Positions 1-64,000 of a DNA stretch of 64,000 nt are shown piece by piece. Numbering within the stretch: position 1 is the first letter of the stretch; each line of letters starts with the position of its first letter. The stretch is from positions 1 to 64,000 of the forward strand of contig CAIVEH010000248.1 of assembly GCA_903904855.1 (NCBI GenBank), written 5' to 3'. The notes beneath the pieces were generated by a model. That model worked only from the letters and a program-made list of their open reading frames with translations, was not told the origin of the DNA and did no database searches. A program made the translations under genes and the position numbers. This stretch comes from an uncultured Bacteroidota bacterium. GTDB taxonomy: Bacteria > Bacteroidota > Bacteroidia > Chitinophagales > Chitinophagaceae.

Positions 1-52
1 AAGTGATAAGTGATAAGTGAGTTTAGTAAGTAGATGTATTTTATTTGTAGAC

Positions 53-95
53 ATGAGCAACTCATTACGCAAGGCATTATTTTACAGGATAGACG
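53..95 (+). repeat. Duplicated copy of the rodA start (upstream copy)
   Basis: These 43 bases match the first 43 bases of rodA at 168-210 with two differences. The upstream copy starts with ATG and reads 18 codons in the rodA frame before a TGA at 107-109, so it is a dead duplicate of the gene start. The ancestral direction and mechanism are inferred. Confidence 0.85.
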
Positions 96-102
96 TCATT
101 GA

Positions 103-133
103 GATTTGACAACTTATTGAAAGTTGTCAAATC
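103..133 (+). repeat. Perfect 13-bp inverted repeat between the two rodA starts
   Basis: GATTTGACAACTT (103-115) and its exact reverse complement (121-133) flank a 5-nt loop. The repeat lies between the two copies of the rodA start. No T tract follows, so it is not a standard terminator. It may be a footprint of template switching or a hairpin in the rodA leader. Confidence 0.75.
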
Positions 134-167
134 TATTATTAGGAAATTAAATGAATTTATATATTTA

Positions 168-1493
168 ATGAGCAACTCGTTACGCAAAGCATTATTTTAC
201 AGGATAGACGGCATCGTTTTGCTGCTCTATGTGGTGCTTGTTTTTATAGGTATTTCTGCTGTTTTCTCAGTGGAGCACCGCAGTACTGATGTTTCATTGA
301 TAATGATGAACAAGAGCTATATGAAGCAGCTAACCTGGTTTGGCTATTCCTTATTATTCGGGTTCATGATATTACTTACCGACAGTAAGTTTTTTTCATC
401 CTTTGCTTTCCTTATTTATACAATTGCCATCGCTGTACTTGTTATTACCATTTTTGCAGGTGTAGATGTGAAGGGTTCAAGATCGTGGCTGGGAGTGGGG
501 AGTTTCCGGTTTCAGCCGGGAGAGGTGGCCAAGATATTTACGGCCATGGCGCTTGCCAAATTCTTTTCTCTGCCCGAAACCAATTTCTCAAGGCTCAAGG
601 ACAGACTGGTGGCTGTGGGCATAGCTCTTGCCCCTGCAGTTCTTATACTATTACAAAAAGAAACCGGCCTGGCGCTGGTGTACTTTACTTTCTTTCTGGT
701 TATGTACCGGGAGGGCCTGCCCAATGCTGTTTTGGTTATAGGGTTTTCTATAGTAGCGCTGGTACTGGGAACCTTACTTATAGACCGCAAGGTGTTATTT
801 GTGATACTTACTTTGCTTGCGCTTATTATCGGGTTGCTTATGCGCAATACCATCAGGCGGAATATTGCTTTGCTTATATTCCTTGTCGGTACCTGGGGCT
901 TTTGTATGTTGTTCTCACAGGTGGCTGTGCCCTTTGTTTTCAAGCATGTGCTGCAGCGGCACCAGATAGATCGTATTTTCTCAACCCTTGGTAAAGAAGT
1001 GCCTGATGAGTACGATAAAACACTGGTAGCGGGTGAAGAAAAGAAAGGCAACAGCAGTGAGTATAATGTGCTTCAATCGAAAATAGCTATTGGCTCGGGT
1101 GGCCTGTGGGGTAAAGGATTTCTGAATGGTACCTCTACCAAAAACCAGTTTGTGCCGGAGCAGAATACCGATTTTATTTTCTGCGCAATAGGGGAGCAGT
1201 TTGGTTTTGCGGGCAGTGCGCTGCTCATCATTATTTATGTTTCACTTATGTTGCGGATCATTTTTATTGCTGAGCGGCAACGATCTGTCTTTACCCGTGT
1301 TTATGCCTACTGTGTAGCCAGTATACTGTTCTTTCACTTTGCAGTAAATATTTCCATGACCATAGGCTTGATGCCGGTTATAGGTATAACCCTTCCGTTC
1401 CTTAGTTATGGGGGCTCATCATTAATGTCATTCAGTATACTTATTTTTATACTTGTAAGATTGGATGCCGACCGGCAGGCTATAATAAAGTAG
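168..1493 (+). CDS. rodA: Peptidoglycan glycosyltransferase RodA (SEDS family)
   Basis: This is a SEDS-family polytopic membrane protein. RodA polymerises lipid II into glycan strands together with a class B PBP in the elongasome. The sequence shows about ten hydrophobic segments, the GSRSWLGVGSFRFQPGE stretch, and near the C-terminus PEQNTDFIF..GEQFGF followed by LPFLSYGGSS, the standard RodA/FtsW signatures; PEQxTDFIF favours RodA over FtsW. I chose ATG 168 because an open frame from a TTG at 99 adds a polar leader that lies over the inverted repeat, and because both duplicated copies begin exactly at this ATG. The product is 441 residues, somewhat longer than E. coli RodA (370). Genes for PBP2 and MreCD would be expected upstream, outside the window. 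Confidence 0.93.
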   Translation: MSNSLRKALFYRIDGIVLLLYVVLVFIGISAVFSVEHRSTDVSLIMMNKSYMKQLTWFGYSLLFGFMILLTDSKFFSSFAFLIYTIAIAVLVITIFAGVDVKGSRSWLGVGSFRFQPGEVAKIFTAMALAKFFSLPETNFSRLKDRLVAVGIALAPAVLILLQKETGLALVYFTFFLVMYREGLPNAVLVIGFSIVALVLGTLLIDRKVLFVILTLLALIIGLLMRNTIRRNIALLIFLVGTWGFCMLFSQVAVPFVFKHVLQRHQIDRIFSTLGKEVPDEYDKTLVAGEEKKGNSSEYNVLQSKIAIGSGGLWGKGFLNGTSTKNQFVPEQNTDFIFCAIGEQFGFAGSALLIIIYVSLMLRIIFIAERQRSVFTRVYAYCVASILFFHFAVNISMTIGLMPVIGITLPFLSYGGSSLMSFSILIFILVRLDADRQAIIK

Positions 1494-1514
1494 GGGGATT
1501 TAGAAAATCAATAG

Positions 1515-1543
1515 TTTGTTTGTTACATTTTTTTTTTACCTTG
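1515..1543 (+). promoter_or_regulatory. Putative Bacteroidota promoter for the T9SS protein at 1561
   Basis: TTTG at 1515-1518 is followed 18 bp later by TACCTTG at 1537-1543, close to the Bacteroidota -33 TTTG / -7 TAnnTTTG pattern. It sits just before the ATG codons at 1546 and 1561 and favours 1561 as the start. Confidence 0.5.
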
Positions 1544-1560
1544 CGATGAAAATAATTAAA

Positions 1561-2436
1561 ATGAAAAATTCTATCGTTTTTATTTGCTTCCTACTTTTCG
1601 GTTGCTTTAAATCAAATGGTCAAATGACACTGGCCCATGCATTTACTCAAAATAGCTTTACAGAATCCGCCATTGTGAATCTTAGTTTATCTGGCAAAAA
1701 AATCATGACCTTCACCAATTCTACAAATGTTTGGACGACAGGCGACACAATTTATTTTTATAATTTAGATTATAGTTATTGGAAATCAATTGTTTGTCCA
1801 TTTATACCTGGTTATGGTGGTATGTATAATATATTGCATGATGAGGGGCAAAGGATCGGAATGTTTTACCCTTCAGAAACATTATTTAACACAGACTCGC
1901 TCTTGGAAATAGCAGTATTTTATATGCACCAATTGGATGATACGGGAGGAAAAATATTGGTTATCAATGAAAATGGTTCAATTGTTGACTCCATTTTAAA
2001 CGTTGTTCTGTTTACTCAATCCCCTTCTTTCAGAGTATATGCAGTTGATACAATTGGAACAGCATTTCAGGCGCTGGTTTCTACCAGTACTGGAATAAAA
2101 GTTTATAATCTGCCAGGTACTTTGCCGTGCGAACAATGTATAGACAGATCTGGTATTTCCTCTAATACACAACCCCAAAATGATATCAAAACAGAATTTT
2201 CCCCTAATCCTTCATCTGATAAAGTGAAGATCACTTTTACTCTACCTAAAGATATAAAAAGAGGAGAAATCCAATTATTTAATTCATTTGGTACACTGAT
2301 TAAAAGTTATCAGGTTGATGATCACTTTGGGTATATTTTATTAGATAATTCACAATTAAAAGCTGGAATATATTATTACAATGTTATTGCTAATGGTTCT
2401 ATTTCTGAAACTCAAAAACTAGTCGTAATCAAGTAG
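1561..2436 (+). CDS. Secreted protein with C-terminal T9SS type A sorting domain
   Basis: The protein (291 residues) has a hydrophobic leader, MKNSIVFICFLLFGCF, ending near SNG-Q, which fits signal peptidase I (a lipobox reading at LFGC is possible but less likely in a T9SS cargo). The middle region is not recognised. The last ~80 residues show FSPNPSSDKVKITF, NSFGTLIKSY and LKAGIYYYNV, the usual T9SS sorting domain that directs cargo across the outer membrane. ATG 1561 is preferred over 1546 because of the promoter just upstream. The gene ends 9 bp from the convergent esterase gene. Base composition is more AT-rich than rodA, as is common for variable surface proteins. Confidence 0.75.
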   Translation: MKNSIVFICFLLFGCFKSNGQMTLAHAFTQNSFTESAIVNLSLSGKKIMTFTNSTNVWTTGDTIYFYNLDYSYWKSIVCPFIPGYGGMYNILHDEGQRIGMFYPSETLFNTDSLLEIAVFYMHQLDDTGGKILVINENGSIVDSILNVVLFTQSPSFRVYAVDTIGTAFQALVSTSTGIKVYNLPGTLPCEQCIDRSGISSNTQPQNDIKTEFSPNPSSDKVKITFTLPKDIKRGEIQLFNSFGTLIKSYQVDDHFGYILLDNSQLKAGIYYYNVIANGSISETQKLVVIK

Positions 2437-2445
2437 GGATTGTCT

Positions 2446-3867
2446 TTATTTTGCCACTGCATTTGCCATTACTATTCCTACAATCTTATCAAATACAGGT
2501 ATTTCATGCAATGATACAAAAGCTGGTTCAGTTAGTAATGTTGTTACCTCGCTGTATCCTTTTTCGGCAGCGCCAGACAGTTTGGAAAGAGCATCTACTT
2601 TAAATCCTGTTTTCATAAAATATATTGCAGATAGGTAATCCACATCTGGGTTGTTGGGATCGGCTAGTTTGAAAATTTTAAGGTAATCGGCTGTATGGCT
2701 GAGGTCGCCGGCATTCAGTGCGTGGCTGCATTGCATATACCCTACCAGCCCAAGGTAGTTGAGCAGGCGATGATACATTTTTGCGTCATCGTTGTTACCG
2801 GCTTCTTTTATTGAATTGTTAATTTCGTTAATTTTTTTTGCCCACCATTCTTCATTCATATGGGTAAATTGCCGGGCCAGTTCCTGCTGTAGTTTCATCT
2901 CTTTATCTCCCAGCTCTGTAGCTGATTTTACCGCATTCTGATATTCAAGGCTGTTGCTCAAGGGGGTAATTTGATTTTTAAGTTCAATTACATCGGTCAA
3001 TCCATTCAAAGCCCTGACAGCACCCTCCAATAATCGGAATTCACTGAGCAGATCGTTACTTGTTTTTGCAGCTTTGATTCTTGATTCATAATCATTTTTC
3101 AGGGCATTGATCAGTGTTTCATTTTTGGGCTGTCGGCTCCCTTTCATGGCAGTTACCTGGAGCCATAACATAGCCGTTTCAAAATCGCTAATTGATGGCC
3201 AGCCATGAATGCCAGAAGCAACCAGCAACTGATGGCTGAAACCATTATGATCCAATGCCTCATCCAGTTGCTCCATTTCGGTTAGGTTAAAATCATAATC
3301 ACCTACTATGCCGAAGTAATTGAACTTCTCAGGTATACCATTTTCTACAGAGGGCAAGCCAGCTGCGCAACCAACTACCCCAGCCACGCCTCCATCTTCA
3401 ATAGCCACCGATCCTGCAATCCGTGACCCGCCAGAAAACCCCGAAGTGTACACTTGTTTGGGATCAATGTTGATCCTGGCCCGGGTATCTTCCATCATTT
3501 TTTTGATGTTAGCATTATTAATCTGCCAGTTCATGCCATTTTTTGAATTATTGTAACCAATCATTACAAACCCATATTTTTCGGCCAGGGCTTTATAGCT
3601 GCCAACAGGTAATGCTCCCCTTGCATGGGCATCGAAAAAATAAATACAGGGAAATGGCTTTTCGGCTGTATAGGCTGTGGGTAGATAGAGTGCATAACTC
3701 AGATCGGGCTGATTTTGGCAGATGATGCTGTCGTTGATGCTACCTTTTACTAAGGTATTATCATATGCCGGAACAGGCTTTTTTGAAGGATCCGAAGCAC
3801 TAGCTGAAGTATCACCAACACTGCTCCCTGAGCTACAGGAAAAAAAGAAAAGGGCTACAACAGCCAT
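2446..3867 (-). CDS. Lipoprotein alpha/beta-hydrolase (esterase-like)
   Basis: A lipoprotein of about 473 residues with lipobox FFFSC, then a serine-rich linker. An alpha/beta-hydrolase domain spans residues ~50-260: the strand FPCIYFFDAHARG, nucleophile elbow GFSGGS, an aspartate in GDYDF and a candidate histidine in SGIHGWPS. The C-terminal ~200 residues are helical and TPR-like. It probably hydrolyses an ester in the periplasm or at the cell surface; the substrate is unknown. The start is odd: ATG 3867 (or TTG 3870) gives a signal peptide without basic residues, while an in-frame ACG at 3889-3891 would give KITSSILMAVVALFFFSC with the expected lysine. Either ACG is used or an ancestral ATG has mutated. 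Confidence 0.75.
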   Translation of the reverse strand: MAVVALFFFSCSSGSSVGDTSASASDPSKKPVPAYDNTLVKGSINDSIICQNQPDLSYALYLPTAYTAEKPFPCIYFFDAHARGALPVGSYKALAEKYGFVMIGYNNSKNGMNWQINNANIKKMMEDTRARINIDPKQVYTSGFSGGSRIAGSVAIEDGGVAGVVGCAAGLPSVENGIPEKFNYFGIVGDYDFNLTEMEQLDEALDHNGFSHQLLVASGIHGWPSISDFETAMLWLQVTAMKGSRQPKNETLINALKNDYESRIKAAKTSNDLLSEFRLLEGAVRALNGLTDVIELKNQITPLSNSLEYQNAVKSATELGDKEMKLQQELARQFTHMNEEWWAKKINEINNSIKEAGNNDDAKMYHRLLNYLGLVGYMQCSHALNAGDLSHTADYLKIFKLADPNNPDVDYLSAIYFMKTGFKVDALSKLSGAAEKGYSEVTTLLTEPAFVSLHEIPVFDKIVGIVMANAVAK

Positions 3868-3891
3868 CAATATGGAAGAGGTAATTTTCGT

Positions 3892-4352
3892 AACTGTAGT
3901 TTTAGAGTATTAATATTAATTAGGGCAAATGTAATTAAGTAGAAGATCACTACCTGTTTTTTCATCTAAAACCAACAAGTGTTTCAACGGAATTCATTCT
4001 GTCTTAAAAGATCGATAACTGGTTGTTAGACTGGGAAAATATTGCTAAATGAGCAATTTTGAATTAACAAGCGAAAGGAAAAAATATTTCAGGGCTTTTA
4101 AAAAATACAGTCTGGCAGCGAATTCCACAAATTTTGGCTGTTTCACAACAATCCAATACAGTTTCACAACAATTTTTAAAATAAACAGCGTATATCATTT
4201 AGTTTGGCTGATGAAAAACCAAAGGAGGCTTTATTCTAATATTATCAAAAATGCTACATGATATAGCAGAGGTTTTAAAGAAAAAAATGCAAGTAGCAAC
4301 AAGCAGAATGCGTAACCGATCTTTTTAACAAGGCCCTTAACTCAAACAAAAA
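3892..4352. other. Intergenic stretch without recognisable genes
   Basis: The stretch is AT-rich. A 70-codon open frame at 4049-4261 has no recognisable motif, signal peptide or supporting promoter. It leads into the first copy of the conserved leader RNA. Confidence 0.5.
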
Positions 4353-4440
4353 CCTGCCCGGCACGGGAAATATGCCGGAGGCAAATTCCGAAAAGCCTTA
4401 AAAAGAGTAGGAGCTTTAGATAAACAATTATACCCTGTTA
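4353..4440 (+). ncRNA. Putative structured leader RNA, copy A
   Basis: The first of three related ~85-nt segments. It opens with CCTGCCC and forms stem 1 CCGGC (4358-4362) / GCCGG (4374-4378), then stem 2 GGC/GCC around a purine-rich loop, then AAAAAGAGTAGG. Compared with copies B and C the stems change sequence but keep pairing. An ATG follows at 4441, at the same relative place as the lipase starts behind copies B and C, but the frame there (4441-4662) is short and unrecognised, so the gene may have been lost. The family could not be matched to a known riboswitch from memory. Confidence 0.55.
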
Positions 4441-4669
4441 ATGTTCCGGATGCAATTCGTGAAACTAATTTGTGGCTGCATCCGGAGCATTTTCCTTAAA
4501 TGCCGTTTACTACTTCAAATCTGCACTTTACGCGTACTTTCTGCCATTGGCTACTTATCCCTTTCAGTCATTATTGCAGAATGTAGTTTTGTTAATCAAG
4601 TAATGAAAAAGAAAGTAGATAACCTTACCGGTTTTTCGGTTTACCAAGCCTCTTATTCTTAAAAACAAA
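4441..4669 (+). other. Unexplained segment between leader copies A and B
   Basis: It opens with a 73-codon frame (4441-4662) resembling no known family. CCGGATGCA at 4446-4454 and TGCATCCGG at 4477-4485 form a 9-bp inverted repeat. The segment may be the remnant of a gene once controlled by leader copy A, or spacer from a tandem duplication. Confidence 0.35.
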
Positions 4670-4755
4670 CCTGCCCCGCACAGGCACTTAAAGCGGGAGG
4701 GGGCAACTGAAAACCCGTTAAAAGAGTAAGGGATTTTTTTAAAAACCACATAATT
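4670..4755 (+). ncRNA. Putative structured leader RNA, copy B
   Basis: The segment directly precedes the lipase gene at 4756. Stem 1 is CCCGC (4675-4679) / GCGGG (4693-4697), stem 2 is GGG/CCC around AACTGAAAA, and the conserved tail is AAAAGAGTAAGG followed by a T-rich spacer to the ATG. An alternative pairing TGCCCC (4672-4677) / GGGGCA (4700-4705) excludes stem 1, which could allow a two-state switch. Covariation with copies A and C supports structure; the ligand or role is unknown. Confidence 0.6.
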
Positions 4756-5877
4756 ATGACTCAAACAAATGGTATGCTCAATCAGGAGATAAAGAACATT
4801 TTCAGCATTGGTATGCTGATTAATATAAACCAGGATTTCCCGTCACATTCTTCAGCCCAGGTAACCGAATTGACTAAATTGGCAATCACCAATGTATTGG
4901 CACATGCCGAAACCAGCCGTCTGATTGGTGACTGGAAACTGGTATGGGGGCCGATGGTGGATGTTACGGAGTTTCTGTTTATAAAAGCGCCACAGAATGC
5001 CATCTGCATTTATTACAATGTTAATACTAAATCTTACCTGGTTTCAATCGCAGGTACAGATGGATATAGCATCCCAACATGGTTAAAAGAAGATTTGGCG
5101 GTAGGTACTACAGAGCCATTGCCATTCGATAACGATGGGAACGAGCATATACTGATAGCCAAGGGTACCCACCTGGGCATGAAAATAATAATGGGGCTTA
5201 AAGACCCAATAACCGGGATAAACGCACATACCTTTCTGAAGGATAATGTAAAAAGCAATGACAAGATTTATATCTGCGGTCATAGCCTCGGCGGCACGTT
5301 AACCACAGTTTACAGCCTGTTGGTAAAAAATATGTTTCCCGATAACGAAATTTATAGTATGCCTGTTGCGAGTTCGGCAATAGGAAATACTGAATTTGCA
5401 GCTTATTATAGTAATAAATTTGATAAGGACCATAATTTACGCATCTGGAATGAACATGATGTCGCCCCACATATATTTCAACTCGACATGATGAAGCAAA
5501 TACCGGATATTTATAATCAGCCTGGTCAGAAATATCCTCCGATTCCTATTGATCTTATTTTCAGAGGTGTTGTTGATGTATTATATCTTCTGTCATCAAT
5601 GCATAATTACACACAATTGGATTACTTCTATTCATTCTGCTGTCCTGTAATTCAGCCTTCACAGTTTAACCCGCCACTTACAACCGCCACTACTTCCTGG
5701 CCGGTTCAGGTGCAATGCCAGCATGTTATATCCTATGGTTATAAAATAGGTAATCTTGATTTCTTTGCTCTGGTTTCAGAAGTATGCAATGCGCAGTTTA
5801 AAGACCTGGAGGGCTACCAGACCATATTGGGCAAGTTTTTTACCAATGGTATCAGTAACCCGTTTGAGGGTGAATAA
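4756..5877 (+). CDS. Class 3 lipase-like alpha/beta-hydrolase, no signal peptide
   Basis: A 373-residue protein with a lipase class 3 core: VSIAGTD near residue 97-102 in the position of the usual RGT oxyanion strand, and the nucleophile elbow ICGHSLGGT with Ser177. A plausible catalytic histidine lies in the C-terminal third. A WxxVWGP motif (~60-66) is shared with the neighbour at 6005, indicating paralogy despite low overall similarity. No signal peptide or lipobox is visible, so it is cytoplasmic or leaves by a route that needs no Sec signal (a T6SS- or contractile-injection-type effector is speculative). Leader RNA copy B precedes it. Substrate: presumably an acylglycerol or phospholipid, by family. 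Confidence 0.75.
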   Translation: MTQTNGMLNQEIKNIFSIGMLININQDFPSHSSAQVTELTKLAITNVLAHAETSRLIGDWKLVWGPMVDVTEFLFIKAPQNAICIYYNVNTKSYLVSIAGTDGYSIPTWLKEDLAVGTTEPLPFDNDGNEHILIAKGTHLGMKIIMGLKDPITGINAHTFLKDNVKSNDKIYICGHSLGGTLTTVYSLLVKNMFPDNEIYSMPVASSAIGNTEFAAYYSNKFDKDHNLRIWNEHDVAPHIFQLDMMKQIPDIYNQPGQKYPPIPIDLIFRGVVDVLYLLSSMHNYTQLDYFYSFCCPVIQPSQFNPPLTTATTSWPVQVQCQHVISYGYKIGNLDFFALVSEVCNAQFKDLEGYQTILGKFFTNGISNPFEGE

Positions 5878-5922
5878 TGCGGATTTGAATATCGTAAGTA
5901 ACCAATAAGCAAAAGTGATAAG

Positions 5923-6004
5923 CCTGCCCTGTACAGGTACTAAAAGCAGGAGGGGGAATCTGAAAACCCGTAAATAGAGTAAGGTATTTAAAGAATAATT
6001 ATTT
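5923..6004 (+). ncRNA. Putative structured leader RNA, copy C
   Basis: The segment directly precedes the second lipase gene (ATG 6005). Stem 1 is CCTGT (5928-5932) / GCAGG (5946-5950), including one G-U pair; stem 2 is GGG/CCC around AATCTGAAAA; the tail is AAATAGAGTAAGG. Length, element order and distance to the ATG match copy B. Between copies B and C the stem bases differ but pairing persists. Confidence 0.6.
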
Positions 6005-7507
6005 ATGAGTGCTAATTATTGTTCAACTGGATATCCAACTCCACCATCCACAAATCTGAACCAAAGGGAAATCATGTTAAGCTTCGCCTATCTGGCCTAT
6101 ACTGGCGAGGGAATAACCACTCCAAATCCGTGCCCGGCTATCCTGCAGCAGCTCAATACCTCCATGGCTCTGATAACTCCGTTGCAGAGTGCCGGTAGTG
6201 CCACATCTGCCTGGGAAATTGCCTGGGGACCAGTGGCTTATACAGTGCCTGGTGCAATTTATCAGGATAATATGATGTTTATTGCCAAAAACACGGAAGC
6301 AAGTGGAACTCCGCAATATGCTTTAGCTATCAGGGGTACAAATTTTGCCTCTGAAGTTGATTGGCTGGTTGAAGACTTTAACGTTGTTAATACTGTTTGC
6401 TGGCCATTAGCTTCTACAACGCCATCAGGAGGCGCTATGATCTCAGAGTCAGCCAGTATCGATATGAATATCTTACTCTACAGCATGACTGATACTGTTA
6501 CAACCCAACTTTCTCTCATTGATTTTCTTTCGAGCATAACTTCTGATGCGATTAATATATGTGTTACCGGACACAGCCTTGGTGGTATGCTTGCAAGTAC
6601 AATGGCGCTTTACCTGCTCGAGAATCAATCAATTTGGGATAATAGCGAGAATAAGAAGTCAACTGTAGCATTTATCAGTTTTGCTGCCCCAACCGCAGGT
6701 AATGCTGCATTTGCGTCTTATTCAAATACTATGTTTCAAAATGCCGCTCGCCCTGTGGACACCACCTGGGACAGCACTCTCGGCACCAATGGTGATGTCG
6801 TTCAAAGTTCATTGGATATTGCCCCGTATTTTTATACCAGCTCAAATATTTATTCAAACGAAGCAGCCGGGCCGTTGTTTTCTATTTATAATAATACTTT
6901 CAATTTTAGTAATCTAGGAGGTCTATTAGATGCTTATAAAAAAGAATGGGAAGCGTTTCAATCCACTGTTCTCGCTGGCCTTGCTGCTCTGACTTTAAAT
7001 AATAATTACACGCAACTGGCTACTACAGGCTCTGCGCTACCCAGTGTTTTTAATGGTCCAGGCCCAGCAAATAATACATTCTCAGATTACCTTGGCGCAT
7101 TCGTTTCACAGGCAATATGGCAGCATTCCAATAGTTACCCTAACATATTTAATTTGTGTGACCAGTTGCTTGATCCGACGATTATAGTCCGGAATAGTCC
7201 TTTTCTTACATCAATTACTCCAGCCGGTGCTAAACGACTGGATTCAGAACCACCTGTGCCTGTCTCAATAACTGGCTATAATTTGACCGGGCTTACAAAT
7301 CTGTTTGTTTACGCAGGCCCATGGATTTCTGTATCTAATCCTCCTGTTTTAAACGAAGCCGGTGATACATTGACCACGACATTTGTAATTAACAAGAGCA
7401 AAAGTTATAAAACACCAATGCCAGTAAGCGTTACTGTTTCTGGAATATCCGGAATCGGTACTGTAACCAGCAGTGCGGTTATCTTTACAATAGAGTACGA
7501 AATATGA
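6005..7507 (+). CDS. Class 3 lipase-like alpha/beta-hydrolase with C-terminal IPT/TIG-like domain
   Basis: A 500-residue protein. It shares with its upstream neighbour the W-E-I-A-WGP motif (~70-77), an RGTNFASEVDWLVEDF stretch (oxyanion strand, ~110-125) and the nucleophile elbow VTGHSLGGM with Ser191. The C-terminal ~95 residues (from FLTSITPAGAKR) look like an IPT/TIG immunoglobulin-type beta domain (VPVSITGYNLTG). No signal peptide is visible. It lies 127 bp behind the first lipase gene with its own copy of the leader RNA, so each gene is probably controlled separately by the same signal. A rho-independent terminator lies about 190 bp downstream. Substrate not predictable. Confidence 0.75.
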   Translation: MSANYCSTGYPTPPSTNLNQREIMLSFAYLAYTGEGITTPNPCPAILQQLNTSMALITPLQSAGSATSAWEIAWGPVAYTVPGAIYQDNMMFIAKNTEASGTPQYALAIRGTNFASEVDWLVEDFNVVNTVCWPLASTTPSGGAMISESASIDMNILLYSMTDTVTTQLSLIDFLSSITSDAINICVTGHSLGGMLASTMALYLLENQSIWDNSENKKSTVAFISFAAPTAGNAAFASYSNTMFQNAARPVDTTWDSTLGTNGDVVQSSLDIAPYFYTSSNIYSNEAAGPLFSIYNNTFNFSNLGGLLDAYKKEWEAFQSTVLAGLAALTLNNNYTQLATTGSALPSVFNGPGPANNTFSDYLGAFVSQAIWQHSNSYPNIFNLCDQLLDPTIIVRNSPFLTSITPAGAKRLDSEPPVPVSITGYNLTGLTNLFVYAGPWISVSNPPVLNEAGDTLTTTFVINKSKSYKTPMPVSVTVSGISGIGTVTSSAVIFTIEYEI

Positions 7508-7700
7508 AATGCCTATTCGTTATTCGTTAATTTTGGGATTAATTAGACGGGAATATAACACCTGGTTTGGATGATACATTATAGGTCAATAATCATAAGC
7601 CATAAGTGATTTCTACGAAATTATAACTTCAAGAGTTTCTGCGTTGACACTCAGGCTGAATGAATTGTTTATTAATTCTACGATCATTTATTTTAACTAG

Positions 7701-7733
7701 CCGCCATCCCTTCACCCGGGATGGCGGTTTTTT
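7701..7733 (+). terminator. Rho-independent terminator downstream of the lipase gene
   Basis: CCGCCATCCC (7701-7710) pairs perfectly with GGGATGGCGG (7718-7727) across a 7-nt loop and is followed by six T residues. Confidence 0.85.
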
Positions 7734-7788
7734 ATCCCTCTGCTTCAATTCACAATAATTATATCTATCTTAGCAGAAATCAGATAAT

Positions 7789-9792
7789 ATGCGGCAGCTG
7801 TATATTTTGTTTTTGCTTTTAATAGCAGGGAATTTTGCATTCGGTCAGGCTACTGAAGACCTGACTGTGGAACTTACTGCCACAACTATTGTCTCGCCTC
7901 CCTCCATTACCCTCCACTGGAAGCCAGTAGCTTATGGCACTCCTACATTTTCGGTATATAGAAAGTCAAAAGCAGCTACTACATTTGGCTCGCCAATAGC
8001 AGTACTTCCTGCTGGTTCAATCGCTTATGCCGATGCTGGAGTAATTGTAGATTCGGCTTACGAATACCAGGTCGTTGCTAATGGTGCTCCTTTGGTTTCC
8101 ACAGGGTATATTTTTGCAGCCATCAAGAGCCCTGCCATGCACAATAAGGGTACATTGATTATGCTTGTCGACAGTACTTTTACTGATTCCTGTGCAGCCG
8201 GCCTTCAGCGCATGATGAAGGATATAAGCGGCGATGGCTGGCAGTTGCGCCGGCACGATCTTTCGCGCAGCTTGTCTGTAACCAGTGTAAAAGCCATTAT
8301 TGCCAATGAATATGCCACACAGCCCAATGTGAAAGCAGTATTGATACTGGGGCATTTAGCGGTGCCATACAGTGGCAGTTTTGATACCGTGGCCTATTAT
8401 CCACCCGATGGGCATGTGCCATACCATGATGGGGCCTGGCCCGCCGATATTTTCTATTCGTGCATGAGCGGCTGGACAGATATTACTGTGAACAATTCTC
8501 TGGCCAGCTATGCTGCCAACTGGAATGTACCCGGCGATGGCAAGTGGGACCAGGTTCCCATTCCGTCTCCTGCAGTATTGCAGATAGGCCGGGTTGATTT
8601 CTGGAATATGCCCGCATTTACCTCAACAGAAGTACAGCTAATGAACAGCTACCTTGCCAAAGACCATACTTATAAAATGGATTCGCTGGCCGTGAGGCAC
8701 CATGCTATTCTGCACGATGATTTCGGTTATTTTAGTGGTGAAGGATTTGCTGCTAATGGATGGCGCAATTTCAGTCCGCTGGTAACCAACGATAGCCTTA
8801 CGGTTGTTGCTTCCGGGCAGTTGATTTCAACTATTTCAACTGGCAACTTCCAGTGGTCTTATGGTTGTGGTGGTGGAAGTTTCACAAGCGCAGGTGGTAT
8901 AGGCGTTACTACTGACTTTACTACTAATGCCGGTAACAGTATTTTCATGATGTTGTTTGGCAGCTACTTTGGCGACTGGAATGTACAGGATAACTTCCTT
9001 CGTGCTCCGCTCTGTGCCAATCCTCCGATTCTTACCAATTGCTGGGCTGGCCGGCCAAACTGGTTCTTCCACCATATGGCGCTGGGCGAGAATATTGGTT
9101 ACGGGGCATTGTTATCACAGAATAATACTGGATCATTGTACCAGCCAGGTAATTATGGGGCAGGGTATATTCATGCAGCACTGATGGGCGACCTTACTTT
9201 ACGTACCGACTACATAAAGCCCATTACCAATCTTACTATAGCCGCTCCTATCCATAGTGGCGCAACACTTTCCTGGACCGCTTCTCCTGCGGCTGGAGTG
9301 CTGGGGTATTATGTATACAGGGCAGATAGCGCTTATGGCTATTTTAAACTTATTTCCACTTTACTCCCTACCACATCGTTTCATGATGCCACAGGTCACA
9401 ACGGACTGAAATACTACATGGTAAGGCCTGTTAAGCTGCAATCATCGCCATCAGGCAACTATTACAATCTGGGCATCGGGGTTACTGATACCGCCCATGT
9501 GTCGTATGCTTCTTCATTAATGGTTGCAGGTATAACGCCACAGGTATCAGTTAATATATTCCCTAATCCTGCCAGCGATTACCTTAATGTAAGTGTGAAT
9601 GCCGCTGAGCCTGTTGTGGCTACCCTTAATATTATCAATGATCTGGGCCAGCAAATAAGTGTGGCAACAAAAATGCTGAATGCAGGTGAAAACACATATA
9701 CATTGAATGTATCGAAGTATGCTGCTGGGGTTTACAATCTGGTGCTTAAATCTGGAGATAAGGAAGTGGTAACCAAGTGGGCGAAGCTGTAA
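7789..9792 (+). CDS. Large T9SS-secreted protein with flanking fibronectin-III-like domains
   Basis: A 667-residue protein with signal peptide MRQLYILFLLLIAGNFAFG-Q, an N-terminal FnIII-like domain (~24-110: ITLHWKPV..YEYQVVA), a core of ~350 residues, a second FnIII-like domain (~475-560: ATLSWTAS..LGYYVYR) and a T9SS sorting domain (from NIFPNPASDYLNVSV to the C-terminus). The core has a Rossmann-like opening, VKAVLILGHLAVPYSG, then DGAWPADIFY and WSYGCGGGSF, faintly recalling C25 (gingipain-type) peptidases, but a catalytic His-Cys pair cannot be assigned with confidence. Likely a cell-surface or secreted enzyme or adhesin. TATCTTAG at 7766-7773 is a weak -7 candidate. Confidence 0.75.
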   Translation: MRQLYILFLLLIAGNFAFGQATEDLTVELTATTIVSPPSITLHWKPVAYGTPTFSVYRKSKAATTFGSPIAVLPAGSIAYADAGVIVDSAYEYQVVANGAPLVSTGYIFAAIKSPAMHNKGTLIMLVDSTFTDSCAAGLQRMMKDISGDGWQLRRHDLSRSLSVTSVKAIIANEYATQPNVKAVLILGHLAVPYSGSFDTVAYYPPDGHVPYHDGAWPADIFYSCMSGWTDITVNNSLASYAANWNVPGDGKWDQVPIPSPAVLQIGRVDFWNMPAFTSTEVQLMNSYLAKDHTYKMDSLAVRHHAILHDDFGYFSGEGFAANGWRNFSPLVTNDSLTVVASGQLISTISTGNFQWSYGCGGGSFTSAGGIGVTTDFTTNAGNSIFMMLFGSYFGDWNVQDNFLRAPLCANPPILTNCWAGRPNWFFHHMALGENIGYGALLSQNNTGSLYQPGNYGAGYIHAALMGDLTLRTDYIKPITNLTIAAPIHSGATLSWTASPAAGVLGYYVYRADSAYGYFKLISTLLPTTSFHDATGHNGLKYYMVRPVKLQSSPSGNYYNLGIGVTDTAHVSYASSLMVAGITPQVSVNIFPNPASDYLNVSVNAAEPVVATLNIINDLGQQISVATKMLNAGENTYTLNVSKYAAGVYNLVLKSGDKEVVTKWAKL

Positions 9793-9820
9793 TTTGGTGG
9801 CATTGCAGAAGGTAGATTTA

Positions 9821-10033
9821 TCATTCAAAGTCACCGGGTGTTAGCTTGCTTTGCCGCAAAATTGAACGAAAGGTTCCATAGGGTATTTCTTTTCTTCCGG
9901 CAGGTACAATAACAGTCAAAGTAGGATTACCTGTTTTCCTGAATTTCATATGGCTTCCTTTCTGGGAAACCAGGATGAATCCGTGCAATTCCAGAATGCT
10001 GATAATATAAAAGGAGGAGTAAATTTTAGGCAT
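9821..10033 (-). CDS. hicA: HicA-type mRNA interferase toxin
   Basis: A 70-residue HicA/YcfA family protein: a double-stranded-RNA-binding-like fold that cleaves mRNA until neutralised by HicB. The sequence shows ILELHGFILVSQKGSHMKF with the catalytic histidine (His28) in the QKGSH motif, then TVIVPAGRKEIPYGTFRSIL and LRQSKLTPGDF, all standard HicA features. It is the second gene of a minus-strand pair: its ATG overlaps the end of hicB by 8 nt (shared ATGCCTAA), indicating translational coupling. The order is antitoxin first, the less common arrangement. A decayed second hicBA pair lies at 44573-45027. Confidence 0.9.
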   Translation of the reverse strand: MPKIYSSFYIISILELHGFILVSQKGSHMKFRKTGNPTLTVIVPAGRKEIPYGTFRSILRQSKLTPGDFE

Positions 10034-10244
10034 ATTTCACAGACATATGCACTATTTCCGGGTTCTCGATCGGTTGAATTGTTTCATGAGAATCATCTTC
10101 CAGATATAAAGCCAATGCTTCGTCCAGATTTTTCAGAGCATCTTCCCTGGATTCGCCAAAGCTGGAAACGTCTATGTTCAGGCACTGAGCCACATAGTAC
10201 TTATCTTCTTTCCAAACCACACTTTCCAAAATGCTCTTTTTCAT
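10026..10244 (-). CDS. hicB: HicB-type antitoxin
   Basis: A 72-residue antitoxin of the HicB family. The partial RNase-H-like fold is visible as VVWKEDKYYVAQCLNIDVSSFGESREDALKNLDEALALYLED. The protein is short and has no obvious C-terminal HTH or RHH domain, so DNA binding and autoregulation may be weak or come from the complex. It binds HicA, encoded directly downstream with an 8-nt overlap. An identifiable -7 box was not seen upstream. Confidence 0.88.
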   Translation of the reverse strand: MKKSILESVVWKEDKYYVAQCLNIDVSSFGESREDALKNLDEALALYLEDDSHETIQPIENPEIVHMSVKYA

Positions 10245-10297
10245 AAAAGTTAGTCTTTATATTACAAAGATAACAAACTGCATATATTCATTACTGA

Positions 10298-10828
10298 TTA
10301 TTTCAGGGAAAGGCCTGAAAATTCAGCTGGTAGATTCTTCATAAATTCCTCCGGATAATCTGGGGTAATGACGATCCTGGTATCGTCATTAGTGTCAATT
10401 ATTATATAGTTTTTGCGCTGTGAGCAATACCACCACATGTCACCCATTTTTCTATTCCAGTACAAGCCGGTATATCCATAAAGGCCACCCTCAGAGGTGG
10501 ATGCGCGGATGACACCTTTCATTTCCTTTTCTTCTGCCTTTCTGATACTATTTATATCGGAAAATAGGATTCTCCGGGGAGTAATTTTCCTGCGTATAAT
10601 AATTGTGGTGCCCGTAATTTCAATGGATTCCGGATTATGAAAATACGCTAAAAACATGCCAATGTAGACTGGAATAAACGCTACGAATACTACAAGACCT
10701 ATTGACGGATTCTTCGTTAATTGTGAAAAATAAAAATAAAAAATTATTGCCAGGATAAAGGCAAAAGCAGCTATAGACCAGGCTCTGATTTTAGATAACT
10801 TGTCGGGTGAGCAAATAAATTTCTGCAT
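10298..10828 (-). CDS. Bacterial-PH-type membrane protein (paralogue 2)
   Basis: A 176-residue protein with two N-terminal membrane segments (about residues 15-60), then a soluble beta-rich domain resembling bacterial PH domains: ITGTTIIIRRKITPRRILFSDI and YGYTGLYWNRKMG, with MWWYCSQRKNYIIID and TRIVITPDYPEEFM. It is clearly paralogous to the gene at 10939 (same CSQRKNYIIID / VITPD blocks). I chose ATG 10828 (MQKFICSPDKLSK) because it aligns with the N-terminus of the paralogue; upstream frames lack similarity. Function unknown; the soluble domain would face the cytoplasm. It ends the operon running from 13617. Confidence 0.75.
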   Translation of the reverse strand: MQKFICSPDKLSKIRAWSIAAFAFILAIIFYFYFSQLTKNPSIGLVVFVAFIPVYIGMFLAYFHNPESIEITGTTIIIRRKITPRRILFSDINSIRKAEEKEMKGVIRASTSEGGLYGYTGLYWNRKMGDMWWYCSQRKNYIIIDTNDDTRIVITPDYPEEFMKNLPAEFSGLSLK

Positions 10829-10938
10829 AGGAATTATTTTATCATCGTTCCTTAACATCATTAGATCCAATTTGGATTGGTAAATCAAATCTGATACTGT
10901 TTAATAATCTCAACGATTATTAATAAAGGTACCCTCAA

Positions 10939-11466
10939 TCATTTTCCATCTGTATCAGAGATAAATTGTCTTATATCCCTGATAAATTCCTCTGGCTGAT
11001 CGGGTGTAATGACGATCCTTTTATTATCTTTCTTATCAATTATAATGTAGTTTTTGCGCTGGGTGCAATACCAGGTCATACTGCCTAATTTTTTATTGTA
11101 GTATAAGCCTGTATATCCAAACAGGCCACCGTTGCCAAATGTGCGGATAACTCCTTTCATTTCCTCTGTTTCGGCCATTCTGATGCTTTTTAGGTCGGCA
11201 AATGGAATTACCACAGGGCTTATTTTCCTCAAAATGGTAATACCCGTAGAGCCGGTTTGCACCGACCGTGGCATCAGTAAGTACATGGCTATAATCAGTA
11301 CGCCAATAATAAAGGGCCCCAATAGCGCACCGAAAAGAACCATTATTTCCTTGCCTGATTTTACATAAGCAAATAACCCTGCGATAAGGATGATGGCACC
11401 AAGGCAGGCAACTGCCAATGTGATGTTTCTGGATAATTTGTCGAGCGACAATGTGTAGTTGTTCAT
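10939..11466 (-). CDS. Bacterial-PH-type membrane protein (paralogue 1)
   Basis: A 175-residue protein with two hydrophobic segments (about 14-32 and 42-64) followed by a PH-like domain with GSTGITILRKISPVVIPFAD, FGYTGLYYNKKLG, WYCTQRKNYIIIDKK and RIVITPDQPEEFI. It lies 19 bp behind the alpha/beta-hydrolase gene and ~110 bp ahead of its paralogue on the minus strand, so it probably belongs to the DUF2089-led operon. No enzymatic motif is visible. The pair arose by local duplication. Confidence 0.78.
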   Translation of the reverse strand: MNNYTLSLDKLSRNITLAVACLGAIILIAGLFAYVKSGKEIMVLFGALLGPFIIGVLIIAMYLLMPRSVQTGSTGITILRKISPVVIPFADLKSIRMAETEEMKGVIRTFGNGGLFGYTGLYYNKKLGSMTWYCTQRKNYIIIDKKDNKRIVITPDQPEEFIRDIRQFISDTDGK

Positions 11467-11485
11467 AAAGTTTTTTTTGAAAAGG

Positions 11486-12757
11486 TTATTTAGATTGGTT
11501 AATAAATTTTACCAGGTCAGGTACAAAACCTGGGCTTAGTGGCAGCTCTGGCTTATTATATGTTGCAAAGTTTTGTTCCCGGTCTGCAGGCGCTTGTTTC
11601 ATTACATGGTTCATGCCTTTTACCATTACCAGTCTGGCTTTGGGTTGCGCTTTCTTCAATAGTTCAGCTTCCTCTATCCCTACCTGAAGATCGGTAGTAC
11701 CCTGTATTAGCAGCACCGGTATTTTCAGTTTTTTTATTTCGGTCTGAGGGTTGTACCGCAGACAGGAATGTAAGTAGGGCTGTACTGAAATATGAAATAG
11801 GTTGAAGAGCTCTTCAGGTATATCCTTTGCGGTATAGCCGTTCCTGATACTGTCTAAAATGATTTTCGCCTTATCTGCCATCTCTGCCGATTGGGCGCGT
11901 ATTTGCTTGTCTATCACCTTATCCATTCCTTCGCCCATGCCCGCTATCGATATATAGCCCGCTACTGTCACTTTGCCTGCGGCTATCATACCTATCAGTG
12001 AGCCCTCGCTGTGACCTGCCACATACACACCGGCAAAACGGGAATCATTTTTAAGCATCTTTATTATGGCAGCAGCATCATTAATGTAATCATCTAGCCT
12101 CATGTTTTCCTCATCTTTCATGGCTTTTGCACTTTCGCCTATTCCCCGCTTATCATAGCGCAGGCTGGCTATTCCGGCTTTCTTCAGTGAGTCGGCAAGC
12201 ATTAAAAAGGCATTCGATTTCAAGCCCAGCGAACTGTTGCAATCCCTGTCGGTAGGGCCGGAGCCAGATATAATTAATACAACCGGAACCTTCTTGCTGC
12301 CATCGGGTAGGGTAAGTGTACCATAAATATTGCCGGTAGCCGATTTGTAGACAAAGTTGGAAGGCGCTTTTTTCGCAGTATCATTTGCCGATTCCTCTTT
12401 ATAAGGTAAAAACCGGAATGTTTCCAGTTTGTTGTCTTGGCCAAGCACCACCAGAAGGGTCAATGTGATTCTTTGAAATGTACTTTTGTAGGTGGCAAGC
12501 CCTGCATCTTCATGCAGTTTTTCGCACGAAACCAATTTGCCATATTGTTGGTACAAGCTGGAAATGGCCAGTTTGGCTTTTTCGGGCGTAAGGGTACTCT
12601 GCCCTTTTTCTGAGAGCATATTGAAGAAGCTGTCGGGCTGCTGCAGATTGTAAAAGTTCTGGAATTTACTGACAGCAGCGTCCACTGCATTTTTGTTTTG
12701 AGCCATTGATGATATTGTAACCATCATTAAGATCGGCAAAAAGATGATTCTTTTCAT
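11486..12757 (-). CDS. Exported alpha/beta-hydrolase with N-terminal DUF3887-like domain
   Basis: A 423-residue protein with signal peptide MKRIIFLPILMMVTISSMA-Q. Residues ~25-115 form a small domain like DUF3887 (FQNFYNLQQPDSFFNMLS..GKLVSCEKLHE..ITLTLLV), common ahead of peptidase-like hydrolases in Bacteroidota. The hydrolase domain starts near 140: VVLIISGSGPTDRD, LRYDKRGIGES, nucleophile elbow AGHSEGS, an aspartate in IQGTTDLQV and histidine in KGMNHVMK. Probably a periplasmic esterase or acyl-peptidase-like enzyme; substrate unknown. It sits 18 bp behind the Yip1-like gene and 19 bp ahead of the first PH-type gene, within one operon. Confidence 0.82.
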   Translation of the reverse strand: MKRIIFLPILMMVTISSMAQNKNAVDAAVSKFQNFYNLQQPDSFFNMLSEKGQSTLTPEKAKLAISSLYQQYGKLVSCEKLHEDAGLATYKSTFQRITLTLLVVLGQDNKLETFRFLPYKEESANDTAKKAPSNFVYKSATGNIYGTLTLPDGSKKVPVVLIISGSGPTDRDCNSSLGLKSNAFLMLADSLKKAGIASLRYDKRGIGESAKAMKDEENMRLDDYINDAAAIIKMLKNDSRFAGVYVAGHSEGSLIGMIAAGKVTVAGYISIAGMGEGMDKVIDKQIRAQSAEMADKAKIILDSIRNGYTAKDIPEELFNLFHISVQPYLHSCLRYNPQTEIKKLKIPVLLIQGTTDLQVGIEEAELLKKAQPKARLVMVKGMNHVMKQAPADREQNFATYNKPELPLSPGFVPDLVKFINQSK

Positions 12758-12775
12758 TTTGTTTAGGTTTTTTTA

Positions 12776-13330
12776 TTAGATAAAATGGATAATAAGCCTT
12801 GCTGCAATTTCAGCTATCAGCAGGCAGATAATAAATAGTACCACTGATTTTTCTTTCCGGATATTACAAGAAATCACAAAGGCGTTATAAAGCAAGGCTA
12901 TCATCCACACCATGCATACAAGGCTTACCAAACCAAGTGCAATGAAGGAGGGTGTAATTGCTTTTATTAAATCGTCGATAGTATGGTGGTTCATATCTGG
13001 CAGATTCATTCCAAAACCGGTAAAAGCCGAAAAAAGCATCACCCAGCGGGCCAATGCAAAGGTGCCGGCGACATCAATCAGTCTTATACTTGACTTCGAA
13101 AAAATAAGTCCGGCAACATAAAAAACAATAACCGGTATTAGCCAAACCACAAAACCCTCAAAGAAATAACGCCATGCAGCCGTATCTCTGGATCCTATCT
13201 GCAGCAGGCCATTAAAATGAGTATGACTAAAGCTGCAAATAAGGGCGGTAATAGCCATCACTACCAAACCGATAATTAGTGATCTGACCCCGGCTATATA
13301 TATAAACGGATTAAAGAGCCATTTTTTCAT
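12776..13330 (-). CDS. Polytopic membrane protein (Yip1-like)
   Basis: A 184-residue protein with five hydrophobic segments and the layout of Yip1/YIP1-domain proteins: an N-terminal MKKWLFNPFIYIAGVRSLI, then helices around VWLIPVIVFYVAGLIF, WVMLFSAFTGFGMNLP and ALGLVSLVCMVWMIALLYNAF. Its ATG overlaps the stop of the DUF2089 gene by 4 nt (ATGA), so the two are translationally coupled. The role is unknown. DUF2089-Yip1-hydrolase-bPH looks like one membrane-related expression unit. Confidence 0.72.
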   Translation of the reverse strand: MKKWLFNPFIYIAGVRSLIIGLVVMAITALICSFSHTHFNGLLQIGSRDTAAWRYFFEGFVVWLIPVIVFYVAGLIFSKSSIRLIDVAGTFALARWVMLFSAFTGFGMNLPDMNHHTIDDLIKAITPSFIALGLVSLVCMVWMIALLYNAFVISCNIRKEKSVVLFIICLLIAEIAARLIIHFI

Positions 13331-13617
13331 TTTGGTTGATTTAAGATTTTCTGAACGGATTCAATTTTACCTATTACATCGTCGAGCAGGTTGCGAACAG
13401 TAGGGTAACTGAGGCCAAGGTTCTGGGCCATAATTTTGAGACTGCCGCTGCACCTGACAAAGCCGATAATAAAATCCTGTTCCTGCTGGGTCAGGCTGGC
13501 CAAAAGAGGCAGATCGAAAATGCCGCTCACTTCGGTCTGGCATTTTTCGCAAACCAGGCTTTTTACTTTAAGTGTCCCTGAGCAGCTCGGGCAGATATGT
13601 GGCAGGTTCTTTTGCAT
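13327..13617 (-). CDS. DUF2089-family zinc-ribbon / helix-turn-helix regulator
   Basis: A 96-residue protein with an N-terminal zinc ribbon (Cys9, Cys12, Cys23, Cys26: CPSC..CEKC) and a C-terminal helix-turn-helix resembling sigma region 4 (LTQQEQDFIIGFVRCSGSLK, LGLSYPTVRNLLDDVI). DUF2089 proteins are thought to be transcription regulators, often beside bPH or membrane genes, as here. I chose ATG 13617 rather than 13647 because the exact -7 box at 13627-13634 lies 10 bp ahead of it and the longer frame would run through that promoter. Tandem 14-bp repeats upstream (13643-13677) are a likely operator for it. First gene of the operon down to 10298. Confidence 0.85.
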   Translation of the reverse strand: MQKNLPHICPSCSGTLKVKSLVCEKCQTEVSGIFDLPLLASLTQQEQDFIIGFVRCSGSLKIMAQNLGLSYPTVRNLLDDVIGKIESVQKILNQPK

Positions 13618-13626
13618 ATTGTTTAA

Positions 13627-13634
13627 CAAAGGTA
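13627..13634 (-). promoter_or_regulatory. -7 promoter box (TACCTTTG) for the DUF2089 operon
   Basis: An exact match to TAnnTTTG on the minus strand, 10 bp upstream of the ATG at 13617; the transcript would have a very short leader. Confidence 0.65.
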
Positions 13635-13642
13635 AATACTTT

Positions 13643-13677
13643 TTCAATAAAATTTAGTATTTGTTGAATAAAATTTA
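13643..13677 (-). promoter_or_regulatory. Tandem 14-bp direct repeats, putative operator
   Basis: TTCAATAAAATTTA (13643-13656) and TTGAATAAAATTTA (13664-13677) differ at one base and are spaced 21 bp apart, two helical turns, immediately upstream of the -7 box of the DUF2089 operon. A weaker third copy, GATAAAAATTTA, lies at 13705-13716. The site overlaps the -33 region, so bound protein would be expected to repress or modulate. Confidence 0.5.
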
Positions 13678-13716
13678 ATTTTTCTTTAGAAAAGTAGATT
13701 TTGTGATAAAAATTTA

Positions 13717-13937
13717 AAGAAAATAGAACTTTTGGTTTAAATTCATTTAATAGCAAAGGGGAATTTAATGTATAGTGATTGGTTTTAATTAATTAATGGT
13801 ATATTATATGGAATACATTTCAACACAAGTAAATTCTAATTGTTAGATTATTCCGTATTGTGGATTATATTCCTAAAAATAAAAATAGTAGTAATTGGTG
13901 TGTTTAGTAGTATGTTCATTATCAATTGGTTGTTATT
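13717..13937. other. AT-rich divergent intergenic region
   Basis: A very AT-rich stretch between the minus-strand DUF2089 operon and the plus-strand gene at 13977. It holds the weak third operator repeat at its left end and a sigma-54-like promoter at its right end. No gene was seen. It could hold enhancer sites for a sigma-54 activator. Confidence 0.4.
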
Positions 13938-13954
13938 TTGGCACACTATTGGCA
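13938..13954 (+). promoter_or_regulatory. Sigma-54-like promoter
   Basis: TTGGCAC at 13938-13944 matches the -24 element and TTGGCA at 13949-13954 places the invariant GC at the correct spacing for the -12 element (one mismatch to TTGC). The ATG of the next gene follows 23 bp later. Bacteroidota often encode RpoN, but none is visible in this window. Confidence 0.4.
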
Positions 13955-13976
13955 TACTTAAGTTCAAATTGCAATT

Positions 13977-14327
13977 ATGGAAGATCAGACAAAATACCAG
14001 CATATTATCGATAAACTGAACAAAGGAATCAGGTTTGGTTTATTCGATGACGGAAGCAGATGCTATTTCAGCGATGGCGAGCAGGTAAGCTATACTACAC
14101 TCTGGAAAGCCTTAAGATCAATTCATAATCTGCCAGTAGGCCATCACAGAACTATTTCGCAGCTTTGCCCAAACACATTTGCGGGTACTTTTACCCATGA
14201 TTATTCCAGGCATAACTGGAAAAATGGAAAAGCCAGAAGGCCTCTATTGCAGGTAAGGGAGTTTATCGCCAGAATATATTGGGAGTACTTTCTTGCCAAT
14301 AAATTGTCTTATAAATCAGCGGTATAG
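13977..14327 (+). CDS. Hypothetical protein upstream of phaC
   Basis: A 116-residue soluble protein that I do not recognise. Visible: a charged N-terminus, GIRFGLFDDGSRCYFSDGEQVSY (a beta-hairpin-like stretch), VGHHRTISQLCPNTFAGTF, and an aromatic C-terminal helix REFIARIYWEYFLANKL. Composition and codon use look like real coding sequence, and a sigma-54-like promoter lies just ahead. It ends 94 bp before the phaC start, with a separate -7 box for phaC between them. It could be a small regulator or granule-associated protein, but nothing in the sequence shows this. Confidence 0.55.
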   Translation: MEDQTKYQHIIDKLNKGIRFGLFDDGSRCYFSDGEQVSYTTLWKALRSIHNLPVGHHRTISQLCPNTFAGTFTHDYSRHNWKNGKARRPLLQVREFIARIYWEYFLANKLSYKSAV

Positions 14328-14396
14328 GTGGCTGGAAATTAACATTTATCCATTAAATTCATTGCTTTTTCTTATACTGGTTCGGACTAATAATCG

Positions 14397-14404
14397 TACC
14401 TTCG
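14397..14404 (+). promoter_or_regulatory. -7-like promoter box (TACCTTCG) for phaC
   Basis: TACCTTCG differs by one base from TAnnTTTG and lies 17 bp upstream of the phaC ATG at 14422. No clear -33 TTTG was found at the expected spacing. Confidence 0.45.
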
Positions 14405-14421
14405 CGCCAAATTTTACTGAA

Positions 14422-15474
14422 ATGAATTTCGACTCTTCAAGTATAGCGGAAGAAATGGTAGCTACCAGCGAAAAGATAGCCAGGGGTTACAAAGTATTGC
14501 AGGACATTGGCCCCGTTGAAGTGGGCATGACTCCTAAAGAACTGGTGTGGAGCTGCGATAAAATTAAAATGTACCACTACCTGCGCGATACGCCTGCCAA
14601 ATGCGCTACCCCGGTACTTGTATCGTTTGCAATGCTCAACAGGCATGATGTACTGGATCTCCAGCCCGACCGCAGCCTGATGAAAAAATTTATAGATGAA
14701 GGACTGGATATATACATTATGGACTGGGGTTACCACGACCGCAGTGACCGATACCTAACAATGGAAGACTACATTGATGGTTATATGAATGATGCCATCG
14801 ATTTCCTGCGTAAGCGTCATAAAGTTCAGAAGATACATAAAATGGGTATCTGCCAGGGTGGTACTTTCTCCATGATCTATGCTGCATTATATCCCGAGAA
14901 ATTGAAATCACTGACTACTTACGTAGCTCCTTACGACTTCTCTGATACAAAATGCATGCTCTACAAATGGCCTAAGTATATAGATGTGGACACAATGGTG
15001 GATACTCTGGGAACTATACCAGGCGAAATGATTGACGGCGCTTTCGGTATGCTGAAGCCTAGCATGGGTGTAACCAAGTATATGGGTGTCCTGAATTCCC
15101 TGGATGATAAAGACAAGATGATGAACTTCCTCAGGATGGAAAAATGGAAGGGTGATCTGCCTGCAATTCCCGGCGAAATGTACCGTAAGTATATCAAGGA
15201 CCTCTTCAGGGATAACCTGCTGATACAGGGCAAATTTACTTTGGGTGGCCGTAAGGTTGACCTAAAGAAAATGACCGTTCCTTTCCTGAATGTTTACGCC
15301 ACAGAAGATAACATTATACCTAACGACAGTACAAAGAATGTGATGAATCTTATAGGCTCAACCGACAAGAAAGAATATGCTTTCCCCGGCGGTCACATTG
15401 GTGTGTTTGTAGGTGGCAAATCACAGAAGGAACTTGCTCCTGCCGTTGCAAAATGGATTGAAGACAGGTGCTGA
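14422..15474 (+). CDS. phaC: Class III poly(3-hydroxyalkanoate) synthase catalytic subunit PhaC
   Basis: A 350-residue alpha/beta-hydrolase-fold polymerase that joins (R)-3-hydroxyacyl-CoA units into polyester. The lipase-like box is GICQGG with nucleophile Cys144; the general base His325 lies in PGGHIGVF and the aspartate Asp296 in YATEDNIIP. Spacing (144/296/325) nearly equals that of the class III enzyme of Allochromatium (149/302/331), as does the length, which places it in class III (PhaC-PhaE type) rather than the ~590-residue class I/II. I chose ATG 14422 because the -7 box lies just before it; the longer frame to 14293 overlaps the preceding gene and has no family similarity. A strong terminator follows at 15555. 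The partner PhaE is encoded on the opposite strand at 16645-18261. Confidence 0.93.
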   Translation: MNFDSSSIAEEMVATSEKIARGYKVLQDIGPVEVGMTPKELVWSCDKIKMYHYLRDTPAKCATPVLVSFAMLNRHDVLDLQPDRSLMKKFIDEGLDIYIMDWGYHDRSDRYLTMEDYIDGYMNDAIDFLRKRHKVQKIHKMGICQGGTFSMIYAALYPEKLKSLTTYVAPYDFSDTKCMLYKWPKYIDVDTMVDTLGTIPGEMIDGAFGMLKPSMGVTKYMGVLNSLDDKDKMMNFLRMEKWKGDLPAIPGEMYRKYIKDLFRDNLLIQGKFTLGGRKVDLKKMTVPFLNVYATEDNIIPNDSTKNVMNLIGSTDKKEYAFPGGHIGVFVGGKSQKELAPAVAKWIEDRC

Positions 15475-15554
15475 GAGTGAGTTTGCAGTTTACAATTGAC
15501 AGTTGGCAGTTTTAAGGATTTCTGTTGATTCTAAGAGAAAAATGATTTTAGTTG

Positions 15555-15603
15555 TTACTGGCTTTAAGAAGTATGTTTATACGCTTAAAGCCAGTAATTT
15601 TTT
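15555..15603 (+). terminator. Rho-independent terminator of phaC
   Basis: A perfect 14-bp stem, TTACTGGCTTTAAG (15555-15568) with its complement at 15584-15597, 15-nt loop, followed by a run of T. Confidence 0.9.
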
Positions 15604-15678
15604 ATTTAAGAAATGAGCATTAAAATGCTCCATTGTTTACGAATGCTGAAGATATTAACTACAGCTAAATTCATGGTT

Positions 15679-15699
15679 CCCCTTTAGGGGTTCAGGGGT
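15679..15699 (+). repeat. CCCCTTTAGGGG dispersed repeat, copy 1
   Basis: CCCCTTTAGGGGTTCAGGGGT ends immediately before the ATG at 15700. It is one of five related copies in the window, all on the plus strand and all upstream of plus-strand genes. Confidence 0.75.
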
Positions 15700-16554
15700 A
15701 TGACTTATTCTTACAACACAAAATACATTGACCTGCCCGGCAATAATAATATAGCCTATATTGATGAAGGTAAAGGCGAGCGTACACTCCTCTTCATTCA
15801 CGGCCTGGCCAATTATGCTATGGTATGGAAGAAGAGTATTGATTTTCTCCGGCAATATTACCGCTGCATAGCTATCGATCTGCCCGGCAACGGACTTTCG
15901 GGTAAGGAAGATCATCCTTATGGAGTGCTATTTTATGCCAAAAGCGTATACGACTTTATACAGGCGCTCGAATTGAAAAACGTTACCATTATAGGTCACT
16001 CAATGGGAGGCCAGGTAGCCATGCTCACCTTGCTGAAACATCCGGCTTGTGCCGATTCGCTGGTATTATGCGCACCTGCCGGCCTCGAAGAGTTTACTGC
16101 TATGGACAAAACACTATACAGTAATGCCCTGCACCTTTTCAGCTATTTCTCTTCCGATGAAAACGGACTGCGGCAGGCAATAGGGCATAGCTTCTATGGT
16201 ATGCAGTCGCAAGGCGATGGCATAATAAAAGAGCTGACAGATATAATGAAGACCTATAGTCTGAATGTTTACCGGAATATGGTAGACCGTTCAATAAAGA
16301 GTATGCTCGACAACACGGTATTTCATCAGTTAGATAAAATAAAAGTGCCTGTGCTGATGATCTTCGGCAAACAGGATGCACTGATTCCCAACAAACTCAT
16401 TCATCATTACAGTACCGAGAAGCTGGGGAACGATGCAGTAAATAAAATGAAGCAGGCCTCACTGGCTATAGTACCCGATTGCGGCCACTTTGTGCAGATT
16501 GAAAAAGCTGATGATGTGAACCGGCTGATTGTTCAGTTTCTTGAAAAGAACTAA
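15700..16554 (+). CDS. Alpha/beta-hydrolase in the PHA locus
   Basis: A 284-residue single-domain alpha/beta-hydrolase: oxyanion strand FIHGLANYAMVW (~33-44), LPGNGLSG, nucleophile elbow IGHSMGG with Ser101, an aspartate in IFGKQDALIP and histidine in DCGHFVQIEK near the C-terminus. No signal peptide, so cytoplasmic. Its place between phaC and phaE suggests work on PHA: an intracellular depolymerase, an oligomer hydrolase or an acyl-CoA thioesterase are candidates, but the family is broad and the sequence alone does not decide. Its ATG directly abuts a dispersed GC-rich repeat, and a bidirectional terminator shared with phaE follows. Confidence 0.8.
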   Translation: MTYSYNTKYIDLPGNNNIAYIDEGKGERTLLFIHGLANYAMVWKKSIDFLRQYYRCIAIDLPGNGLSGKEDHPYGVLFYAKSVYDFIQALELKNVTIIGHSMGGQVAMLTLLKHPACADSLVLCAPAGLEEFTAMDKTLYSNALHLFSYFSSDENGLRQAIGHSFYGMQSQGDGIIKELTDIMKTYSLNVYRNMVDRSIKSMLDNTVFHQLDKIKVPVLMIFGKQDALIPNKLIHHYSTEKLGNDAVNKMKQASLAIVPDCGHFVQIEKADDVNRLIVQFLEKN

Positions 16555-16588
16555 CCCTTGTATTCTGATGGTGTAATAAATGGATGAG

Positions 16589-16628
16589 ACATAAAAAAAG
16601 GAAAGCTTTCGCCTTCCTTTTTTTATGT
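16589..16628. terminator. Bidirectional rho-independent terminator
   Basis: A perfect 15-bp stem (16589-16603 with 16614-16628) whose A run and T run serve both strands. It lies between the convergent alpha/beta-hydrolase gene and phaE. Confidence 0.9.
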
Positions 16629-16644
16629 GGATTACTATGTGTTA

Positions 16645-18261
16645 TTATTTCTTTGCTGCAGTCTTCTTAGCTGTTTTTTTAGCTTCGGTTGCTTCAGTTG
16701 TTTCTTCAGTTTCTTCTACATCCAGATCCAGCATTTTTTCCAGCTGACGAACTTGTTTCTTCAGGTCGTAGATGGTTTTGTAAACAGCATCCATTTCGCT
16801 GCGTGTAGCTACTGGTATATCTTTCAGCATCTGTTCAGTCTGCAGTTCGATATCTTTTTTCAGACTCATCTGCATAGATCCTACTTCAGCCATCAGTTCG
16901 CTGTATTCAGTGCTTTCAAATAAAGAAACATAAACCTTATCGCTGATGTTCAGCCACTCCTGGTACAGATCAACAATGCTGGAAACCTGATGGCCATCCT
17001 GCATTTTCTTAGCCATATTCTCAGCCAGTTTGTCCATAACCTTAGCGCCCTGATTGTACATCATATACTGCAGTTCAGAATTCTTCAGGTTATAAGCCAT
17101 TATGCGGTCAGTGATGTTGTTCCATTCCTGCATAGCCTTGGTCTGCTGTGTTGGAGTCATCATTTTGGTAAATGGAGCAAATGCTTCATTCATCTGTTTC
17201 TGCCAGTTGCCATAAGTGCTCTGTATGTTACCGAAAATCTGCGCACCGTTATTGCCGCCCATAGTCTTCTGCATCATTTCGCGCATCTGGTTGTAGCCCT
17301 TCATGCCTGCATCGCCGGCCTGCTTCATACTGTCATTATACGAAGCAGTCATTTTATTAACAAACTCACGGCTGCCTTCTGGCATAAAACCAAAGAATTT
17401 ATCCATGAACTCCTTATAGGTTTCAGGGTTCATCATTTTCTTATATTCTTCCATGTTGAAGGTTTTATCCTGCATGGATTTGATCATCGGCATCCACATT
17501 TCTGCAAACTTGGTAAAGCCTTCGCCGGAGTTGATCATATTCTTATAAGCATCCTGAACGGTACCGTTTTCAAAATTCTTCTGCCACTCAGCAAAGCTGC
17601 TGTTCAGTGTGCTGTAATATTGATTGAACAGGTTGGTAACGTTTTCAGTTGCTTTCTTAAACTGCTCGTTGTTCATTGGGTTCATGCTCTGCATCTGGTT
17701 CATCCAGTTGTTTGTATTCATCTGGTTCATCCATGCAGCCATTGGGTTGCTGTTAGCGTTATTGAAAGAACTCATCCAGTCAGCAAAAGGATTGCTGCTG
17801 TTGTTTGTCCAGTTGGTATAAGGATTTGTTCCAGGGTTAGTCCAGAAAGCAAAAGGATTGGTATTGTTGCCGGTCATGTTTGCAAATGGGTTGGTTGCAT
17901 TAGCTCCGAATTTCTTGGTAGCTTCCTGGCTCATTTCCCATATTTGCTTAGCCCAGTTGGCCTGAGTATTCATCCACTGTTCCAGGAAATCAGCGCCTTT
18001 TGTAGCATGGCCGTTTTCGCTGTGGTTTTCAGCTTTATGATCAGTATTTTCAGTTGCACCTGTTGCAAAACCTGTTGCCTTTGTAAACATTGTCTTCTGA
18101 CTGTCCATCCAGTTTTTATACCAATCTGACCCTTTCTCAATGGTTTCATTGAGTATTGGGTTTCCGGTAGTGAATTTCTTGGTTGATTCCACTACATTGT
18201 CCAACACCTTTTTCTGTGTATCAAGGATGTTGTCTACGATATTGTTGCTGTTCGAAGCCAT
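16645..18261 (-). CDS. phaE: PhaE-like class III PHA synthase subunit with Asn-rich repeats and basic tail
   Basis: A 538-residue protein with the layout of PhaE, the non-catalytic partner of class III PhaC. The N-terminal ~100 residues are helical; residues ~125-200 form a low-complexity region of repeated NPFAxW / NxNPxxxW / MNQM units rich in Asn, Trp and Met; residues ~200-470 are helical with PEGSREFVNKM and a long amphipathic block, and a C-terminal coiled coil (LKKQVRQLEKMLDLD) matches the PhaE C-terminus. The end is a threonine-, glutamate- and then lysine-rich tail, KKTAKKTAAKK, like the DNA-binding tails of some phasins. PhaE proteins are usually ~350-400 residues, so this one is long. 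A -7 box lies at 18380. The assignment rests on architecture plus location next to phaC and phaJ. Confidence 0.82.
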   Translation of the reverse strand: MASNSNNIVDNILDTQKKVLDNVVESTKKFTTGNPILNETIEKGSDWYKNWMDSQKTMFTKATGFATGATENTDHKAENHSENGHATKGADFLEQWMNTQANWAKQIWEMSQEATKKFGANATNPFANMTGNNTNPFAFWTNPGTNPYTNWTNNSSNPFADWMSSFNNANSNPMAAWMNQMNTNNWMNQMQSMNPMNNEQFKKATENVTNLFNQYYSTLNSSFAEWQKNFENGTVQDAYKNMINSGEGFTKFAEMWMPMIKSMQDKTFNMEEYKKMMNPETYKEFMDKFFGFMPEGSREFVNKMTASYNDSMKQAGDAGMKGYNQMREMMQKTMGGNNGAQIFGNIQSTYGNWQKQMNEAFAPFTKMMTPTQQTKAMQEWNNITDRIMAYNLKNSELQYMMYNQGAKVMDKLAENMAKKMQDGHQVSSIVDLYQEWLNISDKVYVSLFESTEYSELMAEVGSMQMSLKKDIELQTEQMLKDIPVATRSEMDAVYKTIYDLKKQVRQLEKMLDLDVEETEETTEATEAKKTAKKTAAKK

Positions 18262-18379
18262 AATATTTAATTTTATGTTTGAAAAAATTTCTTTAAAAAG
18301 TTGTTTGGAATGATTTTTTACCTATTTTAGCAAAACCTTTTATCTACATTCCTCTAAGTGTGTCTTATCTATTGCGCTG

Positions 18380-18387
18380 CAAAGGTA
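18380..18387 (-). promoter_or_regulatory. -7 promoter box (TACCTTTG) for phaE
   Basis: An exact TAnnTTTG match on the minus strand, about 120 bp upstream of the phaE ATG, implying a leader of ~110 nt. Divergent from the phaJ promoter. Confidence 0.6.
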
Positions 18388-18546
18388 ATTGTTCTTTCGT
18401 TAAATAAATGTAAAATCACTAATCTAACAATTAATTAATCGGGGTTTCTTTACCACTTTTAACCTTTTGTATTCCTTTAGCGATCTCTTTTATTGCTTTT
18501 TATTATTAAAATATCGGTCATCATAGTTGTAAAGATCAATTTCCCT

Positions 18547-18554
18547 TACTTTCG
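18547..18554 (+). promoter_or_regulatory. -7-like promoter box (TACTTTCG) for phaJ
   Basis: TACTTTCG (one mismatch to TAnnTTTG) lies 20 bp before the phaJ ATG, with a TTG about 18 bp upstream in the -33 position. Confidence 0.5.
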
Positions 18555-18574
18555 CCATCCAAAAAACGATCTTT

Positions 18575-18985
18575 ATGTTACAACCAGGCGACGAATTCCG
18601 TCATAAATACAGTTACACACAGGATGATGTAGACACCTTTGCACGCGTTAGCGGCGACACCAATCCATTGCATATCGACCCTGCTGCAGGCAAGGCAAGT
18701 ATGTTTGGGCGCAACATTATACATGGTTTCCTCGGAGCCAGTGTTTTCACTAAAATATTCGGTGCACTTTGGTATGCCGACGGGCATGTGTATATGACAC
18801 AGAACCTCAAATGGCTGAGGCCCATGTTTGTAGGCACAGAGTACGAAGCAGTAGTAAAAGTGAAAGAAATATTTAAGGAGAAGAATCGCATATTGTATGA
18901 TTGCGCTGTGTATGATGTGGCTACCGGAGAGCAAACCATTGCCGGAGAAGCACTGCTGCTGAATAAGAAGCAGTATGTGTGGTAA
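18575..18985 (+). CDS. phaJ: (R)-specific enoyl-CoA hydratase PhaJ (MaoC-like)
   Basis: A 136-residue single hot-dog-fold hydratase of the MaoC/PhaJ type. It hydrates trans-2-enoyl-CoA from beta-oxidation to (R)-3-hydroxyacyl-CoA, the substrate of PhaC. The catalytic pair Asp28 and His33 lies in SGDTNPLHID, matching the Asp31/His36 pair of the Aeromonas enzyme, followed by the conserved IIHGFLGASVF. Length matches bacterial PhaJ (~134). It is transcribed away from phaE. In this context it is the monomer supplier; a general 3-hydroxyacyl-ACP dehydratase role is the alternative but less likely beside phaC/phaE. Confidence 0.88.
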   Translation: MLQPGDEFRHKYSYTQDDVDTFARVSGDTNPLHIDPAAGKASMFGRNIIHGFLGASVFTKIFGALWYADGHVYMTQNLKWLRPMFVGTEYEAVVKVKEIFKEKNRILYDCAVYDVATGEQTIAGEALLLNKKQYVW

Positions 18986-19085
18986 TTTAGGGCGGAACGC
19001 CTTTATAATGCTGCATTTTATTGATGAAGTACACTTTTATTAATGAATATTTTGAATTAACATACAAAATTGAAAAACATTTTTC

Positions 19086-19117
19086 CCGTCGCCACTGATT
19101 TATATCAGTGGCGACGG
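19086..19117. terminator. Terminator-like hairpin between phaJ and the metallopeptidase gene
   Basis: A perfect 14-bp stem (19086-19099 with 19104-19117) and a 4-nt loop between convergent genes. T tracts on either side are short and offset, so termination strength is uncertain. Confidence 0.6.
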
Positions 19118-19150
19118 TGATTTTGGGAAGAAGTGGGGCCAGCAGGTCTG

Positions 19151-22078
19151 TTAATTCGACTCAACTACTATTTTCCTGCACAGAATAATTTCGTTTGCCT
19201 GAATTACCACATTGTAATTTCCAGATACCAGCCCCTTTGTATTAAAACTGTAATTTCCATTTTGGGGCTCAATTACTATTTTTTCAATCTGCCTTCCAGT
19301 CATATCATACAGCCATATAAAACCGGTATTCCCAGTTGCAAGCTTTATGTCTATTTCTCTATTTGCCGGATTTGGAAAAACCTCTGTTGTCGGAGGTGTG
19401 GTGCCTGCAACAGAAACACCATGAACTTTACTATCGTATACTGTGAAATCATCAATAGCGCCTGCATTTATTCCTTGTCCGTAGTCAACCCAGTTGGAAA
19501 ACATAGAGTCTGAGGCGAAAAATTTCAATTGAATTTTTGCAGTACCGGCAGGCAAGAAGGCGCTTACCCGGAAAATCCTTCGGCGCCAGTTATCATCGGC
19601 CTGGTAGGTGCTTTCCACAGTCTTCCAGATATTATTTGAGGCATCACGTATTTTTACTACCCATGGGTCTTTTTTGAAATTTTCATAACCCGCCTCATTC
19701 GAAAACCACCTGTAATATTCAATAACAGGGTTTGTAAATCCACTGATATCGAATACAGGAGTTAAAACAGTTGTGGTGCCACCAAATATACCTGTATCAA
19801 TTACGCCATTTCCTGTTGTCAGGCACTGCCCCAAACCTGTAGTATGATCTCCAAATGGATAGGTGCCGGTACCAGTCGTGCCAGGGTAATCAAGTATCCA
19901 GGTGCCTCTGGTGGCATCATCGCCCGGGTTTGAGCCTATTGCCCAGCCAGGATTTAGAGTGCTTTCAAAGCTGTCTCGTATGCTTCTTTGTAATCCTACA
20001 CCAAACTGATAAGGAATGGTTGTTTCATATGCTGGTAAAGAGTTATTGCATGTTATCGGGAAATAGGCATTAGCTACATTCAGACTATCGTGAATAATAA
20101 AGTAATATTCCACTACTGTTCCGGCAGGTTGTGCCGGAATAGTACCCGTAAAGTGGAACGATGAATTGGTAAGTGTTACCGGGTTCCAGGTTCCGGCTCC
20201 GTTTATACGGTAGTATATAGTAAGGTCATGGAAAAAATCTGAGTTCATGAGCGATAGGTTAAAGGACAAGGGTATGGGCACTCCTGCTGTTTGTATGGGT
20301 AATTCAGTGGGTGTTATATCTGCATCCTGCTCCAGGTATAATCCATGTTTTGCAAAGGCAGCAACTATCTGTGAGTAATGTGGTGTACCATCCATTAAGT
20401 TACTGTTATTATCATCGGCCATCAGCGCATCTATAAGTATCGACTGAAATACTGTACCCTCTGTACCGTCAGGGCCATCGGGCACATCAAAATAAACATC
20501 TGTAAATAGTTTGGTCATAGAATCCGGGCTGCCAATATTCACACCTACATCCCACCATGTACCTGCTATAATCTGTCCAATTTTGTGTGGGTCAGCAAAT
20601 CCTGTATAATCAACGTCAATGGGATAAACCTGTGGCATCATATCATACCGGCGACCGAATCCCCCAAATGTTGTATATGCATTTTGTGCCATTATAGGGT
20701 TGTGGGTTATGCTCAGTGCCCATATATCCGAACAGGCTTCGTTCAGAGAACTATTCATGATAGTGCTGCCTGTAACACTCTGGTAGAAATGATCTGAAAT
20801 ACCATGCCCGTATTCATGATATACCACATCTCCCAATTCTGCAAATGAATTACACCCTCCGCCAGCAGCAAAAAAATTAATATCGGATCCGGAATAATAG
20901 GCATTACACGTTCCAAATGAAACGTCAACATTTGTAACTAACGAGGTATCCATTCCTGTAAATGCCGGAAAGTATCCTTTCATAAAATCATGTATCCTGT
21001 TTACGTGGTAATAGGCATTCACATGCCTGTCGCTGCTGGGTGATGTTGTGGGGTAAGCATAAGTGGTACCGGGCACACTGACAACATCTGTAAAAGCAGG
21101 AGTCCCGTGTGAAGCCATATCAATAACAGTAGACCATTTGCCCTTCAGGGGTATATTTGTGCTTTGTGGCAAAGAAACGCCAATAGGAGCACAATGACCT
21201 GCTGTATCTGTAAAATAGGTAGATGAGCCAATATTCAGATCAAGGTAAGGAAGCGCTTCCGCTGTGGCAGGATTAAGTGTGCCGTTTTTATAAACCACTC
21301 CTTTTACCGTAACATCATAACTCGTTTCTTTAATGGTATTTGTACGGTAGAGCATTTTCCCGTTTATGGCATCTATATAGCCGGTTAATCGGACTGGAAC
21401 ACTACCAGTTTTACTGGCGGCAACTGTAAATGACCAGCTAGGTCGCAGCTCGTAGCCTGTTGTATTCGGAACCGGAAACCAGGACCATTCATTACTTATC
21501 TCATTACTTTTTATGGTAAGGTCGCTCAGGTCCTGCAATGCAATACTCTTAGCCTGCTCGGCTGTTAGCGAGGGGGTAACATTATTGGCTGGTTCGCCAA
21601 AGTTTTTCATCGTTATTCTTGCCAGCGCTCCGTCTTTCGTAAACCTGAAATTGAGGCTTGTGAAAACCACCGGATGCCCTTTTATTATCTGTGTATAATA
21701 AACATAATCGGCTTTTGGCGCTTCGGTATTGCTTACTTTCTTCCATTCACCTTCAATGACACCTAGTTGTTTTAATTGATGCCTGATACAATTTTCAGCT
21801 TTTTCCGTGCTGGTGCCTCCCTGTAATGTAACAGGCGTACCGTAGATATCTGTAAACAATCCATTAAGTTTATCAGCGCTGACATGCCAGCCAGGGAATT
21901 CGGTATTTACTAATTTGCGGCATTTGCCTTGTACGGTATGATTAACCGGCAAACTCTGGTAAATAGTGAAAGCAGAAACCTTATAAGTTTGTTTTTTTCC
22001 TTGTGCGGTTGTTGGTGCCTCCGAGATGAGTGTGCAGATGCACAGTATAGTGAACAAAAAAAGGTTTTTACAGGTCAT
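19151..22078 (-). CDS. T9SS-secreted fungalysin-type (M36) metallopeptidase
   Basis: A protein of 975 residues from ATG 22078 (the frame extends 9 bp to a TTG, but ATG gives the better signal peptide MTCKNLFLFTILCICTLIS). An FTP/PepSY-like propeptide spans ~60-250 (YYTQIIKGHPVVFTSLNFRF..INGKMLYRT). The zinc site is HEYGH (~421-425), with the downstream ligand Glu in SSLNEACSDIWAL (~447), characteristic of M36 peptidases. A jelly-roll-like domain follows (~650-880), and a T9SS sorting domain (EVFPNPANREIDIKL..GLVSGNYNVVI) ends it. It is an extracellular protease for protein breakdown, activated by propeptide removal. Confidence 0.88.
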   Translation of the reverse strand: MTCKNLFLFTILCICTLISEAPTTAQGKKQTYKVSAFTIYQSLPVNHTVQGKCRKLVNTEFPGWHVSADKLNGLFTDIYGTPVTLQGGTSTEKAENCIRHQLKQLGVIEGEWKKVSNTEAPKADYVYYTQIIKGHPVVFTSLNFRFTKDGALARITMKNFGEPANNVTPSLTAEQAKSIALQDLSDLTIKSNEISNEWSWFPVPNTTGYELRPSWSFTVAASKTGSVPVRLTGYIDAINGKMLYRTNTIKETSYDVTVKGVVYKNGTLNPATAEALPYLDLNIGSSTYFTDTAGHCAPIGVSLPQSTNIPLKGKWSTVIDMASHGTPAFTDVVSVPGTTYAYPTTSPSSDRHVNAYYHVNRIHDFMKGYFPAFTGMDTSLVTNVDVSFGTCNAYYSGSDINFFAAGGGCNSFAELGDVVYHEYGHGISDHFYQSVTGSTIMNSSLNEACSDIWALSITHNPIMAQNAYTTFGGFGRRYDMMPQVYPIDVDYTGFADPHKIGQIIAGTWWDVGVNIGSPDSMTKLFTDVYFDVPDGPDGTEGTVFQSILIDALMADDNNSNLMDGTPHYSQIVAAFAKHGLYLEQDADITPTELPIQTAGVPIPLSFNLSLMNSDFFHDLTIYYRINGAGTWNPVTLTNSSFHFTGTIPAQPAGTVVEYYFIIHDSLNVANAYFPITCNNSLPAYETTIPYQFGVGLQRSIRDSFESTLNPGWAIGSNPGDDATRGTWILDYPGTTGTGTYPFGDHTTGLGQCLTTGNGVIDTGIFGGTTTVLTPVFDISGFTNPVIEYYRWFSNEAGYENFKKDPWVVKIRDASNNIWKTVESTYQADDNWRRRIFRVSAFLPAGTAKIQLKFFASDSMFSNWVDYGQGINAGAIDDFTVYDSKVHGVSVAGTTPPTTEVFPNPANREIDIKLATGNTGFIWLYDMTGRQIEKIVIEPQNGNYSFNTKGLVSGNYNVVIQANEIILCRKIVVESN

Positions 22079-22374
22079 AATGATCAATTTTTATACATGA
22101 AGATAATGATTATTTGCGAATCTCATGGTTTATTTGTTGTTGTGAAAAAGCCGCGATTCTTGTGCTCATCTTTACTTAGATAAATATTTATTATCTTTAG
22201 AAACTTCAATGTTATTTAACTGGCATTTATAAGAAATTGAAAATAACTACGGGGCAATAAACAATAGCTGGATATTAATTCTAGCAATAATGATGCGATT
22301 TTCGATTAATTCAAATTTTTCCAACTGTTTTTTTATAATTGAGCTGTCTTTTAAGTGAAATAAAATGAATTTTT

Positions 22375-23580
22375 ATGCAAAAATTTACTTCCTGTTTTCT
22401 CCTTGCTTTTTGTTTATGCTTCAGTTGCCAGATGGCATCAGCACAGATGGTGGCTTCCGATATTTTTTTGCAGGGCAGGTACCTTGAGGTAGGACAAAGT
22501 GATAATGGTTCTTTAGGGTCTTCTGCTCCGGCTCCTGGTGTCTATCATCCCTATCCGGGCGGGCCGCTGGCTATGGTTTACGATTACGGTCACGATGGCT
22601 GGGTACCCGGAACGCCAGGGTATTTTGGCGATTATACCCTGCCTGTTTCAAAATATGAAGGATGGGGATTGCAGGTAAATGGGCCCTCTGGCCTCAACTG
22701 GGCTTTCAGCGACAGTACCGGCATTACCGGGCCAGGTTCGCTTGCCGGGCATAATGTCTCTTATTCGAATCTTGGAGGACATCTTACCGCAAACTGGAGT
22801 GGTATGGCTGCGGGTGGAAATTTGGCTATCAAAACGCATACGGTTGTTGATACCAGTGCCTCGTGGGCGGTTATAACGGTTGGGTTGTATAATACAAGCG
22901 CTATACCTATCCCTGGTATATGTTATCTCAGGTCTTGCAACCCGCAAAATGATTACACTCACAGCAGTAATCCAGCTACTAATAATAAGGTTTCTTATCA
23001 GGATGATGTCCTGCACCGGGTTATGGTATCATCAACCGGAACTGTTGATACAAATGCCTACCTGGGTTTAGGCACCGTGGATAGCAGGGCGAAAGCATTC
23101 GTTTATGGCTCATGGCCCATCAGCGGGTCTGTTACCGATCTTGCTACCGTATGGGCTGGCACTGCTTTAATTTCACCTCAGTATTCAGTTGGGGTAGCCG
23201 ACAATGGCGATAAAGCTATAGGTCTGGTTTATAACCTGGGTACCCTGCCTGCAGGCGACAGTTTTTCACTTTCCTACTCTTATATTTTTAACGGAGTATC
23301 GGGTATCGACAGTGCTTTCAGGCATTCAGTTACTACTTCTGTGAGCAGTATTGATGCAGTAAGCGATATTCATATTTTCCCGAACCCTGCCGATTCCTGG
23401 CTGAATATTACCAGCACCGGTACAATCAAAACCCTTGCCATTGGTAACATTATCGGTCAGACAATAATCACTCATACTTTTGATTCAGATAAGGTGCTGC
23501 TGAATATAGCTGATCTGGAACCTGGCGTGTACTTTATCAGAGTTAATGGCAATGAGGTGAGGAAGTTTGTGAAAGGGTAG
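22375..23580 (+). CDS. T9SS-sorted secreted protein of unknown function
   Basis: A 401-residue protein with signal peptide ending ...CQMASA-Q and a C-terminal sorting domain (HIFPNPADSWLNITST, NIIGQTIITH, LEPGVYFIRVNG). The ~300-residue middle, glycine- and tyrosine-rich at first (GRYLEVGQSDNGSLG, GVYHPYPGGPLAMVYDYGHDG), reads like a beta-sandwich of cell-surface proteins but matches no enzyme I recognise. Divergent from the metallopeptidase gene across a 296-bp AT-rich gap in which nothing else was seen. Confidence 0.75.
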   Translation: MQKFTSCFLLAFCLCFSCQMASAQMVASDIFLQGRYLEVGQSDNGSLGSSAPAPGVYHPYPGGPLAMVYDYGHDGWVPGTPGYFGDYTLPVSKYEGWGLQVNGPSGLNWAFSDSTGITGPGSLAGHNVSYSNLGGHLTANWSGMAAGGNLAIKTHTVVDTSASWAVITVGLYNTSAIPIPGICYLRSCNPQNDYTHSSNPATNNKVSYQDDVLHRVMVSSTGTVDTNAYLGLGTVDSRAKAFVYGSWPISGSVTDLATVWAGTALISPQYSVGVADNGDKAIGLVYNLGTLPAGDSFSLSYSYIFNGVSGIDSAFRHSVTTSVSSIDAVSDIHIFPNPADSWLNITSTGTIKTLAIGNIIGQTIITHTFDSDKVLLNIADLEPGVYFIRVNGNEVRKFVKG

Positions 23581-23612
23581 AATTGAGATAGCTTTGCGAC
23601 AAATAAATCCGA

Positions 23613-23620
23613 TAACTTTG
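23613..23620 (+). promoter_or_regulatory. -7 promoter box (TAACTTTG) of the RelE-type pair
   Basis: An exact TAnnTTTG match 19 bp before the antitoxin ATG, with TTTG at 23593-23596 as a -33 candidate (spacing 16 bp, slightly short). Confidence 0.55.
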
Positions 23621-23638
23621 TTTTACACTTAATCCGTT

Positions 23639-23851
23639 ATGGAACTCGTAATAAAGGATATAAAATCTGCCGAAGATTTAAAGCTGTTTACCGGGCTGGC
23701 AAAACGACTTGGTTTAAAAACAGCTAAATTATCTGAAGAAGAAAAGGAAGATGCCGGCTTGACTATTGCTATAAATAAGGCAAGGAGATCTGGTTATGTT
23801 TCAGAAGATACTGTAATGGCGACACTTCACAAAATCCAGGGTAAAAAGTAA
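23639..23851 (+). CDS. Antitoxin of a RelE-type toxin-antitoxin pair
   Basis: A 70-residue acidic protein, MELVIKDIKSAEDLKLFTGLAKRLGLKTAKL, of the type found directly ahead of RelE/ParE-superfamily toxins in Bacteroidota; its helical C-terminus would wrap the toxin. Its stop TAA overlaps the toxin frame in the -1 phase. It has a convincing promoter at 23613. Family name not assigned; the role is inferred from size, position and the toxin downstream. Confidence 0.75.
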   Translation: MELVIKDIKSAEDLKLFTGLAKRLGLKTAKLSEEEKEDAGLTIAINKARRSGYVSEDTVMATLHKIQGKK

Positions 23852-24117
23852 AGAATGTACTCTTTACAAACCAGTTTCTGAAACAGATACGGAAGGTAAA
23901 AGATAAACATTTAGCCAAACGGATTGAATCTGCAATACTGGATGTAAAAAATGCATCTGAACTTTCTGGAATAAGTCAGCTAAAAGATTTAAAAGGGTAT
24001 AACAATGTATTTCAGATCCGCTTAGGAGATTACCGTATTGGCTTGTATATCAGAGGTAATGTGGCAAAATTTGCTTGTTTTATGCACAGGAGCGAAATTT
24101 ACAGGTATTTCCCTTAG
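23848..24117 (+). CDS. RelE/ParE-superfamily toxin frame lacking a canonical start codon
   Basis: The frame, too short for many gene callers, reads VKNVLFTNQFLKQIRK, then LSGISQLKDLKGYNNVFQIR, LGDYRIGLYIRGN and FMHRSEIYRYFP, which is a complete RelE/ParE fold pattern (89 residues). No ATG, GTG or TTG occurs between the in-frame stop TAA at 23842-23844 and the conserved region; the expected start position holds GTA. The nearby ATG at 23855 is in another frame and stops after eight codons. The toxin frame is -1 relative to the antitoxin and overlaps its end at AAAAAG. It is either start-codon-inactivated, or made by a rare start or by -1 frameshifting. Confidence 0.6.
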   Translation, partial: VKNVLFTNQFLKQIRKVKDKHLAKRIESAILDVKNASELSGISQLKDLKGYNNVFQIRLGDYRIGLYIRGNVAKFACFMHRSEIYRYFP

Positions 24118-24130
24118 TGCAGATTTTATG

Positions 24131-24430
24131 TTATCCACAAAGTGTAGTGAATACATAATATAGTCCGTAAAATAAAAATGGTAGTATTATCAATTCCCTG
24201 ATAGCCAGCTGTTTGCTGGTTAGGTTACTTCTTCTGGCTAGGGCCTGTTCAAATAAAATAATTACAAACAACACTCCACTGAATATTAATCCTATTGCAC
24301 CTGCAAGGCCATTCCCGCCTTGAGAATTGAAGAACAGAATGTATAATGAGCCAAAGAAAAAAAACAGGAAAATCAGACCCAAAATAATTAATATTGGTGT
24401 TAACCTTAAAGCCCTGAATATGTCAAACAT
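24131..24430 (-). CDS. Small membrane protein of unknown function
   Basis: A 99-residue protein with three hydrophobic segments: ILIILGLIFLFFFFGSLYI, GAIGLIFSGVLFVIILF and LIILPFLFYGLYYVF. MFDIFRALRLTP is a plausible cytoplasmic start. No known family was recognised. It is convergent with the RelE-type pair, 13 bp away. Confidence 0.55.
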   Translation of the reverse strand: MFDIFRALRLTPILIILGLIFLFFFFGSLYILFFNSQGGNGLAGAIGLIFSGVLFVIILFEQALARRSNLTSKQLAIRELIILPFLFYGLYYVFTTLCG

Positions 24431-24513
24431 GCAGTATTGTTTATAGTATTCAAATATAGGGTAATCATTTTGATTTCATTTTTCTATCAGTTGTTTTTCT
24501 ATCACTCATCAGC

Positions 24514-24563
24514 AAATAAACATACGCACATTCCTCAAAAACGCAATAGCCCTCGGCATTGGC
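24514..24563 (+). repeat. Decayed copy of the aminotransferase gene start
   Basis: 46 of 50 bases match 25495-25544, the start of the aminotransferase gene. The start codon in this copy is ATA instead of ATG. Between the two copies lies a minus-strand membrane protein gene, suggesting an insertion or duplication event. Confidence 0.8.
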
Positions 24564-24577
24564 CATCCGAAATGAGT

Positions 24578-25390
24578 TTATTTTTCTGTTGAAATAAAGT
24601 GATTGTTTTGCTTAAAATAGTAAGTCATAGCTGAATAATAACCTGGGAAATAGAATGCTATAAGAGGTATCCCAAGAATACTTTCATATAAATAATACTT
24701 ATCAGAACCTGAAAACGGAATAAGTAATAATGCAAATAAATGCGTCCTTACCCATAAAGACATCTCATAAGCAATTTCATTAAAAAGCCACAATGATATG
24801 TAGAGCAATAAAACCCTTTTGAAAGTTAATCTCGCCGTATCCGTAGAAACCAAAGAACGAATAGTAATTGAAAAAAAGAACAGAGGTATGTAAATTCTAA
24901 GATGGAATAATGAATCATGAAAATACTTTGCCAAAGGTAAATTCTGAACGCGTGCAGTTGAGATACCATCAATCCTAAAAAAAGCATAATCAAGTAATGA
25001 TACTGCTATCAACGTAGCAAATAAATAAGTGAGGTCCTTAAAATGCACTTGGCTGGTATTTTGCTTAAATGAAATTTGGTTTTTTTCAGGTTGCTCAAGC
25101 CGAATTAATCCCACGGAAAATACCGAAACAAAAAAAAGGAAAACACTTTTTGTAAGGTCAACAATGCTGTATGTTTCGGCTTTGCTGTATCGGTTGAAAT
25201 AATAGCTTAATAAGCTTATTTGTTTGGTGGTATTTGCTTTATCAAATTCGCTGAAATGAAAAAGTATAGCAGACAGAATAAAGCATAAAACGGTATACTT
25301 CAATGTAGTTCCGAATGTCGGTAACAAGTATTTTCGATAGGACTCAACAAAGTCAGTTAATTGTTCTTTGAGATAGTGGGTAAAAGTCAT
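24578..25390 (-). CDS. Polytopic membrane protein of unknown function
   Basis: A 270-residue protein with about six hydrophobic stretches (YTVLCFILSAILF, SVFLFFVSVFSVGLI, YLFATLIAVSLLDYAFF, IYIPLFFFSITI, VLLLYISLWLF, LYESILGIPLIAFYFPGYYSA). No catalytic motif or family recognised. Base composition is more AT-rich than the flanking genes. It sits between two copies of the aminotransferase start, so it may have been inserted at this locus. Confidence 0.6.
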   Translation of the reverse strand: MTFTHYLKEQLTDFVESYRKYLLPTFGTTLKYTVLCFILSAILFHFSEFDKANTTKQISLLSYYFNRYSKAETYSIVDLTKSVFLFFVSVFSVGLIRLEQPEKNQISFKQNTSQVHFKDLTYLFATLIAVSLLDYAFFRIDGISTARVQNLPLAKYFHDSLFHLRIYIPLFFFSITIRSLVSTDTARLTFKRVLLLYISLWLFNEIAYEMSLWVRTHLFALLLIPFSGSDKYYLYESILGIPLIAFYFPGYYSAMTYYFKQNNHFISTEK

Positions 25391-25496
25391 AATTTGTACC
25401 TGTGAAATTTTGATGGATTAATTTAGTGATCACAATTTTCTTTAATCCTGGGAAATTTTATTTTTAATATTATATAAACTTACTGAAATAATTCAA

Positions 25497-26759
25497 ATGA
25501 ACAAACGCACATTCCTCAAAAACGCAACTGCCCTCGGCATTGGCAGCCTTATGGCTTTCAGGTCTATTGGCAAAATGGTAGATGCAGTTGCACATCTGCC
25601 TGCAGAAGCTGTGGCTGAAGATGATGATTTCTGGAGACAACTCAGGGGTGGGTATAAGCTTAAGCCAGATTACATCAATCTGGAGAATGGCTATTACTGC
25701 ATCATGCCGCAGGTTATTGAGCAGGCATATCTGCGCCACATACTGGATGTGAACATTCAGGGCGCCTACTATATGCGTACTGTGCAGTTTGATAACAAAG
25801 CCATTGCTGCAAAGAAAGTGGCTGAGGTGGCTGGCGTAAGCCCGGAAGAACTGATCATTACCCGCAATACTACCGAGTCGCTGGACATGGTGATTATGGG
25901 TATAGACTGGAAGCCGGGCGACGAGGCCATAATGGCGGAGCAGGATTATGGCGCTATGCTCGATATGTTCAAACAGGTTTCCAAACGCTATGGCATGGTG
26001 AACAAAATAGTATCTGTGCCAATGGACCCCAGGACGGATGAAGAAATTGTAGAACTCTATGAAAAGCAGATCACCGGTAAAACCAAATTGCTTATGATAT
26101 GCCATATGATCAATATTACCGGGCATATACTACCTGTGCGCAAGATATGCGATATGGCTCACAGCCATGGCGTGCCTGTAATGGTAGATGGCGCCCATGC
26201 ATTTGCCCACCTCGATTTTAAAATACCCGACCTCCATTGCGATTATTATGGCACCAGCCTGCACAAATGGCTGAGTGTGCCTATAGGCGCCGGTGCGCTC
26301 TATGTGAAGAAAGACAACATTGGCAAGATATGGCCCATCTTCGGAGAGGATGGTAAGAAAATTGATGATGTGCTTCGCCTGAATCATACAGGCACGCATC
26401 CGCCTGCTACCGATCTGACTATAGCTGATGCTATTGACTTTTACAAAACGATAGGTGCAGAAAGGAAACAAGCAAGGCTTCGTTACCTGCAAAATTACTG
26501 GACAAATAAAGTACGCCATATAGAACATGTAGTACTGAATACTCCAACCGACCCTGCAAGAAGTTGCGGTATTGCTAATGTGGGCATAAAAGGAATGAAG
26601 CCTGCCGACCTTGCAAAAACACTGCTGGATAAATACAAGATATACACAGTAGCCATAGATGGCGCAGGAGTGCATGGCTGCCGTATTACCCCCAATGTTT
26701 ACACTACCACTGCCGAACTCGATAAACTGGTAGCTGCTCTGGGAGAGATAAGAGGGTAG
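25497..26759 (+). CDS. Class V aminotransferase-like PLP enzyme with Tat-type leader
   Basis: A 420-residue fold-type I PLP enzyme resembling isopenicillin N epimerase / cysteine desulfurase relatives. The leader MNKRTFLKNATALGIGSLMAF is Tat-like (KRTFLK variant), as in many exported Bacteroidota members. Core features: TRNTTESLDMVI, cofactor-binding Asp231 in VMVDGAHAFAHLDF, and SLHKW with the Schiff-base Lys257. The reaction is not predictable; epimerase, lyase or transaminase are possible. The gene ends 6 bp from the convergent flavoprotein gene. Confidence 0.85.
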   Translation: MNKRTFLKNATALGIGSLMAFRSIGKMVDAVAHLPAEAVAEDDDFWRQLRGGYKLKPDYINLENGYYCIMPQVIEQAYLRHILDVNIQGAYYMRTVQFDNKAIAAKKVAEVAGVSPEELIITRNTTESLDMVIMGIDWKPGDEAIMAEQDYGAMLDMFKQVSKRYGMVNKIVSVPMDPRTDEEIVELYEKQITGKTKLLMICHMINITGHILPVRKICDMAHSHGVPVMVDGAHAFAHLDFKIPDLHCDYYGTSLHKWLSVPIGAGALYVKKDNIGKIWPIFGEDGKKIDDVLRLNHTGTHPPATDLTIADAIDFYKTIGAERKQARLRYLQNYWTNKVRHIEHVVLNTPTDPARSCGIANVGIKGMKPADLAKTLLDKYKIYTVAIDGAGVHGCRITPNVYTTTAELDKLVAALGEIRG

Positions 26760-26765
26760 TGGCCC

Positions 26766-28016
26766 TTACCGGTTAATCAATATCTTCCAGTAGAAGGACG
26801 GCTTGCTCAGCTGTTCCCTGATGTCCAGGTCTGTGAACATACAGGAAATTGTATTGCGCAATGATGGGCTTCGGGCCGCTTTGTTCACAACTAAATTAAA
26901 CAGCCACGGAAACCTGCACAGGCGCTGTAATGTAGTACTCAGCTTCAGTTCTTCACCCAGGCGTTTATACACAACATCATCATAGGCAGCCTTCAAAAAT
27001 GGAGCCGAAAAGTTGTTTTGTGCTGCAGCTTCTTTTATAGCCGCAGCCGCCAGCATACCACTATACAGCGCATTGCCTATACCCTCACCGCTGAAGGGGT
27101 CTATCAGGCAGGCGGCATCGCCGGTAAGTAAAAATCCATCGCCCGAAATGGGCTGCTGTTCAGTTCCCAATGGCAAGCCACATCCTTCTATTTTTCCTGT
27201 AAGGGTTGCATTTGCAAACCGCGGGGCAATTTTGGGGTTGGTTGCTATCGCTTGAAGCATCTGCTCGCGCAGGTTTATTTTCTTCTTTCTTATCCGCTCT
27301 GAGAGTATACCCACACCTACATTAGCCATGCCACCCGGCAGCGGGAATATCCACAGGTAGCCAGGCAGCATCTCTGGCAGGAAGTGCAGCTCTATATAGT
27401 TCTCAGGGTGCATGCCAGTTACTCCCTTATAATAGGCGCGTAGGCCTACTGCGTTTGTTTTTGGGTTCGTGCTTTCATTCAGGAATGTTTTACGCACCAT
27501 GCTTTTATCGCCATCTGCGCCAATGATCACAGGTGTTGTTATGGTGTAGTCTGTACCTTCATGGGCCATAGTTACAGTAACCTGGCCAGGTAAATTTTCT
27601 ATGGTTTTAACTGTAGCATTCTGGAATATGGTGCAATGTGGTGAAGGCATTTTACTGAACAGGAAATTATCCAGTACCAGCCGGGGCACAGTAAAGCCAG
27701 GGGCTTTGGTTTCAGGTGTCCGGTTTGGAGAAAATGGAATATCAAGAGAGCGACCGTTAGGAGCTATAAACGTGATGCCCCACGATGGCAGAAATGATTG
27801 AGGTTCAGCAAGTATTTCATTAAGCCATTCTTGGTTGGCACGATTGATGACAAGCGCGGTCTTGCCACTACAGGCATCTCCACATACTTTATCACGAGGA
27901 AAGGTTGCTTTTTCTATTACAATATGGGGTATCCCATACTTGCTCAGAAAAAAGGAAGTACCTGCGCCTGCTGGGCCAGCGCCAATGATGATTGCAGTGG
28001 TGTGAAGTTTTTGCAA
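26766..28016 (-). CDS. Geranylgeranyl reductase family FAD-dependent oxidoreductase
   Basis: A 416-residue flavoprotein with the N-terminal dinucleotide motif IIGAGPAGAG, followed by PRDKVCGDACSG (the CGD motif of the family), VIGADGDKSMVR, PGYLWIFPLPGGMANVG (the PxxYxWxFP motif of geranylgeranyl reductases) and LLTGDAACLIDPFSGEGIGNAL. Relatives reduce isoprenoid double bonds or act in quinone or carotenoid-related metabolism; the substrate here is unknown. Start at ATG 28016. Convergent with the aminotransferase; no evident partner genes. Confidence 0.87.
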   Translation of the reverse strand: MQKLHTTAIIIGAGPAGAGTSFFLSKYGIPHIVIEKATFPRDKVCGDACSGKTALVINRANQEWLNEILAEPQSFLPSWGITFIAPNGRSLDIPFSPNRTPETKAPGFTVPRLVLDNFLFSKMPSPHCTIFQNATVKTIENLPGQVTVTMAHEGTDYTITTPVIIGADGDKSMVRKTFLNESTNPKTNAVGLRAYYKGVTGMHPENYIELHFLPEMLPGYLWIFPLPGGMANVGVGILSERIRKKKINLREQMLQAIATNPKIAPRFANATLTGKIEGCGLPLGTEQQPISGDGFLLTGDAACLIDPFSGEGIGNALYSGMLAAAAIKEAAAQNNFSAPFLKAAYDDVVYKRLGEELKLSTTLQRLCRFPWLFNLVVNKAARSPSLRNTISCMFTDLDIREQLSKPSFYWKILINR

Positions 28017-28121
28017 AGTTTATTATTGTTACCTGATTCTGACTATAACGGCTGCAAATTTGGTGCAATAATAGTTCATTTTGATTCCGGCAAACGATTT
28101 AATTAAAGCAGTGTTCGGGCC

Positions 28122-28143
28122 GGGAATGACAGAGGTCATTCCC
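28122..28143. repeat. 9-bp perfect hairpin
   Basis: GGGAATGAC (28122-28130) and GTCATTCCC (28135-28143) with an AGAG loop, between two minus-strand genes. No T tract follows on either strand, so termination is uncertain. Confidence 0.5.
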
Positions 28144-28220
28144 ATAGGCATAACCAGCCTCAAAAAAGCGAATTAAGCCACCAGATTGGGAGAGATTGAA
28201 ATCAGATATTTGGACATCTA

Positions 28221-28430
28221 TCAGAATTGCCCAAGCTGGTCTGAATCTCGCTCCCTGTCATTCTTGACTGCTTTTGCAAGAAAGATAACAGACGAAGTGG
28301 CCAATGCCATTAAAACAACATTTGAAAAGCTGAAGTCCGCATCTGAATGGTTGGTTAGTGCGTATACGAAGGTGGCTATTACAAGGAACATGCCAGTAGC
28401 CATTAACTTGAAATTTTTGTTATTGTTCAT
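28221..28430 (-). CDS. Small two-helix membrane protein
   Basis: A 69-residue protein: MNNNKNFKLMATGMFLVIATFVYALT (one helix), then VVLMALATSSVIFLAKAVKN (second helix) and a charged tail. It is preferred over the overlapping plus-strand 132-codon frame because it has a coherent membrane topology, begins with a typical MNNNKNFK start and fits the local strand direction. Function unknown. Confidence 0.5.
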   Translation of the reverse strand: MNNNKNFKLMATGMFLVIATFVYALTNHSDADFSFSNVVLMALATSSVIFLAKAVKNDRERDSDQLGQF

Positions 28431-28694
28431 AACGTGTTTTAAGTTTAGCGTAAAAGTATTATTCCAAATTATTATTAGTTACGGCCTTTCGGTTTATGGC
28501 CTGAATCTGAAGGTGAAACTAGGCAAAGTGCCGATAAGAGAAAAGTTAAAAGCAAACAGTCACACAGTTAAACGGTGTTTTTAACTTTTATTTTACAAGA
28601 AGAAAAGGTGCGGGTAAATTGCTCAGAAACCTAATTTTCAGGCAGTGAAGATCACTGCCAACTTTTATTCGGGCACAACTAAAACTCTATAAGA
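28431..28694. other. Intergenic segment with an 8-bp hairpin
   Basis: GGCAGTGA (28641-28648) and TCACTGCC (28652-28659) form a short hairpin about 35 bp beyond the end of the DUF983 gene. No T tract follows on the minus strand. Nothing else recognised. Confidence 0.4.
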
Positions 28695-29099
28695 TTAGTC
28701 AATATTCACCCGCCGGGAATGACCGAATCCTACATAAAGATACAGGTAAAGCATACGCGACAACCTCATCAGGTAGGGCTGCGCCAGTATTACTACACCA
28801 AGGCTGGCGAAAAGGAAATAATATACACTGTTGTCTTTGTACGACAGTCCGAATATGGGCCAGTACCAAAGCAGATTCAGGAAAAATAAAACCATGGTAA
28901 GTGCGTAATTGATACCACCACCATTGTTGCTTTCCGACTTCATTTTTTCACCACAAACCTCACATTCATCTTTCAGTGCAAGGCACTTATTAAGTGGGAA
29001 ATAACTTTTATTCAAGAACACAGTGCTCTTACGACAACTAGGGCACTTCATGGTAAATAATGCAGGTATTAATGCTGGTTTGTTAGTATCAGAAGCCAT
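28695..29099 (-). CDS. DUF983 family zinc-ribbon membrane protein
   Basis: A 134-residue protein with an N-terminal CPSC..C..C zinc-ribbon-like pattern (MKCPSCRKSTVF, DECEVCGEKM), then the typical GGGINYALTMVLFFLNLLWYW first helix and a second helix, FASLGVVILAQPYLMRLSR. These match DUF983. A role in membrane or cytochrome oxidase biogenesis has been suggested by gene context in other bacteria, but nothing here confirms it. Confidence 0.82.
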   Translation of the reverse strand: MASDTNKPALIPALFTMKCPSCRKSTVFLNKSYFPLNKCLALKDECEVCGEKMKSESNNGGGINYALTMVLFFLNLLWYWPIFGLSYKDNSVYYFLFASLGVVILAQPYLMRLSRMLYLYLYVGFGHSRRVNID

Positions 29100-29149
29100 A
29101 AGGCGAAATTAATTTATTTCAATGAAAAAGTGTATTCAACTCAGGGAGA

Positions 29150-29605
29150 TCAAAATGGTCTTCTCTTTTTGGGAGAAATGGATTTTACAATAGTCTGGCC
29201 TGTTACCTTTTTTGTGCTATATTCTAAGCGCGATACTGCATTCACATAGGCTTCATTAAGCAGTAGCTGCATATATTCCTTCGGGAATGTTTCAATGCCG
29301 GGAACTTTTATGTATCGGTACACATTTCCGTTACCAAGTAGCATTTTCTGTGGGTCAGCTATTTCATTGCCCCGGTTAAAACCAAAGTTGATACTCTTGT
29401 AGCAGGCAATACTGCAAAACACATCTCCAAGACGGTCTGAGAGTCCCCAGCCAAAGGCAAGCGCATTGTAATTATCATAAATCAGTTCATTGCTTTCAGG
29501 ATAGAGGTCCCACACAAAATCGCGCAGCCAGAGGGCAGTTTCCTGAATCTTGGCCGGAAAAGGTTCAAGAAACCGGATCAGATCATGATTGTGTTCTTTT
29601 GCCAT
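29150..29605 (-). CDS. DUF1801-type protein
   Basis: A 151-residue soluble protein. It has the DUF1801 (YdhG-like) pattern: RFLEPFPAKIQETALWLRDFVWDLYPESNELIYDNYNALAFGW, then VFCSIACYKSINFGFNRG and KMLLGNGNVYRYIKV. Biochemical role unknown. I chose ATG 29605, 4 bp behind the TGA of the upstream gene, over a longer frame that overlaps it. It is likely co-translated with that gene. Confidence 0.78.
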   Translation of the reverse strand: MAKEHNHDLIRFLEPFPAKIQETALWLRDFVWDLYPESNELIYDNYNALAFGWGLSDRLGDVFCSIACYKSINFGFNRGNEIADPQKMLLGNGNVYRYIKVPGIETFPKEYMQLLLNEAYVNAVSRLEYSTKKVTGQTIVKSISPKKRRPF

Positions 29606-29609
29606 TTTA

Positions 29610-30887
29610 TCAGGTTTTTCTTGGTTTTTTCTTGGCGGCAGGGAAGAGTACATTATTCAGTATCAATCGATAGCCGGGCGAGTTGGGGTGCAGGGCGAGA
29701 TCTGTTGGCGGGTCACCCACATGGTGTTCGTAATCTTCGGGGTCATGGCCGCCGTAAAAGGTCCAGGTTCCTTTGCCAAACTCACCATGAATATAGCGTG
29801 CTTCATTGGCTGGTTTCAGGTCACCCATTATCAGGACGCTCGATTTCAGCACTTCCTTGCGGAAAGCTGTGGTCTGCCCCATAAAACCTTTAATAGTTGT
29901 GGTATGGTTCTGGCACAGCATACAGGGCACCGGGTCGAATTTGGCCGAGAAGGTAAAGAGTGAGAAATAATCGTTGGGCATGGCCACATGGCGTAGGCCC
30001 GGTCCGTTATCTATGTTCGATTTGGAATAGGCAGCCGCATAGGTTTCAATTAGGAAATCTTTGAAAGCAAAACTTTTTTTGAAGTCCAGTTTTTGCTGGG
30101 CATTGGGGTCCATCGGGTCGCCGTCAAAAGGTATATCGCAAATATCTACACCTTCGGCGGCCAGTGCTATATCGTAGCTGTCCGGTGCCGAGCACATAGC
30201 AAACATATAACCACCGCCAGCCACAAAATCGCGAATCCTCATGGCTACGGCAAGCTTTTCCTGCGATACTTTTTTAAATCCATGTCTTGCCGCAGTAGCT
30301 TCAGCCTCAGCTTTATCATTCTGGTACCACGAGGCATTTCTGAACTGAGCCCAGAACTTGCCATACTGACCTGTAAAATCTTCGTGGTGCAGGTGCAGCC
30401 AGTCATATTTTGCCAGGCTTCCATCCAGTATTTCATCATCATATACCTTGTCAAAGGGTATTTCGGCATAGGTCAGCACAAGGGTCACGGCATCATCCCA
30501 TGGTTCCAGGTTCTTAGGGGTATAAACAGCAACTCTGGGAGCTTTCTCCAGTTTAATAATATCACCATTGAAATCGGGGTCGGCAATCTGATTAAGAATT
30601 CCTCCATACTGGGCATCACTGATTATTTCATAGGTTACGCCACGCAGTTTACAAAGGCGTTCCATGCTTTCAATCTGGTCCATACAGAAACTACCGCCTT
30701 TATAATTCAACAGCCAGTCAACAGGTATTTGCTTGATCAGTGCAGCATATGCTACACCATAGGCTTTAAGGTGGTTGGCCTGCCCCTCAGCATCCATAGG
30801 TATGAATAATTTGGCAGCATGGGCATTGCAATAAATAAATAATAACCCAATAGCACAAACCCTGGAAAACAATGTTCTCATCTTCAT
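29610..30887 (-). CDS. Exported glutamine-amidotransferase-like protein, often mislabelled asparagine synthetase B
   Basis: A 425-residue protein with signal peptide MKMRTLFSRVCAIGLLFIYCNAHA. It begins after cleavage with AKLFIPMDAEGQANHLKAYG and VDWLLNYKGGSFCM, a family widely named asparagine synthetase B in Bacteroidota. It has no N-terminal Cys2 glutaminase nor ATP-pyrophosphatase motif of AsnB, so that name is wrong. The middle (IRDFVAGGGYMFAMCSAPDSYDIALAAEGVD) looks like a class I glutamine amidotransferase or ThuA-like flavodoxin fold with a cysteine, and HGEFGKGTWTFYGGHDPEDYEH resembles the histidine region. Periplasmic; function unknown. I chose ATG 30887 because upstream extension lacks a signal peptide start. 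Confidence 0.75.
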   Translation of the reverse strand: MKMRTLFSRVCAIGLLFIYCNAHAAKLFIPMDAEGQANHLKAYGVAYAALIKQIPVDWLLNYKGGSFCMDQIESMERLCKLRGVTYEIISDAQYGGILNQIADPDFNGDIIKLEKAPRVAVYTPKNLEPWDDAVTLVLTYAEIPFDKVYDDEILDGSLAKYDWLHLHHEDFTGQYGKFWAQFRNASWYQNDKAEAEATAARHGFKKVSQEKLAVAMRIRDFVAGGGYMFAMCSAPDSYDIALAAEGVDICDIPFDGDPMDPNAQQKLDFKKSFAFKDFLIETYAAAYSKSNIDNGPGLRHVAMPNDYFSLFTFSAKFDPVPCMLCQNHTTTIKGFMGQTTAFRKEVLKSSVLIMGDLKPANEARYIHGEFGKGTWTFYGGHDPEDYEHHVGDPPTDLALHPNSPGYRLILNNVLFPAAKKKPRKT

Positions 30888-31211
30888 TAAATTCTTTAAA
30901 GCATGTAAGTTACTGATATTTTTAATCGGGGGTGGTGAAGAAAAAGTCAAAAATGGGAAATCAGAAGTTAAATGGAAGGATTGTAGCTCTTTCCCTGACT
31001 CGTAAGCTGTTTTTATATACCGCAAAAACAATAAAATCATGAATAATCAACCAAAGTTCTTATGCCTTTCTTATATTTACCCAATCTGTTTTTTTAGCAT
31101 TTCTCAAGCGTGTGAAATTGCCTGATTCGTCAGATAAAGAAATGAGGAAGGCGGAATGAATATTTAAAAGGGATAGATCAAGAAAAGAACTGAGGTTGAA
31201 AATATATTTCC

Positions 31212-31242
31212 CGGCAAAGCCCCTTTAGGGGTTTGGGGTTGG
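31212..31242 (+). repeat. CCCCTTTAGGGG dispersed repeat, copy 2
   Basis: CGGCAAAGCCCC, then TTTAGGGG and TTTGGGGTTGG. It ends 11 bp before the ATG of the DUF58 gene. Nearly identical to copies 3 and 4. Confidence 0.8.
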
Positions 31243-31253
31243 ATTTAAGGTTT

Positions 31254-32594
31254 ATGAATACAATTCGCAAATACATAGGCGATCTCTTCATCAGCAGGCT
31301 GTGGTTTCTGCTGATGGCTGCTTCTGTCATATTGTTATTCACTTCTTACTTTGTTCATCTGCTATATCGGCCCGTAGTGGCCCTGCTTGTTGTAGTGGTG
31401 TTTTTTACTTTGCTCGATTATGTGTTATTATTTTTTCTTAAAGGCAGTCTCCTGGCATCAAGGGTATTATCATCAAGGTTCAGTATAGGCGATGAGAATA
31501 AGGTAAGCCTGGTTATTACCAATTCATTTCCTTACCGTATCAAAGGGGTGCTTATTGATGAGTTGCCGTTTCAGTTTCAGGAGCGCAATTTTCAGTTGCC
31601 TCTTGTTATTGGTTACAAATCGCGCAGCACAATCAGCTATAATCTCAGGCCGCTTACCAGGGGCGAATTTACATTTGGCCACCTGCTCTGTTTTGCTTCC
31701 AGCCCCATTGGCTTGCTGAAAAGGCGGTTTAAAATTGCAGAGCCGCGTATGGTAAAAGTATATCCTGCATACCAGCAATTACGCAATCATCAGCTGATGG
31801 CGATTAGCGAAAACAACCTTACTGGAGCCAAAAAGATTCGCAGGCTGGGACATAGCCTGGAGTTCGAAAAAATAAAGGATTACGTGCAGGGAGATGATGT
31901 GCGCACCATCAACTGGAAAGCCACGGCTCGCAGTCGCAACCTGATGGTGAATACCTTTACCGATGCGCGGCAGCAACAGATTTATTGTCTTGTAGATAAA
32001 GGCAGGAATATGAAGATGCCTTTTGAAGGCATGACCCTGCTCGATCATTCCATCAATGCCTGCCTTGCCTTGCTCAATGTGGCTCTGCTGAAACAGGATA
32101 AAGCAGGGCTCATTACATTCTCTTCCAAAGTAAACGATATCATAGCTGCCGACAGGCGCTCTACCCAGCTGCACCGTATTCTGGAAACCCTTTACCGGCA
32201 GCAAACAGAGTTTAAGGAAAGTGATTATGAATCGGTATGGAGTGCAGTGCACAGGGGCATCACCCAGCGCAGTCTGCTGTTGCTGTTCACTAATTTCGAG
32301 ACTTATTCGTCGTTGGAGCGTCAGTTGCCGTTTCTAAAAAGGATTGCACAGCGGCACTTGGTATGTGTTGTGTTTTTCCAGAATACATTGCTCAGGGAAA
32401 TAAGGGAATCCAACCCCGACAGTATTGAGGGTATATACATTAAAACCATAGCCGACCAGTTCGACCTGGAAAAAAGGCTAATTGTAAAAGAACTCCGCAG
32501 GCATGGCGTACTTTCTATACTTACATCGCCTCAGAACCTGACTATAGATGTGATCAATAAATACCTCGAGCTCAAGGCAAGGCAGATGGTATGA
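31254..32594 (+). CDS. DUF58 domain protein (MoxR-associated)
   Basis: A 446-residue protein with two N-terminal membrane helices (LWFLLMAASVILLFTSYFV, VALLVVVVFFTLLDYVLLFF) and a soluble part ending in the DUF58 region: GHSLEFEKIKDYVQGDDVRTINWKATARSRNLMVN, the family signature, followed by a von Willebrand-like fold (IYCLVDKGRNM). DUF58 proteins are usually encoded with a MoxR ATPase and act in assembly or maturation of envelope or metalloprotein complexes; no moxR is seen here. I chose ATG 31254 over the TTG at 31233, which lies inside the repeat. Confidence 0.85.
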   Translation: MNTIRKYIGDLFISRLWFLLMAASVILLFTSYFVHLLYRPVVALLVVVVFFTLLDYVLLFFLKGSLLASRVLSSRFSIGDENKVSLVITNSFPYRIKGVLIDELPFQFQERNFQLPLVIGYKSRSTISYNLRPLTRGEFTFGHLLCFASSPIGLLKRRFKIAEPRMVKVYPAYQQLRNHQLMAISENNLTGAKKIRRLGHSLEFEKIKDYVQGDDVRTINWKATARSRNLMVNTFTDARQQQIYCLVDKGRNMKMPFEGMTLLDHSINACLALLNVALLKQDKAGLITFSSKVNDIIAADRRSTQLHRILETLYRQQTEFKESDYESVWSAVHRGITQRSLLLLFTNFETYSSLERQLPFLKRIAQRHLVCVVFFQNTLLREIRESNPDSIEGIYIKTIADQFDLEKRLIVKELRRHGVLSILTSPQNLTIDVINKYLELKARQMV

Positions 32595-32809
32595 TAGGGT
32601 GTCTCTATACATGTTAGAATGTTTAGTGTGCTATTATGAATATTTGCAACTACTCAATATTTGCCATTTTTGCATGCTTTACCTTGCAGTTTAGAAAAAA
32701 ATATTTTTTTCCTACCCAAGAATTGGAGCTTATTTTACGTCTGTATAATAGAGCCGGATTAAACCATAATGCTAGTTGTTATTTAATATATTAAACCAAA
32801 ACCAAGTCA

Positions 32810-33571
32810 ATGCTGAAAAATTACACTCGATTGTTCTTAATTCTGTTAACCCTTTCCTGCGCAGTTTCCTGTACTAAAAAAGGGAATACCGGCCCAGCTG
32901 GCCCGGTTGGTCCCGCTGGCCCTTCAGCCACAACAGGTATCAGTCAAATCAATGGCCATGTGAGCCTTTATGACCAGTATGGCACCCGCCAATACACAGG
33001 ACTGAATAATGTAAAACTTGTTGTAAATAATGGTACATACAGCTATGCCGATGTGAATGGCTACTATGTTTTCCCAGGTTTAACATCAAAAGGTTGTAAT
33101 GTGTCTGCATCGGCAACCGGCTATGGTACTACAATGTTTAATGTAAACCTGCTAAGCGATACTGTTTATAGAGATGTGAAATTATCAGCAGTACCAAATT
33201 TCCAGGTAGTCACTTTTAAGGCTTTCCATAATGTCGGTTCCCAGTACGATTCACTGGTGCTCTCATTTAATTCCGACAGCCGTCCAAGGAATTGCATTGT
33301 ATTTGTTGGTAGTTCAGCTGATGTGAGTAATCAGCCTGCCAACTATGTTCTGGCTTATACCAAAACCGTTCCTGTTTTGGCTACAAGGGTGAATATCCAG
33401 GTCCCTGTAACAGACCTGAACGGGGCTAATTTTTTCTTTGGCCAGGAAGTATATTTTGCTGCTTATAGCTATGTTGTGAACGATGCTTCAGTTTATGAAG
33501 ACCAGATTACCGGCCGCAATGTTTATAATGCTGTAGGTACGCCGGTTATTGATTCAACAACCGCCCCTTAA
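32810..33571 (+). CDS. Lipoprotein with short collagen-like motif and carboxypeptidase-regulatory-like domain
   Basis: A 253-residue lipoprotein, lipobox SCAVSC at residues ~16-21, followed directly by a collagen-like GNTGPAGPVGPAGP stretch (four to five Gly-X-Y units). Residues ~45-120 resemble a carboxypeptidase regulatory-like / CnaB-type beta-sandwich (INGHVSLYDQYGTRQYTGLNNVKLVVNNG..YYVFPGL), a frequent surface-lipoprotein module in Bacteroidota; the C-terminal part is a second beta domain. Outer-membrane anchored; function unknown. It lies 51 bp ahead of the three tandem T9SS paralogues and may share their transcript. Confidence 0.75.
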   Translation: MLKNYTRLFLILLTLSCAVSCTKKGNTGPAGPVGPAGPSATTGISQINGHVSLYDQYGTRQYTGLNNVKLVVNNGTYSYADVNGYYVFPGLTSKGCNVSASATGYGTTMFNVNLLSDTVYRDVKLSAVPNFQVVTFKAFHNVGSQYDSLVLSFNSDSRPRNCIVFVGSSADVSNQPANYVLAYTKTVPVLATRVNIQVPVTDLNGANFFFGQEVYFAAYSYVVNDASVYEDQITGRNVYNAVGTPVIDSTTAP

Positions 33572-33622
33572 AAACATAATTTCAATAACACAAACCATTC
33601 CTGATCCTAAATTTTTACTCGG

Positions 33623-35287
33623 ATGAAAAAAACAATAATTTTCCTCGCTCTTGCTTCGTTCCTGAGCCACTCAGATGCTACTGCCCAGCTTCCTTTCCCA
33701 ACAATGGATTCACTGAATGTGAACAACATTAATGCGTCTGTACTCGTGCATGGAGATATGTGGTGGAATCCCACGCTGCAGCAAGCCCATTGCTTCTTCC
33801 CTAAAAATGCACCCACATGTATTCAGTTCGCAAGCTCCTTATGGATGAGCGGGTATGATGGCAGCGGGCAGTTGCATATTGCTGCGCAGACCTACCGGCA
33901 GACTGGTAATGACTACTGGCCCGGCCCGCTCGATGCCAGCGATACTCTTTCCTACACCACATCCCGCAAATGGGCAAAAATCTGGAAAGTGCTGCAAACA
34001 GATATACAGTCTTTTATTTCATTGCCAACGCATGATTCGGCAAGTACTCCCCAGTCAATACTTACCTGGCCTGGCAAGGGCAACACCTATGCTATAGGAA
34101 ACTTCAATTTACCCCTTACCATTACCACCGATATGGCTCCCTTCAACGACCTTAACGGCAACGGCATATATGAACCTTTGCTGGGCGAATATCCGATGAT
34201 AAAAGGCGATATGGCGCTGTGGTGGGTATTCAGCGATAATGGCCCTGCTCATACCGAAACAAAGGGCAAACCCCTGGGCCTGGAAATACATGCAATGGCT
34301 TATGGCTACAAACGGGGTACACTCATAGATAATGTCATCTACTACGACTACTACATCACCAACAAATCGGCCAACACATACCACAATTTCCGATTCGGTC
34401 AGTTTGATGATGTAGATCTGGGGTATAGTTTTGATGATTACATAGGATTCGATTCCTCGCACAGAATGGGCATATGCTACAATGCCACTCCTGATGATGG
34501 CGTTGGTGCAGGGCATCCTTTAAATTCTTTCAGTACAAGGATACCAATGGTTGGGCTTACTATGATTATGCTGCCCGGTGATACTAAAACTACCCGGGTT
34601 CCAGTTGGTACTTTTGATTATTATGAAAACGATAATTCAGTTATCGGCAACCCTACTACAGATACGCAGTATAATTATTACCTCCGTTCTGCGCTCAGGA
34701 ATGGAGCTCCTTTTACTAATGATTTTGCCGGCAGGGGAGTACCCAGCGTAGCCCATGGCACAGGGCCTGTAGTTAAGTATGTTTATCCGGGAGACCCTTC
34801 AGATACTACTCAATGGAGTGAGTGTAATTCTGGAAACCTTCCCGGCGACCGTCGCTTTATTATTACCAGTCCCGATTTCACTTTCCCAGCAGGATCTATA
34901 CAGCATGTGGCGATGGCGCTCGTAACCACTAACCCCGATACCCTGAATGCCTGCCCCGGCGCCAGTTTCGACAGTATAAAAATTGTAGCCGATACGGCAT
35001 GGGGCAACTATGTAAATGTAACCGAAGTAAAAACCATTACCCCAGCACCAGCCATCAACATCTACCCAAACCCCGCCCACAACCAGGTAATTATAGAAAC
35101 CACTCTTACCCCAACAAACGAAGAAACAATAACCTTTTACAATATCGTAGGCCAAAAGGTAAATGTAAATATTACCAGATCTGGCAGTAAAAGAGTAGCA
35201 GATATAGGTAACCTGCCAAATGGCATTTATCTGGTTGTTTATAACAATAGTACTTTTCAAAAAACAGTAAAAGTGATAAAAGAATAA
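33623..35287 (+). CDS. T9SS-sorted surface protein, tandem paralogue 1 of 3
   Basis: A 554-residue protein with signal peptide MKKTIIFLALASFLSHSDATA-Q and a C-terminal sorting domain (IYPNPAHNQVIIETT, FYNIVGQKVNVN, LPNGIYLVVYNN). The family-specific start of the mature part is TMDSLNVNNINASVLVHGDM, with conserved blocks QTYRQTGNDYWPGPLD, TWPGKGN, DMAPFNDLNGNGIYEP, LGEYPMIKGD and FSDNGPAHTE. The DLNGNGIYEPLLGEYP block recalls calcium-binding surface repeats. Function unknown. Two further copies follow, separated by duplicated intergenic repeats. Confidence 0.8.
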   Translation: MKKTIIFLALASFLSHSDATAQLPFPTMDSLNVNNINASVLVHGDMWWNPTLQQAHCFFPKNAPTCIQFASSLWMSGYDGSGQLHIAAQTYRQTGNDYWPGPLDASDTLSYTTSRKWAKIWKVLQTDIQSFISLPTHDSASTPQSILTWPGKGNTYAIGNFNLPLTITTDMAPFNDLNGNGIYEPLLGEYPMIKGDMALWWVFSDNGPAHTETKGKPLGLEIHAMAYGYKRGTLIDNVIYYDYYITNKSANTYHNFRFGQFDDVDLGYSFDDYIGFDSSHRMGICYNATPDDGVGAGHPLNSFSTRIPMVGLTMIMLPGDTKTTRVPVGTFDYYENDNSVIGNPTTDTQYNYYLRSALRNGAPFTNDFAGRGVPSVAHGTGPVVKYVYPGDPSDTTQWSECNSGNLPGDRRFIITSPDFTFPAGSIQHVAMALVTTNPDTLNACPGASFDSIKIVADTAWGNYVNVTEVKTITPAPAINIYPNPAHNQVIIETTLTPTNEETITFYNIVGQKVNVNITRSGSKRVADIGNLPNGIYLVVYNNSTFQKTVKVIKE

Positions 35288-35298
35288 AAAAACAGCAC

Positions 35299-35377
35299 GC
35301 CCTGAAAGGGCAAAATATACCAGCGATGGGCAACGCCCATCGAAACTGAATAAAATCTAACAAAGCCCTGAAAGGGC
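35299..35377 (+). repeat. GCCCTGAAAGGGC / CGATGGGC palindrome cluster, copy 1
   Basis: Two copies of the 13-bp palindrome GCCCTGAAAGGGC (35299-35311 and 35365-35377) flank the palindrome CGATGGGCAACGCCCATCG (35324-35342). The same triple arrangement follows the next paralogue at 37084-37162, and one reversed copy is at 48999-49042. Confidence 0.85.
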
Positions 35378-35426
35378 GTAATATGTCAACCTGAAGGAGT
35401 AATAATTAACTAAAAAATCCGGTCTC

Positions 35427-37073
35427 ATGAAAAATACTTTACTGCTTTTCTTCGCATTTAGTTTATCCGGTGAATGTTTGTTCGCGCGGGCACCATTTAA
35501 TACAATGGATTCGGTGAATATCAATAACATCAATGCCTCGGTGTTGGTGCATGGAGATATGTTCAGGAATCCATCAGATCAGAAACAGTTATGTGAATTT
35601 CCTAAAGGTTCGGGCAAGCACCTAAGCCTTGGTGGCGCTTTATGGATGACGGGTTTCGACAATGGAGGGGATTTGCATGTTGCTGCTCAGACCTACAGAC
35701 AATTCGGTAATGACTATTGGCCTGGGCCATTGGATAATGCCGGGGCGCTTACTTACGCCGTTTCAGCCAACTGGGCTAAAATCTGGAAGGTGAATGAGAC
35801 TGATATACAGTATTTTCAATCTTTGACAACTCACAACACAACCAATACACCAAACGCAATCCTTACATGGCCTGGTAAGGGAAATGTTTATGCGGCTGGA
35901 AATGGAGGTGTAGCCCTTTCCATAAGTAATGATATGGCGCCGTTTATTGATCTGAATGGTAATGGTATTTATGAACCGCTTCTGGGCGAATACCCGGCAA
36001 TCAAGGGAGATCAGGCTTTGTGGCAGGTTTTCAGTGATAATGGCCCTGCCCATTCTGAATCAAATGGCAGACCGTTTGGAGTCGAAATCCATTCAATGGC
36101 TTATGCCTACAACAGGGGTACACTCATCGACAACGTTATTTATTTTGATTACAGGATCATTAACCGGTCTCCCAATACCTACCATAACTTCAGAATAGGT
36201 ATCTGGGACGATATGGACCTCGGTAATCCTTATGACGACTACATGGGTTTTGATTCGACGTGGAGAATGGGAATTGTTTATAACAGTAGCAATTACGATA
36301 CTGTATATGGTAACAAAATACCTGTTGCCGGCATTACTATGATTGTTTCGCCAGGCGATACAGGTACAAGTTATATACCAGCAGGTAGCTTTACTGTGTA
36401 TTTTAATGATTTTTCACTTATTGGCAATCCGCATGGTGATTCACAATTCAATTTCTATTTAAGAAGCAGGATCAGAGATGGCCAGTACTTATATAGTTAT
36501 ACCACTAGCTCAAATCACTGCAAGGATCATGATTCAACCCGATTTTATGTTGTTTCAGGAGATCCTCGGGATACCACACAATGTTCAGAATGTGCATTTA
36601 ATAATAGTCCGGGGGACGAGCGGTTCATTATTACTACCAATGATTTTACCTTATATCCTGATAGCATGCAACATATGGTTATGGCATTGGTAACTACCAG
36701 TCCCGATACGCTCAATGCCTGCCCCAACGCCAGCTTCGACAGCATAAAAATCGTTGCCGATACAGCATGGACCAACTATCACCACCCACCTGCACCCTTA
36801 CGCCCAAATGCAATCAAAAACCTGACATCAGGTAATGATGTAAACATCTATCCCAATCCCGCCCATAACCAGGTAATTATAGAAACCACTCTTGCCCCAA
36901 CAACTGAAGAAACAATAACCTTCTACAACATCATAGGCCAAAAGGTAAATGTAAATATTGCCAGATCTGGCAGTAAAAAAGTAGCAGATATAGGTAACCT
37001 GCCAAATGGCATTTACATGGTTATTTATAATAATGGTACCATTCAAAAAACTGTAAAAGTGATAAAAGAATAA
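35427..37073 (+). CDS. T9SS-sorted surface protein, tandem paralogue 2 of 3
   Basis: A 548-residue paralogue of the previous gene, with leader MKNTLLLFFAFSLSGECLFA and the same blocks (TMDSVNINNINASVLVHGDM, QTYRQFGNDYWPGPLD, DLNGNGIYEPLLGEYP). Its last ~75 residues are almost identical to paralogue 1 (NPAHNQVIIETTL..KTVKVIKE), and the identity extends into the intergenic repeats, indicating recent tandem duplication or gene conversion, while the central ~250 residues differ more. It is secreted by T9SS. Confidence 0.8.
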   Translation: MKNTLLLFFAFSLSGECLFARAPFNTMDSVNINNINASVLVHGDMFRNPSDQKQLCEFPKGSGKHLSLGGALWMTGFDNGGDLHVAAQTYRQFGNDYWPGPLDNAGALTYAVSANWAKIWKVNETDIQYFQSLTTHNTTNTPNAILTWPGKGNVYAAGNGGVALSISNDMAPFIDLNGNGIYEPLLGEYPAIKGDQALWQVFSDNGPAHSESNGRPFGVEIHSMAYAYNRGTLIDNVIYFDYRIINRSPNTYHNFRIGIWDDMDLGNPYDDYMGFDSTWRMGIVYNSSNYDTVYGNKIPVAGITMIVSPGDTGTSYIPAGSFTVYFNDFSLIGNPHGDSQFNFYLRSRIRDGQYLYSYTTSSNHCKDHDSTRFYVVSGDPRDTTQCSECAFNNSPGDERFIITTNDFTLYPDSMQHMVMALVTTSPDTLNACPNASFDSIKIVADTAWTNYHHPPAPLRPNAIKNLTSGNDVNIYPNPAHNQVIIETTLAPTTEETITFYNIIGQKVNVNIARSGSKKVADIGNLPNGIYMVIYNNGTIQKTVKVIKE

Positions 37074-37083
37074 AAAACAGCAC

Positions 37084-37162
37084 GCCCTGAAAGGGCAAAA
37101 TATACCAGCGATGGGCAACGCCCATCGAAGTAAAATAAATTTGAACAAAGCCCTGGAAGGGC
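37084..37162 (+). repeat. GCCCTGAAAGGGC / CGATGGGC palindrome cluster, copy 2
   Basis: The same arrangement as at 35299-35377: GCCCTGAAAGGGC (37084-37096), CGATGGGCAACGCCCATCG (37109-37127), GCCCTGGAAGGGC (37150-37162, one base changed). Confidence 0.85.
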
Positions 37163-37211
37163 GAAATAGAGTTTTTAGTACTATTGGCGAACCACACTAA
37201 AATTAATACTT

Positions 37212-38882
37212 ATGAAAAATACCTTACTGCTCTGCTTTGCATTTTGTTTGTCAAATGAATATTCATTTGCCCAGGCGTCATTCAGTACCATTGATTCAAT
37301 CAATATCAACAACATCAATGCCTCTGTATTGGTACATGGCGATATGTGGTGGAATGGCAATGGATCAAATTATTTGCATAAATGCATGTATCCCAATGGC
37401 TCTCAAAAAAACATATCTTTTGCAGGAGCACTCTGGATGTCGGCTTATGATGCAGGCAACCAACTGCACATTGCGGCTCAAACATACCGGCAGGATGGCA
37501 ATGATTACTGGCCAGGCCCACTTGATGCCAGCGATACGCTTACCTATGCAACCTCATACGCGTGGGCAAAAATCTGGAAAGTGAATCTTACTGATATCGA
37601 TACCTTCCTTACATCGCCAACACATACAACTACCAACACACCACCATCCATCCTTACCTGGCCCGGAAAAGGTAACGTAAATGCTCAGGGAAATGGCGGA
37701 AGCCCCCTTACTATCATTACAGATATGGCCCCTTTTGTTGACCTGAACGGGAACGGCATTTATGAACCGCTGCTTGGTGAATACCCCTTAATAAAGGGAA
37801 ATCAAACCCTCTGGTGGGTATTCAGCGATAACGGACCAGTTCATTCTCAAACTAATGGTAAACCATTAGGTGTGGAGGTACATGCTATGTCCTATGCCTT
37901 TAAAAGGGGCTCTTTGATAGATAATGTGGTTTATTATGAGTATGACATGATCAATAAATCGGCCCATAATTATATCAACTCCAGAATCGGCATCTGGAAT
38001 GATGTAGAAATAGGTTATGCACTTGATGACTATATAGGCTTTGATTCAACCTTGCGGATGGGCATAGCCTACAATGGCACTAATTGTGATGGCTGCAGTG
38101 CCGGTAACCCGACAAATTCTTATGGGCTCAATCCGCCGCAGTGTGCGCTTACTATGATAGTTCTGCCGGGTGATGTGGGTACCAATTATGTGCCTGCTGG
38201 TAGCTTTACTACTTACGAGAATGATTTTTCAATTCTTGGCAACCCATCCAATGATACACAATACAATAATTATATGCGCTCCAAAGTAAGCAATGGCCAG
38301 TCAATTGCCAGTGTATATTTAAATGATACCCTGCCTTATCCCTGTGGGCATCATGATTCAACAGAAGTGATAAATTATGTTTACCCAGGCGACCCTTCAG
38401 ACACTGCAGCATGGAGTGAATGTGCCTGCCACCTCAATGCCTTTGATGCACGGTTTATACTTTCCAGCAATGATTTTAGTTTCAATTCAGGAACAACACA
38501 AAAATTTGTTTTTGCTATGATTGTGGCCGATTCTGCCGGCGGCTGCCCGGCAACCAATTTCGATAAAATCAAAATCCTGGCCGATACCGCATGGGTCAAT
38601 TATCACCAACATGCAAGCAGTGTAAAAAATATTGTTACTAACAACGCACTCAACATCTATCCCAACCCCGCCCATAACCAAATCAATATTGAAACTTCAG
38701 GTATAACAACAGGCGAAGAAACAATAACCTTCTACAACATAATAGGCCAGAAGCTCAATGTAAATATTACGAGATTGGCGAATGAAAGAGTAGCAGATAT
38801 AAGTAACCTGCCAAATGGTATCTACCTGGTGGCCTATAACAATGGTACCATTCAAAAAACTGTAAAAGTGATAAAAGAATAG
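37212..38882 (+). CDS. T9SS-sorted surface protein, tandem paralogue 3 of 3
   Basis: A 556-residue paralogue with leader MKNTLLLCFAFCLSNEYSFA-Q and mature start TIDSININNINASVLVHGDM. It keeps QTYRQDGNDYWPGPLD, TWPGKGN and FVDLNGNGIYEPLLGEYP, plus a cysteine-bearing middle (CDGCSAGNP, ECACHLNA) that differs from its neighbours, and ends in the shared sorting domain (NPAHNQINIETSG..KTVKVIKE). A strong terminator follows 20 bp downstream, so the tandem set probably ends here. Confidence 0.8.
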   Translation: MKNTLLLCFAFCLSNEYSFAQASFSTIDSININNINASVLVHGDMWWNGNGSNYLHKCMYPNGSQKNISFAGALWMSAYDAGNQLHIAAQTYRQDGNDYWPGPLDASDTLTYATSYAWAKIWKVNLTDIDTFLTSPTHTTTNTPPSILTWPGKGNVNAQGNGGSPLTIITDMAPFVDLNGNGIYEPLLGEYPLIKGNQTLWWVFSDNGPVHSQTNGKPLGVEVHAMSYAFKRGSLIDNVVYYEYDMINKSAHNYINSRIGIWNDVEIGYALDDYIGFDSTLRMGIAYNGTNCDGCSAGNPTNSYGLNPPQCALTMIVLPGDVGTNYVPAGSFTTYENDFSILGNPSNDTQYNNYMRSKVSNGQSIASVYLNDTLPYPCGHHDSTEVINYVYPGDPSDTAAWSECACHLNAFDARFILSSNDFSFNSGTTQKFVFAMIVADSAGGCPATNFDKIKILADTAWVNYHQHASSVKNIVTNNALNIYPNPAHNQINIETSGITTGEETITFYNIIGQKLNVNITRLANERVADISNLPNGIYLVAYNNGTIQKTVKVIKE

Positions 38883-38901
38883 ACTGCCCATAATTATTGG
38901 T

Positions 38902-38933
38902 AAAAGCCTGTATTCCCGAATACAGGCTTTTTG
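38902..38933 (+). terminator. Rho-independent terminator after the three-paralogue set
   Basis: AAAAGCCTGTATT (38902-38914) pairs perfectly with AATACAGGCTTTT (38919-38931), CCCG loop, with a T run. Confidence 0.88.
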
Positions 38934-38952
38934 ATGTAATTTTCACCCATAA

Positions 38953-40410
38953 ATGAGAGGGATGAAATTTATAAATCAACATTATAAAATAATATTATTT
39001 TCAATTCCCCTTTTCAGTCTTGCCTTACATTTTCATGTATTTAGCCTGGATCTCATAGGCATTCATGTATGGAGGCAAACGGAAACACAAACCGTAATTA
39101 ATAACTTCTATAGCGGTGATTTCAATATTTTAAATCCAAGGGTAAATGGTTATGCTGATACCAACCAGTTACACCGTATGGAATTTCCGGTTATGCAATG
39201 GCTGATAGCCTTATTGTATAAAATATTCGGGCAGCATATTTATATCACCCGTGCTACGGTTTTTATTATTGGTCTGTTTTCCGTTTACGGCATGTTTTAT
39301 TTATGCCAGGGCGTTTTTAAAAATAAGGGTATAGGCTCAGTATGTGCATGGTGTTTCAACTGGTCGCCTGTGTTCTATTATTACACAGTAAATCCTATGC
39401 CCGACAATTTTGCGCTTTGCTGTGCCATTTGGTGTATCGCTTTTTTCTATGCTTATATCAATACGGATAAGATAAAGTACATCGCTTTTAGCGCTGTTTT
39501 TCTTTGCATCGCTACCCTGGCCAAGCTTCCTTTTATCATATACGGTTCATTTGTTTTTTCCTATATAGCCATCGCTTTGATCCGGAAAACATTGCCCGTC
39601 AAGAATCTGCTGAAGATTATAACAATCTATGCCTTGTGCCTTGTCCCTGCATTAAGCTGGTATGCATGGGTGGTTCCGGGTTGGGCCAATGGGGCTATTA
39701 AAGGAATTTTCGATCAAACTCTGAACCACCCCAACGTCGGCCATGTAATTACCGGCACCATTGTATCTGTCCTGCCTGAATTACTGGTCAATTATGGTTC
39801 CTTACTGTTCTTTTTAGCCGGATTCTATTTGCTATACCGGAATAAGGTGTATAAAAAAACGTACTTCCCTTTATTCGCTTTCTGGGGCATTACCTTAATA
39901 GCCTATTTCCTTTACGAAGTGAATATGATTGATCTGGTGCACGATTATTACTTGTTTCCTTTTCTGCCGCCAATATTTTTGTTGATTGCTTATAGCTCAT
40001 GGTGGTTATTGGCTCAGGGCCGGTTTCTGAGAACACTATCAGTGATATGCCTTCTGGTTCTGCCCATAACTGCATTCGTAAGGGCTGATTCAAGATGGGA
40101 TACAAAAGATCCGGGATTTAATCCGGCCTACCTGAAATACAGGAATGAGCTCAGGAGGCTCACTCCACCCGGTTCTTTGTGCATAACTTACAACGATTGC
40201 TCTTCCTATATTCTGCTGTATTACATCGACCGCAAAGGCTGGTCGGTAAATGAAAACTATCTCGATCCTGATCTGCTTTCTTCTTATGTAAGTAAAGGAG
40301 CTTCTTATTTGTTTCTGGATACACAGATCGATACTTTTGCTGGTATCAAAGCTCATCTCGGCGAAAAAATGTTTGACAAGGAAACTTTGCGGGTTTATAA
40401 ATTAAAATAA
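38953..40410 (+). CDS. GT39/ArnT-like polytopic glycosyltransferase
   Basis: A 485-residue protein with ~11 hydrophobic segments. The first periplasmic loop carries IHVWRQTETQTVINNFYSG..NPRVNG and MEFPVMQWLIALLYKIFG, the pattern of GT-C glycosyltransferases of the GT39/PMT type that use polyprenyl-phosphate sugars. Later NPMPDNFALCCAIWCIAFFY and LATLAKLPFIIYG fit the same fold. Likely adds a sugar to a lipid or protein at the periplasmic face. An alternative ATG lies 9 bp downstream (38962). It is 14 bp ahead of the BNR lipoprotein gene and probably cotranscribed. Confidence 0.75.
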   Translation: MRGMKFINQHYKIILFSIPLFSLALHFHVFSLDLIGIHVWRQTETQTVINNFYSGDFNILNPRVNGYADTNQLHRMEFPVMQWLIALLYKIFGQHIYITRATVFIIGLFSVYGMFYLCQGVFKNKGIGSVCAWCFNWSPVFYYYTVNPMPDNFALCCAIWCIAFFYAYINTDKIKYIAFSAVFLCIATLAKLPFIIYGSFVFSYIAIALIRKTLPVKNLLKIITIYALCLVPALSWYAWVVPGWANGAIKGIFDQTLNHPNVGHVITGTIVSVLPELLVNYGSLLFFLAGFYLLYRNKVYKKTYFPLFAFWGITLIAYFLYEVNMIDLVHDYYLFPFLPPIFLLIAYSSWWLLAQGRFLRTLSVICLLVLPITAFVRADSRWDTKDPGFNPAYLKYRNELRRLTPPGSLCITYNDCSSYILLYYIDRKGWSVNENYLDPDLLSSYVSKGASYLFLDTQIDTFAGIKAHLGEKMFDKETLRVYKLK

Positions 40411-40424
40411 CGAATTTAGCACCT

Positions 40425-41393
40425 ATGCTCAGAAATTTATTTTGCGTGCTGGCGGCATTAATTACTTTATCGGTTGGTTCCTGCAAGAAAGACCTGCTGC
40501 ACTGGCAAAAGGTGCAGCAACTGAACAGTAATACCACATGCAAGCTCAATCATCTGCGGTTTGTTGGTAACAATATTTGTATTGCAGCCGGAGGAATTAA
40601 GTATGACCAGTCTGAAATGGTAAGATCAACTGATGGTGGCTATACCTGGTCTGCCAGGTCGGATTCCAATGCGCCCAAGGAAATGCTTGGGATGGAAGTC
40701 GCTCCCAATGGTAAAGTCTATCTTTGTGGTATCGATGGTGAAGTACTCCGTTCAAATGACTCAGGTAAAACATGGCAGTTTAAACGGGTTAACAACTGGC
40801 TGGTTAATTTAGGTTGTGCTTTCCCGGTACCCAACCGGGGGATTTTTGTGAGCAGTGTGCTGCAGAGGGCATGCACCATTACCAGTGTAGATTCAAATTT
40901 CAATATCATCGATCAGCAAAACTTTCCGTTCGGTTTGAATAATATATACATGGTCAGCCCTTCGTCTGGTTATGTTATCGGTTATGGCACCGTAATGCAA
41001 ACCACCGATACCGGCAAGACCTGGAATTTTATGGATGTTAATGGCGATAATTTTATGGCTATGGATATTCATGGCATGGAGGTATGGATGTGCGGTTATA
41101 ATGGCAGTATATATCATACCACCAATGGAGGTGCCAGCTGGCAGCGGGTGCGCAATGGCAATGATATTTCTTTACCCCGTTATAACCTGCTGGATATAGT
41201 GTTTAAAGATTCCCGCAACGGCTGGGCTGTATGCGATGATGGCAAAGTTATTCGCACCGATGATGCCGGCCTTCACTGGGAAGAATACGACCGGTTTACC
41301 ACCAGCGCCCTTCGCAGTATAGCCATCTGCCCTAATGGCGATCTGCTGGTAGCAGGAGATAATGGCGGCATTTTCAGGATAACTGCAATGTAG
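40425..41393 (+). CDS. Ycf48/BNR-repeat beta-propeller lipoprotein
   Basis: A 322-residue lipoprotein with signal MLRNLFCVLAALITLSVGSC (lipobox SVGSC). The mature protein is a run of BNR/Asp-box units (STDGGYTW, SNDSGKTWQF, TTDTGKTWNF, TTNGGASWQR, TDDAGLHWEE), i.e. a seven-bladed propeller as in Ycf48-like proteins and sialidase-type folds. No enzymatic residues evident; probably a surface scaffold or assembly factor. Follows the GT39-like gene by 14 bp. Confidence 0.82.
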   Translation: MLRNLFCVLAALITLSVGSCKKDLLHWQKVQQLNSNTTCKLNHLRFVGNNICIAAGGIKYDQSEMVRSTDGGYTWSARSDSNAPKEMLGMEVAPNGKVYLCGIDGEVLRSNDSGKTWQFKRVNNWLVNLGCAFPVPNRGIFVSSVLQRACTITSVDSNFNIIDQQNFPFGLNNIYMVSPSSGYVIGYGTVMQTTDTGKTWNFMDVNGDNFMAMDIHGMEVWMCGYNGSIYHTTNGGASWQRVRNGNDISLPRYNLLDIVFKDSRNGWAVCDDGKVIRTDDAGLHWEEYDRFTTSALRSIAICPNGDLLVAGDNGGIFRITAM

Positions 41394-41713
41394 GCGCTCC
41401 TTCAGCTTTGGTTTTACCAGATGGTTCATCAATGCAACTTTCACACCATATTCCCAGATATACTTGATTACAAAAACAACATGGCTGCTCCTGCGAAATT
41501 GTTTGCAGATATACCTCTTCTACATAAAATTCAATGCCGCATCATTGATGGTGCGGCATTGATGCAATTATTAAGACTGCTGATTATACCCATTAGATAA
41601 TAAAAGTTAGCGCAACACTGGCAATTGCGTTCTTAAATCGGACTTTTGCAAACCGCGACTTTGCGCCTCCGCGTGAGACTACTTTTATGCCTAATTAATT
41701 AGTCCAATTGGAA
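41394..41713. other. Intergenic region with a 10-bp hairpin
   Basis: Between the convergent BNR and LolA-like genes. CAATGCCGCA (41532-41541) and TGCGGCATTG (41552-41561) form a perfect stem without a strong T tract. A CGCGACTTTGCGCCTCCGCG stretch near 41657 is GC-rich. No gene was seen. Confidence 0.45.
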
Positions 41714-42463
41714 TTATTTTTTCGGTTCAGACTCTTTTGCAGCTGCAGGTATCACAGGTTTGAAAATACTCTCATCAATCGGCTTATTGATCTCAATTGA
41801 TTTGAAAGTAATGTCGCCCTGCGGGGTAGATATAGTCATTGGCATTACTACGCCGCCATCCAGCGTTTTGTAATTATCGAATGCCATGGCTACTTCCTGT
41901 TCCTGCTCCTCTACTTTAACCTTTGATTCGGTACGCAGCAGATAGTAGTTTTTCGTATCAAAAAAACAGGTAGTTTCATTGGCATCTTTGTCAGTGAATT
42001 TTATCCGGTAACACAGTATTTTATTAATTGTGTCTGTGCCCAGGTAAGCAGTCTTGCTGCCATCTGTTTTATAGTCAAACATCTGCTTGGCTTTCAGGTC
42101 CATTTGTTCCTGTGCAGCTTTTACCATTTCCGGCTTCATGGTATCAATTTTGTTTCCGCCCGGCTGGAAGGGCATATACATCCAACCCTGGGTTTTGGTA
42201 ATAATTGTAAAACCATTCATGCCCATTACGCTGATATCGGTGCGCATGGCTTTGCCGGGTATCATTGTCTGTACAACGCCCACATCCATTCCCTGAACCG
42301 ACATGCCGCCATCCATTTTCAGCGATTTAATATTGTTCCAGGCTTCTTTACTGCCTATTGCTTTCAGGTGTTTGTCCATTACCTCATCTACCGACTGGGC
42401 TTTAAGTGTCGAAACGCCGCTCAGCAGCAATACTGCGAGCATTATGCTATTTAGTGATTTCAT
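41714..42463 (-). CDS. LolA-like exported lipid/lipoprotein-binding protein
   Basis: A 249-residue protein with signal peptide MKSLNSIMLAVLLLSGVSTLKA-Q. The mature part begins SVDEVMDKHLKAIGSKEAW and continues as an open beta-barrel with repeated GxxxxTxxxG strands, of the LolA/outer-membrane-lipoprotein-sorting type seen in Bacteroidota (TKTQGWMYMPFQPGG, FFDTKNYYLLRTESKV, GGVVMPMTISTPQGD). True LolA function is not assured, since these proteins are a broad family. I chose ATG 42463, at the signal peptide; the frame continues upstream without family features. Confidence 0.72.
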   Translation of the reverse strand: MKSLNSIMLAVLLLSGVSTLKAQSVDEVMDKHLKAIGSKEAWNNIKSLKMDGGMSVQGMDVGVVQTMIPGKAMRTDISVMGMNGFTIITKTQGWMYMPFQPGGNKIDTMKPEMVKAAQEQMDLKAKQMFDYKTDGSKTAYLGTDTINKILCYRIKFTDKDANETTCFFDTKNYYLLRTESKVKVEEQEQEVAMAFDNYKTLDGGVVMPMTISTPQGDITFKSIEINKPIDESIFKPVIPAAAKESEPKK

Positions 42464-42572
42464 TCTGTTGTTTTTTAAAATAAAGGGCGAATTTATGAAA
42501 TTCAATTGTCTTAATTCTTCTTAATGAAAAATGATTAACGGTTTTATATTGTACTTCTATTGACTTCTCGCT

Positions 42573-44465
42573 TTAAGAAATATACTCACTAAGCTCCAGC
42601 CATCTCATTTCTTTTTCTTCTAGCGATTGAGCTATATAGGTCATACGGTTACTGAGTTGCTGTATCTGGTCGTAGTTCAGCGACTGGTCCATCATCTTTT
42701 CTGTTATAGTTGTTTTCTCAGTTTCCAGCGAGGCCATATCTTTTTCCAGTTGGTCAAATTCGCGCTTGTCTTTAAATGAGAATTTCTTCTTTTCTGACGC
42801 TGGCTTGCTGATAATAGGTTTGACAACCACTTCTTCAGCTTTCTTAGGGCTGTCTTTTTGTTTTTCCTTGGCTCTTTCTTCAATACGGTAAGCGCTGTAA
42901 TTGCCAGGGAAGTCCCGTACTACGCCATTACCCTCAAATACAAACAGATGATCAACCAGCCTGTCCATAAAATACCTGTCGTGCGATACAATGATCAGAC
43001 ATCCGGGGTATTCGCTCAGGAAATTTTCGAGTACCGATAAGGTAGGCAGGTCAAGGTCGTTGGTAGGTTCATCAAGTATCAGGAAGTTGGGATTACGGAA
43101 TAAGATAGCCAGCAGTTGCAATCGTTTTTTCTCGCCCCCGCTCAGCTTTGATAGGTAAGTATACTGCTGCTCGGGTGGAAAAAGGAATAAGGTAAGAAAC
43201 TGTGATGCGCTCAGCGTGCTGCCATCGGCCAGCGGAAAATTTTCGGCTATGTTCTTCACAAATTCTATCAGCCGCATATCTTCTTTTATCTCCAGCCCTT
43301 GCTGTGAGAAGTTCCCAAAGATCACTGTCTCGCCTATGTTAATTTTGCCGCTGTCCTGTGGCTCAATGCCCTGTAGCATGTGCAGAAAGGTACTCTTGCC
43401 GGCCCCGTTCTCGCCAATAATTCCAACCCTTTCTCCTTTCTTGAAAGTGTAATCAAATCCTTTGAGAATTACCTTATCGCCATAACTCTTGTATACCTTT
43501 TTAAGCTCGGCTATTTTGCCCCCCAGGCGGCTCATTTTGGTTTGCAATTCCACCTGGTTGTCCACTACTTTCTGTTTGGCCTTCTTTTCTATTTCATAGA
43601 AATTGTCTTCCCGGCTTCTCGATTTTGTGGTACGTGCCTTAGGTTGTTTGCGCATCCACTCCAGCTCTTTGCGAAACTGGTTACGGGCTTTATCAATATT
43701 CGAAATTGTGTTTTCTATCCTTGCAGCCTTTTTCTCAAGGTAACTCTGGTAGTCGCCCTCATAGGTGTATAATTTCTCCTCATCCAGTTCCCATATTTCA
43801 TCGCATACATCCTCCAGGAAGTAACGGTCGTGGGTTACCATCAGCAGGGTTACCTTTTGCATGTTCAGGTAGTTCTCCAGCCACTCTACCATGGTTACAT
43901 CCAGGTGGTTGGTAGGTTCATCCATTATCAGCAGCACATGCTTGTGCTCAAAACCAATATCTATAAGCACCTGTGCCAGCGCCACCCTTTTGCGTTGCCC
44001 GCCCGATAGGTTTTTTACCTTTTGGTCCAGGTTATGAATATTCAGCTTATTGAGAATCTGGTGCACCTTGGCCTCAAAATCCCATGCTCCCAGTTCATCT
44101 ATCCTGGCAAGCGCTGCCGATAAAGCTTCATGATCCTTTGATCCTTCGGCCAGTATCTTTTCATAATTGCGCATAGCCTCGGCCACCGGGTGCCGGTAGT
44201 GAAATATATTATCCAGTACCGAAAGGTCCTCGGCAAACTGGGGTTCCTGTTCAAACAGCGCTACTGTTACATCTTTATGGATCCAGATAGACCCTTCATC
44301 CACTGTATCTTTACCAGACAGTATTTTCAGCAGCGTACTCTTGCCGCTGCCATTTCTGGCAATAAGCGCTATTTTATCGCCCTCGCTGATATGGAAGGTG
44401 ATATTGGTAAACAAGGGTTTAATACCGTAAGATTTGCTGATTTTGTCTGCTGAAACGTAATGCAT
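42573..44465 (-). CDS. uup: ABC-F family ATPase, Uup-like
   Basis: A 630-residue soluble protein with two ABC domains: Walker A ARNGSGKST and GENGAGKST, signatures LSGGQRKR and LSGGEKKR, Walker B LLIMDEPTNHLD and LILDEPTNDLD. The inter-domain linker holds charged helices, and the C-terminal ~70 residues form the coiled coil typical of Uup (KREFDQLEKDMASLETEK..RWLELSEYI). ABC-F proteins act on ribosomes; Uup also binds branched DNA. I chose ATG 44465: an exact -7 box sits 9 bp before it and the longer frame would run through that box. Confidence 0.88.
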   Translation of the reverse strand: MHYVSADKISKSYGIKPLFTNITFHISEGDKIALIARNGSGKSTLLKILSGKDTVDEGSIWIHKDVTVALFEQEPQFAEDLSVLDNIFHYRHPVAEAMRNYEKILAEGSKDHEALSAALARIDELGAWDFEAKVHQILNKLNIHNLDQKVKNLSGGQRKRVALAQVLIDIGFEHKHVLLIMDEPTNHLDVTMVEWLENYLNMQKVTLLMVTHDRYFLEDVCDEIWELDEEKLYTYEGDYQSYLEKKAARIENTISNIDKARNQFRKELEWMRKQPKARTTKSRSREDNFYEIEKKAKQKVVDNQVELQTKMSRLGGKIAELKKVYKSYGDKVILKGFDYTFKKGERVGIIGENGAGKSTFLHMLQGIEPQDSGKINIGETVIFGNFSQQGLEIKEDMRLIEFVKNIAENFPLADGSTLSASQFLTLFLFPPEQQYTYLSKLSGGEKKRLQLLAILFRNPNFLILDEPTNDLDLPTLSVLENFLSEYPGCLIIVSHDRYFMDRLVDHLFVFEGNGVVRDFPGNYSAYRIEERAKEKQKDSPKKAEEVVVKPIISKPASEKKKFSFKDKREFDQLEKDMASLETEKTTITEKMMDQSLNYDQIQQLSNRMTYIAQSLEEKEMRWLELSEYIS

Positions 44466-44473
44466 AGGCGGCG

Positions 44474-44481
44474 CAAAGGTA
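44474..44481 (-). promoter_or_regulatory. -7 promoter box (TACCTTTG) of the ABC-F gene
   Basis: An exact match on the minus strand 9 bp from the ATG; the transcript would be nearly leaderless. Confidence 0.65.
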
Positions 44482-44572
44482 GGGGGATAAAGTGATAGGT
44501 TGAAAAGAGATAAGTTAATATGCTGGTTTGGGAATATTAAGCTAATTGTCATTTATATCGTAAATTTGAGTT

Positions 44573-44815
44573 ATGCAACGCTGTACTTTTACTGCAGAAA
44601 TAGAGCGGGATATCGAATCAGGCTATTATATAGGTCGGATACCTGCTTTGCCTGGGGCCCATACCTAGGCCCAAAGTCTTGATGAATTGCAACTCAATCT
44701 GAAAGAAGTGATTGAATTGGTTTTAGAAGAGTTGACTAAAGATGAATTGGCTAATTTGCCATTATTCGTTGGTTTACAAAAGATAATGGTTGAAATAGGA
44801 GCCGGTTCCCTTTGA
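44573..44815 (+). pseudogene. HicB-like antitoxin pseudogene with internal amber codon
   Basis: The reading frame from ATG 44573 gives MQRCTFTAEIERDIESGYYI, GRIPALPGAHT, stop, AQSLDELQLNLKEVIELVLEEL and ends at TGA 44813-44815. This is the HicB pattern (GYYxGxxPxLPGxHT-Q-xxSLDEL). TAG at 44666-44668 (codon 32) replaces the glutamine usual after HT. It is directly followed by a hicA remnant with several stops, so the pair is dead. Confidence 0.75.
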
Positions 44816-45027
44816 CAGATGCTTAATCTCTGTAACGGATTTTATTTAAGCTTGGCTTTAAGTTTATCAGGTAAAAGGGTAGGCATAGATTTTATCGTCA
44901 TTCTGACCGCAGATATACTCCGATTGCACATCATAGTAATGCTGGTATAAAAAGGTCTCTATTGCTTGATATTTTACAGGAAATTGATTAGTCTCCTGAA
45001 GATTATATTACATTGTTAAAGAAATAA
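44816..45027 (+). pseudogene. HicA-like toxin pseudogene with multiple stops
   Basis: One frame reads TDA-stop-SL-stop-RILFKLGFKFIR-stop-KGRHRFYRHSDRRYTPIAHH, SNAGIKRSLLLDILQEID-stop-SPEDYITLLKK and a final TAA (45025-45027). The HicA core (xLGFKFxRxKGRH, HSN.GIKRSLLxDIL, SPEDY) is plain, with internal TAA at 44824, 44833 and 44872 and TAG at 44989. No frameshift is needed, only stop substitutions, which suggests moderately recent decay. Confidence 0.75.
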
Positions 45028-45148
45028 GAAGCCCAATTTGGATCACCGGTCATATGATCTTATTTTGGAGATGCTTTACTAACATATTGTATTTCTGAAA
45101 AATGAATAATTTATTTCCTATTTTATTCCCTATTATTTCCCTGTCAGA

Positions 45149-46066
45149 TTAATAAACAAATTTTCCTGAAAATATTTCACCACTGCCATTATCCTTTACC
45201 CGGTAAAAATAGATGCCGGGAGATTTTACTAGATCACCAATGGGGAGTTCCTGTTTGTTTTGGAATGGGATTTGGGCCACAATCTGGCCGAGGGTGTTGG
45301 TGATGGTGAGGGTAATGGAGGGGATGGAGTGGGGGAGCTGGATTTTGGAGGATTCGATGATGGGGTTGGGGGTGACAAAAGCAATTTCCGTTTGAAAATT
45401 AATATTTTTAACATCTTCGCCAAAAGTTAAACCACAACTGGAAGTATTATTAAAATAACTACCTGCTAAATGGCTTAATGAGGGTGTTGAACCCTGGTTA
45501 TTAAAACATGTCAAAGTTATACAACCTTCAAATCCAATTGCGTCTATTGGAAATACAGGAGAATTGAGAGAGCCTATACCTTCAATAACAATATATTCCC
45601 GTGGTCCCCAGCCTGTGGAACATCCTGAACAACTAACTGGAAAAAAGTCGAATATTTTGTGCCATTTGCTGTTGATAATTACAGAATCTATTGAAGAAAC
45701 ATAGTGTACTGAAACAGCAGTCTTAAAGGTATCACCAACATTTAAAGTGTAATCATAAAGTACTTTTTCTATGGTGTCATTATCATGAATTAATGATATT
45801 GTAAATACCTTCTTTATTATTGTATCTTCTCTGATAAATGAATTGAAACCAGATCCATAAGCATCACTCAAAATTTTGTATTTCATACCATGATATTCAG
45901 TATCACCAATATATGAATGTAAAGTCCATGAGGATCCCAAACGATTATCACCACAATAATGGTAAAAGACTTTCCATTGGTTTGTGCTATCACTAAACTT
46001 TATCTTCTGCCCAAAAGAAGACAAGGAGATCAGGAAGAGGAGTGCAAGAAGTAAGGGTTTTTTCAT
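45149..46066 (-). CDS. T9SS-sorted secreted protein, four-gene array member 4
   Basis: A 305-residue protein, last in a minus-strand array of four paralogues. Signal peptide MKKPLLLALLFLISLSSFG-Q and mature start KIKFSDSTNQWKVF; the C-terminal ~80 residues (VTPNPIIESSKIQLPHS, TNTLGQIVAQIPFQNKQ, LVKSPGIYFYRVKDN, GEIFSGKFVY) are the sorting domain. The middle shares only scattered blocks with its neighbours (ILSDAYGSGFNSFIREDTI, YDYTLNVGDTF, VIEGIGSLNSPVFP). Separated from the upstream member by 11 bp. Function unknown. Confidence 0.8.
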   Translation of the reverse strand: MKKPLLLALLFLISLSSFGQKIKFSDSTNQWKVFYHYCGDNRLGSSWTLHSYIGDTEYHGMKYKILSDAYGSGFNSFIREDTIIKKVFTISLIHDNDTIEKVLYDYTLNVGDTFKTAVSVHYVSSIDSVIINSKWHKIFDFFPVSCSGCSTGWGPREYIVIEGIGSLNSPVFPIDAIGFEGCITLTCFNNQGSTPSLSHLAGSYFNNTSSCGLTFGEDVKNINFQTEIAFVTPNPIIESSKIQLPHSIPSITLTITNTLGQIVAQIPFQNKQELPIGDLVKSPGIYFYRVKDNGSGEIFSGKFVY

Positions 46067-46077
46067 TTGAGGTCAGA

Positions 46078-46998
46078 TTAATAAACAAATTTACCTGAAA
46101 ATAGTTCACCATTACTATTATCTGAAACCCGGTAAAAATAGATGCCGGGAGATTTTATTAGGTGGCCAATGAGGAGTTCCTGTTTGTTTTGGAATTGGGA
46201 TTGGATGATGTCCTGTCCGAGGGTATTAGTGATAGTTAGTGTGCCGGAGGTGATGGAATAGGGGAGTTGGATTATTGAGGATTCTGTGATGGGGTTGGGT
46301 AGGACAATACTTTTATTTGAATGAGATATGTAGTTGTTTGTGCCTAAACCAAATGTTGAGGTGCAGCTGGTAGTATTGTTAAAATACCGGCCTACAGTAT
46401 CGCTTAAAGGAGGAGTTGTGCCTCGATTAGAGAAGCAGTTGAGATTTGTAATAGCTTCAAAAGAAAAAGGCGCTAATGGAAAACAAGGATCATTTATACT
46501 CCCGATTCCTTCAATTACTACAATGTCATTGGTAAAATTACCTGGTACTAATATGGATGAATCAACAAAAAAAGGATGCATCCTCCAGGTGTGGTAAGTC
46601 AAAAGATTGATTATTACAGAATCTTTTGCAGTCACTTTATACTTTATTAGGGTGGTATTAAATGTGTCTCCAATGGTAAGATTATAATCATATAGCAATT
46701 GTTCAGTCGTATCGTTGCCGGGTGGAGTAGTCCAAATAGCATAAACTTTTTGAGTTACTGAATCTTCCCTGATAAATACATTTGTACCATAACCATGTTT
46801 GAGTGTCCTGTATACCAAACTATGAATAATAGTATCATCCAGATAATAATCAATAAGGGGTATGGATATTGGTGGAATTGTTGCATCACCCCACAGATAA
46901 TAATGCCAACGGTTAGTACTATCACTAAACCTTATCTTCTGCCCAAAAGACGAATAGGAGATCAGGAAGAGGAGTGCAAGAAGTAAGGTTTTTTTCAT
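46078..46998 (-). CDS. T9SS-sorted secreted protein, four-gene array member 3
   Basis: A 306-residue paralogue with leader MKKTLLLALLFLISYSSFG-Q, mature start KIRFSDSTNRWHYYLWG, and sorting domain LPNPITESSIIQLPYS..SGKFVY, near-identical to array member 2. The middle (DYYLDDTIIHSLVYRTLKHG, YDYNLTIGDTF, VIEGIGSINDPCFP) is divergent. The 11-bp spacers on both sides are identical in sequence (TCTGACCTCAA), showing tandem duplication of whole units. Confidence 0.8.
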   Translation of the reverse strand: MKKTLLLALLFLISYSSFGQKIRFSDSTNRWHYYLWGDATIPPISIPLIDYYLDDTIIHSLVYRTLKHGYGTNVFIREDSVTQKVYAIWTTPPGNDTTEQLLYDYNLTIGDTFNTTLIKYKVTAKDSVIINLLTYHTWRMHPFFVDSSILVPGNFTNDIVVIEGIGSINDPCFPLAPFSFEAITNLNCFSNRGTTPPLSDTVGRYFNNTTSCTSTFGLGTNNYISHSNKSIVLPNPITESSIIQLPYSITSGTLTITNTLGQDIIQSQFQNKQELLIGHLIKSPGIYFYRVSDNSNGELFSGKFVY

Positions 46999-47009
46999 TT
47001 GAGGTCAGA

Positions 47010-47945
47010 TTAATAAACGAATTTACCTGAAAATATTTCACCACTACTATTATCTGTAACCCGGTAAAAATAGATGCCGCGAGATTTTACTAGGTGGCCA
47101 AAGAGGAGTTCCTGTTTATTTTGAAATGTGGTTTGGGAAATGGCCTGACCGAGGATATTGGTGATAGTGAACATGCCGGAGGTGATGGAATAGGGGAGTT
47201 GGATTATTGAGGATTCTGTAATGGGGTTGGGAAGAACTAATGATGGTTGATTTTTGTTAAATATCATTTTTGCCTCAAGAGGAGTATGGATGCAACTTAT
47301 GTTATTATCAAAATAGTATGCATAGGAGGGGTCTATATCAAGATAATATGGGCCAAATGGAGGAGTAATTGGTGATGCAACATTTTCATGGTCAAAACAG
47401 GTCAATAAATAGCCACCTTCAAAAGTGCCAGAAATAGGAGTTATTGGATCACAGGGGTCGGAAATACTTCCAATGCCTTCAATGACAGTAAAAGCGCGAG
47501 ATGTGTAATGTATATCGTAAAGATTAAAATTCCACACTTTATACCAAATTCCGGCGATTAGAACCGAATCAATTGAATTTACATAATAAGTCTGGTTTAC
47601 ATTTTTAAAAGTATCACCAACAGTCAAATTGTAGTCATATAATAATTTTTCGCTGCTGTTGGTGTCAAATACTGTCATAATTGCAAATACTTTATTCAAA
47701 ATGGTATCTTCCCTAATAAAAACCTTATTAGAAAAACACTCATGCAATAGTTGTTTATAATTGACCCCTCTAATAATTGTATCTGCAAGATAGTTATCTC
47801 TGTATGGCCAGGCAATAGGAGGTAAAATGCCTGAGGTAATATACATGTAGTGCCATACATTCGAAGTGTCACTAAATCTTATCTTCTGCCCGAAAGAAGA
47901 ATAGGAGATCAGGAAGAGGAGTGCAAGAAGTAAGGTTTTTTTCAT
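47010..47945 (-). CDS. T9SS-sorted secreted protein, four-gene array member 2
   Basis: A 311-residue paralogue. Its leader is identical to that of member 3, the mature start is KIRFSDTSNVWHYMYITSG, and the sorting domain matches the others. The divergent middle carries VIEGIGSISDPCDPITP and a tyrosine-rich insert (GPYYLDIDPSYAYYFDNN). The block V-I-E-G-I-G-S, shared by all four, is presumably structural. Function unknown. Confidence 0.8.
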   Translation of the reverse strand: MKKTLLLALLFLISYSSFGQKIRFSDTSNVWHYMYITSGILPPIAWPYRDNYLADTIIRGVNYKQLLHECFSNKVFIREDTILNKVFAIMTVFDTNSSEKLLYDYNLTVGDTFKNVNQTYYVNSIDSVLIAGIWYKVWNFNLYDIHYTSRAFTVIEGIGSISDPCDPITPISGTFEGGYLLTCFDHENVASPITPPFGPYYLDIDPSYAYYFDNNISCIHTPLEAKMIFNKNQPSLVLPNPITESSIIQLPYSITSGMFTITNILGQAISQTTFQNKQELLFGHLVKSRGIYFYRVTDNSSGEIFSGKFVY

Positions 47946-47956
47946 TTGAGGTCAGA

Positions 47957-48868
47957 TTAATAAACAAATTTCCCTGAAAATAGTTCACCATTACTATTAT
48001 CTGTAACCCGGTAAAAATAGATGCCGGGAGATTTTATTAGGTGGCCAATGAGGAGTTCCTGCTTGTTTCGGAATGGGATTTGCGTAATGTCCTGTCCGAG
48101 GGTATTAGTGATAGTTAGAGTGCCGGAGGCGATGGAGTAGGGGAGTTGGATTTTGGAGGATTCGCTAATGGGGTTAGGGTATAATTTGCTGTTTTGTTGG
48201 TTAATGGCGACTGGATTTACTGCAAGGTCGCAACTTGAAGAGTTATCAAACGAAAAATAAGAATAGCTATTATAATATCTGTAGGCTGATACTGGGCTAC
48301 TTAATGGAGAAATGGACCCATTATTTTGAAAACAGGCAATCAGATCAACTAAACTTGGAAAATCGATTGGGAAATATAAACCTATGTTACAGCCAATCCC
48401 TTCAATTACAGTATAATTATAAGTGGTAGTACCAAACTGGTATTCATATTTCCATACTTTGTAAGATAATCCATTGATCAGTGTATTAGTTACTGAAACA
48501 ACCCATACCTTATCAGGTGCACCACCAAAATAAGGATAAATTGTATCCCCCGCTACTAAATTGTAATTATATAAAACAAACTCAGTTGTATCAGTAAAAT
48601 GATAACTTAATCCACGCATTATATATATTAATTTCGCTATTGTGTCTTCTCTTATATAGTATGGGCTAATATTAATATATTTTTTACCATTGACAATTGT
48701 GTCTCCCGAGTAGTGCGTAGTGTGATTAACCCATTTGTTCCACGATCCTGGATAATCAACTAACTCCATCATTTGCCACACATTGCTAGTGTCCGAAAAA
48801 TGTATTTTTTGCCCGAAGGAAGAATTAAAGGATAATATTAGTGCGAATAAAACAAGGTTTTTTTTCAT
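47957..48868 (-). CDS. T9SS-sorted secreted protein, four-gene array member 1
   Basis: A 303-residue protein, first of the array. It has a slightly different leader, MKKNLVLFALILSFNSSFG-Q, mature start KIHFSDTSNVWQMM, the shared block YNYNLVAGDTIYPYF, VIEGIGCNIGLYFP, and the same sorting domain (LYPNPISESSKIQLPYS..SGKFVY). Downstream members follow at 11-bp spacing, so the four are very likely one transcript. Upstream lies a 266-bp gap with a palindromic repeat and no other gene. Confidence 0.8.
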   Translation of the reverse strand: MKKNLVLFALILSFNSSFGQKIHFSDTSNVWQMMELVDYPGSWNKWVNHTTHYSGDTIVNGKKYINISPYYIREDTIAKLIYIMRGLSYHFTDTTEFVLYNYNLVAGDTIYPYFGGAPDKVWVVSVTNTLINGLSYKVWKYEYQFGTTTYNYTVIEGIGCNIGLYFPIDFPSLVDLIACFQNNGSISPLSSPVSAYRYYNSYSYFSFDNSSSCDLAVNPVAINQQNSKLYPNPISESSKIQLPYSIASGTLTITNTLGQDITQIPFRNKQELLIGHLIKSPGIYFYRVTDNSNGELFSGKFVY

Positions 48869-48998
48869 AAAAAGTATTTTGGTATCCTAAAGATAGTATA
48901 AATTAATGCTACAATAATTATGCCAGATATTCATTTGTTTCTTTACCCAAGCAAAAATTCTAAATTGCAGCCTTGATGGGTTTTGCCGTCATACGATT

Positions 48999-49042
48999 CG
49001 ATGGGCGTTGCCCATCTCTATGTGATTTTGCCCTTTCAGGGC
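48999..49042 (-). repeat. GCCCTGAAAGGGC / CGATGGGC palindrome pair, reversed copy
   Basis: On the plus strand CGATGGGCGTTGCCCATC (48999-49016) is followed by GCCCTTTCAGGGC (49030-49042), the reverse complement of the element found after the three-paralogue genes. Confidence 0.8.
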
Positions 49043-49134
49043 AGCTGGTGCAAATGATTGAGTAAGATTTAAGATTGATTGAACGACTTAGTTATTTTTA
49101 TACTTTATACTAAATACTTTAGACTTAAGACTTT

Positions 49135-51186
49135 ATGCTAACACAACTCAAAAACTATGCCGAAGGCCATTGGGTAAATGGCAAACAAGAAGGCGAAATA
49201 CTGCACAATGCCATAACCGGCGATGCCATATATACTGCTAGCAGCGATGGGCTGGACTTCGGGGCCATGATGCATTATGCCCGTAAGGTGGGCGGTCCTG
49301 CACTGCGCAAGCTTACCTTTCATGAGCGTGGCAGGATGCTTAAGGCGCTGGCATTATACCTGCTGGGAAAAAAGGAATATTTCTATGCCATAAGCGCGCT
49401 TACCGGCGCTACCCGTGCCGATAGCTGGGTGGATATAGAAGGCGGTATTGGTAATCTGTTTGCAAATGCAAGTTTACGCCGTCAGTTCCCCGATGAGCGT
49501 TTTTATGTGGAGGGCGATACTGCCAAACTATCTAAGAACAACACATTTATTGGTACCCATATTATGGTGCCACGCGAGGGAGTGGCCATTCATATTAATG
49601 CCTTCAACTTCCCGGTTTGGGGTATGCTGGAAAAGATTGCGGTGAACCTGCTGGCAGGAGTGCCTGCCATAGTGAAGCCTGCCACGCTTACCAGTTATCT
49701 TACCGAGGCAGTATTTGAAGAGATCATTAAATCCGGTCTATTGCCTGCAGGCTCTCTGCAACTGATATGCGGCTCTGCGCGTGGTATATTGGATCATATT
49801 GAAACGCAGGATGTGGTAACCTTTACCGGTTCTGCATCAACCGGCAGGATGCTGAAATCGCACCCAAGGATACTCTCTGAGTCGGTGCCTTTTAATATGG
49901 AAGCCGACTCGCTCAACTGCTGCATACTGGGTAATGATGTCTATCCGGGATCTGTGGAGTTTGACCTGTTTATAAAAGAAGTGGTGCGCGAAGTAACCAC
50001 CAAGGCCGGACAGAAGTGTACCGCTATACGCCGCATTATAGTGCCTGCCGACAGGGTTGAAGATGTGCAGATAGCGCTGGGCAAAAGACTTAAGACAACC
50101 ATCATTGGTGATCCATCAATAAAGGAAGTGCGCATGGGGCCACTGGCGGGCATTACACAGCGCAACGAGGTGCGGGAAAAAGTGCAGCAACTTGCCAAAT
50201 CGCAGCAGATAGTGATAGGAGATATGGAACACTTTGAAGTGTTGGGGGCTGATAAAGAAAAAGGAGCCTTCCTGCCACCGCTCATCTTCCTGAATACTGA
50301 TCCGTTTAATAAAACAGATTGCCACAGCATAGAGGCATTCGGGCCGGTATCGACCATTATTCCTTACAATACTATTGATGATGCAATAGAACTCTCAAAG
50401 ATGGGCAAGGGTTCGCTCGTTAGCTCTGTGGTTACAGGCGATGATGCTATAGCAAAAGAACTTGTACTTGGCACTGCAAGTATGCATGGGCGTATTCTGG
50501 TGCTTAATGCCGAATGTGCCAAAGAAAGTACAGGCCATGGTTCGCCATTGCCGCTGCTGGTGCACGGAGGCCCCGGCAGGGCAGGGGGCGGAGAAGAAAT
50601 GGGCGGCAAGCGGGGCGTGCTTCACTATCTGCAGCGCACGGCATTGCAGGGATCGCCAACTACCATCAGCCGCATTACTAACGTTTACCAGCCGGGTGGC
50701 AGGCAGCATGAAACCGATGTGCATCCGTTCAAAAAACATTTTGAAGACCTGGAGGTAGGCGAAACGCTGATAACCGCAAAGCATACCGTAACCGAGGCCG
50801 ATATCACCAACTTCGCCAACGTAAGCGGCGATAATTTCTATGCGCATATGGATGCCACATCGCTTGAAGGGACCATATTTACAGGCCGCGTAGCGCATGG
50901 TTATTTTGTGCTGTCGAAGGCTGCTGGGTTATTTGTTGATGCCAAGAAAGGTCCGGTATTGCTCAATTACGGCATTGATGAGGCGCGGTTCACCAAGCCG
51001 GTTTACCCTGGCATGACCATTGGTGTGAAGCTGACAGTAAAAGAGAAGGCTGCACAAGAAAAAAAGACACCTGAAGATATTGCGAAGGGCATAGTGAAAT
51101 GGCTGGTGGATGTGTATGATGAAACAGGTGAGACAGTGGCTGTAGCAACTATACTTACTATGGTGAAGAAGAGAGATCAGGAATAA
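49135..51186 (+). CDS. paaZ: Bifunctional PaaZ: oxepin-CoA hydrolase and aldehyde dehydrogenase
   Basis: A 683-residue fusion enzyme of aerobic phenylacetate breakdown. The N-terminal aldehyde dehydrogenase (1-520) carries Glu256 (VPFNMEADSL) and the catalytic Cys295 (KAGQKCTAIRR), at the same residue numbers as E. coli PaaZ. The C-terminal MaoC-type hydratase (~535-680) carries Asp566 and His571 in VSGDNFYAHMD and opens the oxepin-CoA ring. The product, 3-oxo-5,6-dehydrosuberyl-CoA, enters beta-oxidation-like steps. No other paa genes are in the window, so the enzyme is separated from the rest of the pathway or used alone. Confidence 0.92.
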   Translation: MLTQLKNYAEGHWVNGKQEGEILHNAITGDAIYTASSDGLDFGAMMHYARKVGGPALRKLTFHERGRMLKALALYLLGKKEYFYAISALTGATRADSWVDIEGGIGNLFANASLRRQFPDERFYVEGDTAKLSKNNTFIGTHIMVPREGVAIHINAFNFPVWGMLEKIAVNLLAGVPAIVKPATLTSYLTEAVFEEIIKSGLLPAGSLQLICGSARGILDHIETQDVVTFTGSASTGRMLKSHPRILSESVPFNMEADSLNCCILGNDVYPGSVEFDLFIKEVVREVTTKAGQKCTAIRRIIVPADRVEDVQIALGKRLKTTIIGDPSIKEVRMGPLAGITQRNEVREKVQQLAKSQQIVIGDMEHFEVLGADKEKGAFLPPLIFLNTDPFNKTDCHSIEAFGPVSTIIPYNTIDDAIELSKMGKGSLVSSVVTGDDAIAKELVLGTASMHGRILVLNAECAKESTGHGSPLPLLVHGGPGRAGGGEEMGGKRGVLHYLQRTALQGSPTTISRITNVYQPGGRQHETDVHPFKKHFEDLEVGETLITAKHTVTEADITNFANVSGDNFYAHMDATSLEGTIFTGRVAHGYFVLSKAAGLFVDAKKGPVLLNYGIDEARFTKPVYPGMTIGVKLTVKEKAAQEKKTPEDIAKGIVKWLVDVYDETGETVAVATILTMVKKRDQE

Positions 51187-51301
51187 AAATTTAAACCGGT
51201 TAGGCAGATTGCATATTTGCAAATTTGACAATTAAGTGAAATGGCAAACAGCAATATGTATTAATAATTTCCGGTGTTAATGTTATATCAGGATATTTAA
51301 G

Positions 51302-51326
51302 AAGCCCCTTTAGGGGTTTGGGGTGG
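51302..51326 (+). repeat. CCCCTTTAGGGG dispersed repeat, copy 3
   Basis: AAGCCCC, then TTTAGGGGTTTGGGGTGG. It ends 7 bp before the -7 box of prfB. Confidence 0.8.
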
Positions 51327-51333
51327 TATTTCT

Positions 51334-51341
51334 TACCTTTG
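51334..51341 (+). promoter_or_regulatory. -7 promoter box (TACCTTTG) of prfB
   Basis: An exact TAnnTTTG match, 8 bp before the ATG at 51350, giving a short leader or none. Confidence 0.65.
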
Positions 51342-51349
51342 CACGCTTT

Positions 51350-52441
51350 ATGACACAGGAAAACCTGAAGGAAATGCGGGACCGTATGCAGCATCTGCAC
51401 CGCTTCCTGAATATAAATGATAAACTCGCGAAACTGGAAAACGACCGGCAACTCACGCTGTCCCCCGGTTTCTGGGATGATAATGCCCGTGCCACAGGCA
51501 TCCTCAAAGAGATCAAGATCAACAAATACTGGACTGAGTTTTTTGATAGGGTTAATTCAACAATAGAAGATTTTGCGGTCCTTTTTGATTTCTGGAAGGA
51601 AGGGGAAGCTACCGAAGAAGAGGTGAAGGAGGTGTATGACAGGGCTGTGAAGGAAGTAGACGAACTGGAATTTAAATCAACGCTCAATGAACCTGTAGAT
51701 GAATTGCCTGCTATGCTGGTTATCAACAGTGGTGCAGGCGGAACAGAGAGTCAGGACTGGGCCGAGATGCTGCTGCGTATGTATCGTATGTATGGCGAAA
51801 AGCAGGGCTGGAAAGTGAGCGAGATAGATATACAATATGGCGATGGGGCAGGCATCAAGCAGGCAACCCTTGAGTTTGATGGTGAGTTTGCCTATGGATT
51901 GCTGAAGGCCGAGAGCGGTGTTCACAGGCTGGTACGTATTTCGCCATTCGATTCAAATGCAAGGCGGCATACTTCTTTTGCATCGGTTTTTGTGTATCCG
52001 CTGATTGATGATACGATTGATATTCAGGTGAGCCCTGCAGATATTGAATGGGCTTTCTTCAGAAGTGGTGGTTCAGGTGGACAGAATGTAAACAAGGTGG
52101 AAACGGCTGTAAGGCTGAAGCATATACCCTCTGGTATAATTGTGGAGTGTCAGATAGCCCGTACACAGGGTGAGAACAGGGAAAAGGCCATGACCATGCT
52201 GAAGAGCCGCCTCTATGAGGAGGAAATGCGCAAGCGCCAGGAAGCATTGAATACAACAAACTCTGCCAAGAAGAAGATAGAGTGGGGGTCGCAGATCAGG
52301 AGCTATGTATTTCATCCTTATAAAATGATCAAAGACCACCGTACCGATTATGAGGTAGGTAATGTGCAGCCGGTGATGGATGGGGAGCTGGATGATTTTA
52401 TTAAGGCGTACCTGATGTCAATGCAAACCCCTGAACCGTAA
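51350..52441 (+). CDS. prfB: Peptide chain release factor 2 (RF2)
   Basis: A 363-residue class I release factor that terminates translation at UGA and UAA. It shows the SPF tripeptide (198-200) that recognises UGA and the GGQ peptidyl-hydrolysis motif (243-245) in [21 protein letters not shown] chose ATG 51350 over the GTG at 51323 because the -7 box lies between them. Many bacterial prfB genes need +1 frameshifting at an early UGA; here HRFLNIND continues in one frame with no stop, so that autoregulation is absent. Confidence 0.95.
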
Positions 52442-52574
52442 ACCCCGCCTCCGCGGCGGCGGAGAGTCCTGCTTTGAGCTATTAATCTATATTTTGGATT
52501 TAGTCCTGTGATTATACATTTTTATTGAAATGATTGCAAGCTTAATTATTAATAAAAAGCTGAGGTCTTTTGAT

Positions 52575-52607
52575 CCGGCAAAGCCCCTTTAGGGGTTTGG
52601 GGTTATT
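52575..52607 (+). repeat. CCCCTTTAGGGG dispersed repeat, copy 4
   Basis: CCGGCAAAGCCCC, TTTAGGGGTTTGGGG, TTATT, ending directly at the ATG of the ABC transporter. It matches copy 2, including the CGGCAAAG prefix. Confidence 0.82.
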
Positions 52608-54371
52608 ATGGTTACACCAAAAAAAGTTTTCAATTTTAAGTTGTTACGGCGGATATTCTCCTTCTCCAGGCCGTACAGGAAAACTTTGTACCTGGCTGCC
52701 GTACTGGCTGTTATACTGGCTGTAATAGCGCCCCTACGGCCCTTTCTGATCCGGATGTCGGTGGACCAATATATAGGTCATAACCTGATGAAGGGGTTGA
52801 TTATGATTACGGTGTTTCAGTTCGGGATGTTACTCATTGAAAGCCTGCTGCGGTTCTGGTTTGCCTACCGCTCCAACTGGCTGGGCCAGACGGTGGTGAA
52901 TGATATCCGCAACACCGTTTTTCGCAAAATACTGTTTCAGGATATTTCATTTTACGATCGCACTCCTATTGGTACACTAACCACCCGCACCATTAACGAT
53001 ATTGAGTCTATCAATGATATTTTCTCCGAAGGGATCATTTCAATAGTAGCGGATTGTCTCACAATTATTGCCATTATTATTATGATGCTGTTTACAGATT
53101 GGCGCATTACTCTGGCTTGTCTGGCTCCTTTTCCATTACTGATTCTGGCTACATGGTGGTTTAAAGAAGCGGTCAATAAATCTTTCCAGACGGTAAGGAA
53201 TGCAGTAGCTGCGCTCAATGCATTTGTTCAGGAGCATCTTACCGGCATGTACATTGTTCAGGCTTTTGCCGCCGAGCAAAGAGAGCTGGATAAGTTCACT
53301 GCCATCAATCAACAGCACCGGGATGCCAATATCAAGGGCATTTTTGCTTATTCGGTTTTCTTTCCTGTGGTCGAGATTATACTTGCAGCAAGTACAGGTC
53401 TGCTGGTTTGGTATGGAGCGGTAAGGGTATTCAATGCCCATACATCGGTAGGAGTGATTATTTCATTTGTTCTTTACCTGAACTTGTTGTTCAGGCCGCT
53501 AAGGATGATGGCTGATAAATTCAATGTGCTCCAGATGGGTATAATTGCCGGTGAGCGGGTGTTTACCATTCTCGACAGTCAGGAGTACCTGGTCAGCAAC
53601 GGATCACTAATTGCGGAGCAATTAAGAGGTGATGTAGAATTCAGGGATGTACATTTCTCCTACAAGCCCGGAGTGCCGGTGCTGAGAGGTATTTCTTTCA
53701 GAATAGAAGCCGGTAAGACTATGGCAGTAGTGGGGCATACCGGCGCCGGCAAAACATCCTTGATCAGTATTCTCAATAGGCTTTATGAAATTGAAAGCGG
53801 CAGGATTATTATTGATGGACATGAGCTGAAGGAGTATGATATTCACAGCCTGCGCAGCCATATTGGTATTGTGCTGCAGGATGTGTTTTTATTTTCTGGC
53901 ACCATATCCGATAATATCACACTTCGCAACCCCGATATTCCCCGTTCAAAAGTAGAGCATGTGGCAAAAATGCTGGGCATGCACGATTTCATTATGAGGC
54001 TGCCGGGTGGTTATGATTTTGATGTAATGGAGCGGGGCAATACCTTATCGCAGGGGCAGCGGCAGTTATTATCGTTTGCGCGTGCATTGCTCTATGACCC
54101 GGCAATACTGATTCTGGATGAGGCCACCTCATCGGTAGACAGTGAGAGCGAACAACTCATTCAACATGCTATTGACACGCTTATCAAAGGCCGTACCTCC
54201 ATTATTATAGCTCACCGTTTGTCCACTATCCGTAAAGCCAATGAGATAATTGTTATGGACCATGGCACTATCATTGAGCGGGGCACACACAACTCATTAA
54301 TAAGCGATATGGGAGCCTATTACGAGCTATATACCGCTGTTGAAAAAACGCTGGTTGATAAGATAATATAA
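52608..54371 (+). CDS. ABC exporter, fused permease and ATPase (MsbA/LmrA type)
   Basis: A 587-residue half-transporter. Residues ~25-310 hold the six-helix transmembrane domain, with the coupling region FYDRTPIGTLTTRTINDI typical of exporters. The ATPase has Walker A GHTGAGKT (376-383), signature LSQGQRQL, Walker B ILILDEATSSVD and the switch histidine in IIAHRLSTI. It works as a homodimer or heterodimer to move lipids or drugs out of the cell; the substrate is unknown. It stands alone, with no partner ABC gene nearby. Confidence 0.9.
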   Translation: MVTPKKVFNFKLLRRIFSFSRPYRKTLYLAAVLAVILAVIAPLRPFLIRMSVDQYIGHNLMKGLIMITVFQFGMLLIESLLRFWFAYRSNWLGQTVVNDIRNTVFRKILFQDISFYDRTPIGTLTTRTINDIESINDIFSEGIISIVADCLTIIAIIIMMLFTDWRITLACLAPFPLLILATWWFKEAVNKSFQTVRNAVAALNAFVQEHLTGMYIVQAFAAEQRELDKFTAINQQHRDANIKGIFAYSVFFPVVEIILAASTGLLVWYGAVRVFNAHTSVGVIISFVLYLNLLFRPLRMMADKFNVLQMGIIAGERVFTILDSQEYLVSNGSLIAEQLRGDVEFRDVHFSYKPGVPVLRGISFRIEAGKTMAVVGHTGAGKTSLISILNRLYEIESGRIIIDGHELKEYDIHSLRSHIGIVLQDVFLFSGTISDNITLRNPDIPRSKVEHVAKMLGMHDFIMRLPGGYDFDVMERGNTLSQGQRQLLSFARALLYDPAILILDEATSSVDSESEQLIQHAIDTLIKGRTSIIIAHRLSTIRKANEIIVMDHGTIIERGTHNSLISDMGAYYELYTAVEKTLVDKII

Positions 54372-54838
54372 GCGATGGGTGCTTATACCTGCAATCGAAA
54401 TAATTGCAAGCCCCCTGGTCATTTATAATGACATTATATAAGTGTTTTCTGAAGCAAAAGTGGGAAGGTAAGAAGCTGCTATTAAAAATACCTGACTTTC
54501 CGGCTACGGTTCCATGCAATTGAAGATCTCCGACCTTTGTGCATTTGATTGCTGTTTTTGCGGAATAAACTAGCCAGGCCCTTGGTAAATTTTTCGAATA
54601 ATATCCAGAACATTTTTTAAACAAATAAAGATTACAAATTGGCTTACGGGTCGCTTAATTGGCCAACAAGTTAAGGCGACTATTTTGCTGTTTTACAAGA
54701 GAGTATGTTGCCAAATTAATAAGTTATTGTTAAGCCATTTATGCCGTCTTGTTAATCTTATCAGTTATCAGAATCGGCTGTTCTATAGCTTTATTTGAAT
54801 TCTCAGTAATCAATATACGCTAAGCACCTGCATTGGGT
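54372..54838. other. Intergenic region without recognisable genes
   Basis: Close to 500 bp between the ABC exporter and mnmH genes. Only a short inverted repeat, GTCATT..AATGAC near 54418, and AT-rich sequence were seen. A minus-strand frame here lacks any family feature. Confidence 0.45.
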
Positions 54839-54846
54839 TATCTTTG
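54839..54846 (+). promoter_or_regulatory. -7 promoter box (TATCTTTG) of the mnmH-selD operon
   Basis: An exact TAnnTTTG match 20 bp before the mnmH ATG. Confidence 0.6.
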
Positions 54847-54865
54847 ATCTATTATCAGCCTTTAG

Positions 54866-55969
54866 ATGCCACAAATAAGCATTGATGAATTCATAAATTA
54901 TTCTGGCAGTATGCCCATTATGGATGTTCGCAGTCCCGGAGAGTATGCTCATGCCCATATTCCAGGTGCTTATAGCCTTCCGTTGTTTACCGATGAGGAG
55001 CGGAAAGTTGTGGGAACCTTGTATAAACAGGAGGGAAGGGAACAGGCAATAAAAGCAGGGCTTGATTACTATGGGCCCAAAATGCGTCATATGGTGGAGG
55101 AGGTTGAGGGAATTCTCAGGAAATTTGAATCTCCCAATACCCAACCCCTAATTCCAAACTCTAAATTCCAAATTCCAAATTCCAACCCCCCAATCCCCAA
55201 TTCCATACTGCTGCACTGTTGGCGCGGGGGCATGCGCAGCGCAGGGGTTGCCTGGTTGCTGGATCTTTACGGTTTCAAAGTTTATACACTAAGAGGTGGG
55301 TATAAGGCTTATCGAAACTGGGTTTTGGCGCAATTTGAAAAGCCTTATCCTTTCAGGATATTGGGTGGCTATACAGGTTCTGGTAAAACCGGTGTGCTGA
55401 AAGTGATGGTAAAAGCAAAACATGCTGTCATTGACCTGGAGGGGCTGGCGCATCACAAAGGATCAGCGTTTGGCGCATTAGGCGAGGCTGCTCAGCCTGG
55501 CCAGGAGCACTTTGAAAATATCCTTGCCGCTGAACTGCATAAAGTCTCCAATGAATTACCTGAAGGAAGCTGCATTTGGCTGGAGGACGAAAGCAGGAGA
55601 ATAGGCAATTTGAACCTACCACCTCGGCTCTGGGAAAATATGAGGCGCTCCCCATTGTATTTTCTGGAAATACCTTTTGAAGAAAGGCTTGAATATATAG
55701 TAGCTGAATATGGGAAATTTAAAAAAGAAGAACTCATCAATTCTGTTCTTCGTATCACCAAAAGGCTCGGTAACCTGAATACAAAAAATGCAATCAACTA
55801 TCTGCTGGAAGATAACCTGAAAGAAAGCTTCAGGATACTTTTAGCCTACTACGATAAATTTTACAGCAAGGATATTGATAACAGGGAAACATTAAAAGAA
55901 CGGATAAATATTATACATTGCGAGCACGTAGATGCTATGGCTAATCTTAAAAATCTAATTTATAAATAA
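54866..55969 (+). CDS. mnmH: tRNA 2-selenouridine synthase (selenophosphate-dependent)
   Basis: A 367-residue enzyme that replaces sulfur in 2-thiouridine at the wobble base of Lys, Glu and Gln tRNAs by selenium. The N-terminal rhodanese domain starts MPQISIDEFI..MDVRSPGEYAHAHIPGA and has the catalytic Cys118 in LLHCWRGGMRS; the P-loop domain has GGYTGSGKT (167-175). Between residues ~88 and 113 lies a low-complexity insert (SPNTQPLIPNSKFQIPNSN..) encoded by ATTCCAAATTCCAA-like repeats; without it Cys118 would be near residue 97, as in E. coli. selD follows after 8 bp and supplies selenophosphate. Confidence 0.92.
   Translation: MPQISIDEFINYSGSMPIMDVRSPGEYAHAHIPGAYSLPLFTDEERKVVGTLYKQEGREQAIKAGLDYYGPKMRHMVEEVEGILRKFESPNTQPLIPNSKFQIPNSNPPIPNSILLHCWRGGMRSAGVAWLLDLYGFKVYTLRGGYKAYRNWVLAQFEKPYPFRILGGYTGSGKTGVLKVMVKAKHAVIDLEGLAHHKGSAFGALGEAAQPGQEHFENILAAELHKVSNELPEGSCIWLEDESRRIGNLNLPPRLWENMRRSPLYFLEIPFEERLEYIVAEYGKFKKEELINSVLRITKRLGNLNTKNAINYLLEDNLKESFRILLAYYDKFYSKDIDNRETLKERINIIHCEHVDAMANLKNLIYK
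55131..55204 (+). repeat. Short-period repeat inside mnmH
   Basis: Degenerate tandem AATTCCA / CCAAATT units, expanded in frame and translated as a P-N-S/Q-I-P-rich linker within the rhodanese domain. Confidence 0.75.
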
Positions 55970-55977
55970 GGCTGATT

Positions 55978-57042
55978 ATGGAAACTCAAAATGAACCAAT
56001 ACGGCTCACACAATATTCTCATGGCGCTGGTTGCGGCTGCAAAATTGCGCCATCAGTATTGCAGGAAATACTGAAAACCGATGTGCCTCAGCCATTCAAT
56101 GGTAAGCTCCTTGTTGGCAACAGCTCAAACGATGATGCTGCTGCTTACGACCTCGGTAATGGCACAGCGCTGATATCTACTACCGATTTTTTCATGCCTA
56201 TTGTTGATGATCCTTATGATTTTGGCAGGATAGCTGCTGCAAATGCAATAAGCGATGTGTATGCTATGGGAGGAAGACCCATAATGGCCATAGCCATACT
56301 TGGCTGGCCTGTAAAGAAATTGCCTGCTGCAGTAGCGGCCCGCGTGCTGGAAGGTGGCAGGGCGGTTTGCAATGAGGTAGGCATACCACTGGCGGGTGGC
56401 CACAGTATTGACACACCAGAGCCCATTTTCGGACTGGCAGTAAGCGGTCTTTGCGATATTACACACCTGAAAAGAAACAATACAGCACAAGAAGGCGATC
56501 TGCTGTTTCTCACCAAACCGCTTGGGGTTGGCATTCTCTCTACTGCCCAGAAAAGAGGCTTGCTGAAACCGGAGCATCTGGAAGTACTTTTAAAGCAACT
56601 CACGCAAATCAATAAAACCGGCGAAGCACTTGGCAAAATAGCAGGCGTTACTGCACTTACCGATGTAACAGGCTTCGGCCTGGGTGGCCACTTGGTAGAG
56701 ATGGCTGAGGGCAGTGGCCTCACTGCCGAATTGTACTATTCTCAGATTAAACTCATTGAGGGAGTAAAAGAATACCTGGCATTAAATACCATCCCCGATG
56801 GCACATTCAGAAACTGGAGCAGCTATGGAAGCAAAATTAATTTTGAACCGGGTGTGAATGGCATGGAAGCATTCAACTTGCTGCCCGATGCTCAAACTAA
56901 TGGCGGCTTGCTGATAGCAGTTAACCCTGCATCCGCCAGGGAGGTTGTTGATTTACTGAATCAGAATGGCCTTGCTGATTTCATATCTCCGATTGGTAAA
57001 ATGATTGCTAAGCAGGAGAACGTGATAATTGTAAAACCGTAG
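55978..57042 (+). CDS. selD: Selenide, water dikinase (selenophosphate synthetase)
   Basis: A 354-residue ATP-dependent enzyme that makes selenophosphate from selenide. The N-terminal motif HGAGCGCKIAP carries the catalytic cysteine Cys19 (the E. coli Cys17 position) and Lys22; DDAAAYDLG, STTDFFMPIVDDP, ANAISDVYAMGG and LAGGHSIDTPEPIFGLAVSG are the ATP and metal sites. It is a cysteine rather than a selenocysteine form. It forms an operon with mnmH, so selenium here serves tRNA modification; selA/selB are not visible in the window. Confidence 0.95.
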   Translation: METQNEPIRLTQYSHGAGCGCKIAPSVLQEILKTDVPQPFNGKLLVGNSSNDDAAAYDLGNGTALISTTDFFMPIVDDPYDFGRIAAANAISDVYAMGGRPIMAIAILGWPVKKLPAAVAARVLEGGRAVCNEVGIPLAGGHSIDTPEPIFGLAVSGLCDITHLKRNNTAQEGDLLFLTKPLGVGILSTAQKRGLLKPEHLEVLLKQLTQINKTGEALGKIAGVTALTDVTGFGLGGHLVEMAEGSGLTAELYYSQIKLIEGVKEYLALNTIPDGTFRNWSSYGSKINFEPGVNGMEAFNLLPDAQTNGGLLIAVNPASAREVVDLLNQNGLADFISPIGKMIAKQENVIIVKP

Positions 57043-57100
57043 GTGAGGTTTTGTAGTAAAGAGATAGTTAGGTATTTTTATTTCCAATAATCAGGTTTTT

Positions 57101-57724
57101 ATGGGTAAAAAAGATGAGCGCATAGACGCTTATATTGCCAAGGCTGCTGATTTTGCTAAGCCAATTCTGATTCACCTCAGGGATATGATGCATACCCTAT
57201 GCCCCGATGTTGAAGAAACATGGAAATGGAGTTTCCCTGTCTTTGTTTACAAAGGTGCCATCATGTGCAATATGGCTGCATTCAAGGCGCATTGTTCCTT
57301 CGGATTCTGGAAAGCGTCATTAATGGAGGATACCGACAAATTATTCGATCTGCAGGAACGGGACGGCATGGGCCACTTCGGGAAAATTTACAGCATCAAA
57401 GACCTGCCCAAAGACGCCATCCTTAAGAAATACATAAAGGCAGCAATGAAGCTCAACGAAGATGGTGTGAAATTGCCTGCAAAGGCTAAGGTTACCGAAG
57501 AAAAGAAAAAGGAACTTGAAGTGCCTGATTATTTTATTGCCGAACTGAAGAAAAGCAAACCTGCACAGAAGAATTTTGATGCATTCAGCTACTCCTGCAA
57601 AAAAGAATATGTGCAATGGTTTGAAGATGCCAAAACCGAAGTTACCCGCAACAAACGCATTTCTCAGGCCCTGGAATGGATCGCAGAAGGAAAAGACCGT
57701 AACTGGAAGTATAAAAATTGCTGA
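57101..57724 (+). CDS. DUF1801/YdeI-type protein with OmdA-like C-terminus
   Basis: A 207-residue soluble protein. The N-terminal ~110 residues match the DUF1801/YdhG fold (LRDMMHTLCPDVEETWKWSFPVFVYKGAIMCNMAAFKAHCSFGFW), and the C-terminal part has the OmdA/YdeI bacteriocin-protection pattern (VPDYFIAELKKSKPAQKNFDAFSYSCKKEYVQWFEDAKTEVTRNKRISQALEWIAEGK). The combination is common in Bacteroidota. The biochemical role is unknown; resistance to stress or antimicrobial peptides has been proposed for relatives. Confidence 0.85.
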   Translation: MGKKDERIDAYIAKAADFAKPILIHLRDMMHTLCPDVEETWKWSFPVFVYKGAIMCNMAAFKAHCSFGFWKASLMEDTDKLFDLQERDGMGHFGKIYSIKDLPKDAILKKYIKAAMKLNEDGVKLPAKAKVTEEKKKELEVPDYFIAELKKSKPAQKNFDAFSYSCKKEYVQWFEDAKTEVTRNKRISQALEWIAEGKDRNWKYKNC

Positions 57725-57775
57725 CAGAATCCAACCGTTTACAGATTTATTTTCATCAAAAAACCTTTAATAATA

Positions 57776-58189
57776 ATGGAAAAGAGATTCCCGATACCGC
57801 CTTTTACAATGGAGACTGCCTTGCAGAAGGTGAAGGCCGCCGAGGATGCCTGGAATACCAAAGACCCTGAGCGGGTTTCGATGGCTTACACTATAGACAC
57901 TGAATGGCGCAACCGTACTGACTTTATCAATGGCCGCGAAGAGGTGAAAGCCTTTCTGAAACGCAAATGGGAGAAGGAACTCGATTACCGGCTGAAGAAA
58001 GAACTCTGGGGCTTCAGGGAAAACCGCATGGCAGTGCGGTTCGAATACGAATGGCACGATGCCGCTGGGCAATGGTACCGCAGCTATGGCAATGAAATGT
58101 GGGAATTCGATGAAAACGGCTATATGCAGAAACGTTTTGCCAGCATCAATGATCTTGCAATAAATGAAGAAGACAGAAAGTTAAGATAA
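57776..58189 (+). CDS. DUF1348 / nuclear transport factor 2-like protein
   Basis: A 137-residue SnoaL/NTF2-like fold protein of the DUF1348 family: [88 protein letters not shown]. Length and pattern match the family closely. Function unknown; relatives are often next to small detoxification or stress proteins, as here. It lies 51 bp behind the DUF1801 gene and may be cotranscribed. Confidence 0.87.
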
Positions 58190-58263
58190 CTTTAGCTTGA
58201 ATCGGCTATCTGATTTATATCTGAACAAAGTGCTGAAACCCATTTTCTTACCCCAAAAGTACT

Positions 58264-58284
58264 CCCCTTCAGGGGCAGGGGGTT
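58264..58284 (+). repeat. CCCCTTTAGGGG-like repeat, divergent copy 5
   Basis: CCCCTTCAGGGGCAGGGGGTT, upstream of the TlpA-like gene; it differs at several positions from copies 2-4 but keeps the palindrome plus G-run layout. Confidence 0.55.
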
Positions 58285-58334
58285 AGTAGGTACTTTGCCA
58301 ATTTACCATTAAATTGCACCATTATTCAATACTT

Positions 58335-59483
58335 ATGAACAAGAAATTTTTTGCAGGCCTTATCCTGGTCTTAGGGCTGGTTGTTATTAATTCTGGTAAT
58401 ATTTACGCCGGCAATAAAGATAAGGCTGCTGCCAAACATCCTGTTACCATTACGGGCAATATTTCTGGTATGCCTCAGATGACTGTGGTACTGGAATTAC
58501 TAAGGGCAAACGATTCTCTGAAAGTGGTAGATTCACAGCGTTCCGATGCCTCAGGGCATTTTGTTTTTACTGAGTCAATATCAGAGCCCGGATTGTACCG
58601 CATCCATTTCACGCAGGATAAATTCATACTCCTTTCCCTCGACAAAGGCAACGTAAAATTGAGTGCAGGCTGGCCTATAGTTGATTATGTTGTCACCGGG
58701 TCGCCGGCTTCTGAGCAGCTTAAATTATTTGTAGATACCGTTATTGGCTATATGACGCTTATGAATGGTAGCGCCAGAAAAATAGATTCACTCAAAGGTA
58801 CCGGTAATACCGAACTGGCCAAGGACGAAGAAAGGATGAGAATGGAACTTAATTTGCAGTTCAGATCTGTTATAAAACGTTTCAGCGATGGAACACCTTA
58901 TGAGCCTAATGCCATTATAGCTGCCCGTATTCTTAGTCCTCAGGAAGATATGCAATATTTTATTTCGTTCGACAAAAGCCTGGATACCCGCTACCCGGGT
59001 ACCATTCTGACTAAAGAATTTCATCAGTTTGTTAACCGGCTTAAAGAAACTATGCCCGAACCTACTGAGGTAGGCGATAAAGCTCCGGATCTTACTTTGA
59101 TGGACACAGCAGGCAAAAAGGTTACCCTTTCGTCCTTGCAGGGCAAGTATGTGCTGCTCGATTTCTGGGCAAGCTGGTGTGGCCCTTGCCGTGCCGAAAA
59201 CCCAAATGTGCTGGCAGCTTACAAAAAATTTAAGGATAAAAACTTTACCATACTGGCTGTATCGCTCGATAATAACAAGGCTAAATGGATTGAAGCTGTG
59301 CATCACGATGCGCTTCTTTGGCGCCAGGTTAGCGACCTGATGGGATGGCAATCACCTGCAGCTGCCAAATATGCTGTACGGGGTATTCCCATGAATTTCC
59401 TCATCGACCCCAAAGGCGTAATTGTTGCTAAAAACCTGCGTGGTCCGGCACTCGAAGATAAACTGGCTGAATTGCTGAAGTGA
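58335..59483 (+). CDS. Exported TlpA/ResA-like thioredoxin with DUF4369 N-terminal domain
   Basis: A 382-residue protein with signal peptide MNKKFFAGLILVLGLVVINSG. Residues ~35-120 are a DUF4369-type beta domain (VTITGNISGMPQMTVVLELLRAND..GHFVFTESISEPGLYRI), then a helical linker, then a thioredoxin-fold domain from ~246 with the active site WCGPC (Cys282, Cys285) in DFWASWCGPCRAENP and cis-proline loop RGIPMNFLID. It reduces or exchanges disulfides in periplasmic or outer-membrane proteins or cytochromes. I chose ATG 58335 since upstream residues add no signal peptide. Confidence 0.88.
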   Translation: MNKKFFAGLILVLGLVVINSGNIYAGNKDKAAAKHPVTITGNISGMPQMTVVLELLRANDSLKVVDSQRSDASGHFVFTESISEPGLYRIHFTQDKFILLSLDKGNVKLSAGWPIVDYVVTGSPASEQLKLFVDTVIGYMTLMNGSARKIDSLKGTGNTELAKDEERMRMELNLQFRSVIKRFSDGTPYEPNAIIAARILSPQEDMQYFISFDKSLDTRYPGTILTKEFHQFVNRLKETMPEPTEVGDKAPDLTLMDTAGKKVTLSSLQGKYVLLDFWASWCGPCRAENPNVLAAYKKFKDKNFTILAVSLDNNKAKWIEAVHHDALLWRQVSDLMGWQSPAAAKYAVRGIPMNFLIDPKGVIVAKNLRGPALEDKLAELLK

Positions 59484-59577
59484 TTGGGCTCGTTTGTTTT
59501 TACTGAGTTGAGTAAATGTTTATTTAGCGGATGAATTATCCGGTCCTCTGGAATATTTTATTAAAGCAGAAACCTTA

Positions 59578-60501
59578 ATGAGCAGTAATAATTCTGGCCG
59601 GGTATCCGATAAGGCATTGATTGGCTGTATAGTTTTCAGTATGTTCCTTTGGGGCCTCAGCTGGCCATCGGGTAAGGTGCTTACGCATTATTGCTCTGCA
59701 GTCAATTTTGCGGTTTACAGGTATATTGTTGTGGTTACAACCTTATTTTTACTCTTGTATTCCCTTAAAATAAAGATTAAGATCAGCAGTGCTGGTATAC
59801 CTGCTGTGCTGGGCTCAGGCGTATTGCTGGCCATTTACAGTTATTTCTTCTTTATAGGGTTGAAGACTGGTTCGGCGGGTGCTGGTGGGGTATTGGTTAC
59901 CACCTTAAACCCCATAATGGCCTATGCCATTGGCATTTTAATAAGCAGGAAACTTCCTTCCCGCAATGAGGCTGCGGGCTTGGTTCTGGGCATTGCTGCT
60001 GGTTGCTTTCTGCTCAAGGTATGGGACAATTCAGCCTCACTTTTTGAGCGGGGCAATATTTATTTTCTGCTGGCAGCATTTACCTGGGCATGTATGAGCA
60101 AGCTCACCTCAAAAGGCGCAAAATACGGATCCTCACCGGGCTTTAGCCTCTGGCAATATCTGGTTACATTGATTTGTCTGTTGCCACTTATGGATTTCCA
60201 TGAGTTTGCGGCTGTAATACATATCAGCGATAGCAAGTTTTGGTGGAACATGTTCTTTAGTTCGGCTATTGTTACCTCGTTGGCCACCACGGTTTTCTTT
60301 TATGCTACTACTCGTCTTGGTGCCGAGCGGGCAGGTAGTTTTATATTGCTGGTGCCGCTTGCCGCTGCCGTTTCGGCATGGTTATTACTTGGTGAGCACA
60401 TACTGCCGCATACTGCCATTGGCGGGGTTTTGGGCATGGGCGCAGTTTATATGATTAATAAAAAGAACAGAGAAGTGGTTAGCTCCCCTGTTCCGGAATA
60501 G
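59578..60501 (+). CDS. DMT-superfamily transporter (EamA-type)
   Basis: A 307-residue integral membrane protein with ten hydrophobic segments and two EamA repeats: FSMFLWGLSWPSGKVL at the start, LKTGSAGAGGVLVTTLNPIMAY in the first half and LGAERAGSFILLVPLAAAVSAWLLLGE in the second, the characteristic signatures. Substrate unknown (amino acids, metabolites or drugs in relatives). Monocistronic from its position. Confidence 0.88.
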   Translation: MSSNNSGRVSDKALIGCIVFSMFLWGLSWPSGKVLTHYCSAVNFAVYRYIVVVTTLFLLLYSLKIKIKISSAGIPAVLGSGVLLAIYSYFFFIGLKTGSAGAGGVLVTTLNPIMAYAIGILISRKLPSRNEAAGLVLGIAAGCFLLKVWDNSASLFERGNIYFLLAAFTWACMSKLTSKGAKYGSSPGFSLWQYLVTLICLLPLMDFHEFAAVIHISDSKFWWNMFFSSAIVTSLATTVFFYATTRLGAERAGSFILLVPLAAAVSAWLLLGEHILPHTAIGGVLGMGAVYMINKKNREVVSSPVPE

Positions 60502-60646
60502 CCGGGGGAATTGTCGCATTTTATTCAAAAATATAAAGCATTACCGGTAATGCCAATCTGGCGACGGCGCTTTGAGAATACAAATCAATGCTTTTAAGCG
60601 GCAATATAGTTGCTGGCTATGCCTGAATCCGATACTGGAATTCAAT

Positions 60647-62476
60647 TTATAATTTGGTGAACTTTTTAAAGCCGGTATTTCCCTTTGTATCCATTATCTT
60701 AATCAGGTATTCGCCCGGATTAAGCGCAGATACATCAAGCCCATCGCTGACCATAGGTTTGGGAAGCATTAATTTCTTCCGGCCCACAATGTCGTAAATG
60801 GTAATGTAATAAATGCCTGCTGTATTATCTTCCAGGTCTATATGCAGACGGTTTGTAGCAGGGTTAGGATAAATACTTATCGCTGTTTCAGCTAAAGCGC
60901 CTGTAGTATTTACATGGGTAATACCAAAGCTGTCTACTACCAGAAACTGCGCCATCATTGCATTATCTTCATGTGCAAGCATATGGCAGTGATACATAAA
61001 TGGCCATATCGGATCAGCATAATCTTCAAAACTGGTAATGAATTTTACTCTATGTGGATAATTAACCATAATTACATCTTTCCAGCCTTTCTGATAATCA
61101 GGTACCGGAACTTGATAATAATTGTGAAGAGAATCCATCGAGTCTATCTTTTCAATATGAAATTGAATATCGTGTATATGGAAAACATGGCTACTGATAA
61201 ACTTACGGAATGTATTTGAATCTGTATTTGAAATCGTCCATTCTTCTGTCGACCCTAATGGAACGGTCTCATCAATGGTACCCATTTGAAACGGATTGTT
61301 GTTCAATGTGAACATTGGGGTTGTTCCTGAAGGATTATAGGTGAACTTAATGGTTTTAGGGCTTGTTGCATTTGCCGGATTAGGGAAATTATTTGCTTTA
61401 AGAGTAGTGGGTATGTTCATTATCGGAGTTGAATTGGTGGGGCCAACAACAATTTTTAATACAGGAAAATTCGTACCACCCAGCGCATCAGTAGGATTTG
61501 AACGTCCGGGAGCGCCATTAATTGAGTTAAGATTAGAATTAAGCGCATACAGCCAAAGCTCAGTACCAGGCGCATCGTGAGATAGGTCGAGCAAGATTTC
61601 ATATCGCTCACCAGGTGCCATTATAAAGGGTTGACCAGGATTTATTTTTACAGTAGAATCCATTAAACCACCATCGCTTGCGATAACATAAAACGGACGA
61701 TTGCCGCTACCGGAAGTCTGACCACCGGCAGAATCAGTAGTTACCCCCAGATAATACGGCCTGAATGTAGATGCATCAAGTATTCTTAACCGTACCACCT
61801 GCTTTGGCAAAGTTATCCTGGCATTGATTACGCCATTGGTTATCATATAATCGGAGTTTTCGCCGGTAACCAATTGCAGGGGTGCGGAGGTTATCCCTCC
61901 TGAAGTATCAATTTGCCGGTCGGCCAGTATCACAGGTATATCATCAACACCATAATGACGGGGAAGCGCCAATGTAGCTTCCTGCGAATCTTTTACAATA
62001 ATCATGCCTGCCTGTCCCATGGTTACCAATGTATCGGTCTGGTCCATAAGGTGAGCATGGTACCAATAGGTGGCTGCATTATTCATAACAGTCCAATAGG
62101 GTTTCCAGGTTGCTCCAATGCCTATTATCTGATGTGGACCGCCATCCATTACTGCTGGCAAATGAATACCATGCCAGTGAACAGTGGTTGCTTCATTGGC
62201 CTGATTAATTACATTCATTTGAATATTATTCCCTTCGTGCATTATTAGGGTAGGGCCTAAAAGTGCATACTGGTTATAGCCATGCGTGATAGTTTGATTA
62301 CCGGTAGGCAGAATTTGAGTAAACCCTTCATGTATATTCAGACTATAGTTGGTATAGCCTGTTGAGGGGTCAATTGTTGTAACTACAGTGTCTGGAATTG
62401 GTAATTGGTTATACTGCGCTTTTAAGCCGCTTACCAGGAAAATGTGGATGAATGCGAGTGTAATTAATTTTTTCAT
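60647..62476 (-). CDS. T9SS-secreted multicopper oxidase
   Basis: A 609-residue cupredoxin-fold oxidase with signal peptide MKKLITLAFIHIFLVSGLKA-Q. Copper ligands sit in TTVHWHGIHLP, TYWYHAHLMDQ, SHVFHIHDIQFHIEK and MYHCHMLAHEDNAMM, the four standard multicopper sites, so it oxidises substrates with reduction of oxygen to water. The C-terminal ~80 residues (SIYPNPATNRLHIDL..LNPGEYLIKIM) are the T9SS sorting domain, placing it at the cell surface or outside. The substrate (phenolics, metals or others) is not predictable. It faces the DMT gene across a short gap. Confidence 0.92.
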   Translation of the reverse strand: MKKLITLAFIHIFLVSGLKAQYNQLPIPDTVVTTIDPSTGYTNYSLNIHEGFTQILPTGNQTITHGYNQYALLGPTLIMHEGNNIQMNVINQANEATTVHWHGIHLPAVMDGGPHQIIGIGATWKPYWTVMNNAATYWYHAHLMDQTDTLVTMGQAGMIIVKDSQEATLALPRHYGVDDIPVILADRQIDTSGGITSAPLQLVTGENSDYMITNGVINARITLPKQVVRLRILDASTFRPYYLGVTTDSAGGQTSGSGNRPFYVIASDGGLMDSTVKINPGQPFIMAPGERYEILLDLSHDAPGTELWLYALNSNLNSINGAPGRSNPTDALGGTNFPVLKIVVGPTNSTPIMNIPTTLKANNFPNPANATSPKTIKFTYNPSGTTPMFTLNNNPFQMGTIDETVPLGSTEEWTISNTDSNTFRKFISSHVFHIHDIQFHIEKIDSMDSLHNYYQVPVPDYQKGWKDVIMVNYPHRVKFITSFEDYADPIWPFMYHCHMLAHEDNAMMAQFLVVDSFGITHVNTTGALAETAISIYPNPATNRLHIDLEDNTAGIYYITIYDIVGRKKLMLPKPMVSDGLDVSALNPGEYLIKIMDTKGNTGFKKFTKL

Positions 62477-62895
62477 TGTTTGTGTTTGAGCATTGTTGTT
62501 TAAGTATAAAAGACCTTTTTATCATCAATAAATATTAGTACCAAAAAAAAGCGCAAGGCGCCTTTGCAAATTGCTACATTCTGAAATAAGTAAAATTCAT
62601 TAACTTTTTATAGTTGGTGATTCGCAAATATAAAAAAACCAAACGAAATTAATAATTTCTTCGGGAAATACTGATTATTATCCGGTTTCGGTGGAGTTGA
62701 TTGCTAAGAAACCAAGCCTTTGGGTATGTGGAGACTTGAGCAATAGGAGGTAGTCGGGATATACCCAATTTCATTTTTTAAAAAAAATTATTTTAGGCAC
62801 TTAATGCAGATATTCACTTCAATGTTACCCTTGAGATAGGCTTTTGCAATAAAGCTAAGCTTCCTGTGTTTTTATCAATTAGCTATAGCACTAGC
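62477..62895. other. Intergenic region without recognisable genes
   Basis: AT-rich sequence upstream of the oxidase gene. No open frame with family features and no clear RNA gene were seen. The MITE-like palindrome begins at its right end. Confidence 0.4.
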
Positions 62896-63059
62896 TAAGT
62901 GATGTTGATTAAATAAAGTACACCATATTGCGAAGTTATTTTTCTTTTTTACGAGGCGTAAAATCTGCGAATAGTGTACTATTTAAATTACTTTTACAAC
63001 GAAGTAAAAAGGAAAAAGAACAAGTAAGATGGTGTACTTTATTTAATCAACATCACTAA
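62896..63059. mobile_element. MITE-like palindrome with TAA target-site duplication
   Basis: Perfect 28-bp inverted ends (62899-62926 and 63029-63056) starting GTGATGTTGATTAAATAAAG, flanked on both sides by TAA (62896-62898 and 63057-63059). The interior is an imperfect palindrome with a tip AATAGT-GT-ACTATT near 62976-62989. Length 158 bp between the TAA repeats and no coding capacity: the pattern of a non-autonomous element moved by a transposase that makes 3-bp duplications. Confidence 0.75.
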
Positions 63060-63076
63060 GGCAAGTACGCAATACT

Positions 63077-63156
63077 CCCCGCTAGTTTAGCGGTAGAGCT
63101 GATTTTTGGTTTTTAGCATAAGGCTCCAGCTTCTATACCATGGTGTATCGGGGCCC
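63077..63156 (+). other. tRNA-like relic
   Basis: CCCCGCTAGTTTAGCGGTAG resembles an acceptor strand plus D-arm (TAGxTxAGCGGTAGAGC), and CGGGGCCCA at the end could pair with CCCCG and carry a CCA tail. The spacing is tRNA-like, but there is no TTCRA T-loop and no good anticodon arm, so it is not a functional tRNA as read. Confidence 0.3.
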
Positions 63157-63510
63157 AACGTTGAGTATAGTCTCTGGCTATACTAATGTGGTAGCCAGTA
63201 TTATTTTTATCATTGACAGGCTACACCTAACTGGGACATACTTTCACATCTGGCTATTGCTCTTGTATTATTACCCAACTTCTTCGAACATTTTATACAA
63301 TACACGTTAAACCAAATAGTGAGGCTACTTTCAAGAGTAACAAAAAAATTCTTAGTGTATAATATATACACTACAGTAAATCTCCTTTACTACAAATAAA
63401 ATAATTATAAATATACATAGTGCTTATATTCAATGAGTTCAAAAACCATAGATTATTGTGCATAAAAACTAGGGAAAAGTTAGGTTATTAACAAACGCAT
63501 TTATATAAAA
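63154..63510. other. Intergenic region without recognisable genes
   Basis: AT-rich stretch between the tRNA-like relic and the promoter of the last gene. No open frame with family features seen. Confidence 0.4.
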
Positions 63511-63514
63511 TAGG

Positions 63515-63522
63515 TATCTTCG
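63515..63522 (+). promoter_or_regulatory. -7-like promoter box (TATCTTCG)
   Basis: One mismatch to TAnnTTTG, 66 bp before the ATG of the last gene. Confidence 0.4.
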
Positions 63523-63588
63523 CTTATCAAATATTATTGCAATAAATTGAGTTTATCTCTTTGTAACCAAACAAAAAGACCAGTTTTT

Positions 63589-64000
63589 ATGAAAATACCC
63601 TTTACCAAACCATTCTTACTGCTTGCTGCACTCCTGCTCTCTTTTTCCATAATTACCCATGCGCAGAACTGGAATTTGGCGCTTTCTTCAAGCGACACAT
63701 TCTCCTATGCCAGGGAGAATTGCAGCAAATGTGAGGCTACCGACGCGGCTGGTAATGTTTTTATACTAGCTAACGGCGCTGGTGTCAATGTTACATTTGG
63801 CTCAAAATCCATTCAAAACCCTGCCTCAGCCAATACCATGGTAGTAAAGTTTGATTCGTCCGGAAATTATATCTGGTCATGCAGTATTTATTGCAAAAGC
63901 AATTTTCTTGAAAACAAGGTTACAGGGATGTCTATTGCTACAGATGCTTCTGGTAATGTATTGGTTACCGGTTATTGTAATTCCGATACACTCATTTTTG
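63589..64000 (+). CDS. Beta-propeller-repeat (SBBP-type) secreted protein, truncated by window end
   Basis: The 5' part (137 codons) of a gene that runs out of the window. Signal peptide MKIPFTKPFLLLAALLLSFSIITHA-Q. The mature part shows the SBBP-repeat pattern: CEATDAAGNVFILANG, MVVKFDSSGNYIWSCSI and SIATDASGNVLVTGYC, i.e. units with TDxxGNVxxxG and VKFDSxGNxxW. Such proteins in Bacteroidota are usually long, surface-exposed and end in a T9SS sorting domain, which would lie outside the window. Start at ATG 63589. Confidence 0.75.
   Translation, partial: MKIPFTKPFLLLAALLLSFSIITHAQNWNLALSSSDTFSYARENCSKCEATDAAGNVFILANGAGVNVTFGSKSIQNPASANTMVVKFDSSGNYIWSCSIYCKSNFLENKVTGMSIATDASGNVLVTGYCNSDTLIF

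Follow-up and report, generated by a model that had tools for sequence, protein, structure and literature searches.

The RNA class closest to the leaders described here is DUF805b (RF02914, clan CL00115), a motif that presumably stems from Weinberg et al. 2017; the literature searched, which lay outside that presumed source paper, yielded no functional study of DUF805b RNA. Among riboswitches, preQ1-I is about 35 nt long, has H-type topology and carries an A-rich third loop. In E. coli, a 5′ pseudoknot of tisB recruits the 30S subunit and S1 (PMC7708055), and in Bacteroidota translation initiates without a Shine-Dalgarno (SD) sequence and is tuned by mRNA structure (PMC6847099). Furthermore, five known Rfam cis-regulatory RNAs are confirmed in Flavobacterium psychrophilum (PMC9723704); for all three papers, these statements apply to the parts consulted.

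We analysed a window of 64,000 nucleotides from an uncultured bacterium of the Chitinophagaceae (contig CAIVEH010000248.1, positions 1 to 64,000), in which three related leader segments stand on the + strand, at the positions and with the order and spacing that the original prediction gave for them. Copy A (composite leader 4352–4412) precedes an ORF of just 73 aa (4441–4662), which is without a Pfam match and has its start inside a 15-nt inverted repeat. Copy B (4669–4731) and copy C (5922–5984) precede class 3 lipases, lipase B at 4756–5877 (PF01764, 48.7 bits) and lipase C at 6005–7507 (PF01764, 46.2 bits), all three genes being on the + strand as well. The ATGs at 4441, 4756 and 6005 follow the last core base by 28, 24 and 20 nt, again in agreement with the earlier description, and inspection by eye bears out that both lipases lack an N-terminal hydrophobic signal. 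When the three copies are aligned, 44 of 69 columns are invariant, and B and C share 84% identity over 70 nt. The inverted repeat just 3′ of copy A (4440–4454/4477–4491) has 15-nt arms, 93% complementary, with 22 nt between them, and its 9-nt inner arms occur a single time in the genome, with no recurrence. Copy A, preceding just the 73-aa ORF, may be an orphan leader. A strong terminator-like hairpin, with 12 pairs and a T-rich tail, follows lipase C at 7699–7729.

In terms of class identity, copy A matches RF02914 with 42.6 bits at 4378–4413, above the gathering score of 35.6 (cmscan, Rfam 15), and copies C and B match at a relaxed threshold with 32.4 and 30.8 bits, both under that score. 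The matches in B (E 3e-6) and C (E 8.9e-7) are full-length, covering model positions 1–35, with one non-standard pair each in the alignment. A GAAAA adjoining the 3′ strand of the hairpin and a AAAAGAGTAGG-like tail are present in all three copies. On their E-values, the full-length matches and the architecture common with A, copies B and C are counted as DUF805b. The three leaders are, as judged from their sequences, members of this known RNA class, and they extend beyond the 35 positions that the Rfam model covers. The novelty put forward in the original prediction thus falls away with the Rfam match and the feature itself stays; homologues beyond the locus do turn up, with covariation across many genomes and phages. 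RF02914 and the leaders described here are alike in core sequence, in position before genes and in phylum. The cmscan structure line of RF02914 is one nested 4-bp stem, to which the present tests add a second helix, P2, whose novelty is judged against that line and not against the drawing in the Rfam entry or in the source paper. An upstream pseudoknot, PK1, and tandem cores, both described below, fall outside the 35 positions of the model. Before a gene for a DUF805 protein in the genome (L064; PF05656 in the protein), there is a sub-threshold RF02914 copy of 21.5 bits.

With the support for P2 added to the nested stem, the pairing counts show that the core folds as an H-type pseudoknot, with P1 of 3–4 bp, a 4-nt loop, P2 of 3 bp and conserved GAAAA and GAGTA loops. 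The test used fixed positions, with no alignment freedom, in 331 distinct elements and 500 shuffles. P1 pairs 1–3 form in 300, 307 and 303 elements, where the best shuffles reach 169, 223 and 176, and pair 4 forms in 203, where the best shuffle reaches 158; these counts are biased in the own-genome, genus and family loci because the search model rewards P1; pair 5 is unsupported (114 of 331; best shuffle 148). P2 is no part of that nested search model. Its outer pair, which occurs as GC, TA, AT, CG and GT, can be made by 305 elements, compared with 194 in the best of the 500 shuffles. The inner pair can be made by 326, compared with 312 at best on shuffling, and the middle pair is invariant and thus uninformative. 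Viral elements were collected through their loop letters, ignoring P1 and the outer P2 pair; here P1 pairs 1–3 form in 104, 104 and 100 of 122 elements (best shuffles 67, 79 and 73) and the outer P2 pair in 100 (best shuffle 78). Furthermore, 15 further cores upstream of elements, found only via GAAAA..GAGTA, all pair the three P2 bases, seven of them with letters not covered by the canonical harvest (four cases of GCA/TGC and one each of CCG/CGG, TCG/CGA and GAC/GTC); since 14 of the 15 come from the own genome or the genus, not every one of them is independent evidence. Duplication likewise relates part of the own and genus elements to each other, and the counts are thus of non-independent events. 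Named-genome elements were excluded from the 331 because the pattern used to collect them already prescribed part of P1 and P2. The own-element harvest holds at least one false element (L068:8808, before a histidine-kinase-like ORF), which was kept in the pairing and ATG-distance counts.

At the locus itself, P1 of copy A pairs 4380–4382 with 4395–4397 (GGC/GCC) and P2 pairs 4387–4389 with 4410–4412 (TCC/GGA), the conserved loops lying at 4390–4394 (GAAAA) and 4405–4409 (GAGTA). The corresponding helices are 4699–4701/4714–4716 (GGG/CCC) and 4706–4708/4729–4731 (ACT/AGG, outer pair mismatched) in copy B, and 5952–5954/5967–5969 (GGG/CCC) and 5959–5961/5982–5984 (TCT/AGG, with one G-U) in copy C. 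What had been described as stem 2 is a real covarying helix, namely P1 of DUF805b, and it belongs to a second pseudoknot that is closed by the end of the tail. Nested folding of the three copies shows no excess stability over shuffles (z −0.49, −0.46 and +0.28), values near zero that reflect a test not useful for a pseudoknotted element.

PK1 abuts the 5′ side of the core, usually with a 1-nt linker, in 28 aligned composites (15 own, 13 genus). Its first helix, S1, is CCTG/CAGG, but CCTG/CGGG in copy A, and the intervening loop pairs with the strand just 5′ of the core as S2. In copy A, S1 is 4353–4356/4364–4367 and S2 is 4358–4363/4373–4378 (CCGGCA/TGCCGG), followed by the linker at 4379; in copy B, S1 is 4670–4673/4681–4684 and S2 4675–4679/4693–4697 (CCCGC/GCGGG), with the linker at 4698; in copy C, S1 is 5923–5926/5934–5937 and S2 5928–5932/5946–5950 (CCTGT/GCAGG), with the linker at 5951. 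The stem 1 pairs of the earlier description (CCGGC/GCCGG, CCCGC/GCGGG and CCTGT/GCAGG) are real, yet they form the second helix of an H-type pseudoknot and not a hairpin. On the P2 and PK1 pairing tests, two pseudoknots take the place of the two nested hairpins originally drawn. The competing UGCC/GGCA pairing that was also proposed is possible in just 2 of the 28 composites (copies A and B) and is thus not conserved.

By per-sequence shuffles, PK1 is present in 17 of 38 own-genome elements where 0.6 would be expected, and in 10 of 78 genus elements (2.3 expected), about six of these ten resembling the consensus; beyond the genus it is near chance in the family (7/95, 3.1 expected), viral (6/122, 5.2) and named-genome (4/129, 3.6) sets. 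In an earlier version of this shuffle, p was 0.05 or lower for 18 of 39 own and 7 of 94 family elements. Across the 28 composites, 90.2% of cells are paired and 7 of the 15 pairs changed on both sides, results equalled by 0–2 of 500 shuffles; slid controls pair 23–55%. The score is lowered by the MAFFT alignment, which shifts S1 by one base in several rows, and S1, though not S2, is partly built in, as the rows were picked by a pattern requiring S1-like letters. A first partner-shuffle of S2, in which the anchor was rigid, did not reach significance: 65 of 115 pairs formed over 23 distinct S2/S2′ rows, compared with a mean of 59.4 on shuffling, and 221 of 2000 shuffles did as well. That test misplaced its anchor in several rows, included a few rows without PK1 and had few S2 types to draw on, and it was replaced by the per-sequence shuffles and the aligned pair count.

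A composite model of 63 positions, with copies A, B and C among its 28 training sequences, scores these three at 67.8, 76.6 and 78.0 bits. Above 55 bits it has 16 matches in the own genome and 8, 5, 2, 1 and 1 in five congeners, mostly training rows, and at this level it is found in the own genus only; among 198 genomes sampled from the order, none but the own genome exceeds 45 bits, the best other score being 44.6. The double-pseudoknot leader, PK1 plus core, appears to be an extension of DUF805b that is found only in the own genus. The same slot can also be filled differently: a second DUF805b core takes the place of PK1 in 13 elements (3 from the own genome, 9 from the genus and 1 from the family). 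These are the 13 of the 15 further upstream cores that lie at one fixed spacing, equal to the 1-nt linker plus P1 and its loop. Because both fill the same slot, we infer that PK1 and the second core are an optional upstream knot stacking on the core.

A further hairpin, GTGG..CCAC, stands 11–13 nt 5′ of PK1 in 10 of the 28 composites (L067, L069, L072, L417, L421 and others) and is mostly preceded by a palindrome like GTTTGCGCAAAC. Hairpin and composite together seem to make up a leader cassette that has been copied before genes unrelated by eye. One composite leader in the own genome (L067:5735–5796, − strand; G000:C37; 56.4 bits) has a degenerate core, in which GATAA replaces GAAAA, and is not closely followed by an ORF; it is probably an orphan relic.

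The core is widespread. In the family, 40 of 60 genomes (own included) match RF02914 at E up to 1e-6, 32 of them over the cut-off; of 35 genomes of the genus, again counting the own, 24 match, 19 over the cut-off. In six loci there are 10 further matches over the cut-off. A strict pattern finds at least 119 stretches in named genomes. Among the 80 named-genome loci listed, 78 are from Bacteroidota and two from Ignavibacteria, according to record titles; these two records (L319 and L332) carry the DUF805b-type pattern outside Bacteroidota proper. In viral contigs, a looser pattern, which admits chance matches, finds at least 120 stretches. Among the 80 viral loci listed, 66 of 83 matches can form the outer P2 pair; 41 of the 66 have a P1 of at least 4 bp as well, compared with about 4 in shuffled flanks. 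RF02914 matches 19 of 20 chosen viral records, 17 over the cut-off. In Flavobacterium phage vB_FspS_lillamy9-1 the match scores 52.1 bits at 12781–12815 and lies just 5′ of a gene with a ParB-like domain (start 12836), ParB-like being the commonest PHROG among the phage targets (11 of 63 scanned). The end of one congener stretch (L420:3542–3595, +) holds a partial match to group-II-D1D4-3 intron RNA of 37.8 bits, with its 3′ end cut off.

Within the own genome (5.6 Mb, 271 contigs) there are 42 RF02914 matches at E up to 1, of which 33 have E <1e-4 and 16 are over the cut-off. The nine weakest are uncertain because 14 control genomes also match at E up to 1, none of the 14 having a match over the cut-off; several of the nine look right by eye. 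The genes behind the leaders encode lipases, lectins, RiPP-like precursors and T9SS proteins, with targets that include class 3 lipases, Big_2, Por_Secre_tail, a ricin-type lectin, an Rv2525c-like hydrolase, kelch plus beta-propeller lectin, carbonic anhydrase, DUF1842 and GEVED. A Pfam scan of 30 protein references matched 11 and left 19 without a match at E up to 0.01; one of the 11 is the histidine-kinase-like ORF behind the false element, and none of them is, in our judgement, a translation or replication protein. In contigs C54 and C119 and in the window, every clustered gene has its own leader copy. Five RiPP-like precursor genes on C119 (L070, L061) each carry a DUF805b leader of their own; four of the five peptides have sub-threshold matches to the class I lanthipeptide leader model, and four of the five leaders have a divergent PK1.

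The link with lipases made by the original prediction is not supported. The targets are diverse, Lipase_3 occurs in 2 of 132 target proteins of relatives, and phage leaders precede ParB-like genes. The leader does stand before 3 of 13 non-own homologues of lipase B (39, 39 and 31% identity; 60 genomes), the other ten having no DUF805b core on the gene strand of the examined stretch. Across these genomes the leader is neither specific to lipases nor always retained with a lipase gene, and the suggestion of a fatty-acid ligand is not supported. Lipases B and C share 26% identity over 200 aa. The argument that leaders more alike than their coding sequences imply selection is weak alone, and leader copying could explain the likeness, since near-identical cassettes precede genes unrelated by eye in the genus; it is covariation across genomes and phages that shows the selection.

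The position relative to genes is consistent. The ATG that opens an ORF of 40 aa or more lies 13–34 nt 3′ of the core in 35 of 38 own, 68 of 79 genus, 68 of 95 family, 87 of 122 viral and 110 of 134 named-genome elements (71–92%), compared with 7.7–9.1% at random positions. TAnnTTTG, which we take to be the −7 box of Bacteroidota, was searched for in the 100 nt upstream. It is found in the family set at 15 of 95 elements versus 5.5 (9 of the 15 boxes 30–39 nt before P2), in the viral set at 20 of 122 versus 6.5, in the genus at 15 of 79 versus 4.3 with scattered positions and, weakly enriched, in named genomes at 14 of 129 versus 8.0; before own-genome copies it is at background level (2 of 38 versus 1.3). 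The enrichment in the family and viral sets makes a transcript start close upstream of the leader plausible in general.

The reading that we prefer, and to which we give about an even chance, is that the leader pseudoknot acts in cis on accessory genes, tuning their translation initiation or the access to their mRNA. Its action is placed at this step because the 13–34 nt to the ATG leave little room for a terminator, because the phylum initiates without SD and by analogy with tisB. The constant loops would probably be the contact for a trans-acting factor, such as an S1-like protein, another RNA-binding protein or a small ligand, and the upstream knot or second core would probably stack on the core to provide stability or a second binding site. 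The median 5′ UTR of F. psychrophilum, given as 24 nt in the part of the report consulted (PMC9723704), is shorter than any leader that would hold the element, which counts against this explanation. So do the background level of TAnnTTTG before the own-genome copies, its weak enrichment in named genomes and its scattered positions in the genus, along with the unsupported P1 pair 5, the outcome of the first S2 partner-shuffle and the duplication among own and genus elements. A bolder form of it sees DUF805b as a phylum-wide ribosome-docking pseudoknot that replaces the SD contact, is common to Bacteroidota and their phages and, in the genus, became a tandem double pseudoknot copied as a cassette before unrelated accessory genes. 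The position of the leader and the SD-less phylum are consistent with such docking, and we regard this form as doubtful.

Protection of the mRNA would predict the same data as the translation-initiation reading. Pseudoknots at the 5′ end may block the decay of short mRNAs, with little or no regulation, and the promoter-like boxes upstream in the family and viral sets, the use by phages and small precursor-like genes and the provision of one copy per gene in the C54, C119 and window clusters all speak for this. For a stabiliser, however, the stability of the fold should matter more than the invariance of the GAAAA and GAGTA loops, and P1 has just 3–4 bp; we think this reading unlikely. A small-ligand riboswitch of preQ1-I-like size and topology, answering a broad signal, for instance a second messenger, and serving a large mixed regulon, would account for the compactness of the H-type pseudoknot, the invariance of its loops and the variety of targets within each genome. 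The tandem cores at one fixed spacing also resemble tandem riboswitches, a known arrangement. On the other hand, the distance to the ATG leaves a riboswitch little terminator room and no SD-sequestering platform is seen, phage use is unusual for a metabolite sensor, the targets lack a coherent pathway and no riboswitch family matches the window at 4200–6200 at E up to 10, so this too is an improbable explanation in our assessment.

Two more sceptical readings fare worse. Function might be absent at this locus, the leaders reflecting recent duplication only and copy A being an orphan relic, as could be argued from the identity between B and C, the cassettes duplicated before unrelated-looking genes, the short ORF without Pfam match behind copy A, with its start in the inverted repeat, and the ten lipase homologues without such a core. 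We hold this to be very unlikely, as S2 and P1 differ among A, B and C in a paired fashion and three lipase homologues of 31–39% identity in other genomes do have the leader. It is hardly credible that the element acts at the DNA level, as a promoter or operator, in spite of its fixed place before genes and the palindrome that precedes the leader in part of the genus: P1 and P2 covary freely and interleave, with the fixed letters mainly in loops, whereas a binding site conserves letters and crossing pairings are unexpected in duplex DNA.

Returning to translation initiation or mRNA access as the preferred role, the present analysis adds to DUF805b a pseudoknot model, a double-pseudoknot variant in one genus, tandem forms of fixed spacing and a presence in phages. 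The pseudoknot model, the tandem forms, the phage copies and the 33 strong copies in one genome offer a testable regulon, and Flavobacterium phage lillamy9-1 (38 kb), with one strong copy, is a simple test system. The class bears on how mRNAs are selected for translation in a phylum without Shine-Dalgarno contacts.

Compared with known systems, the DUF805b core is like preQ1-I and other H-type riboswitches in size, in topology and in its A-rich third loop; unlike preQ1-I, it has the 3′ strand of P2 placed 13–34 nt from the AUG in most elements, and it gives no riboswitch-family match. The tisB standby pseudoknot, as described in the consulted part of that report, acts about 100 nt from a sequestered RBS, unlike the DUF805b leader. 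The likeness lies in a 5′ leader pseudoknot, which aids 30S binding in tisB and might do so in DUF805b, and we use it as a working analogy, claiming no homology between the two.
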